Assembly: GCA_947588785.1 (NCBI GenBank)
Contig: CANPZN010000008.1
Span: 1-44,291, forward strand
Direction of reading: 5' to 3'
From: Candidatus Gastranaerophilales bacterium
GTDB lineage: Bacteria; Cyanobacteriota; Vampirovibrionia; Gastranaerophilales; Gastranaerophilaceae
DNA length: 44,291 bases
The position numbers and the translations under genes are program-made. Numbering within the stretch: the stretch's first letter is position 1; the number at the start of each line of letters is the position of its first letter. Below are positions 1 through 44,291 of the stretch, one piece after another. Below the pieces are notes generated by a model, which was given only the letters and a program-made list of their open reading frames with translations, ran no database searches and was not told the DNA's origin.

Positions 1-2
1 AT

Positions 3-77
3 TTGAGTATGAATTTATTATTCAATATTTCTTCTGCCCTCGATGTTCCTGAATATAAATTCTTTATTTTTGAATAA
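3..77 (+). CDS. Possible C-terminal end of a gene entering from the left
   Basis: A reading frame is open from the left edge to a TAA at 75-77. It would encode about 24 residues ending in KFFIFE. It is too short to recognise, and no start is visible. It could equally be chance in AT-rich DNA. The only support is its position before the dispersed repeat that begins at 92. Confidence 0.2.
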   Translation: MSMNLLFNISSALDVPEYKFFIFE

Positions 78-91
78 AAATAATAATTATA

Positions 92-226
92 TTTAATCTA
101 GTATCGCAACCTTGTGCTTGCTGTCTTGAAATTTGCTGTCTTGGGGTTTGCCATTCGCTCGCTTTCGCTCGACTTCACCCTACGGAAAATTCACTACGTT
201 CAGAACCAACAAAATTTTCTCGGACA
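92..226 (+). repeat. Dispersed A/B repeat, copy 1 (complete)
   Basis: The A end (TTTAATCTAGTATCGCAACC) starts at 92 and the B end (AAAATTTTCTCGGACA) finishes at 226. The middle carries the shared tract CGACTTCACCCTACGGAAAA. The copy lies 3' of the minus-strand gene that ends at 290 and runs B to A along that gene's transcription. In the sense frame used by in-gene copies it reads CPRKFCWF and then meets a stop, so this copy is not coding. Confidence 0.85.
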
Positions 227-289
227 ATCTAAAACTTGCCCTTTTTCATGAGTTGGGAGGAGAAAAGGTAGAGAAAAAAAGAAAAAATT

Positions 290-1525
290 CTAATTATTCT
301 CATACATTTTAATTATTTCTCTTATTTCTTCATTTTCAATTGATTCCAGACTGGATTGATAATACTTTTTTAAAACTTCTTCTGCTTTTTTAAAACCTTC
401 TTTCAATTCTTCTGATCCGGCACTATTCCAAACGTTTTTTCGATATTGATTAACTATTACTTCTTCTTTCGGAGTTAATTCTTCATCACTATCTTTTTCT
501 TTTGCAAATAATCTGGCTAAATAACCGTCTTGAGAGGCCATTTGAGAAGCAATTTCTCTTGTTTTGGGGCAAAAATACCAAACGAGTTTCATTCTCATTG
601 ATGCCATTTTTGCTTGTCTATCTTTATTTTCAATTCGTTCGAGTTCTTTTTGTTTTTTTTCATCTTCTTTTAATTGAAGTGCAAGTTCTTTCTCAAATTG
701 TAATTGTTTTATGGCTGTCGTATTTTTTTCAGTTGTCCTGTCAATATACATTACACCTATTTCATAAGGGAATATATATTCGCCGATTATATCTATTTCA
801 CCCTTTTTTATCAGATTGATAAGTGTTTGATTCGATATACCAACTTCTTTTGCAAGTCTTGGAGCTAGTATAATATTAGGATTATTTTCTTTTATATTTA
901 ACAACAATTTATAGTTGTTCATATCGTTAACATCAACCATGGTTTTAGTTTTTCTACCTTGAAGTGTGTCAACTGATTCTATTTTACCTTTTAATTTACC
1001 GTCTTGAACAAGTCTTTTTAAAAGTCCAATAGGCCCATAACCGATTTTTTGTAAATACAATATTGGAACATAAGGTTCTGATGAATGGTTTAACGAAGAA
1101 GAATAATATTTTGAACGTTTTGGTCTTATTCTCGCAACTTCTTCATACAAAACATCAAGTTTTTCTTTATTCTTAGGGTCTGCCATATCAACAAATCTAA
1201 TGGCTTCATCTGAAGATTTATTTTGAGATGGAATTTCTATAAAAGATAAACCTATGCTATCTAATGCATCAATGGTAATACTTAATTCTTTTGAAAGGGC
1301 CTCCGGGAGTTTTAAATTTCCTTGGTGTTGTTTTAAAATTTCAACTGTTGCTTTTGTAGTTTCATCAGTCATATCCGGAATATTTTTTAATTCATCTTCA
1401 CCGAATTTTATAAGCTGATTTTTTTCTAATAATTTCATAACATCTTTAACTTGTTTTTTTGACCCGGCATTTTCAATAAAACCTAATAAATCTTGTTTAT
1501 CGACGATACCATTTTCTTTTAACAT
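290..1525 (-). CDS. Hypothetical protein (3' part of the frameshifted gene)
   Basis: This is the 411-residue part of the broken gene that can be read from an ATG (MLKENGIVDKQDLL). The frame continues upstream without a start codon, which suggests the ATG at 1525 is internal rather than a true start. The product is hydrophilic, with a Lys/Glu-rich helix around residues 275-310 and no signal peptide or membrane segment. I recognise no catalytic motif. The sequence ILAPRLAKEVGISNQTLINL looks like a helix-turn-helix or MerR-like fold, but this is weak. No function is assigned. Confidence 0.55.
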   Translation of the reverse strand: MLKENGIVDKQDLLGFIENAGSKKQVKDVMKLLEKNQLIKFGEDELKNIPDMTDETTKATVEILKQHQGNLKLPEALSKELSITIDALDSIGLSFIEIPSQNKSSDEAIRFVDMADPKNKEKLDVLYEEVARIRPKRSKYYSSSLNHSSEPYVPILYLQKIGYGPIGLLKRLVQDGKLKGKIESVDTLQGRKTKTMVDVNDMNNYKLLLNIKENNPNIILAPRLAKEVGISNQTLINLIKKGEIDIIGEYIFPYEIGVMYIDRTTEKNTTAIKQLQFEKELALQLKEDEKKQKELERIENKDRQAKMASMRMKLVWYFCPKTREIASQMASQDGYLARLFAKEKDSDEELTPKEEVIVNQYRKNVWNSAGSEELKEGFKKAEEVLKKYYQSSLESIENEEIREIIKMYENN

Positions 1526-2126
1526 TTCAAGTTTTGTCTTTGGATCTATGAATGGATTAAAACAAGGTGCTACATCGGGATTTATATCAAGATAATGAAT
1601 ATACTTATCGCAACTTGCTTTTAAGGCTGAAATTCGTGATGGAGCTTTTTCAATATATATTTTTGCTCCTTGTACTGTTTTTGATGTAAATATTGTAGCC
1701 GCACCGAATAACTTAAGTGTATTGACACCCCATAAATGGCAATCTCTAAGAGCTTTTTTTGCACAATTTGAAATTTTATCAGATTTTGCATCCTCATGAT
1801 TTGCTAAAAGCTCATCAATTAATTTATCTTTTTGTAACTCATCGCTGTTCTTTATTTCATTTTTAAAGGATCTTAAATGTTCATTAGAAGTAAAAAGATC
1901 TCTAACAAAATTAGTAACATCATAATAAAATATTAAGTCTTGTTCATATTTGCTTTTTTGTGTTTCTATCTCTTTAATTTTCTTTTGTGTTTCTAATATT
2001 GCATCTTTTTTTAATTTTTCTATTTTTTCTTTTTTACTGTTATTTAAATCCAGGGTATCTTCTTTTAATTTCCTTTAAACATTATTGTTGGTTTAAAAGG
2101 ATTTGAAAAAAAATTTTTAACCGGAA

Positions 2127-2152
2127 TTAATCCGGTGTAACACCTTGCTGCC
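2127..2152 (+). repeat. Dispersed repeat, degenerate A end inside a gene
   Basis: The + strand reads TTAATCCGGTGTAACACC, matching the A end at most positions. On the minus strand it is translated within the N-terminus of the broken gene as RCYTGLI, parallel to GCNTGLN and GCDTRLN in other in-gene copies. No B end is visible. Confidence 0.5.
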
Positions 2153-2339
2153 GACTTATCATTGCCGTTCAAGTAATCAACTAAGTTACTTGATTTATTA
2201 TATAAATTAATATTCATACTTGATATTTGCATAATTATCCTTACTTTTCTTGATATTTGATTTAAAAATATAAATAATAAAATTTGCTTAAAAATTAATT
2301 TTTATTAAGAGAAAAAATTTTTTCAGGCATTGTGTGTAT

Positions 2340-2350
2340 GGGGGGGGGGG
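2340..2350 (+). repeat. Run of 11 G residues
   Basis: An uninterrupted G11 homopolymer lies between two divergent genes in very AT-rich DNA. It sits directly 5' of a TATAAT at 2357-2362, in the region that would separate the -10 and -35 boxes of the + strand gene. Poly-G runs of this kind are prone to slipped-strand length change. Confidence 0.9.
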
Positions 2351-2356
2351 AAGTAG

Positions 2357-2362
2357 TATAAT
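2357..2362 (+). promoter_or_regulatory. Probable -10 box for the gene at 2392
   Basis: TATAAT lies 29 bases before the ATG at 2392. The only weak -35-like hexamer (TTGTGT, 2330-2335) is 21 bases away, with the G11 run between. A shorter G run would bring the spacing to the usual 17. This is a candidate only. Confidence 0.4.
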
Positions 2363-2391
2363 GATTTTGGTTACCAACTAGAGAATTTTTT

Positions 2392-3589
2392 ATGAATTGC
2401 GGAAATATAAATATCGTTTGTTACAATGCTAAAATTGCAGAAAGTAAAGTAAATATATCATTTAAATTTATTGCTAAAATATTAATTTGTATAATTATTT
2501 TATTTTAAATAAACGGTTATACTTATGCCGAAGTTCCAAAAAAGATTAATGTTAATAATTTAAAATTAAATTATGCACATGAAAGTAATGTTAACAGAAA
2601 ATTAACTCCATATATAGAATGTCCTGAAAAAGGAATGTGCAACTTATATGAAAGAGAATTTGATGAATTTCACACTATAGTTAAAAAGTTATCTGAATAT
2701 GAATATCTTTTTGCGGGCGGATATATCCATACTCATTATGTTCCTGCAAATTCCTGTTCTAATGGTGTATATGCCAGTTCTAATATGGTTGCTATAGATG
2801 AAATTAAAAAATATAACATCAATGACAATAAATTTTATCTGATTAAAAAAACAGATGATTTTCATGACTTTAAAATTAAAGATTTAAATAACAATAAATT
2901 ATTATTGGATAACCTAAAAAAATTCGATTATATGTGATATTAAAACAAATAAAATTGATACAATTTATAATTCTCACCTTCGATATGATGCTTTAATACC
3001 TTATGATGAAAATAGTTTTATTTTTATTTTCGATGATAAATTATATAAATTCAATTTAAATACAAAAAACTATAGTTTATTACATACTTTTAAGCTGAGT
3101 GGGAAATTTCTTTTTGTTAACAATGATATTATATTTTTATATAAGAATCATGTTGGAGAATATGGTTTTTTATACTCTATCAAACAAAATAAAATAATAA
3201 GAAATTTAAAAATAAAAAATTTAATTGCTGCAGAAAAAATTTCTGACAAACATATTTTATTAATTCAAAGAAAAAAAATTAATAATACTTTTGAAGATAA
3301 TATACTTATATATGAATTAGTAACAGGTAATGTAATTAAAAATGTTGTATTAAGTAAAGACGGCAAATATAATTATGAATATAAATTACATAAATTAGAT
3401 AACGGAAACATATTAATTTATAATTATAACCGTTTATTTAATATATTTGATATTAAGCAAAATACATTAAAAAAATTAGAAAAAGATTATTATTTTGGAC
3501 CTCTAAATTCGATACAAAATATTATTAATATCAATGATAATAAAGTTTTAATCAATACGGCGAAAAATATTTTTGTATATTCATTTTAA
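2392..3589 (+). pseudogene. Secreted, propeller-like uncharacterised protein, broken by a stop and a frameshift
   Basis: Translation from the ATG at 2392 gives a short N-region and a hydrophobic stretch (FIAKILICIIILF), then an in-frame TAA at 2506-2508, then INGYTYAEVPKK. This looks like a signal peptide interrupted by a stop. The same frame continues to a TGA at 2935-2937. The next frame then carries on seamlessly (CDIKTNKIDTIYNSH) to a TAA at 3587-3589. The whole would be about 398 residues. The second half has repeated short strands such as ENSFIFIFDDKLYKFNLNT and ISDKHILLIQR, which suggest a beta-propeller-type exported protein. Only a 100-residue fragment (2635-2937) is readable as one ORF. 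The lesions are a stop and a probable one-base deletion near 2932. Confidence 0.7.
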
Positions 3590-3626
3590 AAATATATAAT
3601 TCCAAATTTCAATTTTATTTGTAAAC

Positions 3627-3748
3627 TGTCCCAAAAGATTTCATTTTAAAAATATTACAAAGCAAACATTTGAAGCAAAGCTGAAAATTGTGAGCCTGTA
3701 TGCGAAAAAAATGGAGTCTGAGCGAAATTTTGGTGTGACACTTTTAAT
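3627..3748 (-). repeat. Possible decayed copy of the dispersed repeat
   Basis: It opens with TGTCCCAAAAGATTT, like the reverse complement of the B end, and closes with GTGACACTTTTAAT, like the reverse complement of the A end. It lies just 3' of the broken gene ending at 3589, in the B to A order seen for the other copies. The identity is low. A 61-codon minus-strand ORF over this stretch has no protein features. Confidence 0.35.
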
Positions 3749-3896
3749 ACGTACATATTTATTTGATAAATTAATCTATTAGACTTATGTCTTTTTAATA
3801 TAAACCCTTTTTTTATACAATCGGTTAATATACGAAACAAGGTTTAAACCATTATTATAATGCTATACATATTCCACTCTCACTCGTAAACTGTTT

Positions 3897-3927
3897 GACC
3901 GAATTTTTCATTTCGGTCTTTTTTTTT
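3897..3927 (+). terminator. Rho-independent terminator
   Basis: The stem GACCGAA (3897-3903) pairs perfectly with TTCGGTC (3912-3918) across an 8-base loop and is followed by nine T. No intact gene lies immediately upstream. It may end transcription from the broken gene at 2392-3589 or from a short RNA. A TATAAT at 3856-3861 would give a transcript of about 60 bases, but no -35 box is evident. Confidence 0.75.
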
Positions 3928-4163
3928 AATTCAATCCGATGTCGCAACCTTGTGCTTGCTTTCTTGAATTTTTCTCCCTTCCATTTTGCTTTGTACGAAT
4001 ACAGGCTTACTCGCTTAACTTAAGTTCAGCGGTTTACTTTGTAACCTTTTAAACCACTCACAAATTTTAACTTAACTTTTGCTTACAGGCTAAGTCATTC
4101 TCACTTCGCTATAGTGCCTCGCTTTGTAGCTCCTCCGGCTTATCGTGAAAATTTATTCGGACA
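3926..4163 (+). repeat. Dispersed A/B repeat, copy 2 (long, complete)
   Basis: The A end (TCAATCCGATGTCGCAACC) lies at about 3931 and the B end (TTATCGTGAAAATTTATTCGGACA) finishes at 4163. About 200 bases of mosaic middle lie between, including CTCACTTCGCTATAGTGCC. The B end is two bases from the stop of the minus-strand dgkA gene. It runs B to A along that gene. The sense frame hits a stop soon after CPNKFSR. This accounts for most of the gene-free stretch 3590-4165. Confidence 0.8.
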
Positions 4164-4165
4164 CT

Positions 4166-4540
4166 TTAAAATAATTTAATCAAATTAGACCCAAAAAGCA
4201 ATATTCCAACAATTACGCTTATAATTGCAACCAATAAAACCATCCCTGCGGATATATCTTTTGCCATCTCAACCAGTTTAGAATAATTATTCTTATATAC
4301 TGCATCTAATGTAAATTCTATAACAGAATTTAATAACTCCGAAATTAATACAATTGTAATCATCAATATTAAAATACATATATCAGTAACTGAAAATTTT
4401 AATAATATAGCTAACACCAAAACAATAATTGCAATAAAAATTTCAATTCTGAAGTTCCGCTGCGAACTTATGGCTAGGTTTAGCCCTCTTATAGCATTTT
4501 GTATACTTTCCCGAACACCGGAAGATTTAAATCTTGTCAT
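4166..4540 (-). CDS. dgkA: Diacylglycerol / undecaprenol kinase (DgkA family)
   Basis: This small integral membrane kinase (124 residues) phosphorylates diacylglycerol or undecaprenol to recycle lipid carriers at the inner membrane. The sequence shows the family pattern: an N-terminal amphipathic stretch (RGLNLAISSQRNFRIE), three hydrophobic helices (about 33-52, 55-75, 98-118), and the signature ELLNSVIEFTLD with E68, N71 and E75, then AKDISAG. In Gram-positive and cyanobacterial relatives this form is usually undecaprenol kinase, so the substrate is uncertain. The start overlaps the ybeY stop by four bases (ATGA), so translation is probably coupled. It is the last gene of the pgpH-ybeY-dgkA operon. 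Confidence 0.9.
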   Translation of the reverse strand: MTRFKSSGVRESIQNAIRGLNLAISSQRNFRIEIFIAIIVLVLAILLKFSVTDICILILMITIVLISELLNSVIEFTLDAVYKNNYSKLVEMAKDISAGMVLLVAIISVIVGILLFGSNLIKLF

Positions 4541-5061
4541 ATAACTATTGCCTTTGCTTCGTTTTGCATTTCAACCATAAAATTATAATCTTCTTGAGTC
4601 ATATGATCATACCCCAAGAGATGAAGAATTCCATGGGCAATAATATAATATAATTCATCTTCAAATGTAATATTATTTTCATCTGCTTGTTCCTGAATTT
4701 TTTCAAGAGACACAATTATTTCTCCAAGTTGAATTTCTCCGTCAAAAACAAATTTTTCATCATCAGAAGAATCCGCAAACAGTGCAAAAGTAATTACATC
4801 AGTAGCTGAATCTTTTTTTCTGTACTCTTTATTTATTCTATGAATTTCTTCATTATTACACAAGACAATATCAAAAGTTACTGTTTCAAAAGTAAAGTTA
4901 TTTAAGCAGGAGTTATTATATATTTGTTTATTTGTTAATAAATAATCAGATATTTTTTTAACATTTTTATAAATACTTTCTTCATCAATTTCAAAATTTA
5001 ATCCGATATTGTTCAATTGCTCATTTTTATATATATTTTCAATAAAAATATTGATATTCAT
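4537..5061 (-). CDS. ybeY: Endoribonuclease YbeY (rRNA maturation factor)
   Basis: YbeY is a zinc-dependent single-strand endoribonuclease involved in 16S rRNA 3' end processing and ribosome quality control. The metal site HGILHLLGYDH is present at residues 143-153 (H143, H147, H153). The family motif RKKDSATDVITFAL lies at about 81-94. The protein is 174 residues, slightly longer than usual because of an N-terminal region of about 50 residues. It lies 8 bases after pgpH and overlaps dgkA by 4, a gene order common in bacteria. Confidence 0.95.
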   Translation of the reverse strand: MNINIFIENIYKNEQLNNIGLNFEIDEESIYKNVKKISDYLLTNKQIYNNSCLNNFTFETVTFDIVLCNNEEIHRINKEYRKKDSATDVITFALFADSSDDEKFVFDGEIQLGEIIVSLEKIQEQADENNITFEDELYYIIAHGILHLLGYDHMTQEDYNFMVEMQNEAKAIVI

Positions 5062-5069
5062 AATTAAAC

Positions 5070-7163
5070 CTATTGCTCTTTATCTTGCATTTCTTCTTCC
5101 ATAGATTCTTGATATTTAATCCTTTTATGGAAAACAGAACGAAGAACTCTTGATAAAGTAGTTGCAATAATCTTTATATCTTTCAATGTTAAAGGGCTTT
5201 CAGATAATTGATTATCTTCTAATCTATCTTGTATAATTTTATTAATTAGTTTATCCAATTCTTCCTGCGAATGATCTTTAAGAGTTCTACTTGCAGATTC
5301 AACTGCATCTGCGATCATTAAAATAGCAGTTTCTTTTGTATTCGGTTTAGGGCCATTATATCTGAATTGTTCTTCTTTTACATTTTCCGCACCTTCCTGA
5401 GCAACTGCCTGATTATAAAAATAACTGGCAAGAGAATCTCCATGATGTTGAGCAATAAAATCCTGAATAATTTCAGGTATATGATACTCCTTAGCAAGAG
5501 TAATACCATCTTTTGTATGTGAGGTTATAACCATTTTACTGGATCTTGGTGTTAATTGATCATGAGGATTTTCAATTCCGCTATATGTTTGATTTTCTAC
5601 AAAGAAAAGCGGCCTTACAATTTTTCCCACATCATGATATAAAGCACCAACTCTTGCAAGAATAGGATTAGCACCAATTGCTTCCGCTGCAGATTCCGCC
5701 AAATTAGAAACCCTTAAACTATGTTCAAATGTTCCAGGAGCTGTTTCATGTAATTTTTTTAACAACGGTTGGTTATAATCTCCTAATTCTGCAAGTCCAA
5801 ACTCTGTTATCACCTTGAATATGTTCTCTAAGATGGGAATCATACCCAACGCAAATATACCTGATAAAACACCGTTCAAAAGACCGATCGGAATATCATG
5901 CAAAAGTTTATCTTTTCCAAGATCAAAATAAACACAACTTATTATAACTGCCATTGCCACTGCTGTATACACACCAACTTTTATTATGTCAAATCTTCTT
6001 GAATATTTTATAGTAGTCATTCCGATTGTAGAAACTATTATCGATAATATAAACACTGACATTGCCAATGCCGAAAATTGTAATGATAAAGTTAAAATAG
6101 TTAATAATATTACCATTATAAAAAATGCCGTCTGCGGATTTAAAAACACTGAAAGCAGCATAGCTAAAAACGGAAATGGCAATGAAAATACCGACCAATT
6201 GACAGGAAGCACTACTGATATAATTGCAACAAATAATGATAAAACTCCGGCCAATAACAAATGTTTCTTATCTAAAAATTTTGGTTCAAAATATTTTAAA
6301 TAATAATATATTGCATATAACCCAAATATAACAAGACACAGTATACATAAAATACCTGCCTTGTTAATTCTCAAAATATTATACCCGGATTTACTCAGAG
6401 CTTCCTTTTTTACTTGGGTAATCGGCTCTCCCACCTTAACTATAGTATCACCTTTATTAAATTTTACTTTTATAGGAGGTACCATATCTCTTGCATTCTT
6501 TCTGGCAAGTTCAGTTGCTTCCACATTTAATATCATATTCGGAACTATCACTTGCTCTAATAATGCAGTTATTATTTTTACCTGGTTATTCGTTGTATTT
6601 ATATCCACATTACGTCTAATAATTTGAGATAAATTATTTTTGGCATAGTCCTGCTCTGTTATTCCTTCATTTAACACTGCACCTAATGTTTTTTCCGCTG
6701 CATTAAATATATTACTTAAAGAATCCTGATTTGCGTGAATAAAATATGAAATAATATATTGTTTTTCACTATTATCAGCAATATCAAACAAAATATCAAG
6801 TTCATCCATTTTTTCAGCTTCTGATTTGTGAGAATGATTAATATTAATAATTTCCTCAATTATTCCGTTTAAATTATTCTTTATATATCCGCTATCAGCA
6901 GGTGAATATACCGGTTCAACTTTATTTGCAACTTCTCGTCTTCTTTTCTCTGTCCTTATTATATCCGTAACTTCTATATCTTTAGATGCAACAACTAATA
7001 CTTTACTTGTATTATCCGATTCCACTATTGTTTGAAAGAAAAAATATTTCGAAACAAGTACACCAGTAAATATCAAAGCAAATAATACTATTAACAATGT
7101 ATTTAAAGTAAATTTCTGAGCTATAAAATTCTCTATTTTTTTATTAAATTTAAATTTATTCAT
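5070..7163 (-). CDS. pgpH: 7TM-HD family cyclic-di-AMP phosphodiesterase-like protein (PgpH)
   Basis: This is a 697-residue membrane protein with the layout of the 7TMR-HD/PgpH family. An N-terminal transmembrane helix (about 18-40) is followed by a long extracytoplasmic domain (about 45-265). A block of seven hydrophobic helices (about 270-440) precedes a cytoplasmic HD phosphohydrolase domain. The HD motif (ALYHDVGKIVRP) is at about residue 510, and later conserved His residues lie in TSHTKDGI and FIAQHHGDSLASYFY. PgpH of Listeria degrades c-di-AMP; that activity here is inferred from the family. It is first in the operon with ybeY and dgkA. No c-di-AMP synthase is in the window. Confidence 0.9.
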   Translation of the reverse strand: MNKFKFNKKIENFIAQKFTLNTLLIVLFALIFTGVLVSKYFFFQTIVESDNTSKVLVVASKDIEVTDIIRTEKRRREVANKVEPVYSPADSGYIKNNLNGIIEEIININHSHKSEAEKMDELDILFDIADNSEKQYIISYFIHANQDSLSNIFNAAEKTLGAVLNEGITEQDYAKNNLSQIIRRNVDINTTNNQVKIITALLEQVIVPNMILNVEATELARKNARDMVPPIKVKFNKGDTIVKVGEPITQVKKEALSKSGYNILRINKAGILCILCLVIFGLYAIYYYLKYFEPKFLDKKHLLLAGVLSLFVAIISVVLPVNWSVFSLPFPFLAMLLSVFLNPQTAFFIMVILLTILTLSLQFSALAMSVFILSIIVSTIGMTTIKYSRRFDIIKVGVYTAVAMAVIISCVYFDLGKDKLLHDIPIGLLNGVLSGIFALGMIPILENIFKVITEFGLAELGDYNQPLLKKLHETAPGTFEHSLRVSNLAESAAEAIGANPILARVGALYHDVGKIVRPLFFVENQTYSGIENPHDQLTPRSSKMVITSHTKDGITLAKEYHIPEIIQDFIAQHHGDSLASYFYNQAVAQEGAENVKEEQFRYNGPKPNTKETAILMIADAVESASRTLKDHSQEELDKLINKIIQDRLEDNQLSESPLTLKDIKIIATTLSRVLRSVFHKRIKYQESMEEEMQDKEQ

Positions 7164-7236
7164 ATATTTACCATTATTAAATAATTCTTTCTTAATTTTA
7201 CAACAACCTGCCTTTTTTGCAAATCAGGTTAATTGT

Positions 7237-7265
7237 TTGAACTTTTAATCTTTAGATAATATAAT
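7237..7265 (+). promoter_or_regulatory. Sigma-70-type promoter for the 1500-residue gene
   Basis: TTGAAC (7237-7242) and TATAAT (7260-7265) are separated by 17 bases. The ATG at 7299 lies 33 bases after the -10 box. It is the only gene downstream before the terminator at 11801. Confidence 0.65.
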
Positions 7266-7298
7266 AATAAATAAATAGTATTTTAATAACTCATAAAA

Positions 7299-10200
7299 AT
7301 GCGATTAAAATCTAAAATTATTACATTAATAATTACACTTTCAGCTATGGAATGCTTATATTTATTTGCATTTCCTTTTGTTATTGATAAAGTTATTAAT
7401 TCAAATAAAATAAAAAATATACTAAATTCTAATCCGTATTTATCAATTAATTATTCACAATCTCAAATTAAAACTCACCTTAAACCGGATTTGTCATTCT
7501 CTTTCAATAATTTAAATATTACATTTAAAAATAAAAAACCATTAATTACCACAAATAATATTATGGTTCGTTTATCAATCCTTGATATACTTTTCAAAAA
7601 AATCAATATCAAAACTTTAAATTCTGATAACCTCATTTTATATTTAGAAAAAAATGAAAACGGAAAATTCAATTTTGAAGAATTATTTCCTGAATCCAAT
7701 AATAAAAAATATAAAATTAAATTTAAAAATAATCTGATTAATATTCAAAATTATAAAATAAAAATAAAAAATAAAATAATCAATGAAAAATTAAAAATTA
7801 ATGCAAATCCGCTTAAAATAATAGCCCAGAAGAATAAAATTCTTAAAATTACAACAAATGGTGAAATTAAAAATAATTCAAATGTATCTAATTTTGATAT
7901 TAATTTCTTAATAAATTTACCACTTAATAAAAATATTGATACAGATATGATTTCAGGAAGCTTTTTTATTGAAAATCTTGATGTAAAAAGCTTTTATTCG
8001 TATTTAAGTAATTACATATCACCAAATATAAAACTCATAGACGGATATATAGATTATATTAAAATTACAACAGAACAAAGTACAAATAATATAATTTTAA
8101 ATACAAAAATCAATAATTATGAATTTGATTATAACGGTTGGGAAAATCATATTAAAGCTAACGGAGAAAACAATATATCAGCAAATATTGAACTTCATAA
8201 AAATATAATCAAAATAAATTCATTAAGTTATATTGCAGAAGGTATAAATGCTCAAAGTTCAGGTTTAATTAAATTTGAACAAAAGAAGAAACCTTTTTTA
8301 AACCTCAATGTAAATGTAGAGAATTCAAAAGCTGAAAAAATTTCACCAATATTACCGCCAAATCTTCCTGTTGAATACAGAACAACAGAAAAAATTAAAA
8401 GATATGGAGTTTTTGGCGATGTTGAAGGAAAAATGCAAATAACAGGATACATACCTCATCCTGATATTGAAGGATATGTAAAAGGCGAAAATGTACATAT
8501 TTTAGATAAATCTTTACATAAATTGCACAAAGGAACAGTAAATTTAAAATTTAATAAAAGAATATTAAACATGGATATTCTTATTGATTTATATAACAAA
8601 CAAAAAGCAATAATAAATGGATATGTTTACATGTATCGTGACGGAATCAATAAGGTAAAAATAAAAACCTCTGATAATATTGATTTCTCACTTGCCCAAA
8701 AAATAGTAGTACCAATAAGTAAAGTATTTAATTTCCAGCTTGGGCCAATACCTGAAATGAATATAACATCAGGAACAGGGATAATAGATATTGATATTGA
8801 AGGATCAATGGATTTTATCTCAATAAACGGCTATTCTTCATTTGATAATGCAAAACTTACATATAACGGTTTATATGGTGAAATCAACAAAGGAAAAGGA
8901 AGGCTGGATTTTAAAAATGATATAATAAATTTTAAAACCGAAAAAGCATTTGTAAAAATGAATCCTTTAAATGTAAATGGCAGGGTAAAAATTAATAACT
9001 ATTTGGATTTCAATATCAATTCAGAACTGGCAAAGGCTGAAGATCTTCTCGAATTAATAAATAAAAGCAGTTTATTAAAAGATGTAAAAGCCGGAATGGC
9101 TGTTATAACAAAAGCTCAAGGTGATACAAAAGTTTCGGTAAATATGAAAGCAAAAATAGTACCCGTAGCATTCGGTCAACCGCCTTTACCTCCGGAAGAA
9201 GCATTTGAAGATATGAAAATAAAAGGTTCTTTATATATGTTCGGAACGTCATGCTTCATTGAAGGATTTAAAACTCCAATTGAAAATATAAAAGGTATTG
9301 TCGATTTTACTGAAACAATTGTAAATTTAAATGATTTAACAGCTGTATCCGGAACTTCGCCTTTAACAATAAAAGGGCAAATTATAAATGATTTAGAAAC
9401 GAAAATACCTGATATAGATCTTACAATTACAAGTAATAATGTAAATTTAAAAGATACTATCAGATTTTTGACCCAATCATATTTGTATCCTGAAAATTAC
9501 CCTGATTTATCAAGTTTATATAAAATAGCTTCTAAACACGATTTATATTTTAAATATAAAGCTAAATCAATAGATTTTTTGACCGATAAAGCATATGCTG
9601 TGATGAATTTTATTCCCGATAAAGAAAATAATCCTATAAAAGCAACATCAGGTAAAGTTATACTCGATAAATCAAAAGTAAAAGTAGATAATATAAATGC
9701 TCTTTTATTTGATTCTGCAATGACAATAAATGGGGAAGTTCTTCACGTTGACACAGTTAATCCGATTTATAATTTAAAAATCAATACAGAAAATTTCAAT
9801 ATAGAAAATCTGAATGATACATCCAAAATAACTATCATTCCACCTCAAGTACGTCAGTTCTTTAACAGTTTTAAAGATTATCAAGGCAAAGCAAATATAA
9901 ATATTGATTTGACTAAAAATATTTTAAATGGTGAAGTCAATTTTAATAAATTAAAATTAAAACACTTCGCTTCCGGAATTCCGTTTAATTTTGATAATTT
10001 CTCTGTATTTATAAAAAATAACAATATAATTATTAATAATATAACTGCTGATATAGGTTCAATACCATTTTTTGGCAGCTTAACAATATCTGATATATAT
10101 AAACTTCCGACAATTAACGGATTCTTTACATCAAAAATAACGAATGATTTCATAAAAAACTATTTACCAAAAGAATATTCAAGTAATTTAACAATATTAG

Positions 10201-11801
10201 GTGATATAACTTTTTCTTCACAATTTAGAGGAAATGAAAATAATTTTATAATAGAACCAAAGTTTATACTTAATGAAAATGCAGATATCATATATAAAAA
10301 TATAAACTTCGGCGAAACAACCGAAAAACGTGAATTTACAGGGAATATTGCAATACAAAAAGATCAAATAGATATAAATAAAATCGACTATATAAAATAT
10401 ATTAATTCCCAGAATAATAAAACATATCCTATCAGATTTTCAACACTTAATGGAATATTAAAGAAACAAGATAATACATATATTCCTGAAATTATAAATT
10501 TCAAAACAGATAAAAATTTATCCGCCAGGCTTTTAAATATATTCTTAAAAAATCCAATAATTAAACAAGGAACATTTAATTGTGATTTAAAATATACCTC
10601 AAATCCTGCAAATAAAATTTCATCACTTCTCGGAAAAATGGATTGCAGAAATTTAGATATTCCATTATTTGATACATTATTAAAAAATATAAAAATTAAT
10701 GCCCAAAAAGAAGAAATTAATGTTAATTTAATAGGCTATATGGCAGATTCTAAATTAAATATCAAATCTTCATTTTTAAACAATTTATCGGATAAATTAA
10801 AAATAAATTCTCTCTATATATACTCTGATTACTTTAATAATAATAAATTATTAGAACAACTTTCCAAAACACATCAGGCAATCAATAAAAATAATGAATT
10901 AAAAAACATAGATCTGTCAGGACTTTCTTTGGAAAATGGTCTTATAGAAATCAAAGAATTAGCAATAAAATCATTAATTGCAAAAAATCTTAAAAGTAAA
11001 TTTTCAATTGATGAAAATGGAATTTTTACTGCAAATGACCTTCAAGTTAACGTCGGTGAAGGATTTATGAATGGTAAATTTTCTTATAATCTAAATTCTA
11101 ACGAAACAGAATGTAATTTTGAATTAAATAATGTTGATTCTAATTATATAGCTCAAACTCTTTTCGATGGAGAAGATCAAATATACGGTAATGCAAATGG
11201 TAAACTGCAAATAAAAACCAAAGGTACTACCCCGGAAGAAAGAATTAATAATCTTGACGGATATATAGAATTTAATATAACAGACGGAAGAATGCCGAAA
11301 TTAGGTTCTTTGGAATATCTGCTTCGAGCCAGCAATATTATAAAAAGCGGATTTACAGGATTTACTTTAAACAGTATATTAGAATTATTAAATCTTGTTA
11401 AAACAGGATATTTTTCTAATATATACGGAAGCTGTATTATAAACAAGGGTATTGCACAAAATATTGAAATCTTCTCAAAAGGAGAGAATCTGAGTTTATA
11501 CATACATGGTAATTACGATATAACAAAAACACATGCAAATTTTGAAATTCTTGGAAAATTATCAAAAAAAATATCCACAATCTTCGGAAAAGTAGGTAAT
11601 ACATCTTTAAATACTTTCTTTAAATTAATTCCGGGTATTTCTCTTTTAGATTTCGGGAAAAAAGATTTTATTGAAAATGTTGAAAAAATACCATCTTTTA
11701 CACATGGTGATTATGAATCAAGAACATTTCAAGCTATTATTGACGGAAATATCAATGATGATTCAAACTATGTACAAAGTTTCAAATGGGTAAAACAATA
11801 A
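7299..11801 (+). CDS. Very large AsmA/TamB-like envelope protein
   Basis: This is a 1500-residue protein with one N-terminal hydrophobic anchor (about 9-28, ending FAFPFVIDKVI). The rest is long and beta-rich with many short strand repeats, as in the AsmA, YhdP and TamB bridge proteins that move phospholipid between inner and outer membranes. The C-terminal part (from about 1310) has the AsmA_2-like pattern: LDGYIEFNITDGRMPKLGSL, then a hydrophobic helix region, then KGIAQNIEIFSKGENLSLYI. The transport role is inferred from the family. It is transcribed alone from its own promoter and ends at a strong hairpin terminator. Its presence indicates a two-membrane envelope. Several short ORFs on the other strand inside it are shadows. 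Confidence 0.8.
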   Translation: MRLKSKIITLIITLSAMECLYLFAFPFVIDKVINSNKIKNILNSNPYLSINYSQSQIKTHLKPDLSFSFNNLNITFKNKKPLITTNNIMVRLSILDILFKKINIKTLNSDNLILYLEKNENGKFNFEELFPESNNKKYKIKFKNNLINIQNYKIKIKNKIINEKLKINANPLKIIAQKNKILKITTNGEIKNNSNVSNFDINFLINLPLNKNIDTDMISGSFFIENLDVKSFYSYLSNYISPNIKLIDGYIDYIKITTEQSTNNIILNTKINNYEFDYNGWENHIKANGENNISANIELHKNIIKINSLSYIAEGINAQSSGLIKFEQKKKPFLNLNVNVENSKAEKISPILPPNLPVEYRTTEKIKRYGVFGDVEGKMQITGYIPHPDIEGYVKGENVHILDKSLHKLHKGTVNLKFNKRILNMDILIDLYNKQKAIINGYVYMYRDGINKVKIKTSDNIDFSLAQKIVVPISKVFNFQLGPIPEMNITSGTGIIDIDIEGSMDFISINGYSSFDNAKLTYNGLYGEINKGKGRLDFKNDIINFKTEKAFVKMNPLNVNGRVKINNYLDFNINSELAKAEDLLELINKSSLLKDVKAGMAVITKAQGDTKVSVNMKAKIVPVAFGQPPLPPEEAFEDMKIKGSLYMFGTSCFIEGFKTPIENIKGIVDFTETIVNLNDLTAVSGTSPLTIKGQIINDLETKIPDIDLTITSNNVNLKDTIRFLTQSYLYPENYPDLSSLYKIASKHDLYFKYKAKSIDFLTDKAYAVMNFIPDKENNPIKATSGKVILDKSKVKVDNINALLFDSAMTINGEVLHVDTVNPIYNLKINTENFNIENLNDTSKITIIPPQVRQFFNSFKDYQGKANINIDLTKNILNGEVNFNKLKLKHFASGIPFNFDNFSVFIKNNNIIINNITADIGSIPFFGSLTISDIYKLPTINGFFTSKITNDFIKNYLPKEYSSNLTILGDITFSSQFRGNENNFIIEPKFILNENADIIYKNINFGETTEKREFTGNIAIQKDQIDINKIDYIKYINSQNNKTYPIRFSTLNGILKKQDNTYIPEIINFKTDKNLSARLLNIFLKNPIIKQGTFNCDLKYTSNPANKISSLLGKMDCRNLDIPLFDTLLKNIKINAQKEEINVNLIGYMADSKLNIKSSFLNNLSDKLKINSLYIYSDYFNNNKLLEQLSKTHQAINKNNELKNIDLSGLSLENGLIEIKELAIKSLIAKNLKSKFSIDENGIFTANDLQVNVGEGFMNGKFSYNLNSNETECNFELNNVDSNYIAQTLFDGEDQIYGNANGKLQIKTKGTTPEERINNLDGYIEFNITDGRMPKLGSLEYLLRASNIIKSGFTGFTLNSILELLNLVKTGYFSNIYGSCIINKGIAQNIEIFSKGENLSLYIHGNYDITKTHANFEILGKLSKKISTIFGKVGNTSLNTFFKLIPGISLLDFGKKDFIENVEKIPSFTHGDYESRTFQAIIDGNINDDSNYVQSFKWVKQ

Positions 11802-11830
11802 AAAGAGAAGGAAATTTCCTTCTCTTTTTT
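11801..11830 (+). terminator. Rho-independent terminator after the AsmA-like gene
   Basis: AAAAGAGAAGGAAA pairs perfectly with TTTCCTTCTCTTTT, starting at the stop codon of the gene, with further T following. Because both flanks are A/T runs it may also end the convergent minus-strand transcript from 11867. Confidence 0.9.
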
Positions 11831-11866
11831 AACAACATAGATTTAATCAGGTATTACATTTGTCTT

Positions 11867-12595
11867 TTATTTTTTATCTGCCTCAACCTTTGGTTGAACA
11901 TCTTTCAATTTAATTATCTCTTTAGGTTCTTTTGGTAATAATACCGTTCCTTTTTCATCGTGATGTTTTTTTAAATTCGTTGAATTTTTTCTTTTTTGGA
12001 ATTCAGCTCTTCTTATTTGCATTTCTAATTTTTGTTCAGCTTTGATTTTATTAAATTCAACTTTTTGTTCTTCAGTTAAAATAGACTCAAACTTTTTCAT
12101 ATTTTCAGCATGATATTTTTTTGTCTTTTGTTTTAATTTTTTAATATCTTTTCTGAGTTTTTCAATTTTTTTATCTTTATTTGCTTGAGTTAAAGAAGGA
12201 TCCTTTTTAATTTTTTTAATTTCGGCACGTTTTTTATCTATATCTTCAAAAATTGGTTTTACTTTTTCATGATCTTTTTTTCTATCAGCCTCAATTTGTT
12301 CTTTTTGCTTATCAGTTAATTTAAGCCTATTTTCAAATTCCGCTTTTTTTGCCGCCATCGCTGCTTTCTGATCAGGATTATGAAATTTCATATGATGATC
12401 CTTATCAATCTTAGTAGCAGGATCTTTTACAGATGGAGGTACTTGTCCAAAATATTCAAATGTTTTTGGCTGCATAATCTTCTTTTCAATTCCTGTTTCA
12501 GTTTTTTCAGGCGGATTTGCAAACGCAGAATTTACGGCTGAAGATACTACAAATGACATTAATATTGCCATAGACATAAATAATTTTTTATTCAT
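11867..12595 (-). CDS. Periplasmic Spy/CpxP-like LTxxQ-motif protein
   Basis: This 242-residue exported protein has a signal peptide (MNKKLFMSMAILMSFVVSSA). The mature part is highly charged and helical, with two LTxxQ-type motifs: LTDKQKEQIEADR (about 103) and LTEEQKVEFNKIK (about 172). These are typical of the Spy/CpxP/ZraP/CnrX group of periplasmic chaperones and metal-responsive sensors. Histidines cluster in KDHHMKFHN and LKKHHDEKG, which could bind metal (inference). It lies 15 bases after the ECF sigma gene and probably belongs to the same transcript, as a target or as part of the sensor. The proline-rich N and C tails are lineage specific. Confidence 0.8.
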   Translation of the reverse strand: MNKKLFMSMAILMSFVVSSAVNSAFANPPEKTETGIEKKIMQPKTFEYFGQVPPSVKDPATKIDKDHHMKFHNPDQKAAMAAKKAEFENRLKLTDKQKEQIEADRKKDHEKVKPIFEDIDKKRAEIKKIKKDPSLTQANKDKKIEKLRKDIKKLKQKTKKYHAENMKKFESILTEEQKVEFNKIKAEQKLEMQIRRAEFQKRKNSTNLKKHHDEKGTVLLPKEPKEIIKLKDVQPKVEADKK

Positions 12596-12610
12596 TTTGT
12601 TTTCCTTTCA

Positions 12611-13102
12611 TTAAATTAAATCTTTTAATATTATGCTAAGTTCTTTTCTTGCATTAAATAATCTTGATCTTACCGTTCCCACAGGTATTTTAAGTCTTTC
12701 TGCTATCATTTCATAACTCATATCTTGCATTTCATACATCACTACAACATCTCTAAGCTTTGGTTTCAATGATTCAAGTGCTTCTAATACAACTTTTTGT
12801 CTCTGCTTTTTTATCAATTGATCTTCTACATTTTCTTTTTCATCCTTAATTTGAATAACTTGTTCATCATCAGTAACATTATCACGATTCTGTTTAAAAT
12901 AAGCTGATTTTAAATAATCTCTGCATAAATTAGCAGTGATTGTATTAATCCAGCTTTTAAATTTTCCTTTTTCAGTGTATTTTTTTAAATTTTTCCAAGC
13001 TCTGATATAAACTTCCTGTTCTATATCATCATTACTTGAGCCTGTCATGTTAGAAATAATTTTTCTAATATTATTTCTATATTGTTCTATAATATATTTC
13101 AA
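12611..13102 (-). CDS. ECF-type RNA polymerase sigma factor
   Basis: The 163-residue protein has region 2 (DDIEQEVYIRAWKNLKKY and FKSWINTITANLCRDYLK, about 25-75) and region 4 (LKPKLRDVVVMYEMQDMSYE then RLKIPVGTVRSRLFNARKEL, about 112-160). This is the two-domain layout of extracytoplasmic function sigma factors. It starts at a TTG (13100-13102) preceded by AAGGA, which overlaps the end of the anti-sigma gene and implies coupled translation. It directs RNA polymerase to envelope-stress genes if the neighbours are a guide. The subgroup and the trigger are not determinable here. Confidence 0.9.
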   Translation of the reverse strand: MKYIIEQYRNNIRKIISNMTGSSNDDIEQEVYIRAWKNLKKYTEKGKFKSWINTITANLCRDYLKSAYFKQNRDNVTDDEQVIQIKDEKENVEDQLIKKQRQKVVLEALESLKPKLRDVVVMYEMQDMSYEMIAERLKIPVGTVRSRLFNARKELSIILKDLI

Positions 13103-13111
13103 AATTTTTCC

Positions 13112-13462
13112 TTACAATTCCAAAAAACCATATTCATCAGTAGGAAGACCTAATGTAGAAATATAATATTCATCTGAAATAAAATTTTGATAAGAATATT
13201 CATCATAATAATGATAATATCCAAAAACACTAAGTCCTGTCAGAAAAACTAAAAAGCAAGCAACTTTTTTAAACATATTTTGACGCAATTTTTGTTTTTT
13301 GGCAAAATACAAAGGAGCAACCTCTTTTAAAAGTTTTGACACCTTTTCATATTTTTCATGCTCACTCTTGCAATCAGGACAATTTTTTAAATGTTCTAAT
13401 AAATCTTCCTCATTTCTAAAAAGAAAATAAGATTCATATTTATTACATTTTTTCTCATTCAT
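13112..13462 (-). CDS. Zinc-finger-type membrane anti-sigma factor
   Basis: The 116-residue protein has an N-terminal LLEHLKNCPDCKSEHEKY, matching the HxxxCxxC core of zinc-binding anti-sigma (ZAS) domains. One membrane helix follows (about 71-88, ACFLVFLTGLSVFGY) and then a short outer tail ending STLGLPTDEYGFLEL. It should hold the downstream ECF sigma factor at the membrane. I place the start at the second ATG (13462), where AGAGGA is well spaced; a first ATG at 13480 gives six extra residues. The order anti-sigma then sigma is the reverse of the most common arrangement but is known in cnrYXH-type systems. Confidence 0.8.
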   Translation of the reverse strand: MNEKKCNKYESYFLFRNEEDLLEHLKNCPDCKSEHEKYEKVSKLLKEVAPLYFAKKQKLRQNMFKKVACFLVFLTGLSVFGYYHYYDEYSYQNFISDEYYISTLGLPTDEYGFLEL

Positions 13463-13529
13463 TAGTTTTCCTCTTTTCATTTTATATAACGATATACATA
13501 GAAAAAAGGTTCATAATAAATTTTTAATA

Positions 13530-14030
13530 TTACCATTTATTAATTGTTAATTGATTATCAGTCAGATTTAAAGAATTGTAATAATCTAACATCTTTTTGG
13601 AATAATTTAAATAAGAAATAGATGGCATTTGCCATTTCAAATTCATTAAGTAATTTATAGTGTTAGCATCTAAATCAGTTAATGCAGCTTCGGTATCTCT
13701 ATAAATTTTATTATATTGCATTAATTTTTGAGTATCAGACATTTCGGAAGATGATTCAATTATTTTTATTTGATTTACAAATCCTGTCAATTTATCAGCT
13801 GTGGCATATACATTATTAACATAATAATGTGTTGACATTTCAAAAGAATTCAACCGATAACCGATTAATTCAGATTTATTTACAAAAGAAGAAAAATCAT
13901 TTCTGGCAAGCTCATTAACCAGATTTAACTTTTCAAGAACATCATATTTTGATTCAACAGCCGCATTAACATTTAATACGGACATAAAAAATATAAAAAT
14001 GAAAGTTAATACAGTTAATAATTTTTTCAC
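13530..14030 (-). CDS. Hypothetical secreted protein
   Basis: The 166-residue product begins with a clear signal peptide (MKKLLTVLTFIFIFFMSVLN, cleavage likely near VNAAVES). The mature part is mostly helical and rich in Asn, Tyr and Leu, with no recognisable motif or cysteines. It lies 50-odd bases upstream of the anti-sigma/sigma pair and downstream of a Spy-like gene, all in one direction. It may therefore belong to the same envelope-stress group. I do not recognise the family. Confidence 0.7.
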   Translation of the reverse strand: MKKLLTVLTFIFIFFMSVLNVNAAVESKYDVLEKLNLVNELARNDFSSFVNKSELIGYRLNSFEMSTHYYVNNVYATADKLTGFVNQIKIIESSSEMSDTQKLMQYNKIYRDTEAALTDLDANTINYLMNLKWQMPSISYLNYSKKMLDYYNSLNLTDNQLTINKW

Positions 14031-14084
14031 GCTATTCTCCTTCTTTTATTTACGATTCAATGTTTCACTACAAAACAGACTTTC

Positions 14085-14150
14085 ATTTAATCCAGTGTCG
14101 CAACCGTAAAGTTGCTTACCTTTTAAAAACGCCACTTTAAAATTTTACTT
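14085..14150 (+). repeat. Dispersed repeat, copy with A end and partial B end
   Basis: TTTAATCCAGTGTCGCAACC is followed by GTAAAGTTGCTTACC, which forms a GCAAC/GTTGC hairpin, then a degraded AAAATTTTACTT with no CGGACA. It sits between two exported-protein genes and touches the stop of the upstream minus-strand gene at 14149. It runs B to A along both. Confidence 0.75.
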
Positions 14151-14556
14151 ATTTATCCAAGAAATTTTTAAATGCATTTTCAACTTCAATATTTTGTTTT
14201 TTATAAGCTGAATATTGATCCAAAGTCATAACGGATTTATATAATTCATCAGTATCAAGTTGTAATTTTTTTTGTTGTTCTTTTAATGTTTCAAGGTTTT
14301 TTTCATAAGTTGCACTTAACATAGCAACTTCAGCAGGTGATTTTGTATTATCAGCTCTAAGAGCAGATAATTTTGTATTATATGATATTATTTTTTGATC
14401 TAAAAGATCATTTTGAATTTTATATTGTGCATTAATTTGAGATAATTTTTGTTTTTGTGCGGGAGAAATTCCGTTAAGGGAATCGAATTCGCCGGCAAAA
14501 GCCAAATTCATTGATAAAATTAATGAAAACATAATAATTAATAGATTTTTTTTCAT
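14149..14556 (-). CDS. Small Spy/CpxP-like exported helical protein
   Basis: The protein is about 135 residues. A signal peptide (MKKNLLIIMFSLILSMNLAFA) is followed by a helical mature region starting GEFDSLNGISPAQKQKLSQI. It contains an ISPAQKQK (LTxxQ-like) motif and a later MTLDQYSAYKKQ. This length and pattern fit the Spy/CpxP-like group, though the match is weaker than for the protein at 11867. The second ATG (14556) is better spaced from AGAGGG than the first (14562). It lies just after rsfS and upstream of the sigma/anti-sigma genes. Confidence 0.65.
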   Translation of the reverse strand: MKKNLLIIMFSLILSMNLAFAGEFDSLNGISPAQKQKLSQINAQYKIQNDLLDQKIISYNTKLSALRADNTKSPAEVAMLSATYEKNLETLKEQQKKLQLDTDELYKSVMTLDQYSAYKKQNIEVENAFKNFLDK

Positions 14557-14572
14557 ATACATCCCTCTTTCT

Positions 14573-14965
14573 TTATTTATAATCAGAATATTCTTCAGAT
14601 TTTTTCATCCATTCTTCTGTTTCGACACAGAAAGCATGATTCCAAAATCTTTCTATAGCATAAGTTTCACGTTCTTCTTTATGAAGAATATGAACAATAA
14701 CATCACCATAATCCAAGAGATTCCATCTGTTTTTAGTATCTGTTTCTTCACCTATAGGAATTCTTTCAAAATAATCTTTAATTTTTTCTCTTACATATCC
14801 GGTCAAAGATTTAACATGTGTAGATGTATCTGATGAACAAATAACGAAATAATCAGCCAATACGGAAATATTAGATATATTAAGTATTTTTATATCCTTA
14901 CCTTGTTTATCATCAAGTATACGTGCTATAACACTTGCAAATTTATCAGATGTAACTTCCTTCAA
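14573..14965 (-). CDS. rsfS: Ribosomal silencing factor RsfS
   Basis: The 130-residue RsfS/Iojap protein binds ribosomal protein uL14 on the 50S subunit and blocks subunit joining in starvation. The family hallmarks are present: a central ISNISVLADYFVICSSDTSTHVKSL and the late LLDYGDVIVHILHKEERETY with the conserved aromatic end RFW. Its length is typical. It follows the primary sigma gene on the same strand after a 67-base gap. Confidence 0.93.
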   Translation of the reverse strand: MKEVTSDKFASVIARILDDKQGKDIKILNISNISVLADYFVICSSDTSTHVKSLTGYVREKIKDYFERIPIGEETDTKNRWNLLDYGDVIVHILHKEERETYAIERFWNHAFCVETEEWMKKSEEYSDYK

Positions 14966-15032
14966 ATTTTTACTCCTTATCCGGACTTATCAAATACAAT
15001 CTATTTGCAAAAATTATAACACATATATAAAT

Positions 15033-16013
15033 TTAAATATAATTTTTTAGATTTTTGTTAATATTATTGTTACGACATAATTTTTTTAATTTGCTCATTG
15101 CACGATTTTCAATTTGTCTGATTCGTTCACGGGATACACCATAATAAGTGCCTATTTCTTCCAATGTCTTTTTTTCACCGTTATCATCCAAACCATAACG
15201 CATAATAAGTACATTTCGTTCTTTTTCACTTAAATGATTCAACATTTTTTTTATGTCACAAAATAAATTATCCTGCGTAACTTTTGAATCTGGAGATAAA
15301 GTAGATTCATCAACTATAAAATCTGACAGCTTTGAACTATCATCTTTTTGATTAGCCGGAGATTCCATACTAATTGTACCTTGGGCTGATTCAATTAATT
15401 GACTCAGTTTTTGAACGGGCATTCCTATTTTATATGCAATTTCTTCCTTAGTAGGAGCTGCACCATTTTCAATAGTTAAATCCATTGAAATTTTTTTAAT
15501 TCTGCTTAATGTTTCTATCATATGTACAGGAAGTCTTATTAATCTTGATTTATCAGCGATTGCTCTTGTAATAGCTTGTTGAATCCACCACGTAGCATAG
15601 GTTGAAAATTTATATCCTTTAGAATAGTCAAATTTTTCGGCAGCACGCATTAAGCCCATGTTACCTTCCTGAATTAAATCAAGAAAAGATAAACCTCTTC
15701 CTATATATTTCTTTGCGATACTGACAACTAATCTTAAATTTGCATTTACTAAGATTTTTTTCGCTTTCTCAGAATTTTCTTCTTTTATTTTTTTTGCTAT
15801 TTCTAATTCTTCATCTAAACTTAAAAGTTTAATTTTGCCTATTTGCTGTAAATAAATTTTAACAGAATCATCAGCAATAGCAGTATTTGCAGTTTCAGGC
15901 AACTTCGGTTCTTCAACAGCAGTAATTATATCATCATCATTTAGTTCGAGTTCAAACTCTTCAGATTGAGTATCTTCTTCTTCAATAGAGAATTTATCCT
16001 GATTATCAGACAT
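15033..16013 (-). CDS. rpoD: Primary sigma factor (RpoD/SigA type)
   Basis: This housekeeping RNA polymerase sigma-70 factor has about 326 residues. Region 1.2 is [17 protein letters not shown]. Region 2 carries [20 protein letters not shown], then [18 protein letters not shown] and [13 protein letters not shown]. Region 3 follows. Region 4 has [17 protein letters not shown] and [15 protein letters not shown]. The start is set at the ATG at 16011-16013 because GGGAGG stands six bases before it; an earlier ATG gives ten extra residues that overlap rlmB. The protein lacks the large region 1.1 of proteobacterial RpoD, as in Cyanobacteria and Firmicutes. The acidic N-terminus ([18 protein letters not shown]) may be a short substitute. 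Confidence 0.93.
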
Positions 16014-16033
16014 TTTACCTCCCATAATAAATA

Positions 16034-16783
16034 TTATACACAAATCCCTGATTTTTGCATTGTTTGCTTAACAGACTCATACATTACAATACTGGCGGCA
16101 TTTGAAACATTTAATGAATTAAAATTATTTAATATAGGAATTTTCACTTTATAATCAGCCATTTTTAATACAGTTGATGAAATACCTTCATTCTCAGAGC
16201 CCATTACTATCGCAAAATTCATATTGCAATAATCAATTTCGTAATAATTATCAACCGCATTTATATCCGTTGCAATTATCCAGAAGTTATTATCTTTTAG
16301 TTTATTAATTGCAGACGAAAGACTATTAACCATAATTATATCTATGTGATTAACAGCTCCTGCCGATGATTTCTCAACAGTATTATTTATTTGTGCATTT
16401 CTTCTCGAAGGAATAATTACGGCTTCATATCCGGCACATACTGCTGTTCTGATAATAGAACCCAAATTATGAGGATCTTCTACACCGTCAGTTATAATTA
16501 TTTTACTATTTTCACGTTTTTTTAAAAGAAATTCATCCAACTTAACATATTTAACAGGTGATACATATGCAATTACTCCCTGATGAGAAAAATCTTTATA
16601 TTGTGTAAACTTTTCTTTAGGTAAAAATTGATAAACAATTCCTCTGCTTTTCGCAATATTAATTATCTGTTCCATTTTTGAATTTTTATTGGATTCCTTC
16701 ATAATTAATATTTTATTAACTTCACGCTCGGCATTCATTAATAGCTCTAATACACTATTTCTTCCAAAAATAAAATTTTCCAT
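16034..16783 (-). CDS. rlmB: 23S rRNA 2'-O-ribose methyltransferase, SpoU/TrmH family (RlmB-like)
   Basis: The 249-residue SPOUT methyltransferase would use S-adenosylmethionine to methylate a guanosine ribose in 23S rRNA. An N-terminal substrate-binding domain ([12 protein letters not shown]) is followed by the catalytic domain. Motif 1 is [17 protein letters not shown], motif 2 is [11 protein letters not shown], and motif 3 is [13 protein letters not shown] near the C-terminus. The length matches RlmB/YacO rather than longer relatives. It lies 20 bases upstream of the primary sigma gene on the same strand. Confidence 0.9.
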
Positions 16784-16869
16784 AAATTTCCTGTAACAGT
16801 ATTTTACAAACTTTAATTATTATACATTAAATGGTATAGTAATAAAAGAAAAATACTACATAAAGTTTC

Positions 16870-16898
16870 TTGCAAAAATTTTAATTATAAAATATTAT
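16870..16898 (+). promoter_or_regulatory. Candidate promoter for the pilMN-pilO operon
   Basis: TTGCAA (16870-16875) and TATTAT (16893-16898) are 17 bases apart. The ATG at 16927 is 28 bases after the -10 box. The ribosome site before the ATG (ATAGGTAAG) is weak. In such AT-rich DNA a chance match is possible. Confidence 0.4.
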
Positions 16899-16926
16899 AA
16901 ATATAAGGTAAAAAAATAGGTAAGTT

Positions 16927-18621
16927 ATGAGTGGTTTATTAGAACAACTGGGATTTAAAAAAAGAATACACGTCGGTATTTCTTTATCAATGAATAATTT
17001 CATTGAGCTTGTATGCATCAACAATGCAACAAAAAGCGTATCACGATATGCCTCGGGAAATGTTAAATATAATAGTGCAATTAGAGAAATTATCGATTTC
17101 GACGAATTTTCAGAAGTAGTCGAAGATTTATTTGAAGAAGTAGGTTTAAATCCTCAAGAATGCAGTGTAACTTTAAGTCTTCCAAATATTCACTTCGGAA
17201 TAGTTCCAATGGAAGAAGGCAGTGATTCGGCTGCTTATATAATCGAAAATCTGCAAGATGAAATTGAAGATTTATATATATTTAAAAGAAGTGAACCAAT
17301 AATTACTTGGGCTACTCTAAACGGTCAAAATCCCAAATCACCAAAAAATGTTGTTTTTAGTGCAATCCAATCAAAAGTTATCGGTAAATTAATTGATATA
17401 TTCGATAATTTACAGGTCGATTTAAAAAGAATAGAAACTTCTAATACTTCAATATTAAAAGCACTCCAATACAGCAACAGATTTTCCAAATATCTTGCAA
17501 AAGGTCAAAAATCAACTATTATATATATAAGTAATATGAGTTGTTCAACATTCCACATGAATGAAAATAATATCACTGCATTTGAAGAAGAACCTATTGC
17601 TATTAAATCGTTTTCTCCTGAAGAAGTATATGCTTCAATAATTAAAATAGCTGAAAATGCAGTCTCAGCCAGAAATAATGTTAATTCCTTAATTATAATA
17701 AGTGAAACAGATGAAGTTAATGCCGAGTTAGTATCTTCTAAGCTCGATTTTAAAGGTAATATTGAATGTATTGATAAAATAACAAAATCCGAAGAACCTC
17801 TAATTGAAGTATCCGGCTATGACGGCGATATTGATGAAAATATGCTTCAATATATGACATTAGATGCAATAGGTGCTGCAGCTGCTGATTTTGAAGATTA
17901 TCCATTAGACTTAAATTTTGTTCCGGCTGATAGAATTGACCCCAATATTATATTTGTTGGTCAATATGAAATAAATTTCACAAGATTTATTTTAACACTT
18001 CTTATTGCAGCTATTTTAATTGCTGTATTAATCGGATTCCTGATTAAATCAATATTTGTAGGTTCTACAAATCAAATTACTAATGGCACAATGTCTGTAG
18101 ACAATGAAATTAAAGTCTTTGACAAAAAGACAAAAGATATTAATAATAGAAGTAACAAAGCAATATTTCCTGTTATTAAACAGGTTGTTGAAAATAACAA
18201 AGATATTGTTGAAGTATTTAATGCACTCTCAACTGAAATTCCGGACGGAATATATATAAAAAGATTTATTTCAGATAATAGCGGAGGTATTGGTATAATA
18301 GGTGAAGCAAAAACTGCCGAATCAGTATCTTCTTTTGTAAGCGGATTAAAAGAAAAAAATGAAGATCTTGAACTTGCAAAATTATCTGTTAATACAAAAT
18401 TTGATGATATTCCGGGTAAAATAAATAATGGATTTACTTTTGAAATAAAAACTCCAAATATACAAATAAACATGGTAGATGATGAATTCGGTATTAATAC
18501 ACCTGCTAATCCGACAACAAGCCCGGCTTTATCTCCAAAGAAAAATTCAAGCACAAGATATAGCACTTCACCATCAAGCAGCAGTTACAATCCATTAACA
18601 CCACCACCACCATTAATATAG
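16927..18621 (+). CDS. PilM-PilN fusion, type IV pilus inner-membrane assembly protein
   Basis: This is a 564-residue protein of the type IV pilus alignment complex. Residues 1 to about 335 resemble the actin-like PilM (LGFKKRIHVGISLSMNNFIE at the start, then PNIHFGIVPM and VVFSAIQSKVIGKLIDIF). At about 336-342 comes LDLNFVP, matching the INLLP motif by which PilN normally contacts PilM. A transmembrane helix (about 350-376) and a PilN-like outer domain follow. The tail is Ser/Pro rich, with a final PPPPLI. In most species PilM and PilN are separate proteins, so the fusion is noteworthy. The first nucleotide-binding loop is degenerate (GISLS). pilO follows after 25 bases. Confidence 0.75.
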   Translation: MSGLLEQLGFKKRIHVGISLSMNNFIELVCINNATKSVSRYASGNVKYNSAIREIIDFDEFSEVVEDLFEEVGLNPQECSVTLSLPNIHFGIVPMEEGSDSAAYIIENLQDEIEDLYIFKRSEPIITWATLNGQNPKSPKNVVFSAIQSKVIGKLIDIFDNLQVDLKRIETSNTSILKALQYSNRFSKYLAKGQKSTIIYISNMSCSTFHMNENNITAFEEEPIAIKSFSPEEVYASIIKIAENAVSARNNVNSLIIISETDEVNAELVSSKLDFKGNIECIDKITKSEEPLIEVSGYDGDIDENMLQYMTLDAIGAAAADFEDYPLDLNFVPADRIDPNIIFVGQYEINFTRFILTLLIAAILIAVLIGFLIKSIFVGSTNQITNGTMSVDNEIKVFDKKTKDINNRSNKAIFPVIKQVVENNKDIVEVFNALSTEIPDGIYIKRFISDNSGGIGIIGEAKTAESVSSFVSGLKEKNEDLELAKLSVNTKFDDIPGKINNGFTFEIKTPNIQINMVDDEFGINTPANPTTSPALSPKKNSSTRYSTSPSSSSYNPLTPPPPLI

Positions 18622-18646
18622 AATTTTTTACGGATTTGAGGATATT

Positions 18647-19228
18647 ATGAAAAAAAATAAACAAATAGTTCCATTATGTTTTATAGTAGCCATAGCAATC
18701 TTTTGTATTATACTATTTTCTATAGTAAAAGATCCGATTGAAGATCACAGCATTGCTAAAGAAAGTGCAAAACAAGCACAATCAAAACTTGATAAACAAA
18801 AAGAAAATTATTCTAAAATAGAAAATAATGTTAAATCGGAAGAAATGAAATTAAAGTCCATTAAGCAATTATATGAATCTAATACTGATACTGCAAGTAA
18901 TATGAGTGCTTTTGGAACAATGTTTGATGACATTATAAGACAAGCACAAATAAATGGTTTATTAATTCGCTCAATTGCTTATGAAATGAATCCAATGTTT
19001 GATACGATTTATGCTTCAGCTTCCGACAGTTATAATGTATGTGAATTGAAATTATATTTAGTTGGTTCTTATTCTCAACTTAAGAGTTTTTTAAATGAAA
19101 TGATTAATAATTATCAATATCTTATTTCAATTTCCAAATTAAGCGTAAGTGCTTATTCAGGAGATACGGATTATATACTTGCAAATTTATCAATCAATTT
19201 ATACTCTAAAAAACCAATAAAAAAATAA
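18647..19228 (+). CDS. pilO: PilO-like type IV pilus assembly protein
   Basis: The 193-residue protein has one N-terminal membrane helix (about 9-27) and a coiled coil (about 38-75). A ferredoxin-like outer domain follows, with the PilO-type strand LYLVGSYSQLKSFLNEMINN. The length and layout fit PilO, which pairs with PilN in the periplasm. GAGGATATT stands before its ATG. It is co-transcribed with the PilM-PilN fusion. PilP and PilQ genes are not found after it; a minus-strand gene region begins instead. Confidence 0.75.
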   Translation: MKKNKQIVPLCFIVAIAIFCIILFSIVKDPIEDHSIAKESAKQAQSKLDKQKENYSKIENNVKSEEMKLKSIKQLYESNTDTASNMSAFGTMFDDIIRQAQINGLLIRSIAYEMNPMFDTIYASASDSYNVCELKLYLVGSYSQLKSFLNEMINNYQYLISISKLSVSAYSGDTDYILANLSINLYSKKPIKK

Positions 19229-19240
19229 ATAAATTTTGGA

Positions 19241-19294
19241 GAGTACGTTTTTAAAAGGTGAGCAACTTTACGGGTTGCAACACTAGATTATTAA
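19241..19294 (-). repeat. Dispersed repeat, A-end copy in reverse orientation
   Basis: It reads AAGGTGAGCAACTTTACGGG and then TTGCAACACTAGATTATTAAA, the reverse complement of the A end with its hairpin. It begins 12 bases after the stop of the plus-strand pilO gene. It is one of the few minus-oriented copies, and it lies beside a plus-strand gene, which keeps the B to A rule. Confidence 0.85.
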
Positions 19295-19362
19295 ATTGCA
19301 GGTTAATCACATTATAAAGTTTAAAATAATTTGATATAAGTGGATCTATTTAATTATTTTCT

Positions 19363-19418
19363 CCTTTTTTGCACATAAGTAATGCAAAAGGTTTAATTAT
19401 ACAGAATTTTTTCTGTAT
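19363..19418. other. Two inverted repeats in the pilO/secF-side intergenic gap
   Basis: CCTTTTTTGCA (19363-19373) faces TGCAAAAGG (19383-19391), and ATACAGAA (19399-19406) faces TTCTGTAT (19411-19418) across four T. Neither is followed by a T run typical of a terminator. They may be transcription-stop structures for converging transcripts or operator sites. The rest of 19295-19437 shows nothing I can name. Confidence 0.35.
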
Positions 19419-19437
19419 GAACTTTGGTAGGAAAAAA

Positions 19438-19559
19438 TTTAATCTAGTGTCGCAACATTACGCTTGCTCCTCGCAACCGTAAAGTTGCTCACCTTTTCAA
19501 TACGCCACTCGCAAATTTTTACTCACACCTTCGGCTTATCGTAAAAATTTACTCGGACA
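19438..19559 (+). repeat. Dispersed A/B repeat, complete, with two tandem hairpin variants
   Basis: TTTAATCTAGTGTCGCAAC is followed by the hairpin variant GCAACATTACGCTTGC and then directly by GCAACCGTAAAGTTGC. The B end TTATCGTAAAAATTTACTCGGACA finishes at 19559. The B end is three bases from the stop of the minus-strand gene at 19563. The sense frame reads CPSKFLR and then stops, because one extra T disturbs the frame kept in coding copies. Confidence 0.9.
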
Positions 19560-19562
19560 TTT

Positions 19563-19982
19563 TTATTTTACTTGAAACGTACATTTAGAACATTGAGCTT
19601 TAGGATGTAATACAATATTATTTTCAAGATCAAGTAAACGAATAATTTTCGTATTTAGTTTTGCACCGCAAATTGGACATCTTAAATTTTCAACATCACC
19701 ATTTATAATAGCCGATTTAATATCGTTCAGATAACTGTCAGTAATTTTATCATAAGAAACTAACATAATTCTTTCATATTTTTTAATATCAGCAGGATTA
19801 ATTTTCAGTCCTTTTGCTAATTTTTGCCGTATTGTAGACGGTAAAAATAACTCCTTACCAGATTCAATATCTTCAATTTGTTCAACGGTTAATGCAGTTT
19901 TTTTTGCAAGACCTGATATAGAAAGTCCTACTTTTTCTCTTGTTTCTCTTATAAATTCCGAAAGTGATTTTTCATACTCCAT
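19563..19982 (-). CDS. XRE-type helix-turn-helix protein with C-terminal zinc ribbon
   Basis: The protein has 139 residues. The N-terminal half (about 7-62) is a Cro/C1-type HTH (FIRETREKVGLSISGLAKKT, then VEQIEDIESGKELFLP). The C-terminal part has CPICG (about 104-108) and CSKC (132-135), spaced as a zinc ribbon, with the linker LNTKIIRLLDLENNIVLHPK. It starts four bases after the secF stop and so probably belongs to the secD-secF transcript. It could be a regulator or an adaptor; target unknown. Confidence 0.75.
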   Translation of the reverse strand: MEYEKSLSEFIRETREKVGLSISGLAKKTALTVEQIEDIESGKELFLPSTIRQKLAKGLKINPADIKKYERIMLVSYDKITDSYLNDIKSAIINGDVENLRCPICGAKLNTKIIRLLDLENNIVLHPKAQCSKCTFQVK

Positions 19983-19985
19983 AAT

Positions 19986-20966
19986 TTAATTAGCTTTCAT
20001 TTTTTTCTCGGTTATTTCATGCCACAAAGCTATTAGAGTATTAGCAAAGAATATACTTGAGTATGTACCGGCTAATACACCTATAATCATTACAAGTACG
20101 AAATCTTTTGTTGTAACACCGCCAAAGAAATATAAAGCACCAAGAGTTAATAATGTAGTCAAAGAAGTATTAATACTTCTTGCCAATGTTTGATTTACTG
20201 AAATATTTACTATTTCATCATATGTTGCTTTTTTTGAATAAAATTTTAGATTTTCTCTGACTCTATCGAATACTACAATAGTATTATTAACGCTATAACC
20301 CAAAACAGTAAGAATAGCAGTAATAAACAAACTATCAACGGTTACGCCGTAGACAAGACCTAAAATAGAAAATACACCTATGGTAAACAATACATCGTGA
20401 AATAGAGCCAAACAAGCAACAATTGCAAATTCAAAATGGAATCTTAAAGTCAGATAAATAACAATTGCAAGCAAAGCCAAGGAAATTGCAATAATTGAGT
20501 TAATAAATAATTGTTTACCGAGCACCGGGCCTACTGAAGTAACTTGAACAAGTTGTGAATCAGGGTAATCTTTAGAAATAACTTCACTAACTTTATCAAT
20601 TGTTTCATTTTGTCCGTCAGAGGCAAATTTTGTTTTAACGGATATTATATTTTTAATATCATCACTTGAATCTGCAGCAGGTTTTAATATTTGTATTACG
20701 GGGTTTTCAATATCATTATTAGATAAATTCTGTCTTATTTGAGATATTTCTGAATTTGAAATATCTTTATTAACAGCATATTGAATAATTGTTCCGCCCG
20801 TAAAGTCAATACCTACAAGAAGGGGAGTATGTGTGGGATAAACTTTCATTGACCAGCCCATTGCAATTATTCCGGGAAGAATAAATATAAATGATATAGC
20901 AAGCCAAAGCCACCTATATTTTATTACATCTATAATTTTTTTTGTGTTTAAAACACTGTATGACAT
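19986..20966 (-). CDS. secF: Protein translocase subunit SecF
   Basis: SecF is the second half of the SecDF membrane complex, which uses the proton gradient to help pull exported proteins across the inner membrane. This 326-residue protein has an N-terminal membrane helix and the VGIDFTGGTIIQYAV motif that marks SecF. A small outer domain and five further helices follow (from about 155), including YSVNNTIVVFDRVREN, the conserved helix-4 region. AAGGAGATATAAA precedes the ATG. It follows secD by 17 bases. Confidence 0.95.
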   Translation of the reverse strand: MSYSVLNTKKIIDVIKYRWLWLAISFIFILPGIIAMGWSMKVYPTHTPLLVGIDFTGGTIIQYAVNKDISNSEISQIRQNLSNNDIENPVIQILKPAADSSDDIKNIISVKTKFASDGQNETIDKVSEVISKDYPDSQLVQVTSVGPVLGKQLFINSIIAISLALLAIVIYLTLRFHFEFAIVACLALFHDVLFTIGVFSILGLVYGVTVDSLFITAILTVLGYSVNNTIVVFDRVRENLKFYSKKATYDEIVNISVNQTLARSINTSLTTLLTLGALYFFGGVTTKDFVLVMIIGVLAGTYSSIFFANTLIALWHEITEKKMKAN

Positions 20967-20983
20967 TTTATATCTCCTTAAAA

Positions 20984-22285
20984 TTAATCCAACACACCAA
21001 ATTTTGCTTTTTCACGTTTTGTTTCGGAAGCTTCATAAGCTTGATTAATATCGGAATCTTTCAATCCGAACAAAGCGGGATGTTTTAATTGTCCGGTACC
21101 AAACATAAGATGCATAAGATTTTTTGTTACGGTTATTGCTGTAAACATACTAACAAGAACTCCTATAGCAAGTGTCAATGCGAAACCTTTTACAATATTA
21201 GAACTCAAACAATATAATATTACACAGATTATTATAGTTGACATATTTGAATCGAAAATACTTGTAAAAGCTCTGTCAAAACCGGAATTAATAGCTGTAA
21301 ATAGTGTTCTGCCTGATTTCAATTCTTCTTTTGTTCTTTCAAAAATAAGTATATTGGCATCAACCGCCATACCTATACTTAATATAAAACCTGCGATTCC
21401 GGCAAGCGTTAAAGTTACGGGAACAATTTTAAAAATAGCAAATACTATTAACGAATATATAATTAATGCTATATTTGCAATAACCCCGGGTACTCTATAA
21501 TAGAAAATCATAAACAACATGACGGCAGCAATACCGATCATAGCTGCAAATTTACTTTTATGCAGACTATCGGCTCCAAGAGTAGGCCCGACTGTATTTT
21601 CTTCGACGATTTGAGCCGGAACAGGTAATGCTCCTGCATTTAAGAAATCAACTACTTTTTTTGCTTCATCTTTAGTAAAACTTCCGGTAATCTGAGCCAT
21701 TCCACCGGGTATTACGCTTTGTACTACCGGATCTGATACAAGTTTACCATTAAAATAAATAGCTATTTGATGATGAAGATATTCTCTAGTAAGTTTTTCA
21801 AATTTTTCTGCTCCGCTGTCATTAAATTTAAGTGATATATACCATCCGCCGGCACTATCAGCGGCTACTTCCGCTTTTTTCAAATCTTCACCTGATAAAC
21901 CTGAAGATTCCCAATCTATAACCATTCCATTTGAATCCAAGATCGGTTTTTTAAAATCTAATTCGGCTGTTTCACCTATAATTTCTCTGGCATATTTAGG
22001 ATCGGCAACATTTGGAATTTCAACAAGTAAACGTTTTTCGCCCATTCTTTGAACCATTGTTTCCGAAACACCCAAAGCATTTACTCTATTTTCCACGGCA
22101 ACTTTTAAACCGTCCATCATATCATTCGTAATTTCAGATATATTAGCTGTTTTTTGAGCTTCCAGAACAATTCTTGAGCCGCCGACAAGATCTAAACCTA
22201 GCGGTATAGGTTTCACCTTTATAATTACTACGGAAATGATAGTTAGTATTACTATCGCCCAAAACATAATTATTTTATTTTTCAT
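20984..22285 (-). CDS. secD: Protein translocase subunit SecD
   Basis: The 433-residue SecD has a first helix, then the D1 motif LGLDLVGGSRIVLEA, and an outer domain with ALGVSETMVQRMGEKRLLVE and GGMAQITGSFTKDEAKKV. Six further helices include GMAVDANILIFERTKEELK, in which Asp and Arg are the residues linked to proton movement. It is short compared with the proteobacterial form but similar to those of Cyanobacteria and Gram-positives. It heads the secD-secF-HTH transcript and is divergent from recA. Confidence 0.95.
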   Translation of the reverse strand: MKNKIIMFWAIVILTIISVVIIKVKPIPLGLDLVGGSRIVLEAQKTANISEITNDMMDGLKVAVENRVNALGVSETMVQRMGEKRLLVEIPNVADPKYAREIIGETAELDFKKPILDSNGMVIDWESSGLSGEDLKKAEVAADSAGGWYISLKFNDSGAEKFEKLTREYLHHQIAIYFNGKLVSDPVVQSVIPGGMAQITGSFTKDEAKKVVDFLNAGALPVPAQIVEENTVGPTLGADSLHKSKFAAMIGIAAVMLFMIFYYRVPGVIANIALIIYSLIVFAIFKIVPVTLTLAGIAGFILSIGMAVDANILIFERTKEELKSGRTLFTAINSGFDRAFTSIFDSNMSTIIICVILYCLSSNIVKGFALTLAIGVLVSMFTAITVTKNLMHLMFGTGQLKHPALFGLKDSDINQAYEASETKREKAKFGVLD

Positions 22286-22439
22286 AGATATCCCCTAATA
22301 AATGAAAATACAGAATTTATTATAACAAAAAAAAATCCTTTGCGTGAAAAAATACATAATGTTTCAAAAAGTAAACTAATATTTTTATTTTTGAGATAAT
22401 GATATAATGTTAAATGTAGATATAAGGAATATTAATAAA

Positions 22440-23468
22440 ATGGTTACAAAAGAAAAAGAAGCTGAAACTTCAAATGTTTCCGAAGAAAGAAAGAAAGCAT
22501 TAAAATTAGCAATTGATAAAATAGAAAAAGATTTTGGAAAAGGTTCTATTATGCGTCTTGGTGACAGACCTGCAGTTGCAGTAGAAACGATTTCCACAGG
22601 TGCTTTATCTTTAGATGTTGCTTTGGGTATAGGTGGAGTTCCGAGAGGCAGAATTATTGAAGTTTATGGCCCTGAATCAAGTGGTAAAACCACATTAGCA
22701 CAGCATATTGTAGCTGAATGTCAAAAAAAAGGCGGTATCGCTGCTTTTGTTGATGCAGAACACGCTCTTGATCCTGAGTATGCAAGAAATCTTGGAGTTA
22801 ATGTAGATGAACTTCTCATATCTCAACCTGATACAGGAGAACAAGCTCTTGAAATAACGGAAGAACTGGTTCGTTCTGCGGCTGTTGATGTCGTAGTTGT
22901 CGACTCTGTAGCTGCTTTAGTTCCTAAAGATGAAATAGAAGGTGCTATGGAAGATAAGCAAATGGGGCTTCAGGCAAGACTTATGTCTAAAGCACTAAGA
23001 AAACTTACCGGTATTGTTAGTAAAACAAACACTACTGTTATTTTTATCAATCAGTTAAGACAAAAAATCGGTGTTATGTACGGAAGTCCGGAAACAACTA
23101 CCGGGGGTAATGCACTTAAGTACTATGCAAGTATCAGGCTTGATATCAGAAAAATTGATACTCTAAAAAAAGATGATAAAGAAATCGGAAACAGAGTTAA
23201 GGTTAAAGTTGTTAAAAATAAAGTAGCACCTCCTTTCAGAATCGCTGAATTTGATATTATTTACGGTAAAGGTATAAGTAAATCAGGATGTATTCTTGAC
23301 ATGGCGGTTAACCTTGATATTATAAAGAAAGCAGGAGCTTGGTTCAGTTATAATGATGAAAAATTAGGACAAGGAAGAGATAAAGTAAAAGAAGTCTTCG
23401 CTGAAAATCCTGCTCTTGAAGCTGAAATAGATCAAAAAGTAAGAGAAGCTCTCAAAACAAAAGAATAA
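22440..23468 (+). CDS. recA: Recombinase RecA
   Basis: RecA forms filaments on single-stranded DNA for strand exchange and SOS signalling. Walker A is GPESSGKTT, the catalytic region is [18 protein letters not shown], and the loop 2 region is [30 protein letters not shown]. The C-terminus is short and charged. I place the start at the ATG at 22440, after AAGGA (22424-22428), giving 342 residues. An in-frame ATG at 22407 overlaps a TATAAT at 22403-22408 that may be the promoter's -10 box. I saw no convincing LexA-type palindrome upstream. Confidence 0.95.
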
Positions 23469-23490
23469 ATTCTCATAAAAAACACTGTTT

Positions 23491-23534
23491 GCACTCATTT
23501 ATCTGACTTTTACAGTCATATGAGTGCTTTTTTT
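23491..23534 (+). terminator. Rho-independent terminator after recA
   Basis: GCACTCAT (23491-23498) pairs with ATGAGTGC (23520-23527), with a smaller inner TGAC/GTCA stem, followed by seven T. It lies 22 bases after the recA stop and overlaps the end of the convergent prepilin peptidase gene. Confidence 0.9.
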
Positions 23535-24681
23535 ATATTAATATATAATTCTTGATTATATTAATTACGGTTTTTCCGAAGAATAGTATAAAAAACATTG
23601 AAAATATTAATGCCGGGCCAAATGGTATTGCAATATATGCTTTATTATTTACTACCCCTTTTAATCTTTTTATTGAATCAATGGCAAAAAATATTAATAC
23701 TACAACAAAACCGAATCTTACAAAAAGATTAAGAGTCATACAATTTAATAAAATTAAATATAACATGGCTAACAGGAAAAACAAAGATAATGAAACTAAT
23801 AATCTTATATGATTTTCTCTGTATAACTTTACCAAAAATTGAGGCAAAATACATATTGCTTGTATAATAATAGCTAACAAAACAGCAGGAATAAACATTT
23901 TAGCACCAAGAAGAGCTCCCGCCCCTGAGGCTAGATATGTATCACCTTCACCAAAAGCTCTTTTATATTTTTGAACATATTCATTTATATCTAATTCCTG
24001 ATCATTATTTTTAACATCATTTAATTCGATGTCACACTTTGCCTTAGACTCGTTCACTTCACTCTCACATTCTTGGGTTTGCTCACTTTCCTTATCGCAA
24101 AATTTTCTCGGACACTCTTCTAATTGACAATTATCTGTTTGATTTTCAGTCTGTTTTTTCTTTATAAGATAATATGAGAGCTTTGCAATAATTTCCATTA
24201 CTACTGCCCCTACTATCAGTCCAAATAGTGCAAAATGTATATTGTTTACAATTATTGAATATATCAATGAAGTAATAATAAATATCCAAAGATGAGAATC
24301 AAATACGTATTCTTTTTTTATATCCGTAATTGTAATAACTATAGAAATACATATCAAAATCAACAATAATATTGAAGATAAAGAAATACCATATACATTA
24401 TATATTAAGAGAAAACATAAAGCACAAAATGCTTCAACTATCGGATATTGAATACTGACTTTTTCACCGCAGCTTCTGCATTTGCCTCTTATTGTCAGAA
24501 AATATGAAAATATGGGAATATTATCGTACCATTTTATCGGAGTATTACAATACGGACATTTAGAAGAAGGAAAAACTATAGATTCCTTTGATAAAGCTCT
24601 TAAGGCAACTACATTTAGGAAACTTCCTATACACGCTCCAACTGCCAGTACAAATAACCATATAACATATACTTCATTCAT
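23533..24681 (-). CDS. pilD: Prepilin peptidase (PilD/GspO type) with an in-frame repeat insertion
   Basis: This 382-residue bifunctional leader peptidase/methyltransferase processes type IV prepilins at the inner membrane. The N-terminal domain has the zinc-finger-like CPYCNTPIKWYDNIPIFSYF and CRSCGEKVSIQYP. The catalytic Asp pair is in VITITDIKKEYVFD and in FGEGDTYLASGAGALLG. Hydrophobic helices surround both. Between them, a polar loop (about residues 170-235) is unusually long and contains a complete copy of the dispersed repeat at residues about 190-221 (CPRKFCDKESEQ ... CDIELND). The enzyme otherwise looks intact. It is 15 bases after the SigF-like sigma gene, and its substrates would include the pilins assembled by the pilMN-pilO products. 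Confidence 0.93.
   Translation of the reverse strand: MNEVYVIWLFVLAVGACIGSFLNVVALRALSKESIVFPSSKCPYCNTPIKWYDNIPIFSYFLTIRGKCRSCGEKVSIQYPIVEAFCALCFLLIYNVYGISLSSILLLILICISIVITITDIKKEYVFDSHLWIFIITSLIYSIIVNNIHFALFGLIVGAVVMEIIAKLSYYLIKKKQTENQTDNCQLEECPRKFCDKESEQTQECESEVNESKAKCDIELNDVKNNDQELDINEYVQKYKRAFGEGDTYLASGAGALLGAKMFIPAVLLAIIIQAICILPQFLVKLYRENHIRLLVSLSLFFLLAMLYLILLNCMTLNLFVRFGFVVVLIFFAIDSIKRLKGVVNNKAYIAIPFGPALIFSMFFILFFGKTVINIIKNYILI
24020..24114 (+). repeat. Dispersed A/B repeat inside the prepilin peptidase gene
   Basis: The A end TTTAATTCGATGTCACAC starts at 24020 and the B end TTATCGCAAAATTTTCTCGGACA finishes at 24114. The middle includes CACTTCACTCTCACATTC. On the gene strand it is read in frame as CPRKFCDKESE to KCDIELN with no stop, in a cytoplasmic loop. 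Confidence 0.9.
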
Positions 24682-24696
24682 TATTGTAAGATCCTT

Positions 24697-25485
24697 TTAC
24701 ATAATGGGTTCTTTTTCTGATAATATTTTTAAAAGCATAGTTAATGCTTTTTTTAATCGTCTTGACACTTGCATTTGAGATATTCCCAATTTTTGTGCTA
24801 TTTGAGTTTGACTTAAATCTTCAAAATAGTTTAAAACAACTACTTCTTGTAGCTTAACATCCAATCTTTTTATTGCATCATTAATTAGTATTTTATCCTC
24901 TTGGAAAGATTCCAAATTATAATGATTATCATCTGCAATTTTATCAAACAATGACAAAGACTCATCATTACTTGTTGTTATAAATTGATCAAGCGAGATT
25001 GTTTGTTTTCTTCTTTCAACATCTATAACTTCCTTAATTTTTCCTACGGAAGTTCCGAGTTCTTCTGCTAAAACAGCTTCTGAAGGTTCATTTCCCTGAT
25101 CATCTTTTAATTTTTGCATTAATTTACTGACCCTGTATGCTAATTCATAAATTTCTCTGGGTGCTTTTATCATAGAAACTTTATCACGAAGATAATGTCT
25201 TATTTCTCCGGTTATTAAATAAGTAGCATATGTTTTAAAGTTTTCACTAACTTTGGGGTTATATAATTGAATAGCTTTAACCAAACCTACGTTACCGACC
25301 TGAATTATATCTTCAACCGGGTCAGTATTTCTTCTTGCTAATCCTCTTGCAATTTTTTTAACTAATGGCATTGCAGCTAGTGCTATTACATTTTGTAAAT
25401 GCTTTTTTTGTTTTTCATCATCGGTTGCTTTATATATTTTAAGCCATTCAGCAATTTCATCATAGTTTATTGTATAATCTGCCAT
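24697..25485 (-). CDS. sigF: Alternative sigma factor, SigB/SigF/WhiG-like (group 3)
   Basis: The protein has about 262 residues. Region 2 is DPVEDIIQVGNVGLVKAIQL with FKTYATYLITGEIRHYLRDK. Region 3 is KAPREIYELAYRVSKLMQ. Region 4 ends LSQTQIAQKLGISQMQVSRR. This is the sigma-B/F/G pattern rather than the housekeeping one. In Cyanobacteria SigF governs type IV pilus genes; the prepilin peptidase gene directly downstream (15 bases) fits that, but the link is inference. I choose the ATG at 25485 (MADYTINYDE), which has AGAGG upstream. A GTG at 25557 would add 24 residues read through a degraded repeat end (NSCYTGLE). Confidence 0.88.
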   Translation of the reverse strand: MADYTINYDEIAEWLKIYKATDDEKQKKHLQNVIALAAMPLVKKIARGLARRNTDPVEDIIQVGNVGLVKAIQLYNPKVSENFKTYATYLITGEIRHYLRDKVSMIKAPREIYELAYRVSKLMQKLKDDQGNEPSEAVLAEELGTSVGKIKEVIDVERRKQTISLDQFITTSNDESLSLFDKIADDNHYNLESFQEDKILINDAIKRLDVKLQEVVVLNYFEDLSQTQIAQKLGISQMQVSRRLKKALTMLLKILSEKEPIM

Positions 25486-25512
25486 TATGCCAATCCTCTG
25501 CCCTATTCTTTT

Positions 25513-25665
25513 TTCTAATCCGGTATAACAACTATTTAATTTATGTTGCTTATTCACTGCTTTTTACATATTCATTTCACAAAACATACATAGATTCAAT
25601 AATTTTCTGTGTCTTTCAGTGATTTACTTGAGTATTTCTATTTATCGTAAAAATTTATTATGACA
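25513..25665 (+). repeat. Degenerate dispersed repeat between cdd and the sigma gene
   Basis: TCTAATCCGGTATAACAAC (from 25513) resembles the A end, and TTATCGTAAAAATTTATTATGACA (ending 25665) resembles the B end. The middle is decayed. The B end is eight bases from the cdd stop, and the orientation follows the B to A rule. The A end lies in the region 5' of the sigma gene and would be read as CYTGLE if the upstream GTG start were used. Confidence 0.55.
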
Positions 25666-25672
25666 TTCAATA

Positions 25673-26074
25673 TTATATCACATTTAATTCAAAGGAATAA
25701 GGAAATATTTCCGTTAAATAATATGATATACAATTTGAATTTTCATCTTCCAAAATAATTTCAATATTTTTTTCGGAATTAAATTCTTGAAGCCATTGCC
25801 TGCAAGCTCCGCAAGGAAAACATTTTTTTGATGAAGGGGAATATATTGCAATTTTTATTAATTGAGAATTTTCACCCATTGCAATTGCTGTTGATATTGC
25901 ATTTCTTTCTGCACACAAAGAAAGTCCATAGCTGGAATTTTCAACATTACATCCTAAATATGTTTTTCCGCTCGAATATAGAACACATGCTCCGACTGCA
26001 AATTTTGAATATTTACAATAAGCATTATTACTAACTTGTTTAGCCTTATTCAATAAATCTGTATTTGTAAGCAT
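25673..26074 (-). CDS. cdd: Cytidine deaminase
   Basis: The 133-residue homotetrameric type cytidine deaminase converts cytidine and deoxycytidine to uridine forms for pyrimidine salvage. The zinc site is complete: CAERNA (C54, catalytic E56) and PCGACRQWL (C88, C91). The family's YSKFAVGACVL near the N-terminus and NVENSSYG are also present. It is apparently transcribed alone, divergent from murA. Confidence 0.95.
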   Translation of the reverse strand: MLTNTDLLNKAKQVSNNAYCKYSKFAVGACVLYSSGKTYLGCNVENSSYGLSLCAERNAISTAIAMGENSQLIKIAIYSPSSKKCFPCGACRQWLQEFNSEKNIEIILEDENSNCISYYLTEIFPYSFELNVI

Positions 26075-26352
26075 ATTTTTATTCTCTATTATATTTTATA
26101 TTCAAAGACATAATTAGAATATACAATATTTAAATGATATAATAATTAAGTATTTACAATAGTTAATCTATTTACTATAAAAGATGAAAATTATATTATT
26201 ATGTTATAGTATATGTTATAATTATAAAGATTCAAAAAATTTTGCACTAAGAGATGACACAAATATCTAAGCTGTTTTGAAGATCAAGACTGAATACAAG
26301 AAGGTGTTACTAAGCAAAATTGAGTTACATAAATGATTCCCGGGGAGGAATT
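26075..26352. other. Intergenic region between cdd and murA
   Basis: About 280 bases with no gene. A TATAAT at 26217-26222 could be the -10 box of a murA promoter, leaving a leader of roughly 120 bases before the TTG start. That leader is less AT-rich than the rest and holds possible pairings (GATGACAC with GTGTTAC), but I recognise no known riboswitch or tRNA. An in-frame TTG at 26320 lies before the likely murA start but has no ribosome site. Confidence 0.4.
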
Positions 26353-27678
26353 TTGACTGAAAAAATAAAAATAGTCGGAGGTAAACAATTAAAAGGCGAA
26401 GTTTCTATAAGCGGTGCTAAAAATGCTGTATTGAAACTTATGGCTGCAGCCCTTTTAACTAAGGGTGAAAGCAAAATTTATAATGTTCCCGAATTAACAG
26501 ATGTTGTTATAATGCTTAATGTCTTAGAACAATTAGGAGCTAAGACAACTTATAACAGAATAGAAAAATCAGTCATTATTGATGCTTCAAATTTAACAAG
26601 TGTTACCGCAAGCTATGAACTTGTAAGCAGAATGAGAGCTTCTTTTATTGTTCTCGGAGCTCTCGTAGGAAGATGTAAAGAAGCTGTTGTTGCACTTCCA
26701 GGCGGTTGTGCCATAGGTGAAAGAAAAGTAGATTTTCACATAAAAGGACTTGAAGCTCTTGGAACTAATATAAAAATTGAAAATGGTTATGTTCATGCAA
26801 AAGCTAAAAAACTTATCGGTACCGATATTTATTTGGATATACCATCTGTAGGAGCTACTGAAAATATTATGCTTGCCTCGGTTTTGGCAGAAGGTTCAAC
26901 CAGAATTCAAAATGCAGCTCAAGAACCGGAAATAATTGATTTGGCTAATTTCCTTAATGCTATGGGAGCTGATATTACAGGAGCAGGTACTTCCGAAATA
27001 GTAATTAACGGTGTTAAACAAGAATCATTAAAACCAATTGAATATACAACCATTCCGGATAGAATTGAAGCAGGTACTTATATGGCAGCTTTTATTGCTA
27101 CCAAAGGTAAAGGAATTGTCAGAAATATCTTCCCTAATCATTTGACTTTTTACACTTCTAAGTTAACTAAAATGGGAGCTGACATAAAATTAATAGATCC
27201 CACTTCAATTGAAGTTAGCTGTAAACGAAAACTTGAGGCAATAAATATTATTACTCAACCGTATCCCGGTTTCCCTACGGATCTTCAATCTTTAGCAATG
27301 GCTCTTGCTACTGTTGCCAATGGCGTTAGTATTATTACTGAAAGTTTATATGAAAACAGATTTATGCAAGTTCCTGAATTAAGAAAAATGGGAGCTGATA
27401 TTCATCAAGAAAGAAATCACGCTTTAGTTAAAGGTGTTAAATGTTTGACAGGTGCAAATCTTAAAGCCTCTGACCTTAGAGCAGGTGCTTCTCTCGTTAT
27501 TGCCGCTTTAATGGCAGATGGTACAAGTATTATTGATAACATCTATCATATAGACAGAGGTTACGAACTTCTGGAAAATAAGTTTAAGTTGTTAGGAGCT
27601 GACATCATCAGATTTAATGATGAAGATTCTCCTATTATTACAAAAAATAAAGGAAATTTAAGTGAATCACAATTATAA
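26353..27678 (+). CDS. murA: UDP-N-acetylglucosamine 1-carboxyvinyltransferase MurA
   Basis: MurA transfers enolpyruvate from PEP to UDP-GlcNAc, the first committed step of peptidoglycan synthesis in the cytoplasm. The sequence has the start MTEKIKIVGGKQLKGEVSIS, the early GAKNAVL, and the catalytic loop PGGCAIGERKVDFH with C119, the fosfomycin target. DRIEAGTYM and FPTDLQSLAMAL lie later. The length (441) is normal. A TTG at 26353 is taken as the start because GGGGAGGA stands just before it. The next gene overlaps its 3' end by 17 bases. Confidence 0.95.
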   Translation: MTEKIKIVGGKQLKGEVSISGAKNAVLKLMAAALLTKGESKIYNVPELTDVVIMLNVLEQLGAKTTYNRIEKSVIIDASNLTSVTASYELVSRMRASFIVLGALVGRCKEAVVALPGGCAIGERKVDFHIKGLEALGTNIKIENGYVHAKAKKLIGTDIYLDIPSVGATENIMLASVLAEGSTRIQNAAQEPEIIDLANFLNAMGADITGAGTSEIVINGVKQESLKPIEYTTIPDRIEAGTYMAAFIATKGKGIVRNIFPNHLTFYTSKLTKMGADIKLIDPTSIEVSCKRKLEAINIITQPYPGFPTDLQSLAMALATVANGVSIITESLYENRFMQVPELRKMGADIHQERNHALVKGVKCLTGANLKASDLRAGASLVIAALMADGTSIIDNIYHIDRGYELLENKFKLLGADIIRFNDEDSPIITKNKGNLSESQL

Positions 27679-27982
27679 AAGATGGTATGATCATGATCCT
27701 GTTTTATTGGAAGTTATTAATTTACTTCAAAATTATCAGGAAGAATTAAAAGCTCAGGCTGAGATTTTTTTATCAGAAATTGAAAAACAAGTATCTAAAG
27801 AAGCTATTGATAAATTTTATGAAATGGTAAGACCAAAAGTCTGTAACAGATGGTATGATAAAGATCCTATTATTTCAAAAACCGTTGAACTTTTAAGAGT
27901 CGTTCCGCCTGATCGTCAAAAAGATACTGCTCAAAAGTTTTTAAAAGCTCTTGAAGATATGGGAGTTTACAAAAAAGTTTAA
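27662..27982 (+). CDS. Small protein with a duplicated RWYDxDP motif
   Basis: The 106-residue protein starts with GTG at 27662 after AAGGAA and overlaps murA, so it is translated with it. It carries two copies of one motif: YKRWYDHDPVLLEVINLLQ (about 5-23) and CNRWYDKDPIISKTVELLR (about 61-79). Each is followed by a charged helix. No signal peptide or membrane segment. I do not recognise the family with confidence. Coupling to murA hints at a link to wall synthesis or growth, but this is inference. Confidence 0.75.
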   Translation: MNHNYKRWYDHDPVLLEVINLLQNYQEELKAQAEIFLSEIEKQVSKEAIDKFYEMVRPKVCNRWYDKDPIISKTVELLRVVPPDRQKDTAQKFLKALEDMGVYKKV

Positions 27983-28168
27983 TCTAACACTTTTTACTTT
28001 ACTCATTATTTTTTTGATATTTGATCCGGCTGAATTGAAAGCATATTTTGTTTTATTTTTTAATCGGCAATTTTGCTTATTGGCAGGAAATGTTTAACTT
28101 ATTTAATATTTGTCTTGAAATTCCTTTCGTTCATGCCAGTCTGCCTTCAGTTGTATGAAATTTCCTTA

Positions 28169-28198
28169 ATCCAATTTTAAACCGGCTCTATTGGCACC
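28169..28198. repeat. Short repeat unit CCGGCTCTATTG, copy 1
   Basis: AATCCAATTTTAAACCGGCT continues into CTATTGGCACC. It is nearly identical to 34785-34814 (AATCCAACTTTTAACCGGCT then CTATTGCACC). It lies 14 bases 3' of the SLH gene (minus strand). It may be a module of the dispersed repeat's variable middle or a second repeat family. The rest of the 230-base gap 27983-28212 holds nothing I can name. Confidence 0.6.
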
Positions 28199-28212
28199 TT
28201 TTTGCAATCAAT

Positions 28213-29367
28213 TTAATCCAATACTTCTTGTGTTACTATATTTACTCTAATAGGTTTAAAAAGTCTTATATATAAAATCTGTCCGTCTTTTACTGTAAAT
28301 TCTCTACCTTTTATTATTGTTTTTGCAGCTTTTTTAATTTTGTTAGATTCTACAACTCCTGCTTCATATTCTGCCACAGCTAAAATTTTTGTATATAAAT
28401 TCTTATTATTAACTGCAGATAATTCAAAAATCATTTCCCCGTTTCTGACAAAATTACGACTTTCAATTGATTCTAATACTTTTCCGACAAGCACAATATC
28501 TTTTGATAATAATAAATGATGTTGATAATCTACTATATTATTAACAAATTTTGCTTGAAACATCTCTCCTGCTTTTGTGTCTTTTGTGCTTAATTGTCCG
28601 ACAATCATTATTGGCAATACTGTTCTTTCAGGTAATGTAACAACATCACCCTGACTGATTACATTTTCTATTATTATTCCTTCTGCTATTTTTGGACTTT
28701 GTTCTTCCTTTATTTTTTGTGCAAGATATGAATCAGTTTCACGTTTCATATTCGCAATAAATACTGCCATTTGTGCCCTTGTTACATATTTATCACAATC
28801 CAGATAATTTTGTCTCGGAGGTTCTTTGGCTATTACATTTATTACTTCTGCTTTTCCCGCAGTTACCTTAAACCAATCGGGAATATCTTCAAAATCCATA
28901 TATGTATTTTGCAATGTCATTATTGCATCTTTTTTTGAAATTTGCTCTGTTTTTAATATATTTACCAAAAATGTTATTACATCGCTTCTTGTAACATAAT
29001 CATTCGGATAAAATTTACCATCCGAGGACGGTTTTAATATATCCAAATTCAATGCCTGTTGAACATATTTATATGCCCAATGATTTACATCTAAATCATC
29101 AAATGTATATATAGTTTCTATCGGTAAGTTTTCTTGTGCCAGTGCTTTTATAAGAATAACGGCATATTCTGCCCTGGTTACCAATTCGTTTGGTCTATAT
29201 GTGTTATCAGCATAGCCTGAAATTATTTTCTCATTTGTTAATTTATCTATTTCTCGATATGCCCAAAAACCTTGCGGAACATCATCAAAATTCATTGCAG
29301 ATGATGTTTGTATATAACTTACAAGCATTATACTTAATATTATTGTTTTTGTGATAATCTTCTTCAT
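28213..29367 (-). CDS. SLH-domain surface/envelope protein
   Basis: The 384-residue protein has a signal peptide (ending SSAM near residue 25) and three S-layer-homology units. The first is NFDDVPQGFWAYREIDKLTN with ISGYADNTYRPNELVTRAEY. The second is FDDLDVNHWAYKYVQQALNL with FYPNDYVTRSD. The third is degenerate and ends at KYVTRAQMAVFIANM. The C-terminal 180 residues form a beta-rich domain with VTLPERTVLPIMIVGQLSTK. SLH units bind wall polymer in Gram-positives and peptidoglycan in cyanobacterial outer-membrane proteins; this one lacks an obvious porin barrel. It is transcribed alone, divergent from 29510. Confidence 0.9.
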   Translation of the reverse strand: MKKIITKTIILSIMLVSYIQTSSAMNFDDVPQGFWAYREIDKLTNEKIISGYADNTYRPNELVTRAEYAVILIKALAQENLPIETIYTFDDLDVNHWAYKYVQQALNLDILKPSSDGKFYPNDYVTRSDVITFLVNILKTEQISKKDAIMTLQNTYMDFEDIPDWFKVTAGKAEVINVIAKEPPRQNYLDCDKYVTRAQMAVFIANMKRETDSYLAQKIKEEQSPKIAEGIIIENVISQGDVVTLPERTVLPIMIVGQLSTKDTKAGEMFQAKFVNNIVDYQHHLLLSKDIVLVGKVLESIESRNFVRNGEMIFELSAVNNKNLYTKILAVAEYEAGVVESNKIKKAAKTIIKGREFTVKDGQILYIRLFKPIRVNIVTQEVLD

Positions 29368-29449
29368 ATTTTTATTTTATCAAAATAAAATTTAAAAAAA
29401 ATATTTAATAGCAAATTTTTTTTATTTCATGTTTTGTACTATTGCTGAG

Positions 29450-29478
29450 TTGAAAAATTTTTAAAAATAATATATAAT
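29450..29478 (+). promoter_or_regulatory. Strong sigma-70-type promoter for the small gene at 29510
   Basis: TTGAAA (29450-29455) and TATAAT (29473-29478) are exactly 17 bases apart. The GTG start is 31 bases after the -10 box and has AAGGAGAG (29496-29503) as its ribosome site. This is one of the best promoters in the window. Confidence 0.75.
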
Positions 29479-29509
29479 AGAGAACCGATATTAAGAAGGA
29501 GAGAAGTAA

Positions 29510-29866
29510 GTGGTTGATAACAGATCAGCCGGCATTATCGGTGGTATTAGCGGAGGTATAAACTTCAAAAGCGGAGATATCTCCGGTACTGCAGCAAAAA
29601 CCGCAGACGATAGAGCCAGTCAAGGAACTGAATATTTTCTTCAGGATGGTGAAGATCAACAAAATACTCAAAATCCTCAGTTTGAGGATAGAAGTATGCA
29701 GCTTCGTGCTTCTTTAAATTCTCTTGCCCTCTTAAATGTTGTTTCCGTTCTCCAGAATAAACGTAAAAATCTTCTTATTGAAGAAGATGATATTTCTGAA
29801 AAAATAAAATCTGATCGTGTTGAAAAAATTAAATCTAATAATAAAAACGATCAAAAAAAGAAATAA
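29510..29866 (+). CDS. Hypothetical small polar protein
   Basis: The 118-residue protein starts with GTG at 29510 behind a very good Shine-Dalgarno. The N-terminus is Gly/Ser rich (IIGGISGGINFKSGDISG). The middle is rich in Gln and Asp and contains a Leu-rich helix (LRASLNSLALLNVVSVLQNK). The tail is a Lys/Asn run ending NNKNDQKKK. No signal peptide or membrane helix. The INFKSG segment may relate to the N-terminal F-x-G motif of its neighbours. The good promoter and ribosome site suggest strong expression. Unknown family. Confidence 0.7.
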   Translation: MVDNRSAGIIGGISGGINFKSGDISGTAAKTADDRASQGTEYFLQDGEDQQNTQNPQFEDRSMQLRASLNSLALLNVVSVLQNKRKNLLIEEDDISEKIKSDRVEKIKSNNKNDQKKK

Positions 29867-29868
29867 AA

Positions 29869-29940
29869 TTTAATCTAGTGTCTAAGCCTTGTGCTTGCTC
29901 TCTTTAAATTTGCTGCCTTAGGGCTTTCGCTTGCTTATAA
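29869..29940 (+). repeat. Dispersed repeat, A-end copy between convergent genes
   Basis: TTTAATCTAGTGTCTAAGCC is followed by TTGTGCTTGCTC and a shared TTTGCTGCCTTAGGG tract (compare GTTTGCC and TTTGCTG in copy 1). There is no B end. It fills the gap between the convergent genes at 29866 and 29946. It runs B to A along the minus-strand gene. Confidence 0.75.
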
Positions 29941-29945
29941 AATTA

Positions 29946-31694
29946 TTACACAATAGTTTTTAATTCTTTAAAAACTTCCGGAATATTTTTTTCAGAAATT
30001 ACAGAGTTTGATTTTTGTTGTTCCAGTGCCTTTGCTTGTGCAACTTTTTTTTCTGTTACCTTTCTATTGTATTTCGGCAGAAGAAATCCTAACATAATTA
30101 TTGAAAATGCTATATCTGCAACTCTGCATATATTTCTCAAATTGCGTACTTTTGTACCTGATACTTCCGCTGCTGTTTTTAATTCCGTATTTTTAACCCA
30201 ATTACCCAATTGTTTCACACGATATTGTCCTTGTTGTAATACCTGTGTAAATTTAGATGAACCTAATTCCACTATTGGTTTTTGTACTTCTTTGCTTCTA
30301 TTTAACAAAATAACATTTTCACCTGTTATTTTAGCTCCCTTTTTTGTTTTTGATAATGCTTCTATTGCAGATGCGGCAGCTTTTTTTACATAATCTCCCA
30401 GAAAATATAACCCCGCAAATGATGCTATATCTCTTACAGTTGTTTCTCTTAATTCATTAGTATCTTCAGCACCCATCATTCTGCTTGCAAATGTTGAAGC
30501 TGCTATCCATCGGCATTGATCTAATGACGGAAATATCCCTGAAAATTGGAACATTCCTAATGACGGTTTTTTCATCATTGATGCACCGGCTAAACCATAC
30601 ATGCCTGCTGCCGCAAGAAGTTTTTTTACTTTAAATTCTTTTTTTTGTTTCTCATCCATTTTCTGGGTTGTATCTTGTTTCCCAAATTCTTTATATATTG
30701 GTGCTCCTTCTGCATTGAATTGTTTTCTTGTTATTGATCTGTTTATTGTTTGAACACTCATTGCTATCGCAATTACTATCCCAAGACCTATTAAACTCTT
30801 TTGATTTACAAACTTTTTTAAACCTTTTGCATAATTATCTATTGATTGTGATATTTTTGCATTATCACCGCCGTTTTTTATTACATTATTTTTTACTGTT
30901 TCAAATTTAGTACCTAAATCTGCTATATCTCTTATTGTTTCTTCCAAATTTGACTGCTTTTGACCGTTAAATCTCAGTATATTTTCTGCTTTTGTTAAAT
31001 TTGCAATTCCTTCACGAGCTTCTTTTAACAATGTTTTTTTATCTGCTTTTTTATCAGTTATTGCTATTGTTATTTTTTCAATAGCTTCTTTAAATTCCGG
31101 CTTTTCTGAATTTTGGGCATAACTTACCCAATTTTTTCCGTCTAAACCTTCTATTGATGATAATGCATTCTTTACATAATCTTTTACCGTATTTTCAGCT
31201 CCGGAACTCTGTGATTGTTTATATATTTCACTAAGTTTATTTATTGAATCACTATTTGCCCAAGAACTAACTACATTTGTACCTTTTATTTCTTTTGATT
31301 TCGGTAATAATTTTGCTATTCCTTTTACTACCAATCCGGGCATCAAGCAATTTACAAATAAACCTGAAAATTCTCTTCGGCAAGTTTCAAATGCCGCTGC
31401 TAATCCTGTCCCTAAATCAACAACTGTTCTCGGAATATTTGTTGATACCGTATCTACAAATGATACTTGTATCATTGCATTTTTATCCAATATTTTAAAT
31501 AGTTTATCCAAAACATTAAATGCTGTATCTGCTCCACCATTAAATGTTGGTGTATTTAATCCAGTGTTGCAACCGTAAAGTTGCTCACCATCTTTTTTAT
31601 AATCACTTCTTTTTATCGAACTATTATTTCTGCTATTATTTCTATAATCTTGATTACACGCAAAAATTTTTCTATCTACATTTACTATCTTCAC
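29946..31694 (-). CDS. Uncharacterised protein with hydrophobic segments and an N-terminal FNG motif
   Basis: The protein has 582 residues. The N-terminal 45 are polar and variable and contain an A-end repeat read as GEQLYGCNTGLN at about 36-47. TPTFNGGADTAFNVLDKLFK follows. Later come a Gly-rich LVVKGIAKLLPKSKEIKGTN, a long charged helix region, a hydrophobic segment (SLIGLGIVIAIAMSVQTINR), and further semi-hydrophobic helices (LLAAAGMYGLAGASMMKK; IAFSIIMLGFLLPKYN). It may be membrane-associated, though no signal peptide is present. I do not know the family. It shares its N-terminal plan with the two neighbouring proteins at 31997 and 33410. Confidence 0.7.
   Translation of the reverse strand: MKIVNVDRKIFACNQDYRNNSRNNSSIKRSDYKKDGEQLYGCNTGLNTPTFNGGADTAFNVLDKLFKILDKNAMIQVSFVDTVSTNIPRTVVDLGTGLAAAFETCRREFSGLFVNCLMPGLVVKGIAKLLPKSKEIKGTNVVSSWANSDSINKLSEIYKQSQSSGAENTVKDYVKNALSSIEGLDGKNWVSYAQNSEKPEFKEAIEKITIAITDKKADKKTLLKEAREGIANLTKAENILRFNGQKQSNLEETIRDIADLGTKFETVKNNVIKNGGDNAKISQSIDNYAKGLKKFVNQKSLIGLGIVIAIAMSVQTINRSITRKQFNAEGAPIYKEFGKQDTTQKMDEKQKKEFKVKKLLAAAGMYGLAGASMMKKPSLGMFQFSGIFPSLDQCRWIAASTFASRMMGAEDTNELRETTVRDIASFAGLYFLGDYVKKAAASAIEALSKTKKGAKITGENVILLNRSKEVQKPIVELGSSKFTQVLQQGQYRVKQLGNWVKNTELKTAAEVSGTKVRNLRNICRVADIAFSIIMLGFLLPKYNRKVTEKKVAQAKALEQQKSNSVISEKNIPEVFKELKTIV
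31556..31590 (+). repeat. Dispersed repeat A end inside the gene at 29946
   Basis: TTAATCCAGTGTTGCAACCG with AAAGTTGCTCACC forms the usual GCAAC/GTTGC hairpin. On the gene strand it is in frame as GEQLYGCNTGLN, the same frame as in the gene at 33410. No B end is present, so only half the element is kept here. Confidence 0.85.
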
Positions 31695-31996
31695 TTTATA
31701 AGCACCTTCTTACATGTTCGACCATTTGCAATAATATCAATTTAAGGTTTAAAAACAAATTTATTTGCCATTTACTTTTATGCTTTTTTATTTAAAATTA
31801 TCATTTTTTATGAAATTTTTAATTTTTTTTATTATTTTTCGTTTTTTTTTTACATCTTTTTTCATTAAATTAATCTTTTTTTTCAAATTATATGAATTTT
31901 TTTTATAAAAAATTTCATATTTACATTTTTTAATCTTACATAACAAATTTAATTTTATTGAGTTTTTTAATCAACAAAGAGAGTATTTATTTAAAC
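31695..31996. other. T-tract-rich divergent intergenic region
   Basis: About 300 bases between divergent genes with no convincing ORF. It is extreme in composition, with many runs of 6-9 T on the + strand (A on the other) from about 31800 to 31930. Such phased A/T runs usually give curved, nucleoid-protein-binding DNA and may house promoters for both genes. I cannot fix a -35/-10 pair with confidence. Confidence 0.5.
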
Positions 31997-33361
31997 ATGA
32001 AAATTCAGCCTATTAACTATAATTATTTTAATAATTTAAGTTGTCCGAAAAAATTTTGCGATAATGAACGTAAACAAAATTTTCCTATGGTGACGAGCAT
32101 AAGCGAGCAATGCCGAGAATGTGAGAGAGAGCTGAATAACAAACAAAGTGCAGTAAAGCACTCGAGCGATAAAAAGCAAATTATTGAGCCGATAGGTGAA
32201 ATCAATGAACCTATATCCGCAGCGAAGCAAAGTATGAGAAAGGAAAATTTAAGACTGCAAGTACAAGGTTGCGACACCAGATTAAATTTAAATTCATTAG
32301 ATTCTAATTCGCTTCAATGTGCAAATAAAACTGATAGCCATTTTAAATTACCTGATTATAAATTCTATACTTTTCTTTTTGCTTCAAGTAAAAAGAGAAC
32401 TTACTCTTCTAATAATAATTTACTGAAAGAAATACCGGGTAATTTTAAAATATGTAATCTTGACGGTATAATTTGCCCGGCTTGCGGCAAAAAAATGTTA
32501 TCTGAAAAAAAATATATTGAAATATGTGAAAAATTACAGAATATCCCAAAAGATCAATATCTCAATTTCTTATATCAATACAGAGATTACATGCGACCTG
32601 TTGAAACAAGTGTTTTTGATGAAATTTTTTCAATTTCTAAATTAAAAGGTAATTCTAAAGATATCAGAACTTTACTTGTTAATTTAAGAAATACAAAATT
32701 ACCTTTGTTGCAAGAAGCTCAAATGAAACAAATTAATAAAATGTTTGCTCTGGCAAAAACTCTCCCCTCAGAAGAAAAACGTTCTTTAAATTCTAAAATT
32801 ATTAAATTGAAAAAAGAAATACATAGAAAAAATGCCTTAGCTCCTTTTCGACGAAAAGTCATGATCGACAGAATCAGTAAATTAAAAATTAAAAATCCGA
32901 GAAATTTTAAAAAACTCCAAATGATCGCTCATAATTTCCCCACCTCTACAGATATGACTTCTGCCTGGATCGTTAAATATTCAGGTCAGAACAAAAAAAA
33001 TCAAAATTGGGATTCTTACACAATCGCAACACGTTTTCTTGCTTCCTCTGTTTCTAACACTGATCATATAATGCCTTATTCATCTAACCCTAATCATGAT
33101 GATATCTCTAACTATATGGCTATGCATAATGCTTGTAATACTCAAAAAAGTGATAAATCCTTTCTTCATTGGATTAATGAAGATAAAAAAAACAGAATTA
33201 AATTCATCAAACAATACTTTTTTGATGTTTCTGAAAACATTTCAAATCATAAAATTACTGATAACAGATATAAAAATTACGTTGCATATGCAACAAACAC
33301 TATTTATATTGCCTCTCACGGTCAAATCAATCTTTTTAAAAAATATCAACATAAAATTTAA
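31997..33361 (+). CDS. HNH-motif protein, uncharacterised (possible nuclease)
   Basis: The protein has about 454 residues from the ATG at 31997 (MKIQPINYNYFNN); a TTG at 31958 would add 13. Residues 16-97 are a full in-frame copy of the dispersed repeat. A CPACGKKM segment follows at about 159. Near the C-terminus comes TDHIMPYSSNPNHDDISNYM with MHNACNTQKSD (about 354-385), which matches the DHI...N...HxxCN core of HNH endonucleases. The middle is a Lys-rich helical region. No signal peptide. A nuclease role is plausible but not shown. The stop codon lies in the A end of another repeat copy. Confidence 0.7.
   Translation: MKIQPINYNYFNNLSCPKKFCDNERKQNFPMVTSISEQCRECERELNNKQSAVKHSSDKKQIIEPIGEINEPISAAKQSMRKENLRLQVQGCDTRLNLNSLDSNSLQCANKTDSHFKLPDYKFYTFLFASSKKRTYSSNNNLLKEIPGNFKICNLDGIICPACGKKMLSEKKYIEICEKLQNIPKDQYLNFLYQYRDYMRPVETSVFDEIFSISKLKGNSKDIRTLLVNLRNTKLPLLQEAQMKQINKMFALAKTLPSEEKRSLNSKIIKLKKEIHRKNALAPFRRKVMIDRISKLKIKNPRNFKKLQMIAHNFPTSTDMTSAWIVKYSGQNKKNQNWDSYTIATRFLASSVSNTDHIMPYSSNPNHDDISNYMAMHNACNTQKSDKSFLHWINEDKKNRIKFIKQYFFDVSENISNHKITDNRYKNYVAYATNTIYIASHGQINLFKKYQHKI
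32042..32287 (-). repeat. Dispersed A/B repeat inside the HNH-motif gene (longest coding copy)
   Basis: In gene direction it starts TGTCCGAAAAAATTTTGCGA (CPKKFCDNERKQNF) and ends GGTTGCGACACCAGATTAAA (GCDTRLN). In between are about 200 bases of variable, open sequence (ECERELNNKQSAVKHSS). It is 246 bases, divisible by three, with no stop. It is oriented opposite to the other in-gene copies on the map because the host gene is on the other strand. Confidence 0.9.
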
Positions 33362-33412
33362 TCTGGTGTCACAATCCTAAAGTTGCTCAATTTAATTTAC
33401 TCGAACTTTTTA
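33356..33412 (+). repeat. Dispersed repeat remnant between convergent genes
   Basis: TTTAATCTGGTGTCACAATC is followed by CTAAAGTTGCTCAATT, an A end with a decayed hairpin. The HNH-motif gene's TAA stop lies in its first bases. The other side ends near the stop of the minus-strand gene at 33410 with a weak B-like TTATGCGATA. Confidence 0.7.
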
Positions 33413-34597
33413 TGCGATAATATTATAACTCTTTAATGATTGACTTGCAGATTGGTGTTTCGGGAACAAAGATCTTTTTTTGTTTTCTTCAGGCGGATGA
33501 TTTGGTGATGTTTTCGCTATATCAGGATCTCTTAATACGTATATTTCTTCTACTCTGTTTGATAATTTAGATGGTGATTCTTTATATAATTCTGCTGCAT
33601 AATCCATTTCAGGATCTTTTATTCCTTTTGAATTATTAATCCAAAATTCCGTTGCAAGTTTATATGCATCTTGTTCTTCTTTTACTGAAGTATACGGATC
33701 ATTATCTTTTGCATGTACGGTTTCATGTACCAAATATGCTGCTATTACTTCAGGAGCTGCATATATATATGTATTTGATACTGTTATTGTATTTTTACTA
33801 TTTTCATACTGGGCAATATTAGAAGTACCGCCCATTTTTGAGGTTTCGCCAAATCTTATTTTTACATCCGATAATTCTTGCATATATTGAGGTGTTAAAT
33901 AGTATGCTGCCATATTTAATGCTGCATTCAGGTTTTTTCTTGCTTGTTCTGCTTTTTCTTTACTTGCTTGCATTGGATTATAACAACTTAAAATATTATT
34001 TTTTGTTTCTAATATACTTCTTTTGGCTAAATCATTATTGGATTCTATTTTTAAAACACTTTCAAAAGTATTTACTGCTTTTTTATAGTCACCTTTTTGA
34101 CGTTGAACCTCACCTAATTCTGTTAATACATCTATATTTTGAGGATCTTTTTCCAGATATTTTTTATAATTTTCTTCACTTATTTCATAATTTTTTAAAT
34201 GAAATTGTACTTTTGCTATTTTTTTATATAAATCTATATTATCGGGATCTAAATTTTGTGCTTTTGTATAACTAGCCAATGCCTCTTCAAATTTATTTTC
34301 ATTTAATGCATTATCTCCTTTTTGAATTTCTTCTTTATTATTTGATGAATTACCACCTAAAAATTTAGGTGTCATTTTACAATTTTGATTTAATCTGTTG
34401 TCGCAACCGTAAAGTTGCTCACCTTTTAAAGACCCCACTCTAAAATTTCTCTGTCTTAAATTTTCCTTTCTCTCGGACAAGTAGTTCGCTTCGGGATTTG
34501 ATCTTTCGCTCAACTCCACCCTACGAAAATTTCGTTCATTTTCTTTATCGTAAAATTTTCTCGGACAGCTTATATAAGAAGAATTAATAGAGATCAT
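33410..34597 (-). CDS. TPR protein with a HExxH metallopeptidase-like motif
   Basis: The protein has 395 residues. Residues 11-70 are a composite in-frame copy of the dispersed repeat (CPRKFYDKENERNFRR to GEQLYGCDNRLN). KMTPKFLGGNSS follows. About three tetratricopeptide units (about 88-190; ALASYTKAQNLDPDNIDLYK, NYKKYLEKDPQNIDVLTELG, AVNTFESVLKIESNNDLAKR) come next. The C-terminal region has YLVHETVHAKD with HETVH at 291-295, a zinc-peptidase signature, and a following KEEQDAYKLATEFW that could supply the third ligand. TPR units often bind protein partners. No signal peptide, so its location is unclear. Protease activity is inferred only from the motif. Confidence 0.75.
   Translation of the reverse strand: MISINSSYISCPRKFYDKENERNFRRVELSERSNPEANYLSERKENLRQRNFRVGSLKGEQLYGCDNRLNQNCKMTPKFLGGNSSNNKEEIQKGDNALNENKFEEALASYTKAQNLDPDNIDLYKKIAKVQFHLKNYEISEENYKKYLEKDPQNIDVLTELGEVQRQKGDYKKAVNTFESVLKIESNNDLAKRSILETKNNILSCYNPMQASKEKAEQARKNLNAALNMAAYYLTPQYMQELSDVKIRFGETSKMGGTSNIAQYENSKNTITVSNTYIYAAPEVIAAYLVHETVHAKDNDPYTSVKEEQDAYKLATEFWINNSKGIKDPEMDYAAELYKESPSKLSNRVEEIYVLRDPDIAKTSPNHPPEENKKRSLFPKHQSASQSLKSYNIIA
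34389..34567 (+). repeat. Composite dispersed repeat inside the TPR/HExxH gene
   Basis: The A end TTTAATCTGTTGTCGCAACC with hairpin GCAACCGTAAAGTTGC starts at 34389. A first CTCGGACA ends at 34479. After a middle containing CTCCACCCTACGAAAATTTC, a second B end TTATCGTAAAATTTTCTCGGACA finishes at 34567. This looks like one element inside or beside another. The whole is in frame in the gene. Confidence 0.9.
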
Positions 34598-34756
34598 TTT
34601 TATTACCTTTTGTTTTTTCCACTTTTATTTTTTTATAAAAAATTAAGGTTAATTTAACATATTTAATGACCTTGAATAATTTAAATTGTCTTATTTGTAA
34701 AATTTTATGTAAAAATTTTACAATATTTAACCTATTACAGGAATTCTTTTTATTTA

Positions 34757-34830
34757 TTTAATCTAGTGTCGCTGTTTTGAAGCTAATCCAACTTTTAACC
34801 GGCTCTATTGCACCCTACGGAAAATTCGCT
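34757..34830 (+). repeat. Dispersed repeat copy fused with the CCGGCTCTATTG module
   Basis: TTTAATCTAGTGTCGC is followed directly by GCTGTTTTGAAG and the short module AATCCAACTTTTAACCGGCT (34785-34814), then by CACCCTACGGAAAATTCGC, which is shared with copy 1. It ends at the proS stop and has no CGGACA. It shows that the repeat's middle is mosaic. The rest of the gap 34598-34756 is plain AT-rich sequence. Confidence 0.7.
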
Positions 34831-36556
34831 ATATGGATTTAATTCTCTCAATTGCCTCACTCGGAGTTATAATAACTGTATCTCCTGTTTGACGATTTTT
34901 AAATTCAACTAAATTATCTTTTATCGTTTTTCCCACTGTTATTCGATATGGTATACCTATCAAATCAGCATCTTTTAATTTAACGCCGGCTCTTTCTGAT
35001 CTATCATCAATTAAAACTTCGACTCCTGCTTCCGTTAATTTTTTATATATTTCTTCTGCCACGCTTACCTGTTGTTCATCCTGATCACTTACAGGTACAA
35101 TTATTACCGTATATGGAGATATTGCTATCGGCCATTTAATTCCATATTCATCATGATGTCGTTCTACTGCAGCTGCCGCAGTCCTCGTTACTCCAATACC
35201 ATAACATCCCATTATAAACGGTTTTTCTTTTCCATCTCTATCGGTAAATACCGCATTCATAGCTTTTGAATATTTCGTTCCCAATTTGAATATATTTCCG
35301 ACCTCTATTCCTTTCGTAACTTTTAATGTTGATTTACAATTACAACACTTATCATTTTCTTCTACCAATCGAATATCTGCCATTCGTGCGGGTAATTCCA
35401 CATCCACACCCCAATTTGCACCTACTAAATGTTTATCATTCTCATTTATTCCTATAACAAAATTCTTCAGATCTTTTACTGTTTCATCTGCCACAATTTC
35501 TACATTCTTTAATCCTCTAGGCCCAATAAATCCGGCAACGGCATTATATCCTGATTCTTTCATTATTTCTTCTATTTCATCATTTCTTGCTATCCTTATC
35601 TCATTTCCGGCAAATACATTCATTAATTTTGTTTCTTCTACACTTCTGTCCCCTCTTATTAATGCCATTTTATATTTACCGTCTATTACATATATAATTG
35701 CCTTACATATTACACTTTTCGCTACATTTAAAAATTTTGAAAGCTCCTCTATTGAATGTACATCAGGCGTTTCTTTTATCTCCGGTTTCTCATAACCGCC
35801 ATCTGTTTCAACAGGATTTAATTCTGATACTGCATGATTTGAATTAGCACTATATCCGCATTTAGTGCAATAAAATACATCATTTTCTCCTGCATTAATT
35901 TCCGAATTCTCATTTACTAATACCATAAATTCATGAGAAACACTCCCGCCTATTGCACCTGAATCAGATTGCACCATCTTTGTTTCTAAACCGCAACGTT
36001 CAAATATTCTTTTATATGTTTCTGCCATTATTTCATATGATTTATCAAGACCTTTTTCATCCGCATCAAAACTATATGCATCTTTCATTATAAATTCACG
36101 ACCTCTTAACAGTCCGAATCTCGGTCTTATTTCATCTCTAAATTTCGACTGTATTTGATATAAATTTACAGGCAACTGTTTATATGATTGAATACCTTCT
36201 CTTGCTATTGATGTAATAACCTCTTCATGAGTCGGCCCTAAGCACATCTCTCTTGAATGTCTGTCTTTCAATCGCATTAGTTCTTTTCCATATACGTCCC
36301 ATCTGCCTGATTCTTGCCACAACTCCGCAGGCTGTACAAATGGCATCAATAATTCTTGAGCTCCGGATCTATCCATTTCTTCTCGAATAATCGTTTCTAC
36401 CTTCTTCAATACTCTTTGCATTAACGGTAAATAATTATATACTCCATTCGCTAATTTCCTTATATAACCTGCTCTTACCAATAATTTATGGCTCATTACC
36501 TCTGCATCAGACGGATATTCTCTTAATGTCTGAAAAAACAATTTTGACATTCTCAT
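34829..36556 (-). CDS. proS: Prolyl-tRNA synthetase
   Basis: The 575-residue class II synthetase charges tRNA-Pro. Motif 1 is in VETIIREEMDRSGAQELLMP. Motif 2 is KFRDEIRPRFGLLRGREFIMKD preceded by LGPTHEEVIT. Motif 3 is CYGIGVTRTAAAAVERHHDE. The bacterial editing (INS) domain lies between motifs 2 and 3 (about 230-390, with YVIDGKYKMALIRGDRSVEE), and the C-terminal anticodon-binding domain ends DTVIITPSEAIERI. The length is typical of the prokaryotic type. A zinc-like CTKCGYSANSNHAV is also present. It is separated from the upstream regulator gene by a terminator. Confidence 0.96.
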   Translation of the reverse strand: MRMSKLFFQTLREYPSDAEVMSHKLLVRAGYIRKLANGVYNYLPLMQRVLKKVETIIREEMDRSGAQELLMPFVQPAELWQESGRWDVYGKELMRLKDRHSREMCLGPTHEEVITSIAREGIQSYKQLPVNLYQIQSKFRDEIRPRFGLLRGREFIMKDAYSFDADEKGLDKSYEIMAETYKRIFERCGLETKMVQSDSGAIGGSVSHEFMVLVNENSEINAGENDVFYCTKCGYSANSNHAVSELNPVETDGGYEKPEIKETPDVHSIEELSKFLNVAKSVICKAIIYVIDGKYKMALIRGDRSVEETKLMNVFAGNEIRIARNDEIEEIMKESGYNAVAGFIGPRGLKNVEIVADETVKDLKNFVIGINENDKHLVGANWGVDVELPARMADIRLVEENDKCCNCKSTLKVTKGIEVGNIFKLGTKYSKAMNAVFTDRDGKEKPFIMGCYGIGVTRTAAAAVERHHDEYGIKWPIAISPYTVIIVPVSDQDEQQVSVAEEIYKKLTEAGVEVLIDDRSERAGVKLKDADLIGIPYRITVGKTIKDNLVEFKNRQTGDTVIITPSEAIERIKSI

Positions 36557-36602
36557 ATATAATTATTCCCTTACTCTTTTCTACACACCTATTTTATCAT
36601 AA

Positions 36603-36629
36603 AAAAAGAAGTCCTTTTGACTTCTTTTT
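36603..36629 (-). terminator. Rho-independent terminator after the HD-GYP gene
   Basis: Read on the minus strand, AAAAAGAAGTC pairs with GACTTCTTTTT across five bases and is followed by further T. It lies 18 bases after the stop at 36647 and before proS, so it separates the signalling operon from proS. Short ATTCCTTTTT units repeat three times at 36630-36650. Confidence 0.85.
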
Positions 36630-36646
36630 ATTCCTTTTTATTCTTT

Positions 36647-37654
36647 TTATTCTATTTCCCCGGCTTTCTCTAATTCCCTTAATTCTTCTACCGTTGATGG
36701 GAGTATCTGTTCTAAATGATCTACTACTATCGGATCAAATTGCTTCCCCGCAAGAGCTTTTATTCGATTTAATGCTTCTTCCGTTGATACTTGTTGTCTG
36801 TATACCTTTGGTGTTACCATTGAATCTAAAGCATCTGCTACCGCTATTATTCTTGAACCTACAGGTATTTCCTCGCCTTTCTTCCCATATGGATATCCGT
36901 TCCCATCGTAAAATTCATGATGATATTTTATTATTTCTACAACATCATTTAATTGCTTTATATCATCTAATATCCTAACACTATTTTCTACGTGTTTTTT
37001 TATTTCATCATATTCTTCGGCTGTCAATTTCTCAACTTTTGCCAATATTTCATCTGATACTCCTATCATTCCTATATCATGCAATAATCCGGCCAGTTCT
37101 ATTTTCCCTATCGTTCCTTCACTTAAATGCATTGATTTCGCCAATTTTACCGCATAATATGTAACCCTGCGGCTTCTGCCCAATGTATATGAATCTTTCG
37201 CATCTAATGCTTCCACTATTGCAGTCACTGTTCCTGCAAATAATTCTTTTAAGTCATTTATTAACTTTGTATTATCCATTTTCAACTGTAAATATTCTAA
37301 TGCGTTTTCCACTATCAGAACCAATTCATCCGGATTATATGGTTTCTTTATATATCTGTATATTTTCGCATAGTTTATTGCATCTATTAATATTCCTGCA
37401 TCCGTATATGCTGTTACTAAAAGTCTCATTGTATCCGGAGATATCTCGTAACATCTTTTTAAAAACTCTACACCATCCATTTCCGGCATTTTATGATCCG
37501 ATAATATACAATGAAACTGTTCTTGCTTTAACATTTCCAATGCCGCAACAGGAGATGTGGATTTCGCTATATCATATTTCCCTCTCAATGTTCTATATAA
37601 AAGTGCCAAATTATCAGGCTCATCATCCACTATTAATATTTTATACTTATCCAT
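36647..37654 (-). CDS. Response regulator with HD-GYP phosphodiesterase output
   Basis: The 335-residue protein has a receiver domain (about 5-120; acidic pair D10/D11, phosphoacceptor D53 in SDHKMPEMDG, K103/K104 region in YIKKPY). An HD-GYP domain follows, with LLHDIGMIGVSDEIL (H192, D193) and HHEFYDGNGYPYG (about 245-257). HD-GYP enzymes degrade cyclic-di-GMP; the key residues look intact. It overlaps the histidine kinase gene by eight bases, so the two are a cognate pair. A PilZ protein is just upstream, which makes a c-di-GMP circuit likely. Confidence 0.93.
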   Translation of the reverse strand: MDKYKILIVDDEPDNLALLYRTLRGKYDIAKSTSPVAALEMLKQEQFHCILSDHKMPEMDGVEFLKRCYEISPDTMRLLVTAYTDAGILIDAINYAKIYRYIKKPYNPDELVLIVENALEYLQLKMDNTKLINDLKELFAGTVTAIVEALDAKDSYTLGRSRRVTYYAVKLAKSMHLSEGTIGKIELAGLLHDIGMIGVSDEILAKVEKLTAEEYDEIKKHVENSVRILDDIKQLNDVVEIIKYHHEFYDGNGYPYGKKGEEIPVGSRIIAVADALDSMVTPKVYRQQVSTEEALNRIKALAGKQFDPIVVDHLEQILPSTVEELRELEKAGEIE

Positions 37655-39314
37655 TAGCTTCTCCGACCATACTTGCGTTCAAGTTCTCTCTATCTATATT
37701 TAACGGTAATGTTATTATAAACTTTGTCCCTTTTCCTAATTCCGACTCTACTTTTATATCTCCTTGATGATTCTTTATTATTTTATGTGTTATTGACATA
37801 CCCAGACCGGTACCTTGTCCTACCGGCTTCGTTGTGAAAAACGGATCAAATACTTTCCTTGCTACTTCTTCGTCCATGCCTGTTCCGTTGTCTTCTATCT
37901 CCATTATTAGTTTCTTATTCGTTTCATCTGTCTTTAATCTAATCCATATATCGCCTTTTTCCGGTATTGCACAGGCTGCATTATCCAGTATATTCATTAT
38001 TACTTGATTTAATTGTCCGCCAAATGCCTCTATCTTCGGTACATTTTCCATATACTCTTTATGTATTTCCGCTTTATTTTTCAATTTATTATGCAGTATA
38101 TTCAATGTCATATCTATTTCATGCGGTAAATCAACATCGGTTATTGATACTTCTTCCATTCTCGAGAAACTCTTTAAATCCTGAATTATGTTTTTAGCCC
38201 TATCTGCTCCTTCTTTACAACTTTTTATTAAGTCAGGCATATCAGATTTTAAAAATTCATAATCTATTGTTTCTTTCAGTTCCTTTATTTCTTTTTGTGA
38301 TGCTTCGTTTAATTGTGTTTCAAACTGTGTATATTTTTCTATCACATCAACCAAATCTTTTGAATAATTACTTAAATGGGTCATATTTCCATATATAAAG
38401 TTTATGGGATTATTAATTTCATGCATTATTCCTGCAACAAGCTCACCTAATGATTTCATTTTCTCTGAATGCACCATCATTGCTTGCGTATTCTGTAATT
38501 CTGCATATGCATTCTTTAATTCTTTTGTTCTGTCTTGTACTTGATTCTCTAATGTTGAATACAATCTTTGTAAAGTTGTTGCCATTAAGTTATATGACTG
38601 AACTAATTGATTTATTTCTTGAAACTTTGTATATTCCAATCTTCCGGATAAATCTCCGTCTGCTATTTTTAATATAGTTTCATTCATTTTCATCATTGGC
38701 TTTGATATACTTTGGGCCAGCATAAATGCCGATATTAAACATATTAACAGCATTGCTCCGAAAAATATTCTTATGAAATTTAATGAAGATGTCATATATG
38801 ATTTTATAGCATAATTTTCAGTAACTCCCATATATATATTATTAGAATTACTATTAACATATACAACATTTGAATCTGAAAGATTCATACCAGGCACGTA
38901 CTTCAACTTGAATGAAGCCGGATTATTAGGCTGCATTATCATATATTCCGATCCGTCGGGTAATGAACTATATATCTGATTATATTTATTATCTAAAACC
39001 ACAACATATTCCACTTGATAATTATAATTCATTACTGAATTTAGGTCATCTTTGATTCTGTCATATTGATCATTATTTATATCATTTATAAATACTTGAG
39101 TATTTGCTATGAAATCAGATGAAAGTTCATTCTGCAGATTCTTTAAATTATCTTGCGAAAACACATACATAACTGATTCCATAATACCTACTATCATAAA
39201 GATAACAAATATTATGGTTATTGCTATTGTATTATTAAACTTTAAAGGAATATTCTCTAAAAATTTGCTGTTTTTTCTTTTTTTTATAACTTTTTTTGGC
39301 ACTTTTTCATCCAC
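37647..39314 (-). CDS. Membrane sensor histidine kinase
   Basis: The 555-residue protein has a first membrane helix (about 31-53) and a periplasmic sensor region (about 55-180). A second helix (about 183-200) is followed by a HAMP segment (SISKPMMKMNETILKIADGD) and a coiled coil (about 235-280). HisKA carries H298 in ELVAGIMHEINNPINF. The ATPase domain has NAACAIPEKG, GTGMDEE and GQGTGLGMSITHKI. This is the HAMP-HisKA-HATPase layout. The periplasmic domain resembles no family I can name. Its partner is the HD-GYP regulator that overlaps its 3' end. Confidence 0.93.
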   Translation of the reverse strand: MDEKVPKKVIKKRKNSKFLENIPLKFNNTIAITIIFVIFMIVGIMESVMYVFSQDNLKNLQNELSSDFIANTQVFINDINNDQYDRIKDDLNSVMNYNYQVEYVVVLDNKYNQIYSSLPDGSEYMIMQPNNPASFKLKYVPGMNLSDSNVVYVNSNSNNIYMGVTENYAIKSYMTSSLNFIRIFFGAMLLICLISAFMLAQSISKPMMKMNETILKIADGDLSGRLEYTKFQEINQLVQSYNLMATTLQRLYSTLENQVQDRTKELKNAYAELQNTQAMMVHSEKMKSLGELVAGIMHEINNPINFIYGNMTHLSNYSKDLVDVIEKYTQFETQLNEASQKEIKELKETIDYEFLKSDMPDLIKSCKEGADRAKNIIQDLKSFSRMEEVSITDVDLPHEIDMTLNILHNKLKNKAEIHKEYMENVPKIEAFGGQLNQVIMNILDNAACAIPEKGDIWIRLKTDETNKKLIMEIEDNGTGMDEEVARKVFDPFFTTKPVGQGTGLGMSITHKIIKNHQGDIKVESELGKGTKFIITLPLNIDRENLNASMVGEANG

Positions 39315-39369
39315 CTAATTATATACTATCCATAGAATATTTAACAATATTTTTTACTCTTTTACAAGT

Positions 39370-39951
39370 TTATTTACTGCTATTTTCTATCAACTTCCTA
39401 AAACAATACTGAACCAACATAATTCTATCATAATTATCTATATTATCAAACTGCCCTGAAGATATATATTTACTTTGATTTGCTTCAATTCTTATCGGTT
39501 TAAATTTACAATTTATAACCTGATTTTCTATTTTTAGGCTTATATCATATTCATCTAATAATGATAACGGATTATCAGTTTTTAATTTTAAACCTCCGGC
39601 ACTTATATCTAATATTTCTGCAATTATTTCTTCTTTACATCTTATTAACTTCAATGATTCTTCCGACTTTATTCTTGAATATTCTCTTCTCTGTAAAAAT
39701 TTAATATCAATAGGATACCATATCGATATTTTATCTTCTTTTACTTCCTTTACTATAGTTTCAAAATACAACTGCCCGTCATTTGTCATTGTAAATAATT
39801 CTACAGATTCATCTACCTCATATTTCCCTTTATTTCTTAATGCCACTTCAAAGCAATCTTCTTTAACATCAGTAACTATACACTTTGAAGCATTATCAAC
39901 ACTTCTTGACAATATATAAAATTCTTTTCCTTCAACTATTTGATTTCTCAT
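39370..39951 (-). CDS. PilZ-domain protein (probable c-di-GMP receptor)
   Basis: The protein has 193 residues. The C-terminal half (from about 94) has the PilZ signature: RREYSRI (RxxxR) followed after about 30 residues by ILDISAGGLKLKT (D/NxSxxG). An N-terminal YcgR-like beta domain (about 10-90) precedes it. It would bind cyclic-di-GMP and alter an effector such as pilus or surface machinery. It lies between the M16 peptidase gene and the histidine kinase on the same strand, with gaps of 36 and 55 bases. Confidence 0.9.
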   Translation of the reverse strand: MRNQIVEGKEFYILSRSVDNASKCIVTDVKEDCFEVALRNKGKYEVDESVELFTMTNDGQLYFETIVKEVKEDKISIWYPIDIKFLQRREYSRIKSEESLKLIRCKEEIIAEILDISAGGLKLKTDNPLSLLDEYDISLKIENQVINCKFKPIRIEANQSKYISSGQFDNIDNYDRIMLVQYCFRKLIENSSK

Positions 39952-39987
39952 ATTTTTCCATTTCTCTTTTTAAATTTACCTGATTTA

Positions 39988-42603
39988 TTAAATTTTTTCA
40001 AGAGATTTACTATTTCCTAACATTGAAAATACATATGGTTGATTAAAATACTTATTCGCTGTTTTTATTACGTCTTGTACTGTTACCGATTTGATTATTT
40101 CAGGATATTTTTCAACAAATTCATATCCTCTTGATGAAATCTCTAATGCATTCATTACTGAAGCTTTATCCATATTTGTTTCCATCGATAATACAAAATT
40201 TCCTAATAATTTATCTTTTGCTTCCATCAATTCTTTATCCGTAACAAATTCTTTTTTTATTCGATTTATTTCATTAAACATTCCTTGTTTTGCTATTTGC
40301 GTATTCTCAGGATTTGTTGCTATATATATCGCAAAAACTCCTTTATTCGCATTCGCTGAAAATGAAGAACCTACTTGATATGCTAAACTTTGTTCATCTC
40401 TTAAATCCGTAAATAATCTTGAACTCATGCCAGATCCTAGTATTGAATCTATTACTTGTAATGTAGCCCAATCTTTTATATTTGTATTTCCGTCCGTTAA
40501 CCACCCTAATACCAGCCATGTTGCCTGAGTATCCTTTATTGTTTTTACTATCTTATTTTTGTATAAAGGTTTAAATTTATTTTTATATTCACTTAATTTT
40601 ATTTTTCCGCTATTCTTTTTTTCTATAAGTGTTGAAAAATAATTTATCAATTCCTGTTCATTTACATTTCCGTTTACTGTTATTACCACATTCTCTGCAG
40701 GAAATAAATCTTCATAGAATTCTTTTACATTTTCTCTTTGTATTAACGGTATACTTTTTTCAAGTACTTTTCCCGTATTCCCATATGGAGTTCCTTCCCA
40801 TAATGCTGTCTTAAATTCGTCAAAAACAAATGAATCAGGATTATTTTTTGAACTCTTTATTGAATATAATTTATCTGATTTTACCCTCTCTACATCTACT
40901 GACTCCAAAGATGCATTATTAACTGCTTCTCTAAGTATTTCTAATGCAAGATCTTTTTCATTTTTCGTGAATTTCATTGAAATATTAAATGAATCCCCAT
41001 GAGCAGACGGAACCAATCTTATTCCATTTTCTTCCAATAACTGAGATAATTCTTGCTGTTTATATTTTTGGGTTCCCTTTAAAATTGATTCTGCTGTTAT
41101 TATTCCTATACCAGGAATCTTTTCAAGATTATTTCCTCCTCTTGCTGCCATTTCTATGGCTATAATATCGTTTGCCGTATTTTTTGTGATAATTAATTCT
41201 GCATTATTTTCTAATTGATATTTTGATGTATTTCCGTTTCTGCTTATTAACTTCGCTGAATAATTTTTATTATCTTCAATCTTTTGGATTTTTTTATTCT
41301 TTTTTTCTGGAGTTATTATTGAAATTACAGCATTTTCCGGATTTAAATATGTTTTTGCAACACGTTTTAAATCTTCAACTGTTACTTTATTAATATTTTC
41401 CAAATAATTTTTATAATAATCACTATTTCCGGTTAAAGTGAGTGTATAACCTATTTCTCCAGCAATATTTGAAACAGATTCTCTTGCATAATATGTATCT
41501 CTTGCTATTATATTTTTTGCTTTCTCAACTTCTTCTGCCGTTATTTCATTTTTTTGCAATTTTTCTGTTTCTGAGAAAATCGCTGTTTTCAGTCTTTCCA
41601 TATCAGATGTTATATAATTTGCATCTATTATAAATAAAGAATCATCTTTCATTGAAGAATGTGAAGCTGAAATTGAGTGTACAAGCTGTTTTTCTTCCTT
41701 TATATTCTTATACAACCTTGAAGATTTTCCATCCCCTAATATTGTTGCTATAACATCCAGAGCATATGAATCTTTATTTTCCATAGGATGACATCCTTTA
41801 AATCCGATAAGAATATATCCCGTTTCTATATTATTTAAATTTTTTACAACCTCTATTTGTTTTGATGGCCTTTTATCAGTTTTATATTCCACCTTCGTCT
41901 TCTTTAACATCGAATTAGTTTGTTTATTAAACTTCTCTTTCACTAAATTCAATGCTTTTTGGGTATTTACATCGCCTACAATAACTGTAGTCATATTCTC
42001 CGGTACATACCATTTATTATAAAAATCAAAAATTTGCTCTCGTGATATTTTCTCTATTACGTCTTTTGTTCCTATTACATCTCTTTTATATGGATGCTGT
42101 TTGTAAAAATTACTAACAAGATTTTTATATAATATTGTTGTTGGTCTATCATTATTTTTTGCAATCTCTTCTATTACAACTTTTCGTTCTTTCTCTAATT
42201 CTTTTCTCGGAATCAACGGATTTAAAAGCATATCTGAATGTAAATCCAAAGCAAGTTCAAAATTTTCGGAAGGAATAAGAATATAATAATGTGTAAAATC
42301 TTTACTTGTAGCGGCATTAGTAACTGCACCTTTTGATTCTAATATCTGATCAAACTCTTTTGCCGGGTGCTTTGATGTACCTTTAAAAAATAAATGTTCC
42401 AAAAAATGAGCTACTCCGTTATTTTCATCCGTTTCATTTATAGAGCCTGTTTTTATCCAAGTATCTATTATAACAATAGGATTATCATGTACCTCTTTTA
42501 TAACAACATTTTGACCATTATCTAATTTATAACTTGAATAATCTATAGCATAAGCAACTAAACCTACAAATAACACTATTAATGTAATTACTATTTTTTG
42601 CAT
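39988..42603 (-). CDS. M16-family zinc peptidase, two-domain exported form
   Basis: This 871-residue protein has a hydrophobic leader (MQKIVITLIVLFVGLVAYA). The first M16 unit carries the inverted zinc motif HFLEH (66-70) with a third ligand Glu near 146 (KVVIEEIAKN). An inactive M16_C domain follows. A second M16 pair (from about 450) lacks HxxEH but has the R/Y-type LRDEQSLAYQVGSSFSAN region of partner subunits. Catalytic and partner halves are therefore fused in one chain. The role is probably periplasmic peptide or protein turnover. It heads the run M16-PilZ-histidine kinase-HD-GYP. Confidence 0.9.
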   Translation of the reverse strand: MQKIVITLIVLFVGLVAYAIDYSSYKLDNGQNVVIKEVHDNPIVIIDTWIKTGSINETDENNGVAHFLEHLFFKGTSKHPAKEFDQILESKGAVTNAATSKDFTHYYILIPSENFELALDLHSDMLLNPLIPRKELEKERKVVIEEIAKNNDRPTTILYKNLVSNFYKQHPYKRDVIGTKDVIEKISREQIFDFYNKWYVPENMTTVIVGDVNTQKALNLVKEKFNKQTNSMLKKTKVEYKTDKRPSKQIEVVKNLNNIETGYILIGFKGCHPMENKDSYALDVIATILGDGKSSRLYKNIKEEKQLVHSISASHSSMKDDSLFIIDANYITSDMERLKTAIFSETEKLQKNEITAEEVEKAKNIIARDTYYARESVSNIAGEIGYTLTLTGNSDYYKNYLENINKVTVEDLKRVAKTYLNPENAVISIITPEKKNKKIQKIEDNKNYSAKLISRNGNTSKYQLENNAELIITKNTANDIIAIEMAARGGNNLEKIPGIGIITAESILKGTQKYKQQELSQLLEENGIRLVPSAHGDSFNISMKFTKNEKDLALEILREAVNNASLESVDVERVKSDKLYSIKSSKNNPDSFVFDEFKTALWEGTPYGNTGKVLEKSIPLIQRENVKEFYEDLFPAENVVITVNGNVNEQELINYFSTLIEKKNSGKIKLSEYKNKFKPLYKNKIVKTIKDTQATWLVLGWLTDGNTNIKDWATLQVIDSILGSGMSSRLFTDLRDEQSLAYQVGSSFSANANKGVFAIYIATNPENTQIAKQGMFNEINRIKKEFVTDKELMEAKDKLLGNFVLSMETNMDKASVMNALEISSRGYEFVEKYPEIIKSVTVQDVIKTANKYFNQPYVFSMLGNSKSLEKI

Positions 42604-42640
42604 TTATTATTTCCTTCTGTAATTTATCCCCAACATAATT

Positions 42641-42681
42641 ATTATACACCATTATAAAGTGAAAAAATTAAATTTTGACAA
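42641..42681 (-). promoter_or_regulatory. Candidate promoter for the M16 peptidase gene
   Basis: On the minus strand TTGTCA (42681-42676) is followed after 19 bases by TATAAT (42656-42651), with a second TATAAT at 42646-42641. AGAAGGAAATAATAA stands before the ATG. The spacing is a little long. Confidence 0.35.
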
Positions 42682-42694
42682 TTAGCTTACTATA

Positions 42695-42852
42695 TAATTT
42701 AGTGTCGCACTTTGCCGATGACTGTCATAAATTTTTTCGCTCAAGATAGTCACTCGCTCGACTTCGTCCTGCACTCGCTTCATCCTTGCTTACAAAACTT
42801 GCATCCGATCGAAATTCCGCCAACGTTCCTTAATGCGAATTTTTCTCGGACA
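42695..42852 (+). repeat. Dispersed A/B repeat between divergent genes
   Basis: The A end ATAATTTAGTGTCGCACTTT begins at 42695 and the B end AATTTTTCTCGGACA finishes at 42852. The middle contains CACTCGCTCGACTTCGTCC and CTGCACTCGCTTCATCC. This is the only copy placed between two divergent gene starts. It fills much of the gap 42604-42964 and runs B to A along the minus-strand peptidase gene. The sense frame is open for about 20 codons after CPRKIRIKE. Confidence 0.85.
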
Positions 42853-42864
42853 ATTTTATTTTAT

Positions 42865-42894
42865 TTGACAATTGGAATAAGTATAAATTATAAT
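42865..42894 (+). promoter_or_regulatory. Sigma-70-type promoter for wecE
   Basis: TTGACA (42865-42870) and TATAAT (42889-42894) are 18 bases apart. It starts 13 bases after the repeat's B end. The ATG at 42965 lies about 65 bases from the expected start of transcription. Confidence 0.65.
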
Positions 42895-42964
42895 TTTTAT
42901 AATCATATTAAAAATAAAATTATTGTATAGATATAAATAAAAAATTTATGTTAAAATAGTAATT

Positions 42965-44104
42965 ATGATAATACCTTTCAATAAAATTTTTTTTAATGAA
43001 GAAATAATAGTAAATATTAAAGAATGCTTCCTCAAAACAAGAGTATCTTCCGATAATAAATACTCAAAATTATGCGAAAGTTGGTTTAAAGAAGAATATT
43101 TAACAAAAACTCTTCTTACTGTTTCTTGCACCGCAGCACTGGAAATGTCCGCCATTTTATCAGAAATTAATGCCGGAGATGAAGTTATTATGCCTTCATT
43201 TACATTTGTTTCAACAGCTAATGCTTTTGTTTTAAGAGGTGCTATTCCCGTTTTTATTGATATTAATCCCAAGACACAAAATATTGATGAAAATCTTATT
43301 GAAAAAGCTATAACAAAAAGAACAAAGGCAATAGTTGTTGTTCACTATGCTGGTATTGCTTGTAATATGGCAAAAATACTTGAAATAGCAAAAAAATACA
43401 ATTTAATTGTTATAGAAGATGCTGCTCACACAATAGGTGCGAAGTATGATGGTAAATATCTCGGCAGTATTGGAGATATAGGTTGTCTAAGTTTTCATGA
43501 AACTAAAAATATTACCTCCGGTGAAGGAGGAGCTATTATTATAAACAATAATAAATATTCTAAATTTGCCGATTTAATAAGTGAAAAAGGTACAAATCGT
43601 AAAGCCTTTATTGTTGGGGAAACAGATAAATATACTTGGTTAAATATAGGTTCTTCTTATAAAATGTCTGATATAAATGCTGCTGTTTTGTATTCACAAT
43701 TACTGGTTTATGATAAAATAATGAAAAAAAGATTATATATTTGGAATGCATATTTAAATTTCTTTAAATTCTATGAAGAAAAAGGATATATAAAATGTCC
43801 TTTTGTTCCTGATTATGCAGAACATAACGGTCATATTTTTTATATTTTATTTAATAAAAACAAAGCAAGAAACGAATTTATAAATTATATGAAAGAATAT
43901 GATATTGATGTAAAATTCCATTATATTCCGCTTCATTCATCACCAGCGGGAAAACAATTTGGCAAAACACCTTTATCTATGGTTAATACTGACAAAACTG
44001 CTGAAACACTTGTCAGACTTCCTTTATTTTATGACTTGACAGATGAACAAATAAATTATATCTTTTCAATATCTAAAAAGTTTTTTAAAGAAAGATTTGT
44101 GTAG
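42965..44104 (+). CDS. wecE: WecE-type dTDP-4-keto-6-deoxyhexose aminotransferase (DegT/DnrJ/EryC1 family)
   Basis: The 379-residue PLP enzyme would add an amino group to a dTDP-4-keto-6-deoxy sugar for surface polysaccharide. The start MIIPFNKIFF and the blocks TVSCTAALEMSAIL, GDEVIMPSFTFVSTANAFVL, VHYAGIACNM, EDAAHTIGAKYDGK, SFHETKNITSGEGGA (K181) and DKYTWLNIGSSYKMSD match WecE/RffA closely. It is followed without a gap by a glycosyltransferase start, so the two begin a surface-sugar operon that leaves the window. Confidence 0.93.
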   Translation: MIIPFNKIFFNEEIIVNIKECFLKTRVSSDNKYSKLCESWFKEEYLTKTLLTVSCTAALEMSAILSEINAGDEVIMPSFTFVSTANAFVLRGAIPVFIDINPKTQNIDENLIEKAITKRTKAIVVVHYAGIACNMAKILEIAKKYNLIVIEDAAHTIGAKYDGKYLGSIGDIGCLSFHETKNITSGEGGAIIINNNKYSKFADLISEKGTNRKAFIVGETDKYTWLNIGSSYKMSDINAAVLYSQLLVYDKIMKKRLYIWNAYLNFFKFYEEKGYIKCPFVPDYAEHNGHIFYILFNKNKARNEFINYMKEYDIDVKFHYIPLHSSPAGKQFGKTPLSMVNTDKTAETLVRLPLFYDLTDEQINYIFSISKKFFKERFV

Positions 44105-44291
44105 ATGAACAGAACATTAATATCTGTAGTTTCACCCATATATGGTGATAAAAGGAATGTAAAGTTATTATATGATGCCATATGTAATACATTAAATAAT
44201 AAAGATTTTGATTATGAAATAATAATGGTAAATGATTGCTGTCCCTACGGTTCTGGTGAAGAAATAGAAAAAATAGCCAAAACTGATAATA
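44105..44291 (+). CDS. Family 2 glycosyltransferase, 5' end only
   Basis: The ATG directly follows the wecE stop (TAG-ATG). The visible 62 residues include LISVVSPIYGDKRNVKLLYD and EIIMVNDCCPYGSGEEIEKI. These match the opening strand of GT-A, family 2 glycosyltransferases (VVxPxYN...VNDGSxD), with a less usual NDCCPYGS at the sugar-nucleotide site. The gene is cut by the window edge. It probably uses the amino sugar made by WecE. Confidence 0.85.
   Translation, partial: MNRTLISVVSPIYGDKRNVKLLYDAICNTLNNKDFDYEIIMVNDCCPYGSGEEIEKIAKTDN

Follow-up and report, generated by a model that had tools for sequence, protein, structure and literature searches.

The 44,291-nucleotide stretch of DNA studied here (the window), contig C8 of a genome assembly (2.1 Mb, 93% complete) from Gastranaerophilales, an order of non-photosynthetic relatives of Cyanobacteria from animal guts, raises the question of why three adjacent genes coding for unrelated proteins (a helical membrane protein, an HNH protein and a TPR/HExxH protein) begin in the same way. 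The original prediction, made from the sequence of this locus, held that these proteins share a short start, a variable region and a P-x-F-x-G motif, and that this motif could be a sorting, processing or binding tag. Our analyses show that a bipartite N-terminal tag is almost certainly real, and that the prediction misdrew the tag yet sensed it correctly: an F-x-G within a longer plan exceeds chance, whereas P-x-F-x-G as written does not hold. Genome-wide counts were made on 835 kb of the host genome and 400 kb from each of two relatives, and orthologs of the genes at 29946 and 33410 were read from the DNA of as many as 18 relatives, some of which belong to other families of the order. Further sets of loci comprise 78 named ones for the 29946 family, 27 syntenic orthologs for the 33410 gene and 28 for the HNH gene.

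The peptides initially singled out do exist. TPTFNGG occupies residues 48–54 of the protein encoded at 29946 and TPKFLGG residues 76–82 of that at 33410, and both PTIMFKGN in a broken gene and the start MKIQPINYNYFNN of the HNH gene are present. In agreement with the claim that a classic signal peptide is missing, a hydrophobic one is absent from the leaders of the quoted proteins, which are polar, and the three window proteins have no Sec-type hydrophobic h-region. By contrast, P-x-F-x-G as a shared motif occurs in its strict form in two window genes and one other protein only; a search for enrichment in the first 110 residues on a 443 kb sample recovered this single further protein, where the match lies within a membrane protein. 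Since strict P-x-F-x-G near the N-terminus is almost limited to the quoted genes, it is not the tag as drawn, and we rejected it: the proline does not belong to the motif, and P-x-F-x-G defines too narrow a set. The HNH gene has the start and the repeat that had been noticed but LPDYKFY, also proposed, is not its motif; the adjacent FLFASS is, as it aligns with Y-Y-x-P-[V/I]-N-F-T-S of its relatives.

Redrawn from the orthologs, the element reads [S/N/T]-F-x-[G/S/A] after an M-x-[I/V] start and a disordered spacer (Table 1), the residue before F being mostly S, N or T and that at F+2 being G, S or A. The F is 93–100% conserved in four unrelated families, the three of the window and a RelA/SpoT-like one: F51 of the 29946 protein in 98% of 48 homologs, F79 of the 33410 protein in 100% of 27 genus orthologs and likewise of 13 more widely drawn sequences, and F128 of the HNH protein in 93% (n=29), a family where M1 and I3 are invariant. 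In the RelA/SpoT-like family (carrier at L012:16106-17596; PF04607 detected in 17 of 17 members, with E up to 0.1 and 2.9e-12 at best), the leader ends in P-L-x-x-D-T-V-S-F-[S/T/G]-[G/A/S], with D31, S34 and F35 invariant. Almost every ortholog of the 29946 and 33410 genes displays a short start, a stretch rich in Asn, Gln and Ser, F-x-G or F-x-S/A and, past it, the conserved domain, and this layout recurs in the 78, 27 and 28 loci of the three window families. Conservation extends to the first residues, M-x-[I/V] being often followed by a second I, V or L at position 5–6: I/V/L at position 3 reaches 53–92% in three families versus a background of 25%, and the 33410 family has these residues at positions 2 and 4 rather than 3. 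The leaders are also poor in Asp and Glu (positions 2–12 have no acidic residue in 89–100% of members of three families, 44% of the 29946 family and 37% of the background) and enriched in Ser (log2 ratio 0.2–1.4). The 29946 family is found in all sampled Gastranaerophilaceae. Within the class, some further orders have it as well, and their homologs mostly keep F-x-G or F-G ahead of the domain.

Table 1. Features of the window bearing on the N-terminal tag.
Feature	Position	Strand	Basis or remark
Broken gene with same-type start MQISSMNINLYN and PTIMFKGN (2074-2094)	290..2232	-	Frame lost directly past the motif
Tagged helical membrane-like protein, 582 aa	29946..31694	-	Homologs and AlphaFold model
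Leader, residues 1-50: M-K-I start and disordered spacer	31545..31694	-	pLDDT below 50, residues 1-51
Motif P-T-F-N-G, residues 49-53	31536..31550	-	F51 conserved
Tagged HNH protein, 454 aa from ATG 31997	31997..33361	+	Pfam HNH 7.8e-5, above cut-off; family alignment
Dispersed DNA repeat, in frame in HNH leader, relatives without it	32031..32300	+	Alignment and repeat search
Degenerate motif L-F-A-S, residues 127-130	32375..32386	+	Equals N-F-T-S of relatives
Tagged TPR protein with conserved HExxH, 395 aa	33410..34597	-	Pfam TPR; alignment; AlphaFold
Dispersed DNA repeat, in frame in 33410 leader	34371..34580	-	Repeat search
Motif P-K-F-L-G, residues 77-81	34355..34369	-	Alignments

Between the start and the motif, sequence and length vary almost freely. 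The spacer is unalignable in the three window families, with a mean frequency of the top residue of 0.08–0.13, and the F lies at residue 13–79 in most aligned members (family medians 23–48, minima 13–16) and at 128 where the repeat is inserted. In the AlphaFold models, for which the family alignments served as input, the domains have pLDDT mostly above 85, in contrast with values below 50 for residues 1–51 of the 29946 protein and 1–82 of the 33410 protein; these low values run through the motif in both models, placing it outside the fold, which begins 3–5 residues further on (first helix at 54 and 84, respectively). Structure comparison matches the 33410 model, where H291, E292 and H295 are invariant in the family, with TPR proteins; the domain of the 29946 protein, whose family has hydrophobic helices, retrieved no PDB match with E ≤0.001 (best VIA Z 6.5).

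Insertion upstream of the motif is indeed tolerated, as initially claimed. A dispersed DNA repeat, found in about 100 places in the 835 kb of the host genome (77 outside ORFs and 21 in frame), sits in window positions 86-230, 14081-14145, 32031-32300 and 34371-34580, with about 96 more sites in the sampled genome and a remnant at 31554-31589 in the 29946 leader. In L004:10089-11801 and in the copies of the three genes that the window contains, it lies in the leader, upstream of the F, whereas the spacers of relatives of the window genes lack it. The order-wide set of loci contains four occurrences, and none was found in genomes of two other genera (G016 and G028). Other in-frame copies occupy the middle of L089:8235-9677 and that of the prepilin peptidase gene (24078-24114). 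The repeat is a lineage-specific element in its own right, and its presence in the spacer shows this region to be permissive. It appears to work like the Rickettsia palindromic elements.

The association between start and motif stands out from several backgrounds. Shuffling the leaders of the 29946 family gave a mean of 8.9 motifs and a maximum of 17, compared with 65 of 76 observed, and the other three families had observed counts of 10 of 15 (shuffled mean 2.2, maximum 8), 10 of 28 (1.3, maximum 5) and 19 of 22 (4.2, maximum 11); because sequences within a family are related, these results are not probabilities and the independent evidence is the agreement of four families. Among 1,380 proteins from three genomes, the F motif follows a polar leader in 13.3% of M-x-[I/V] starts versus 4.8% of the others (P=6.6e-6), a difference that vanishes at internal positions (5.2% versus 5.5%) and when F is replaced by Y, L, I, V, M, K, D, N or E. 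The link persists without the four families (OR 2.9, P=2.2e-5). As the rule was framed after part of the first data had been viewed, most weight goes to its unchanged application to 181 protein clusters of further loci (OR 7, P=0.0016). The association was absent from small samples of three outgroup-order genomes. Plain counting of F-x-G, a motif common in enzymes and for this reason a weak guide, gave only a 1.6–2-fold excess, and both this count and unbiased pair enrichment were discarded as proof.

The tag extends beyond the genes in which it was noticed. By inspection, it is carried by a large alpha-amylase-like protein (PF00128) and a family paralogous to that of 29946; other carriers, named by eye, are a 5’-nucleotidase-like and a kinase-like protein. 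In genome G028, the carrier L272:7801-8730 contains a domain known best from eukaryotes, mTERF (Pfam 4.3e-9). Some tags of this genome, which belongs to another genus, have spacers of about 8–12 residues, and compact tags of that genus, such as MTIRPITSVSFNGNY and MQVKFYTYNVNFSGKS, alternate polar and aliphatic residues. Two large internally duplicated proteins (L063:14374-16845 and L271:11596-13932) contain a second Asn-rich stretch with S-F-x at the junction. A solved-structure search with three other carriers gave no match, and a glucose-6-phosphate-isomerase-like match in G028 was set aside as probably due to chance. A Cys-rich N-terminal module at L004:503-1222, starting with MSVSVTSPNTQRAGLCPHGLPPAACPICSGNGGMGG, may be another shared tag. 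No described tag of this kind in this order appeared in the literature and family libraries searched; as far as these sources show, an order-wide N-terminal tag is new.

What was proposed about the role of this region thus survives in part: the shared plan is present, enriched near N-termini, found in unrelated families, disordered and tolerant to insertion, which is what one would expect of a tag for sorting, processing or binding, and the proline and the set defined by P-x-F-x-G drop out. Disorder, indifference to the spacer and an invariant F in unrelated proteins are marks that we would expect from a short linear motif with one receptor, and quite probably one common receptor reads the tag. 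The tag has a short aliphatic start, M-x-[I/V], followed by an intrinsically disordered spacer whose sequence and length hardly matter and by the short linear motif [S/N/T]-F-x-[G/S/A]. The receptor would read start and F motif as linear peptides, which would explain how unrelated domains can share the tag and how the spacer can take up a repeat.

Where this receptor would send its cargo is a more tentative matter. The host has a flagellar locus with FlhA, FliF, FliG, FliH and FliI (named by eye except FlhA), and its genome also has FlhB. Flagellin is absent from the host and from 10 of 11 members of the genus, and the P-ring protein FlgI from 11 of 11, host included. Two classes of FlhA exist in the order, one occurring alongside flagellin and FlgI and the other in nearly all genomes, even those without them; flagellin-bearing families mostly carry two FlhA proteins and often two FlhB proteins. 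That the gate is kept in nearly all sampled Gastranaerophilaceae genomes suggests that it has a function. FHIPEP occurs in 68 of 68 genomes of the class having the 29946 family (one with partial matches only). Lineage confounds this co-occurrence, and the 29946 family is missing from one family that has both FlhA classes. Beside the full-length FlhA, a protein of ~490 residues (G000:C104:3917-4924) corresponds to the C-terminal half of FHIPEP only; such a protein, equivalent to the cytosolic domain, exists in most Gastranaerophilaceae genomes searched and could be a stand-alone substrate receptor. FliK, a true flagellar export substrate, was considered as proof of a type III link and rejected: the FSG of the host protein is not conserved, its orthologs having P-F-S-[D/E] instead of the tag, which would be expected in FliK if the tag labelled exported proteins in general. 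Partial flagellar sets have been read as loss (PMC3787301, PMC4040986), and these published sets fit a filament-less export apparatus.

By analogy, export through a flagellum-derived type III apparatus kept without flagellin is the destination we favor, tentatively and at somewhat less than even chances: tagged proteins might leave as rod and hook subunits do, by means of a hydrophobic N-terminal signal, a permissive spacer and an F-based docking motif. This putative route leads ahead of docking and processing, which are real rivals. The hydrophobic helices of the 29946 family, unusual for an exported protein, speak against it and would be more at ease with an intracellular docking peptide, by which the leader tethers cargo enzymes to a scaffold, a membrane site or a compartment without export. 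Such docking is a serious possibility of lower probability: the RelA/SpoT-like and HNH carriers could work in the cytosol, and the alternation of polar and aliphatic residues in compact tags is what a beta-augmentation strand would show, but no scaffold or shell was identified in this analysis, and docking requires neither the depletion in acidic residues nor a conserved extreme N-terminal start. This start is equally left unexplained if a dedicated protease cuts at F-x-[G/S/A], removing the spacer and freeing the folded domain. In two models the first helix starts 3–5 residues past the motif, and the residue at F+2 is small almost throughout, as at many cleavage sites; both agree with processing, which the long further linkers C-terminal of the motif in several RelA/SpoT-like members help to make improbable.

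Two other explanations would dispense with a dedicated tag or assign it to a known pathway. Family-specific domain starts, made to look alike by the Asn-rich low complexity of an AT-rich genome, would account for the modest excess in plain counts, and composition does explain part of the likeness; the shuffles, the F-replacement and internal controls, the further-loci test, the position of the motif outside the modelled fold and the second tag at the junction of duplicated proteins make this reading very unlikely. Least likely of all, and scarcely to be expected, is an unusual Sec or lipoprotein signal having the tag as extended n-region: two tagged proteins from another genus do show, ~40–70 residues in, a hydrophobic segment where a cleavage site or lipobox may lie, but most carriers have no hydrophobic stretch past the tag.

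The broadest form of the export reading, where the flagellum-derived type III apparatus of filament-less Gastranaerophilales would be a general secretion machine and M-x-I ... S/N-F-x-G its universal cargo label, is doubtful. If true, relatives of Cyanobacteria in guts and in the environment would have a secretome that has stayed hidden, made up of enzymes among which one carries an mTERF domain, and partial flagellar sets once read as decay would turn into a testable secretion hypothesis. Whatever its destination, an order-wide label on unrelated proteins would be the first handle on protein traffic in this uncultured, gut-abundant lineage, and tagged proteins of unknown function could be listed for each genome and studied together.

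Among known systems, flagellar rod and hook subunits carry an extreme N-terminal hydrophobic signal and a gate recognition motif, a combination that works with GSTNAS-repeat spacers and that in Salmonella has at least 19 residues between its elements (Bryant et al. 2022, PMC8983047). The tag resembles it in its aliphatic extreme N-terminus, permissive polar spacer and downstream F-led motif, in a genome with FlhA and FlhB. By contrast, the rod/hook motif is F-x-x-x-Phi rather than F-x-[G/S/A] (a hydrophobic residue at F+4 occurs in 60%, 0%, 18% and 7% of members of the four families, three of which do not follow F-x-x-x-Phi), the tag spacer is often shorter than that minimum or much longer, and the tag carriers are not flagellar subunits. 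In the Pseudomonas syringae pattern of type III substrates (Schechter et al. 2012, PMC3338616), the first 12 residues include no acidic one, the first 50 have more than 10% serine, and position 3 or 4 is aliphatic; like the tag leaders, which are often aliphatic at these positions too, these effectors have disordered, polar N-termini, but their signals lack the discrete conserved F motif of the tag, and no injectisome was found. Buchnera maintains flagellar basal bodies without filament (PMC8109811) and thus, like our host, has kept the export apparatus while the filament genes are gone. Its lineage is unrelated and, in contrast with that case, a candidate tagged cargo can be proposed here.
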